From the NCBI GenBank assembly GCA_003486795.1, contig DNFX01000289.1, forward strand, positions 1-10,519: a DNA stretch of 10,519 nt, given 5' to 3'. The notes beneath the pieces were generated by a model. That model saw only the letters and a list, made by a program, of their open reading frames with translations. It searched no databases and was not told the DNA's origin. The stretch is from Actinomycetota bacterium. GTDB lineage: Bacteria > Actinomycetota > Humimicrobiia > Humimicrobiales > Humimicrobiaceae. How positions within the stretch are numbered: position 1 is the stretch's first letter; the number at the start of each line of letters is the position of its first letter. A program made the translations under genes and the position numbers. Shown here one piece after another: positions 1-10,519 of this stretch.

Positions 1-1242
1 CTGGCAAAACCCATCAAAATCGGAAAAAGAACAGCCAAAAACAGATTTGTCATTCAGCCGATGGAATGTGCTGATTCAAGCCCGAGCGGTGGTTTTTCAG
101 AAAGATCGCTTGAACGTTATAAAAATCTTTTCGAAGGTGACGCAGGAGTAATTGTATTTGAATCAATAACAATGCAGTATGACAGCAGGGCAAGAAATTC
201 ACAGATAAGCCTTCAGCCGGATGATAAAGAAAACATCAGGGAATGGGAAAAATTTATAAAGGACATGAGAAAAATCAATCCTGATCCTCTTCTCATTGTC
301 CAGCTTAATCATTCAGGAGAAGTATCAGGTAGTAAGTTCTCAAAAAGAGTCTGCGTCAAACCACTGTACGGATTTGGGGGGGAAGTAATTGATGAAGATT
401 ATGTAGATAATACTATTGATTTATTCGTAAGATCATCAAAGATATTATATGATCTCGGCGCTGATGGCGTTGATCTTAAGTTCTGTCATGGTTATTTTGG
501 TTCCCAGGTTTTAAGACCTTACAATGACCGTAACTGGAAATACGGTCCGACCTGGGAGAAAAGAAGCAGATTTGCCTTTGATATGGTTGAAAAAGTCAGA
601 AAAACTGTGAATGATGATAATTTCATAGTCGGCTCAAAGGTATCAATGTGGGAAGGTTTTCCAGGTGGACAGGGAACTGCAGGTCCTGATACCGGAATAA
701 TCGACCTTACTGAATCAATCGATCTCTGTAAGGGACTTGAAGCAAGAGGTGCCAATTTTATACTTGAATCAACTGGTAATCCTTCAGTAACAATGGAGCT
801 TCACATGCCTGAAAGAGGCAAACCTGACGATGTCTACCTGCATTTTACAATGGCAAAGATAATCAAGGAAAACGTTGGTCCGGACGTAGTTGTAATAGGT
901 GGAGCTTATTCGGTACTTAATAATGGCAAGAATTTCCTGAAAGCAGTTCAGCCTGAGTGGAATTCACTTTTCCATTGGGGTAACTATAATATAGAACACG
1001 GCTATGCTGATATGGTTGCACTCGGAAGACAATCTCTTGCAGACCCGAAACTTCCGGCTAAATATCTTGCTGACAAAGAAGACGAGATAAACTGGTGCAC
1101 TGCCTGTGACAAGTGTGTTGAACTTCTGATAAGACAGGAAAATGTGGGATGCACAGTTTACAACAGACCTTATACTGAATTAATAAGAAAAGTAAGAGAA
1201 GAAAAAGGCAAATTAAGATTTAAAGTTACCGGCCTTGACTAA
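1..1242 (+). CDS. Old Yellow Enzyme-like NADH:flavin oxidoreductase with Fe-S cysteines (5' end missing)
   Basis: The frame is open from base 1, so the true start lies outside the window. The 20 residues before the first visible ATG (61) read as the normal OYE N-terminus, with PIKIG and KNRFVIQPME, so that ATG is internal. The protein is an FMN TIM-barrel ene-reductase-type enzyme. Numbered from the ATG, the substrate/flavin motif is KFCHGYF (140-146): the usual first His of HxxH is Lys140 and His143 is kept. The common YGGS-ENR stretch reads YGPTWEKR. Near the C-terminus, Cys346, Cys349, Cys352 and Cys364 form a CxxCxxC-x11-C cluster resembling the 4Fe-4S site of the 2,4-dienoyl-CoA reductase branch. 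The protein then stops, without the C-terminal FAD/NAD(P) domains of that branch. An external electron donor is therefore likely. The substrate is unknown. A terminator follows, so it probably ends its own transcript. Confidence 0.9.
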   Translation: MAKPIKIGKRTAKNRFVIQPMECADSSPSGGFSERSLERYKNLFEGDAGVIVFESITMQYDSRARNSQISLQPDDKENIREWEKFIKDMRKINPDPLLIVQLNHSGEVSGSKFSKRVCVKPLYGFGGEVIDEDYVDNTIDLFVRSSKILYDLGADGVDLKFCHGYFGSQVLRPYNDRNWKYGPTWEKRSRFAFDMVEKVRKTVNDDNFIVGSKVSMWEGFPGGQGTAGPDTGIIDLTESIDLCKGLEARGANFILESTGNPSVTMELHMPERGKPDDVYLHFTMAKIIKENVGPDVVVIGGAYSVLNNGKNFLKAVQPEWNSLFHWGNYNIEHGYADMVALGRQSLADPKLPAKYLADKEDEINWCTACDKCVELLIRQENVGCTVYNRPYTELIRKVREEKGKLRFKVTGLD

Positions 1243-1341
1243 TAATTACCATTGCCGGTTCTGCCGGAAAAGATATTTTCTGTTTATTTTATCGGATTTT
1301 AATCAATTAAGCTGATAAAAATTTAAAAATGTAGAAATATT

Positions 1342-1390
1342 AAAAACTCCTTCTTTGCATTTTAAAAAACTTTGGAGGAGTTTTTAATTT
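1342..1390 (+). terminator. Rho-independent terminator after the OYE gene
   Basis: A 12-bp stem with one G-U pair is formed by 1342-1353 (AAAAACTCCTTC) and 1374-1385 (GGAGGAGTTTTT), around a 20-nt loop. The right arm ends in a T run (TTTTTAATTT). It lies about 100 bases after the OYE stop and upstream of the isomerase start. It could end the OYE transcript or act as a leader attenuator. The loop is longer than usual. Confidence 0.6.
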
Positions 1391-1399
1391 CTGTTACTA

Positions 1400-1441
1400 T
1401 ATATTTTAAAATATTTTGCTGATTATATTTTAAAATATTTT
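1400..1441. repeat. Two exact 18-bp direct repeats, each with a 14-bp palindrome
   Basis: TATATTTTAAAATATTTT occurs exactly at 1400-1417 and again at 1424-1441, separated by GCTGAT, giving a 24-bp period. Each copy contains the perfect palindrome ATATTTTAAAATAT (1401-1414 and 1425-1438). The pair sits 75-116 bases before the GTG start of the isomerase gene. This is the usual place for a tandem operator or an AT-rich protein-binding site. No third copy was noticed elsewhere in the window. The binding protein is unknown. Confidence 0.6.
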
Positions 1442-1500
1442 TTTACAGAGAATCTCTCTGATAAAGCTGTAAATACTTATTTAAAAACTGGGTTTACTTA

Positions 1501-1518
1501 GCAGGAGAATAGCAGGTG
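1501..1518 (+). promoter_or_regulatory. Shine-Dalgarno site deciding a GTG start
   Basis: GCAGGAG (1501-1507) lies eight bases before GTG at 1516. The first downstream in-frame ATG (residue 8, TMIYE) has no comparable site at a good distance and would remove the first beta strand (YIGIS). GTG is therefore preferred. Confidence 0.7.
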
Positions 1519-2355
1519 TATATTGGTATAAGCACAATGATATATGAAACTGAAAAAAGTCTGGATAATCTTAAAGAATTCAGCTATATAGATAACCTTG
1601 GGTTGAAATATATAGAACTTTCAGATGCTTTTAATTTTCAGCAGAATGTGCTGAATTCTATCTTAAAGCAGAATCTTGAAGTATTTTCTGTTCATGCAGA
1701 ATATATGGGTGCAGATATTTCAAGTCCGGACGAAAAAATACGATCCAATGGTATCGATGATGCATTAAAAAGAATAAAATATCTGAAAGAGTTAAACGGA
1801 AGCATAATTGTAATTCATCCGGGTGGATGGTTTTCAGATAGGAATGAAAAAAATAAGAGAATAAAAAACTGTATAAACAGCCTGGTATATATTCTGAATA
1901 GAAAGCCTTCAGGAAATATAAAAATTGCAATCGAAAACCTGCCCATGGAATTTTTTGGTGATGATATCGAGATTATCAAATATATTCTTAATGAAAGCAG
2001 AAAAATAACCGGCACCAAGGAAGAAACCGGCATATGTCTTGATACCGGCCACGCTTTTCTGACAGATAGTATCTACGATTATCTTGATATTTTATATGAT
2101 GACATAATAAGTATTCATTTACATGACAATACAGGGGATAATAACAGAGACAGATCAGGGGCAGAAGATGATCTTCATGCAGTTCCTGGGGAAGGATTAA
2201 TAGACTGGAATAAGATTTTTAATATCCTATCAGATAAAAAATATAATGGCGGTCTGATATTTGAGGTGAAGAAAGGTAAAAAAACACTTGAGCAGACAAT
2301 GCAGGAAATAAAGCATTTCATAGACAGTAATCTTTTTCTGAAAAAGAATATTTAG
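1516..2355 (+). CDS. Sugar phosphate isomerase/epimerase-like TIM-barrel protein
   Basis: This 279-residue protein has the normal length for the xylose isomerase-like/AP endonuclease 2 TIM-barrel family (PF01261). Members bind one or two divalent metals and interconvert keto/aldo sugars or epimers; some relatives act as dehydratases or decarboxylases. Visible candidate metal and catalytic residues are His60 (SVHAEY), His101 (VIHPGGW), Glu140 (IAIENLP), Asp176 and His179 (CLDTGHA), His201/His203 (SIHLHDN), His221 (LHAVPGEG) and Glu250 (LIFEVK). This full set suggests an active enzyme. It starts with GTG behind a good ribosome site and is followed after 45 bases by an MFS permease, probably in the same operon. 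The pairing suggests uptake and first conversion of a sugar-like compound. The exact substrate cannot be assigned; a hexulose, inosose or sugar-acid enzyme would look similar. Confidence 0.85.
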   Translation: MYIGISTMIYETEKSLDNLKEFSYIDNLGLKYIELSDAFNFQQNVLNSILKQNLEVFSVHAEYMGADISSPDEKIRSNGIDDALKRIKYLKELNGSIIVIHPGGWFSDRNEKNKRIKNCINSLVYILNRKPSGNIKIAIENLPMEFFGDDIEIIKYILNESRKITGTKEETGICLDTGHAFLTDSIYDYLDILYDDIISIHLHDNTGDNNRDRSGAEDDLHAVPGEGLIDWNKIFNILSDKKYNGGLIFEVKKGKKTLEQTMQEIKHFIDSNLFLKKNI

Positions 2356-2400
2356 TTTTGTTTTTTCATTTAAATATTATTTTTAAGGCAGGATATAAAA

Positions 2401-3612
2401 ATGCAAAAAAAAGATAGATTTCTTGACTATCTTGTTGAACTCCCCAATTATCTTACTATTTTCATAACTCCCATTTATTTTCTTACGATAGGGCCGATGC
2501 TTATTGAGATGAGCAGGGATACGGGTTTTAGTACTGAAAACCTGAATCTTATTATAACTTTCTTCACTATTGGTCTTGTAGTAGGGCAGCTTACTTCTAT
2601 AATTTATAACAGATTCATGAAAAAAGTTGCAATCCTTACTATCAGTTATATTTTACAGATATGTCTTCTGATTACCCTGAGCTTTGTAAAAGATTTAATT
2701 GTATTTTATGTTTTTTATGTATTGATGGGATACATCGCTGGGGTTATCTGGATTCAGGCAACAAATTATATACTGGAAAGCAAAATAAATAATAAACCAC
2801 GCCTTACCACTATTTTCTTAAGTTTTTATCCTGTAGGTAATTTTGTAGCACCTTTTATCGCATCAAGTCTTATAAAAAATAATCTTAACTGGAGATATTC
2901 ATATTATATAACTGCTTTTATTGCACTCATTGTTCTGCTGCTTTATTTCTTTGTGAAGAAAATAAATAAAAAGGAAAATATATTAAATGAAAAAACAGAG
3001 AAAATAAATTTCAAAGAGGTTTTCAAAATAAGATATATAAATATTGTTTTTATTCTCGGATGCACCCTGCTTTTCTTTTATGTTATTCCTGAAACAATTT
3101 TTGCTACCTGGTCTGCTACTTTTCTGAGAAAGCTGAGGTTTTTTGAGATTGATAAAGCAAGTCTTGCTGTTTCCATATTCTGGATGGCAATTTTTGCCGG
3201 CCGATTGATAGTGAGTACTTTTGCGGGCAGGATAAAATCAAATTATATTATGCTTGTTCTGTCAGCAATAGGAATAATATCAATGGCTTTATTTGTAATA
3301 GCAAAATCACCTGTATTTATTTATCTGGCAATAGCATTTGCAGGACTGGGCTGTTCCGGAATCATTACTCTGGGAATAGCTGATGCAAGCACTGTATATG
3401 AAAAAGGAAGAGGGCTGCTGGCAAGCATTGTTTTTGCTGTCGTAAACTTTGGCACATCGATTACTCCGTTTATTACAAAATTTATTTCAGTTCGCAATCT
3501 TTCGTGGTCAGTAGGAGTTGCCTCAATATTTATGTTTTTAACTTTTATGACAATTATTATTAAAATTATTTATGAGAGAAGAAATATAAAAAATCAGGTG
3601 GCATCAATTTGA
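2401..3612 (+). CDS. MFS transporter, possibly of the FHS/TsgA-like group
   Basis: This 403-residue integral membrane protein has about twelve hydrophobic segments (roughly 15-35, 46-68, 74-95, 98-124, 136-157, 165-186, 212-233, 252-274, 282-300, 304-326, 336-360 and 370-391). A basic, polar central loop at about 187-211 splits the two halves, as in the major facilitator superfamily. The ARG-like charged loop after segment 2 is RFMKK (71-75). Segment 5 is followed by NWRYSYY, similar to the common WRxxF. The stretch ETIFATWSATFLR (231-243) resembles the FHS sugar/TsgA-like branch, so a sugar or polyol proton symporter is plausible, but the substrate is not proven. A ribosome site (AGGCAGGA) precedes the ATG. 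Its gene lies 45 bases after the isomerase gene, suggesting co-transcription. No terminator is clear in the 193 bases before the next gene. Confidence 0.85.
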   Translation: MQKKDRFLDYLVELPNYLTIFITPIYFLTIGPMLIEMSRDTGFSTENLNLIITFFTIGLVVGQLTSIIYNRFMKKVAILTISYILQICLLITLSFVKDLIVFYVFYVLMGYIAGVIWIQATNYILESKINNKPRLTTIFLSFYPVGNFVAPFIASSLIKNNLNWRYSYYITAFIALIVLLLYFFVKKINKKENILNEKTEKINFKEVFKIRYINIVFILGCTLLFFYVIPETIFATWSATFLRKLRFFEIDKASLAVSIFWMAIFAGRLIVSTFAGRIKSNYIMLVLSAIGIISMALFVIAKSPVFIYLAIAFAGLGCSGIITLGIADASTVYEKGRGLLASIVFAVVNFGTSITPFITKFISVRNLSWSVGVASIFMFLTFMTIIIKIIYERRNIKNQVASI

Positions 3613-3805
3613 TCTGCCGATATGCTTTTTACAGGTAAACAAAAACAGGTTTGATCCCGGCTGGATATTCAGAATTTTATTTTTTAAATTTATAATTATC
3701 AAGAAAGTATTCATGCAGAAATATTTTGACAAATAATTATAAAATTTTGGAATAAGAAAAAACAAGTTAAAATAGAATAAAAAAAATTATAAGGATAAGG
3801 TTATT
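3613..3805 (+). promoter_or_regulatory. Leader of the RuBisCO-like gene with a possible promoter
   Basis: There is no gene here. A perfect TTGACA lies at 3726-3731; the best partner is TGGAAT (3748-3753, 16-base spacer), which is only a 4/6 match to TATAAT, so the promoter call is tentative. TTATCA at 3696-3701 resembles the half-site seen at the DeoR control region but may be chance. AAGGATAAGG (3791-3800) is the ribosome site for the ATG at 3806. No clear terminator for the permease gene was found. Confidence 0.35.
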
Positions 3806-5098
3806 ATGAATGATTATTATGATATTTCACCCGTGATTCTGGCAGAAGAAGGTTTTGAAGGCGATTATATTATTGCCTCGTATTTTTATATTGCAAAATC
3901 TGATGAGGATATTTATGAAAAGGCAAAATCATTTGCAGTGGGGCAGACTATAGGTACCTGGATACCGGTTCCCGGTATTACTCCGGAGATGAAAAAGAAA
4001 TATGGCGGAAGAGTTGTAAGTATTTATGATATACCTCCTGCTGAGCTGACACCAGATCTGCCTGAAGAAACATACCATATAATTCAGATTGCTTTTCCTG
4101 ATGAAAATTTTCTTCCACAAATTCCGATGCTTATGACAACACTCCTGGGAAATGATGTTTCCACTTCAGCACAGGTAAAACTTGTTGACATCAAATTCTC
4201 AAGAAAATTTTTAAAAGCTTTCAGAGGACCCAGATTCGGAATTGACGGAATATATGATTATATTGGCCTTGGTTTACAGAGAAGACCTCTGGTGCTTAAT
4301 ATGATAAAGCCTTGCCTTGGTTATTCGGCAAGTGAGGGAGCTTCAATTTTCAGGCAGATAGCTCTGGGAGGGGTAGATATAATCAAGGATGATGAATTGT
4401 TTGCAGACACTAATTATAGTTCTATAAAAGACAGAGTACGTTTATACAAAAAAGCTGCAAAGGAAGTATATGAGCAGACAGGACATCTTACAAGATATTG
4501 TGTAAATATAACTGACAGATTTGACAAGGTTATCGAGCATGCAAAAACGGCAACAGAAGAAGGTGCTGATTTTTTAATGATTAATTTTGTTGCAACAGGT
4601 ATAAGTGTGCTTCAGACAATTACAGAGATGGATGAAATAAAAATACCGATTGTTGCTCATTATGCAACTGCAGGTTCAATGACAGAGTCACCTTTTACCG
4701 GTATCTCCACGCCACTTCTTCTGGGTAAGTTTGCAAGGATGACAGGGGCGGATATGTGTCTTTTTAGTTCTCCTTACAGCACCTATCCTTTCCTTAAAAG
4801 AAGGTATAAACAGATAGCAGATATGCAGAGGCTTCCCTTTGGGGAATTAAAGTCCACAATGCCGGTAATCGGGGGAGGAGTTCATCCCAATAGTGCTGAA
4901 AAAATAGTTAACGAACTCGGGAAAGAAATAGTGCTGGCAAGCGGAGGTGCAATACTCGGACATCCTATGGGACCTACAGAGGGGGCCAGATCCATGATGC
5001 AGGCAGCAGATGCTCTTGGCAGAGGTATGACTCTGCAGCAGGCTGCTTTACTAAAGGGTTATGAACCTCTAAAGGTTTCTATTGAAAAATGGAAGTAA
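3806..5098 (+). CDS. Form IV RuBisCO-like protein
   Basis: This 430-residue protein is homologous to the RuBisCO large subunit along its whole length, with an alpha/beta N-terminal domain (about 15-140) and a TIM barrel (about 150-420). Kept positions (spinach numbering in brackets) are GTW at 50-52, Asn116 (N123), Lys168 in IKPCLG (K175), Lys194-Asp195-Asp196-Glu197 (carbamate K201, D203, E204), His285 (H294), the GGGVH loop (355-360) and SGG-LGHP (379-387). Lost positions are E60 (Gly46), K177 (Cys170), R295 (Tyr286), loop-6 K334 (region 318-328 reads CLFSSPYSTYP) and S379 (Gly). The metal/enolate centre is therefore intact but the carboxylation residues are not, which is typical of Form IV. 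Known relatives act as a diketo-methylthiopentyl-phosphate enolase (MtnW), as a methylthioribulose-1-phosphate isomerase, or in D-apiose breakdown. No methionine-salvage genes lie nearby, so a sugar-acid role is the better inference. It is unlikely to fix CO2. Confidence 0.9.
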   Translation: MNDYYDISPVILAEEGFEGDYIIASYFYIAKSDEDIYEKAKSFAVGQTIGTWIPVPGITPEMKKKYGGRVVSIYDIPPAELTPDLPEETYHIIQIAFPDENFLPQIPMLMTTLLGNDVSTSAQVKLVDIKFSRKFLKAFRGPRFGIDGIYDYIGLGLQRRPLVLNMIKPCLGYSASEGASIFRQIALGGVDIIKDDELFADTNYSSIKDRVRLYKKAAKEVYEQTGHLTRYCVNITDRFDKVIEHAKTATEEGADFLMINFVATGISVLQTITEMDEIKIPIVAHYATAGSMTESPFTGISTPLLLGKFARMTGADMCLFSSPYSTYPFLKRRYKQIADMQRLPFGELKSTMPVIGGGVHPNSAEKIVNELGKEIVLASGGAILGHPMGPTEGARSMMQAADALGRGMTLQQAALLKGYEPLKVSIEKWK

Positions 5099-5128
5099 AA
5101 AAATCTTTTTTCTATTCTGTTGTTTATA

Positions 5129-5164
5129 AAAAATCAGCCTGATTTTTTGTTCAGGCTGATTTTT
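5129..5164. terminator. Strong bidirectional terminator between convergent genes
   Basis: A perfect 14-bp stem is formed by AAAAATCAGCCTGA (5129-5142) and TCAGGCTGATTTTT (5151-5164), with an 8-base loop. It has a GC core with A runs on the left and T runs on the right, so it works in both directions. It lies between the ends of the RuBisCO-like gene (5098, plus) and the Tm-1-like gene (5192, minus). Confidence 0.93.
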
Positions 5165-5191
5165 ATTCAATCATATTAAATAATTTAAATA

Positions 5192-6574
5192 CTACTCAAC
5201 TACATTCTTTAAATCCCTGTACATCCCTTTTTTCCATTTTTTATCCAGCATGTCTCCCATACATCTGTTTAAGAATTCTGCAAATTCAACATCAAGAATA
5301 TGATTATCACATTTTATAATGTCAAGATTATCATTGTTCCTGTCCCAGTTTTTCATAAATACGTCCCACATTAATGTAGCTCTTCTTGACCATTTGGGAT
5401 TATCAGGATCAGGCCACCAGACAGGTCCGTCTCCGTTTTCTTTTGCCCATCCCTTATCAACGCAAGCATCTTCAGCAGACTGATCATAAGCACTCCAGCC
5501 TTTCATAGGAACAATTAGTGCTGTCGGACCGTTTGTTTTGTTTAATTTTGTGATTATTTCAAGTGCCAGTTCCTCAGTTTCTTCTTTGTTGGGTACCATA
5601 ATTGTAACAGCTGAGTTATGGATGTATGGTTTGCCAGAATTTTTATATGATACCCTGCTTCCATCCCTGAAACCTTCAAGGTATTTTTCAGGAACTGTAT
5701 TTATGGGTCCATAAGCTGACTGATCAAGACCGCCCGGACAGACTATCTGGGGTATACCCATTCTGCTTGCTGCTGTAAGTCTTTCTCCTTCCCATTCACT
5801 GCTTATGCCGTAGATACTTCCATATTTTGTATTGCTAAGCTCACCTATTGTGATATCAAAAACAGCTGTAATTTCTCCCGAATCTATCAGGTCTTCCATA
5901 GTGGCACCCGTTCCCACCTGGTGAATGATGATGGAATCCCATCCTCTGTCATTCATAAATTTCTCACATCTTATAACGGTAGGTGTAGTAGTTCCGTAAG
6001 CTGTAAGTGCTACAAGTGGTTTTGCATCAGTCAGAGGTACATCCTTGTATTTTGCCATTCCGACTATTGCTGAGGAAGCATTGCCTATTATTTTTCTTGT
6101 AACTCTGTTTATTCCTTTTTCAGAAACAGGGTTTACAATGTAAATATCCTTATTTCCCAGCCAGCTGCTTACATCTCCTGAAGCAAGAGTTGACAGCATA
6201 ATTTTTGGAAAGCCAATAGGAAGAGCTCTCATTACCATGGTAGCAGTGGATGTCCCGACCGAACCTGCCCATGATATTACGCCGTCAATCTGATTGTTTT
6301 CATAAAGTTTGGTGATTTTGGCTGCTCCTGCCTTTCCTACAAGAGATATTGCGTCTGATCTGGAAGCTTTAAATACTTCCTCCTTCTCAAGCCCGCTTTC
6401 AGCAAGAACTTCTGAAAGAGAAATATCGGCCCATCCGACTTCATGACCTAGGCTTATTTCCATTATTATCGGATTGCCACCTGCTTTTTTTACTTCCTGT
6501 GCAAGAAATTTTATTTCATCTCCTTTGATATCCAGGATTCCCATGCAAAGTATATTTGGTTTTTTGTTGTTCAT
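5192..6574 (-). CDS. UPF0261 family, Tm-1-like ATP-binding protein
   Basis: This 460-residue protein belongs to UPF0261, the family of the N-terminal ATP-binding half of tomato Tm-1, which blocks tomato mosaic virus replication. The bacterial role is not established. Recognisable motifs in order are ILDIKGDE (13-20; usually GTKGDE), the glycine-rich WAGSVGTSTA (102-111), MLSTLASGD (126-134), TAYGTTTP (191-198), IHQVGTGA (217-224), DITIGEL (240-246), RLTAASRMGIPQIVCPGGLD (265-284), HNSAVTIM (319-326) and VPMKGWSAYD (355-364). It is longer than the roughly 400 residues typical of the family; the extra part, from about 375, is rich in Trp and Asp (VWWPDPDNPKWSRR) and is not recognised. The ribosome site is AAGGAAG four bases before the ATG. 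It is second in a two-gene minus-strand operon after the PF09370 gene. A kinase or ligase-type ATP use in carbohydrate breakdown is possible but is inference. Confidence 0.87.
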   Translation of the reverse strand: MNNKKPNILCMGILDIKGDEIKFLAQEVKKAGGNPIIMEISLGHEVGWADISLSEVLAESGLEKEEVFKASRSDAISLVGKAGAAKITKLYENNQIDGVISWAGSVGTSTATMVMRALPIGFPKIMLSTLASGDVSSWLGNKDIYIVNPVSEKGINRVTRKIIGNASSAIVGMAKYKDVPLTDAKPLVALTAYGTTTPTVIRCEKFMNDRGWDSIIIHQVGTGATMEDLIDSGEITAVFDITIGELSNTKYGSIYGISSEWEGERLTAASRMGIPQIVCPGGLDQSAYGPINTVPEKYLEGFRDGSRVSYKNSGKPYIHNSAVTIMVPNKEETEELALEIITKLNKTNGPTALIVPMKGWSAYDQSAEDACVDKGWAKENGDGPVWWPDPDNPKWSRRATLMWDVFMKNWDRNNDNLDIIKCDNHILDVEFAEFLNRCMGDMLDKKWKKGMYRDLKNVVE

Positions 6575-6621
6575 AGAACTTCCTTTTTATTTAGCTGATT
6601 TGATTAGAATTAATTATTTAC

Positions 6622-7455
6622 TTATCTGGCTATAGGAATGTTTTTATATTCTTCTGTAACTTCAAGAATAGCCTTTTCGATAGGCATTCTTTCTGCCGCA
6701 GATCCGCCTGTAAATCCCTGTGCATTGGTATTCTTAAATATATATTCTACTTCTTTCGGGCCTTCTATAGGACCACCATGTGCAAAAAGAATAACATTTT
6801 TATTTACTTTCCTGGCAGCATCAAATATTTTCTGGCTTAGCTGAGCAGCTTCATCAAGTGACATTGTTGCTTTTGCACCGATAGTCCCGCCCTTTGTTGA
6901 ACCAACATGTGATGAAATAATATCTGCACCTGCATCTGCAAGGATTTCGGCTTCTTCAGGTGAAAAAGCATAGCAGAATGTAAACATTTTCATTTCTTTT
7001 GCAACTTTTACGAATTCAACTTCATTGCTCCAGCCCATTCCTATCTGCTCAATCTGAACACTGAATGTTTCTCCATAGAGTTTGCTTATAAACGGATTGA
7101 CGCCTGATATTCCCATATCCCATAATTTCTGAAGATGTTCCCTGTGAGGCAACAGGGGATTGTGTGGTGACGAAAGAGATATTACCGGTGCTTCTTTAAC
7201 CATCGGCAGTATTTCTACGGATAGGTCAAAAACAATCTGATTTACATCCCAGAATGGCAGAAAAGCAGCAACAGAACCAAGACCTTTTAATCTGCAATAA
7301 CTGGTGGGAGAAATACAGATTAAATCAGAACCTCCTTTTTCCTGAAGTTTTGCAGAAATTCCCATTCCACAGTTCGGCATGAATAACGGTTTTTTCCTGG
7401 ATATTTCTGTCTGAAGTCTTTCAACTATTTCCTCTGAAGTATATCTTTTAGCCAT
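6622..7455 (-). CDS. PF09370 'phosphoenolpyruvate hydrolase' family TIM-barrel protein
   Basis: This 277-residue protein is near the usual family length. The family is the bacterial counterpart of the C-terminal half of plant Tm-1 and is distantly like PEP mutase/isocitrate lyase barrels; the 'PEP hydrolase' name is weakly supported. Family signatures are PNCGMGISAKLQEKGGSDLI (27-46), RLKGLGSVAAFLPFWDVNQI (55-74), MGISGVNPF (about 114-122), ISSHVGSTKGGTIGAKA (about 180-196), HGGPIEGPKEV (226-236) and GFTGGSAAERMPIEKAI (248-264). Several positions differ from the forms I recall as most common, for example the ICISPTSYCR stretch. The start has a strong ribosome site (AAGGGG, five bases from the ATG). 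It leads the minus-strand operon, with the Tm-1-like gene 47 bases behind, and is divergent from the DeoR regulator. The product probably works in the cytoplasm together with its partner, perhaps as one complex, because plants fuse the two modules. Confidence 0.87.
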   Translation of the reverse strand: MAKRYTSEEIVERLQTEISRKKPLFMPNCGMGISAKLQEKGGSDLICISPTSYCRLKGLGSVAAFLPFWDVNQIVFDLSVEILPMVKEAPVISLSSPHNPLLPHREHLQKLWDMGISGVNPFISKLYGETFSVQIEQIGMGWSNEVEFVKVAKEMKMFTFCYAFSPEEAEILADAGADIISSHVGSTKGGTIGAKATMSLDEAAQLSQKIFDAARKVNKNVILFAHGGPIEGPKEVEYIFKNTNAQGFTGGSAAERMPIEKAILEVTEEYKNIPIAR

Positions 7456-7483
7456 ATTTTCCCCTTTCTTATTATTTTAAAGT

Positions 7484-7512
7484 TTGATAATTATTATTAT
7501 TTCTTTTGTCAG
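7484..7512 (-). promoter_or_regulatory. Predicted promoter of the PF09370/Tm-1-like operon
   Basis: Read on the minus strand, CTGACA (7507-7512; five of six to TTGACA) and TATCAA (7484-7489; four of six to TATAAT) are separated by 17 bases. Transcription would begin near 7477, giving a leader of about 22 bases that still contains the ribosome site at 7461-7466. The -10 lies inside the operator-like sequence GTTTGATAA (7482-7490), so a bound repressor would block it. This is a pattern match only. Confidence 0.4.
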
Positions 7513-7595
7513 ATAAAATAAAAAATCTGATATTGATTCATAATACTGTAAAAATGAAAATTGATTTTAAAAAAAGTATATTACTATTAATATTT

Positions 7596-7616
7596 TTTAT
7601 CAAACAAAATGATAAA
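7596..7616. promoter_or_regulatory. 21-bp dyad, candidate DeoR-family operator
   Basis: TTTATCA (7596-7602), seven bases, then TGATAAA (7610-7616) form a perfect dyad in the middle of the divergent control region. TTATCAAAC (7597-7605) is also the exact reverse complement of GTTTGATAA (7482-7490), about 115 bases away on the divergent promoter. A related TTGATAA is at 7662-7668. Repeated half-sites of one type at both promoters fit binding by the adjacent DeoR-like protein. The low complexity of the region is a caution. Confidence 0.45.
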
Positions 7617-7661
7617 TATTCTAAATATTTTAATAATAATTTTCATTATTAATTCATTTTA

Positions 7662-7690
7662 TTGATAAGAATAATAAATAATGCTATATT
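7662..7690 (+). promoter_or_regulatory. Predicted promoter of the DeoR-family gene
   Basis: TTGATA (7662-7667) and TATATT (7685-7690) are separated by exactly 17 bases, and TGC directly before the -10 gives an extended -10 element. Both hexamers are five of six matches to the sigma-70 consensus. Transcription would start near 7697, giving a leader of about 117 bases. The -35 overlaps TTGATAA (7662-7668), the same half-site as in the dyad at 7596-7616, which fits autoregulation. Confidence 0.55.
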
Positions 7691-7691
7691 T

Positions 7692-7784
7692 TTTATAGAA
7701 TTTCATTCTCTTTCATTAGCAGAAAGACTATTTTAGTTAAATTATTATTTATAGAATTATTCTTTTTAATTTATTAGAATTATT
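7692..7784. repeat. Short direct repeats in the DeoR leader
   Basis: TTTATAGAATT occurs at 7692-7702 and 7748-7758, 56 bases apart. AGAATTATT occurs at 7753-7761 and 7776-7784, 23 bases apart. All lie between the predicted promoter and the start codon of the DeoR-family gene. They may be binding sites or simply low-complexity AT sequence. Otherwise the 358-base region 7456-7813 shows no gene. Confidence 0.3.
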
Positions 7785-7813
7785 AAATCATTTTATATTT
7801 TCGGGATTAAAAA

Positions 7814-8605
7814 ATGAGTGGTTCAATCAGAAGACAAGCTATTTTGGATTTTCTTGATGAAAAAGAGGAAGTCAGCACTGATTTTCTGGCAAAAAAACTG
7901 AAAGTATCGAAACCTACCATTTACAGGGATCTTATTATTCTGGAAGGTGAGGGTTATCTCAAGAAAACTACAAATGGAGCAATAAAAATAAATGATTTTT
8001 TAATAGAAAAAAATGGTTACTTTTCTGTCGGATTAAAGGTAGATTTAAATGAAAAAAAAGCAGTTGCAAAAAAAGCTCTGGAATTTATAAAAAGTGGTGA
8101 CACCATAATAATCGATGCGGGCAGCATCAATTATCTGGCAGCCAGAGAGATAAACAAATCCAGCCTTACCAATATAAATATAATAACAAGTAATGTTATT
8201 ACCCAGCTTGCACTAGTCCAGCATAAAGATAAATATGTGCGGGTTTTTGCAACAGGCGGACTTATAAAAGATGGATGTGCAAGCACGGGAGGAGATTTTT
8301 CGGAAAATTTATTAAACGACCTTATTGCTGACAAAGTTTTTCTTACTACCAAAGGTATTGACCTGAGCGGAAACCTTACAGAATATGATTACGGTGAATG
8401 TGTAATGAAAAAAAGATTTCTGGAAAAATCAAAAACGAAGATTCTTCTTACCCAGAGCCAGAAATTCGGAAAGGTTGGCATATATCAGGTATCAAATATT
8501 TCTGATTTTGATATAATAATTACTGATTCAGGAATTAATAGGCAGCATGAATTTCTGAATCTTATTAAAAAAACCAATATTAATCTAGAAATTGTCAAGG
8601 TCTGA
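7814..8605 (+). CDS. DeoR/GlpR-family transcriptional regulator
   Basis: This 263-residue protein has the normal DeoR-family layout. A winged helix-turn-helix occupies about residues 5-58; the recognition helix is KVSKPTIYRDLIILE (30-44) and the wing is GEGYLKKTTNGAIK (45-58). A DeoRC sugar-phosphate sensor domain follows (about 75-240), with DAGS (101-104), IITSN (123-127), the GG loop at 148-149, ADKVFLTTKGID (172-183) and ITDSGI (236-241). DeoR proteins mostly repress sugar catabolic operons and release DNA when a phosphorylated sugar binds. The gene is divergent from the PF09370/Tm-1-like pair and upstream of the amidohydrolase and ComB-like genes, so these are likely targets. The ribosome site is weak (GGGA, seven bases from the ATG), so low expression is expected. 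Confidence 0.92.
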   Translation: MSGSIRRQAILDFLDEKEEVSTDFLAKKLKVSKPTIYRDLIILEGEGYLKKTTNGAIKINDFLIEKNGYFSVGLKVDLNEKKAVAKKALEFIKSGDTIIIDAGSINYLAAREINKSSLTNINIITSNVITQLALVQHKDKYVRVFATGGLIKDGCASTGGDFSENLLNDLIADKVFLTTKGIDLSGNLTEYDYGECVMKKRFLEKSKTKILLTQSQKFGKVGIYQVSNISDFDIIITDSGINRQHEFLNLIKKTNINLEIVKV

Positions 8606-8665
8606 TTTTATCGATTATTATTATAAAATAAATATTTATTATAATTTTTTATTTTTGAAAAATAA

Positions 8666-9565
8666 ATGCTTATAGATTTTCATACACATTTATGGCCCCA
8701 TGAGAGCCTTACAGCTGATCTGATTAATTATTTCAAATCCAGGGATATCTGGGATGAACAGTACAGCATACTAACAGCTGAAAGATTATTGAAAATAATG
8801 GATAGCAATAATATTAAATCAAGTGTTGTTCTGAGTGCAGTTCTTTCACCTGAAACAGATAATTCAGAAATATTCAGAATGAATCAGTATGTCAGCAGAC
8901 AGATATCTGCAGACAGGGAAAGATTACTTGGGTTTTTCACCATAAATCCTTTTTTCAAAAAAGAAGCATTAAAAATAATGGAAAGAAGTATAAATGAACT
9001 TGGTTTGCGTGGTTTGAAGATGCACCCCTCTTTTCAGGAGATTTTACCTAATGACAGGAAATTATATACTTTCTACAAGAAAATGGAGGAATACGGTCTT
9101 CCAGTTTTGTTTCATTCCGGCTCAATAGGAATAAAACCCTATAAAGATTTTTACTCTAATCCATCCTTTATAGATGAAGTTGCTTGTGATTTTCCGGATC
9201 TCACAATAATAATCGGACATGCAGGAAAGATCTGGTATGAAGAGACTGCAATGCTGTTAAGGAAACATAAAAATGTTTATGCAGATATCAGTACAAATAT
9301 AGGGAGAAGCAGTTCCTTTTCTGAGCATCCCATGTCATGGCTGCTTTATAAGATTAAATCTTATGCGGGACGCATGGACAGACTGATTTTCGGTAGTGAT
9401 TATCCTTTATATATGCAAAGTGAAACGATAGAATGTCTTAAAAAGGCTGTCAGACTCCTTAATGACAGGTATAGTAATTTTATTACTGATGATGATATGG
9501 AAAAAATAATGTATAAAAATGCGGAAGTGCTATTAAGACAGATAAAGAATAAAAGGAGTCGATGA
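8666..9565 (+). CDS. Metal-dependent amidohydrolase (amidohydrolase 2 family, PF04909)
   Basis: This 299-residue TIM-barrel hydrolase has clear metal-site residues. The N-terminal HxH is His6 and His8 (DFHTHLWPH). Then come RGLKMHP (115-121, with Lys118 and His120), His150 (VLFHSGS), His185 (IIGHAGK) and the late Asp245 in FGSDYP (242-247). This pattern matches the ACMSD/4-sulfomuconolactone hydrolase/2-pyrone-dicarboxylate lactonase group, which hydrolyses lactones or decarboxylates acids. A lactonase acting on a sugar acid would suit the neighbourhood, but this is inference. The HTH motif starts just after the ATG, which supports this start, although the ribosome site is poor. The 60-base gap after the DeoR gene is AT-only and may allow read-through. 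The stop codon overlaps the start of the next gene (ATGA), indicating coupled translation. Confidence 0.87.
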   Translation: MLIDFHTHLWPHESLTADLINYFKSRDIWDEQYSILTAERLLKIMDSNNIKSSVVLSAVLSPETDNSEIFRMNQYVSRQISADRERLLGFFTINPFFKKEALKIMERSINELGLRGLKMHPSFQEILPNDRKLYTFYKKMEEYGLPVLFHSGSIGIKPYKDFYSNPSFIDEVACDFPDLTIIIGHAGKIWYEETAMLLRKHKNVYADISTNIGRSSSFSEHPMSWLLYKIKSYAGRMDRLIFGSDYPLYMQSETIECLKKAVRLLNDRYSNFITDDDMEKIMYKNAEVLLRQIKNKRSR

Positions 9566-10425
9566 TAAGTAAAATTAAAAAAACAACAATAAATGTTGCA
9601 CTGACAAATAGTTTTGACAAGAAGTTGCATGAACCGATAATTGCCGGCTCAGTTTGTGCAGTTATTGATACACTAAGGGCAACATCTACCATGTCTGCTG
9701 TTTTCGGTTCAGGATGTGAACGGATAATACTCTCAAAAAATAAAAAGGAAGCCTATGCCTTGAAAGAAATTTTTACTGATTATCTTTTATGCGGGGAAGA
9801 GAACGGTCTTCCTCCTGAAGGATTTGATTATGGGAATTCGCCATATGAGTTTTCAAAACTGAGTCTTTATGGGAAAAAGATAATAATGATGACTACAAAT
9901 GGTACAGTCTCATTTTTCAGACTGCTGAAATCCAGCAGTATTTTTGCACTTTCTCTTCTTAACCTGAGTACAGTACTAAAGCATATGTCTTTAATTGCAA
10001 AAAAAGAAAACAAGGATATTTTCATTTTATGTTCCGGTAAAAAAGGACACATCACATATGACGATGTCTATAATGCAGGGATGGCTGTAAAGAATCTCAT
10101 CGATTTTAATAAAGATGATTACATTATTTCTGACTCTGCGCAGATAGTTCTTGAAATTGTCCGAAATAATACTGACATTGTAAAAGCACTTGAAAACTCA
10201 TGCAGCGGCCAGGCTGTCAGGGACATCGGACAGGATATTGATATAGAATATTGTTCAAAAATCGATAAGTATTCAAATGTGCAGATATTGAAAGTAATCG
10301 ATCTTTTTCTGGAACCTGACAATAAAGAAGGGAAAAAGTATAATGGTATTTTTAAAGAAAGAGACAGATTAAAAAATAATGGTTTTGAAAAATTATTACT
10401 GATGGAAGATTATTTAAAATTATGA
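9562..10425 (+). CDS. ComB-like 2-phosphosulfolactate phosphatase family protein
   Basis: This 287-residue member of PF04029 belongs to a family in which methanogen ComB removes phosphate from 2-phosphosulfolactate in coenzyme M synthesis (EC 3.1.3.71). Bacterial relatives are common and often of unproven substrate. Clear family motifs are AVIDTLRATST (33-43), CGEENGLPPEGFDYGNSP (77-94), MMTTNGTVSF (109-118), ILCSGKKGHITYDDVYNAG (155-173) and DIDIEYCSKID (225-235), which include the Mg-binding acidic residues. The normal fold is about 240 residues; here about 40 charged residues (from about 250) follow and are not recognised. AGGAG lies only three bases before the ATG, and the ATGA overlap with the amidohydrolase suggests translational coupling. 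No sulfopyruvate decarboxylase or phosphosulfolactate synthase is present, so a coenzyme M role is not supported here; a sulfolactate-like or other 2-hydroxyacid phosphate is possible. Confidence 0.87.
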   Translation: MISKIKKTTINVALTNSFDKKLHEPIIAGSVCAVIDTLRATSTMSAVFGSGCERIILSKNKKEAYALKEIFTDYLLCGEENGLPPEGFDYGNSPYEFSKLSLYGKKIIMMTTNGTVSFFRLLKSSSIFALSLLNLSTVLKHMSLIAKKENKDIFILCSGKKGHITYDDVYNAGMAVKNLIDFNKDDYIISDSAQIVLEIVRNNTDIVKALENSCSGQAVRDIGQDIDIEYCSKIDKYSNVQILKVIDLFLEPDNKEGKKYNGIFKERDRLKNNGFEKLLLMEDYLKL

Positions 10426-10441
10426 CTTTTAAATTTTTGTC

Positions 10442-10519
10442 TCAGTTATTAAGTCCTTCGTTTTCAGAAAGAGTAAAATAAAATGTAGCCCCTTTACCGG
10501 GTTCACTTTTTGCCCACAG
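10442..10519 (-). CDS. Sensor histidine kinase, C-terminal fragment
   Basis: The minus strand is open from the window edge for 25 codons and ends with TGA (10442-10444). The peptide contains WAKSEPGKGATFYFTL, the end of a HATPase_c domain: the GxGATFxFTL segment is the G2-box region of two-component histidine kinases. Only the final residues are present, so the sensor domain, start and partner regulator are unknown. It converges with the ComB-like gene, leaving a 16-base gap. Confidence 0.8.
   Translation of the reverse strand: MWAKSEPGKGATFYFTLSENEGLNN

Follow-up and report, generated by a model that had tools for sequence, protein, structure and literature searches.

Which compound is handled by a RuBisCO-like protein (RLP) whose gene faces those of a UPF0261 protein and a PF09370 protein is the question raised by a stretch of 10,519 nucleotides from an Actinomycetota bacterium, here called the window. 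The RLP, a form IV protein of 430 amino acids that by alignment with 15 homologues belongs to the N-x-x-K-P-C clade, is encoded at 3806..5098 on the plus strand (PF00016, 4.6e-40). It converges on the minus-strand gene for a UPF0261 protein of 460 amino acids at 5192..6574 (PF06792, 1.5e-44; UPF0261_C, PF23189, 2.1e-43), the two stop codons lying 93 bp apart. The gene for a 277-residue PF09370 TIM-barrel protein ('PEP hydrolase-like') follows at 6622..7455 on the minus strand (4.7e-80), 47 bp upstream of the UPF0261 gene. The plus strand also encodes an old-yellow-enzyme-like FMN oxidoreductase truncated by the window edge (1..1242, PF00724), a xylose-isomerase-like TIM barrel of the AP_endonuc_2 family, that is, an isomerase/epimerase (1516..2355, PF01261), an MFS permease (2401..3612, PF07690), a DeoR-family regulator (7814..8605, PF08220 and PF00455), an Amidohydro_2 protein (8666..9565, PF04909, 1e-39) and a ComB-like protein of the 2-phosphosulfolactate phosphatase family (9562..10425, PF04029, 2.3e-57), whose gene overlaps that of the amidohydrolase by 4 bp. 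Open frames and family matches agree with a sequence-only reading of this DNA, which had described an RLP facing UPF0261 and PF09370 in the company of an isomerase/epimerase, a permease, an amidohydrolase and a DeoR regulator. The PF00724 oxidoreductase and the ComB-like phosphatase were absent from its gene list. We infer that the permease is an importer and the amidohydrolase a lactonase or other hydrolase. A Pfam profile scan of the window's open reading frames found no kinase gene.

Relatives of the window RLP at 87-88% come from Actinomycetota MAGs (L001, a Ca. Humimicrobium, L002 and L008). Relatives of the permease are present in these three loci and in L136 and L138, and old-yellow-enzyme-like genes are 85-95% identical in L001, L008 and L138. 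For the xylose-isomerase-like protein, the sole PDB sequence relative is 3wqo (MJ1311); genes related to it lie upstream of the RLP gene in L001 and L002 and downstream in L138.

The window RLP possesses the metal/enediolate core of the RuBisCO superfamily. K168 within residues N165-C170 (NMIKPC; 4298..4315, plus strand) corresponds to RuBisCO K175 and C170 replaces K177, while residues K194-E197 (KDDE; 4385..4396, plus strand) correspond to the carbamylated-lysine/Mg site (RuBisCO K201, D203, E204). RuBisCO K175, K201, D203, E204, H294 and N123 are kept in 81/81 clade members including the window protein, and T65/W66 in 80. The K177 column holds Cys in all 81, and among the P2-phosphate-site residues R295 and H327 are replaced in 81/81 and S379 in 71. 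The RLP has no RuBisCO P2-phosphate site. A carboxylating RuBisCO was rejected as a candidate, K177 and loop-6 K334 both being missing (replaced by Cys and Thr, respectively).

By score, MtnW is the closest curated family and also provides the closest solved relatives, which would suit a methionine-salvage DK-MTP-1-phosphate enolase, or a related thio-sugar isomerase, amid unrelated neighbours. We regard this as highly improbable. The window RLP stays under both MtnW cut-offs (TIGR03332, 304.8 bits against 513.6; PRK09549, 337.3 against 409), and the column of the MtnW catalytic lysine, K98 of the Geobacillus enzyme, holds Asn in 81/81 clade members including the window RLP but Lys in the MtnW of locus L082. 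No methionine-salvage genes are present in the window, unlike the real mtnW locus L082 with its adjacent genes for mtnK, a salvage phosphatase and methylthioribulose-1-phosphate dehydratase, and the RLP neighbours recur far above chance. The earlier reading, which tight clustering with MtnW in a methionine-salvage genome would have refuted, stands on this point, the RLP differing from MtnW in base residue and neighbourhood.

The grouping of RLP, UPF0261 and PF09370 was found again across Actinomycetota, Bacillota and Chloroflexota. Within 50 RLP loci, 34 copies of UPF0261 were observed against 0.32 expected by position, and 30 of PF09370 against 0.29, a test that covered the 49 genomes holding 50 of the 80 RLP loci. 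These genomes contained 54 PF06792 matches and 49 PF09370 matches (two below cut-off); among control genomes each family occurred in 1/14. Co-occurrence thus exceeded chance by far, and the suspected module is a real and recurring one. An amidohydrolase gene lies between RLP and PF09370-UPF0261 in the Clostridia loci L017, L025, L045, L058, L065, L067 and L070. The L008 contig, whose RLP is 88% identical to that of the window, carries PF09370 and ComB without UPF0261, which was not found elsewhere in the 1.9 Mb L008 genome either.

The window UPF0261 protein matches PF06792 with 152.5 bits (cut-off 27) and UPF0261_C with 148.6 bits. It had been proposed to ready a phosphorylated substrate, and the genes that occupy the same slot elsewhere bear on this. 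Near the RLP in 130 N-x-x-K-P-C loci we found UPF0261 only in 53, an FGGY kinase only in 43 and a PTS only in 16, UPF0261 and FGGY together in one (L116), and none of the three in 17; the count was drawn from 142 loci, 61 of which were fetched after the pattern had been noticed. When at least 3 kb were available on both sides (92 loci), exactly one of UPF0261, FGGY kinase and galactitol-type PTS was present in 87, two in one and none in four. Phylogeny-aware comparison of loci with such flanks gave nine pairs, of which 0 went the same way and 6.3 on average the opposite way (median p 0.03); with all loci regardless of flank, the median p was 0.06. Because UPF0261, FGGY kinase and PTS replace one another near the RLP, the proposed phosphoryl supply gains indirect support, and this mutual exclusion leads us to infer that the phosphorylated substrate comes from UPF0261, which would probably act as a kinase. 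The suggested binding of ATP by bacterial UPF0261 drew no support from a Tm-1 paper, in which a search found no mention of ATP. A stretch of ribose-phosphate pyrophosphokinase that matched UPF0261 with E 0.03 was taken as chance.

UPF0261 might instead not be a kinase and, together with a hydrolase partner, make the RLP substrate from another incoming compound (for example one already phosphorylated, or one to which an unlinked enzyme adds the phosphate), so that exclusivity would reflect different substrates and not different donors. This is a possibility to be taken seriously, though clearly below an even chance. The 55 UPF0261-bearing loci contained PF09370 (33) or an MBL protein (21) as partner, never both, and neither in one; PF09370 occurred in 0/43 FGGY-type and 0/16 PTS-type loci. 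Since such a partner accompanies UPF0261 in 54/55 loci and is mostly missing from FGGY and PTS loci, the UPF0261 type may serve a different substrate and not just carry a swapped kinase. In the same direction point the absence of detectable homology to DUF1537 kinases (hhalign probability 1%) or, in a profile search of PDB sequences, to kinases, and the fact that loci L090-L097 have UPF0261-PF09370 pairs but, over the 17-19 kb read, no RLP, which indicates that the role of the pair is wider than the RLP module. However, not only does the window lack a kinase, but no sugar-kinase family was among the 25 commonest neighbour families scanned near UPF0261-type loci. ABC genes accompany FGGY- and UPF0261-type loci alike, so that transporter type fails to separate the groups, and a common tail of isomerase genes joins UPF0261-, PTS- and some FGGY-type loci.

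This tail consists of a LerI-type TIM and RpiB. In the TIM tree, 23 of 26 RLP-near sequences grouped with L-erythrulose-1-phosphate isomerase (LerI, PDB 11ef) and the TIM of the OiaX operon (support 96), nine housekeeping or solved TIMs falling apart from this group (support 98); outside it were the RLP-near TIMs of L008, L020 and L078. The best PDB match of the C. magnum RLP-near TIM was 11ef, and that of the Caproiciproducens protein was triosephosphate isomerase, with 11ef second. Beside the LerI-type TIM, an RpiB gene is also found near the RLP in many sister loci. Transketolase is present in three loci with this tail, and transaldolase too in L025 and L102. The PTS-type loci L034, L038, L054 and L055 contain a GlpA-like FAD dehydrogenase, which would give R-CO-CH2-OP from R-CHOH-CH2-OP; in several UPF0261-type operons no oxidation step is evident.

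Taken as a whole, we judge the chances to be even that the window encodes the breakdown of a sugar acid or lactone, with UPF0261 supplying a phosphorylated substrate that the RLP turns into L-erythrulose-1-phosphate (or a close analogue), from which erythrose-4-phosphate is then made. Against this reading stand L116, where UPF0261 and an FGGY relative occur together, L008 with its missing UPF0261, and the RLP-near TIMs outside the LerI group. The MFS permease would import the compound and the amidohydrolase would open a lactone or ester. PF09370 may act somewhere before the RLP; in UPF0261-type loci, it and a hydrolase of the MBL fold stand in for one another. Judging from mutual exclusion, UPF0261, most likely an ATP-dependent kinase, would then be the source of the phosphorylated intermediate and occupy the slot that sister operons give to an FGGY kinase, a PTS or the DUF1537 kinase OiaK. 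The Mg/carbamate centre of the RLP is predicted to bind a monophosphorylated 2-keto-1-phosphate sugar acid and form an enediolate, the residues being observed and the reaction, with L-erythrulose-1-phosphate or a close analogue as four-carbon ketose phosphate product, being drawn by analogy with OiaX. LerI-type and RpiB-type isomerases would finally yield erythrose-4-phosphate for transketolase/transaldolase, their genes standing in sister loci and the case for the window's own lineage being indirect.

In that lineage, LerI/DerI isomerases are not in the 10.5 kb window; in the L001 genome, the contig that encodes the RLP also bears, some 12 kb away, a second TIM gene, which is divergent. The second TIM found in the Humimicrobium lineage branches away from LerI and lacks the LerI signature. 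Together with the Syntrophomonad loci (gene order RLP-PF09370-ComB-UPF0261-PF09370), which have neither LerI/RpiB near the RLP nor a transporter gene inside the cluster, this would fit a biosynthetic or salvage-like pathway in the window lineage and the syntrophs, where the ComB-like phosphatase frees an unphosphorylated product and the end is not erythrose-4-phosphate. ComB-like genes, present in 20/53 UPF0261-type and 0/59 FGGY- or PTS-type RLP loci, and in L092 beside a UPF0261-PF09370 pair without RLP, agree with such a role. Even so, we consider it improbable: the window encodes a permease and an amidohydrolase along with a DeoR regulator, its relative L138 (RLP 68-69% to that of the window) has a TIM paralogue immediately following the RLP as well as genes for an ABC importer, and the closest UPF0261-PF09370 relatives in Clostridia do carry LerI-type TIM and RpiB. 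DeoR-type regulators were found in 12/53 UPF0261-type, 5/16 PTS-type and 0/43 FGGY-type loci. ABC ATPases lie near some Syntrophomonad clusters (L027, L031, L049, L052, L061).

Tm-1 is a tomato virus-resistance protein, and UPF0261 is its bacterial cousin. UPF0261 and PF09370 are unassigned families that range from bacteria to plants, and their usual pairing alone gives no clue to their chemistry; placing UPF0261 in the slot of known phosphorylating systems, between hydrolases and an RLP with an erythrulose-phosphate exit, leads to a short assay list. We tentatively suggest, at somewhat less than an even chance, that UPF0261, the family of the tomato Tm-1 inhibitory domain, is an unrecognised family of ATP-dependent sugar-acid kinases and that its pairing with PF09370, conserved in bacteria, archaea and fungi and, as a fusion, in land plants, serves catabolism or salvage and here feeds an RLP making erythrulose phosphate. 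If true, this would extend RuBisCO-superfamily catabolism by a further branch, found in Humimicrobium-type Actinomycetota, Chloroflexota and anaerobic Bacillota, gut lineages among them, and hint at the job of plant Tm-1-like proteins in the absence of virus.

The PF09370 profile is matched by the window protein with 269.1 bits (cut-off 33.8), and a sequence search of the PDB gave Mll9387 (2p10) as the only solved relative of this protein, a result that leaves the formerly suggested PEP-mutase-like role without backing. The solved UPF0261 relative, 9mpy, stands far from the RLP-linked subfamilies in the UPF0261 tree, and we know of no function for either structure. MtnW resembles the RLP in score and in the replacement of R295 and H327, seen in the L082 MtnW as well, but has a general-base Lys where the window RLP has Asn. 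Plant Tm-1 and Tm-1-like proteins share the same two domains, fused in plants and encoded by neighbouring genes here. The label 'split Tm-1' was a misnomer, since UPF0261 and PF09370 are usually separate genes in bacteria, archaea and fungi, the fusion seen in plants being derived, and the two families are reported to coevolve (PMC5028733). The window genes differ from Tm-1 in being separate and tied to an RLP, with no relevance of virus resistance, and in the extra C-terminal stretch of PF09370-partnered, RLP-linked UPF0261; in the alignment, this extension of the window protein is missing from MBL-partnered UPF0261.

Another close counterpart is the pathway of OiaX, a 3-oxo-isoapionate-4-phosphate decarboxylase, reportedly described for D-apionate by Carter et al. 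in 2018, work that PMC6302742 and PMC10176493 cite. There, too, as in our sister loci, an RLP with the same metal/carbamate core has three kinds of neighbour, namely an enzyme that phosphorylates, a TIM paralogue of the LerI type and an isomerase of the RpiB type. The phosphorylating enzyme is, however, a DUF1537 kinase, encoded directly after the RLP in 5/5 annotated OiaX-type loci (two further, unannotated records lying outside this count), as opposed to UPF0261, FGGY kinase or PTS here; neither ApnO-like nor DUF1537 genes were found in the 142 loci tested. The window RLP is 26% identical to annotated OiaX (H9), scores 149.5 bits with the OiaX profile NF042437, far under the cut-off of 700, and has lost both R295 and K334, which OiaX retains. 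The module is thus undescribed in part: its LerI/DerI tail belongs to the described OiaX pathway, whereas the UPF0261/PF09370 entry appears, within the literature searched, to be new.

Re-reading of the window genes showed that the coordinates of the sequence-only reading were correct, and so was its observation that a form IV RuBisCO-like protein (RLP; 3806-5098, plus strand) faces a UPF0261 gene (5192-6574) and a PF09370 gene (6622-7455), both on the opposite strand, among catabolic genes. The nine genes are, in order, a flavin oxidoreductase (PF00724, cut), a xylose-isomerase-like barrel, an MFS permease, the RLP, UPF0261, PF09370, a DeoR regulator, an Amidohydro_2 protein and a ComB-like phosphatase. 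The closest relatives are Actinomycetota metagenome-assembled genomes including Candidatus Humimicrobium, whose locus L001 (RLP 87% identical) contains all nine genes in identical order; they are also kept in locus L002, the first being cut at the contig end. Locus L138 (RLP 68-69% identical) carries ABC importer genes, PF09370, UPF0261, an MFS permease, the RLP, a TIM paralogue and an MBL protein, followed by a xylose-isomerase-like gene, a second PF09370, an amidohydrolase, a third PF09370, a LuxR-type regulator and an OYE-like gene. Neither promoter-like sites (23 versus 15.5, sd 4.0, in shuffles) nor terminator-like sites (2 versus 2.7) were decisive in window 3550-7900. In a search of viral contigs for relatives, 32 stretches fit a pattern and none was confirmed.

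GTDB representative genomes were scanned with an alignment of 16 RLPs; 300 RLP loci were confirmed and the best 80, chosen by RLP alone, were kept. The sequence-only reading had proposed co-occurrence of such RLPs with UPF0261 and PF09370 as a check, and this was borne out. The test covered 50 of the best 80 loci, from 49 genomes; together these 50 contained 34 copies of UPF0261 and 30 of PF09370, where the number of genes, the length of the loci and the size of the genomes predict 0.32 and 0.29. In syntrophic Bacillota the arrangement is RLP-PF09370-ComB-UPF0261-PF09370, and in Clostridia it is RLP-amidohydrolase-PF09370-UPF0261 accompanied by DeoR. An MBL protein and UPF0261 adjoin the RLP in Lachnospiraceae, Erysipelotrichaceae and Chloroflexota, in many cases along with a class II aldolase and GntR; Muricomes and Faecalicatena are among the sources of such MBL-partnered UPF0261. 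Cultured carriers of the module include Diplocloster agilis, Petroclostridium sp. X23 and Muricomes intestini. In one Chloroflexota locus (L009:5276-14842) UPF0261 occurs twice around the RLP, together with a URO-D family protein, a 3-hydroxyacyl-CoA dehydrogenase and a 3-keto-acid cleavage enzyme. Many syntroph-type loci (L027, L028, L031, L042, L049, L052, L068, L104, L105, L107) carry a glycerol-3-phosphate-responsive antiterminator gene (PF04309) close to the RLP, hinting at control by a polyol phosphate.

To characterize the RLPs, we compared residues of 81 clade members with form I RuBisCO of Cupriavidus (L101), the methionine-salvage enolase MtnW (L082) and OiaX, the RLP of the D-apionate pathway (L081). 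K175, the carbamate lysine K201, D203, E204, H294 and N123 are kept in all 81 proteins; the K177 column is Cys, and the column of the MtnW catalytic lysine Asn, in every one. The first phosphate site is retained (T65 and W66 in 80 of 81, one gapped; the Gly pair in 81) and the second is gone, R295 and H327 being replaced in 81/81 and S379 in 71/81. Such residues fit an Mg-enediolate enzyme whose substrate bears one phosphate (R-CO-CH2-OP type); they fit neither carboxylation nor methionine salvage. E60 and K334 are retained jointly in one set of 28 of the 81, all of the FGGY and syntroph branches, and are lost in all others including the window, a split suggesting that the clade harbors two reaction types. 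The alternative of an MtnW in a methionine-salvage genome, which the sequence-only reading had set against its own proposal, was rejected on the curated cut-offs (the window RLP falls below those of both MtnW and OiaX), the base residue and the neighbourhood. We regard two points as nearly certain: the module itself, a genuine and recurring relative of the pathway built on OiaX, and the exclusion of methionine salvage.

The first 81 loci (the 80 and the window) were sorted by the system found near the RLP: UPF0261 in 46, an FGGY kinase relative in 13, a galactitol-type PTS permease in 11 and none of these in 11, with no two together. A further search, within the phyla to which three of the carriers belong, covered 398, 400 and 396 genomes, with matches at E <= 1e-75 in 33, 6 and 44. 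From it 69 regions were taken. Genomes that had contributed before were skipped, as were two contigs recognized as L004 and L007; eight of the 69 regions were duplicates. The resulting 61 new loci comprised 32 with FGGY, 8 with UPF0261, 5 with PTS, 14 with none, one with UPF0261 and FGGY (L116, FGGY relative 28%) and one with FGGY and PTS (L117). Because FGGY was called by tblastn from a single query, with matches as low as about 25% identity accepted, unrelated kinases may be among these calls. Twelve of the 142 loci, whose RLP lacks the N-x-x-K-P-C motif, were dropped from the count: eight with none of the systems, two with FGGY (L122, L135), one with UPF0261 (L132) and L117. One system was present in 112 of the 130 loci with the motif, two in 1 and none in 17; where at least 3 kb was available on both sides (n=92), exactly one was present in 87, two in 1 and none in 4.

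Fisher's test of this exclusivity, which ignores kinship, gave 2e-20 at 3 kb. A phylogeny-aware test, which used independent pairs from the tree and included loci lacking all three systems, gave 9 pairs at 3 kb: 0 changed in the same direction, 6.3 changed in opposite directions and 2.7 were undecided (median p 0.03, or 0.016 when the traits were swapped round). With all loci there were 11 pairs: 0 the same way, 5.4 opposite and 5.6 undecided (median p 0.06; swapped, 0.03). In Lactonifactor longoviformis, one RLP lies near FGGY (L014) and another near PF09370-PF09370-UPF0261-PF09370 (L089). Outside the clade, a DUF1537 kinase stands immediately 3' of the RLP in all five annotated OiaX-type loci read. 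On the simplest reading, the phosphate comes from the gene close to the RLP, with UPF0261 as one solution out of four.

The exclusivity could also follow from a different substrate class. Since the 55 UPF0261-bearing loci carry either PF09370 (33) or an MBL protein (21) but never the two together, with L032 alone lacking both, and PF09370 is absent from FGGY- and PTS-type loci, UPF0261-type loci may indeed use another class. That UPF0261 itself is the phosphorylating enzyme has, in our estimate, slightly less than an even chance. Comparison with five DUF1537 kinases by hhalign was negative, and the UPF0261 profile matched, among PDB sequences, Tm-1, 9mpy and one chance-level entry, no solved kinase. 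The survey for other kinases near UPF0261-type loci covered 93 of 123 cluster representatives, ten of which were also gone through singly, and showed no sugar-kinase family among the 25 commonest of 142 families, the ones listed, so that a rare kinase could be hidden.

RLP-linked UPF0261 proteins fall mainly into two subfamilies of the UPF0261 tree. The window and all PF09370-partnered RLP loci except L005 form a supported group of 33 rows, all RLP-linked, in a tree for which long-branch joins were flagged. This one group pairs with RLPs of separate RLP-tree branches, which argues for a functional tie rather than shared descent of the whole cluster. The C-terminal part of UPF0261 (window 5192-5470) includes a stretch, GWxxxGxGPxW.PD..., common to the RLP-linked, PF09370-partnered members and, in the alignment, missing from those with an MBL partner. 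K17, K124, D143, H218 and E227 of UPF0261 are conserved. Pairs of UPF0261 and PF09370 are also present outside RLP loci (L090-L097). The pair at L092:7772-10742 has a divergent ComB-like gene beside it but no RLP, although the genome contains an RLP cluster too (L028); ComB seems to go with UPF0261-PF09370, not with the RLP.

In a literature search covering few subscription papers and preprints, RLPs were not connected in any paper with UPF0261, nor with Tm-1 plus an isomerase. Five papers name UPF0261, whereas PF09370 and a Tm-1-like ATP-binding protein are named in none; the module, called undescribed in the sequence-only reading, is thus so within the literature searched. Coevolution of UPF0261 with a PF09370-type domain and a plant fusion are reported (PMC5028733), as are a UPF0261 gene in a table of genes that brown-rot fungi upregulate late (PMC6867892) and a Brucella UPF0261 gene from a mutant screen (PMC2364660); the work of Carter et al. 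2018 on the RLP of the apiose pathway is cited in PMC6302742 and PMC10176493. PMC12140429 gave no match for ATP, and passages of PMC12999727 yielded nothing relevant.

The entry part of this relative of the OiaX-type pathway comprises UPF0261, PF09370, the amidohydrolase and ComB. D-apionate serves as the model for the substrate, but neither an ApnO-like oxidoisomerase nor a DUF1537 relative was found in the 142 loci. Dehydroascorbate/2,3-diketogulonate was dropped because cleavage would place the phosphate on the wrong carbon for LerI, the L-erythrulose-1-phosphate isomerase. In some Clostridia arylsulfotransferase-family genes (ASST, PF05935) lie beside UPF0261-PF09370, with an RLP (L058:4948-9911, L025, L065) or without (L091:11672-15147), adjoined in L058 and L091 by a sodium:sulfate/dicarboxylate-type symporter; these genes pointed to no substrate.

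A TIM paralogue lies near the RLP in 16/53 UPF0261-type, 9/16 PTS-type and 5/43 FGGY-type loci, and RpiB in 15/53, 11/16 and 3/43, respectively. Among the matches listed, 24 of 29 RLP-locus TIMs carry the first motif (IGxxGxPA) of 11ef, a LerI structure, in some form; the TIMs of L008, L020, L078 and L080 lack it, and that of L004 is too short. Of the 24, 20 also have the second motif (DGLF-GR-AW). On the TIM tree 23 of 26 RLP-near rows join 11ef and the OiaX-operon TIM (96), apart from nine housekeeping or solved TIMs (98), with L008, L020 and L078 outside this LerI-type group. The first PDB match of the C. magnum TIM is 11ef; for the Caproiciproducens TIM, triosephosphate isomerase ranks first and 11ef second. 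Transketolase occurs in three RLP loci (L025, L045, L102) and transaldolase in L025 and L102. Given LerI-type TIM, RpiB, transketolase and transaldolase in RLP loci, the exit most likely runs from L-erythrulose-1-phosphate to erythrose-4-phosphate. We hold this to be likely for the clade as a whole and, with less assurance, somewhat favored for the window lineage. For that lineage the case is indirect: a second TIM is present in the genomes of L001 (on the RLP contig), L002, L005, L008 and L138 (near the RLP in the last two), but the L001, L008 and L138 proteins branch separately on a tree that leaves out those of L002 and L005. In the annotated OiaX operon of Rhizobium sp. N871 (L081), the genes after the RLP encode a DUF1537 kinase, a TIM paralogue and RpiB, and the TIM-RpiB pair is also found near many RLPs of the present clade.
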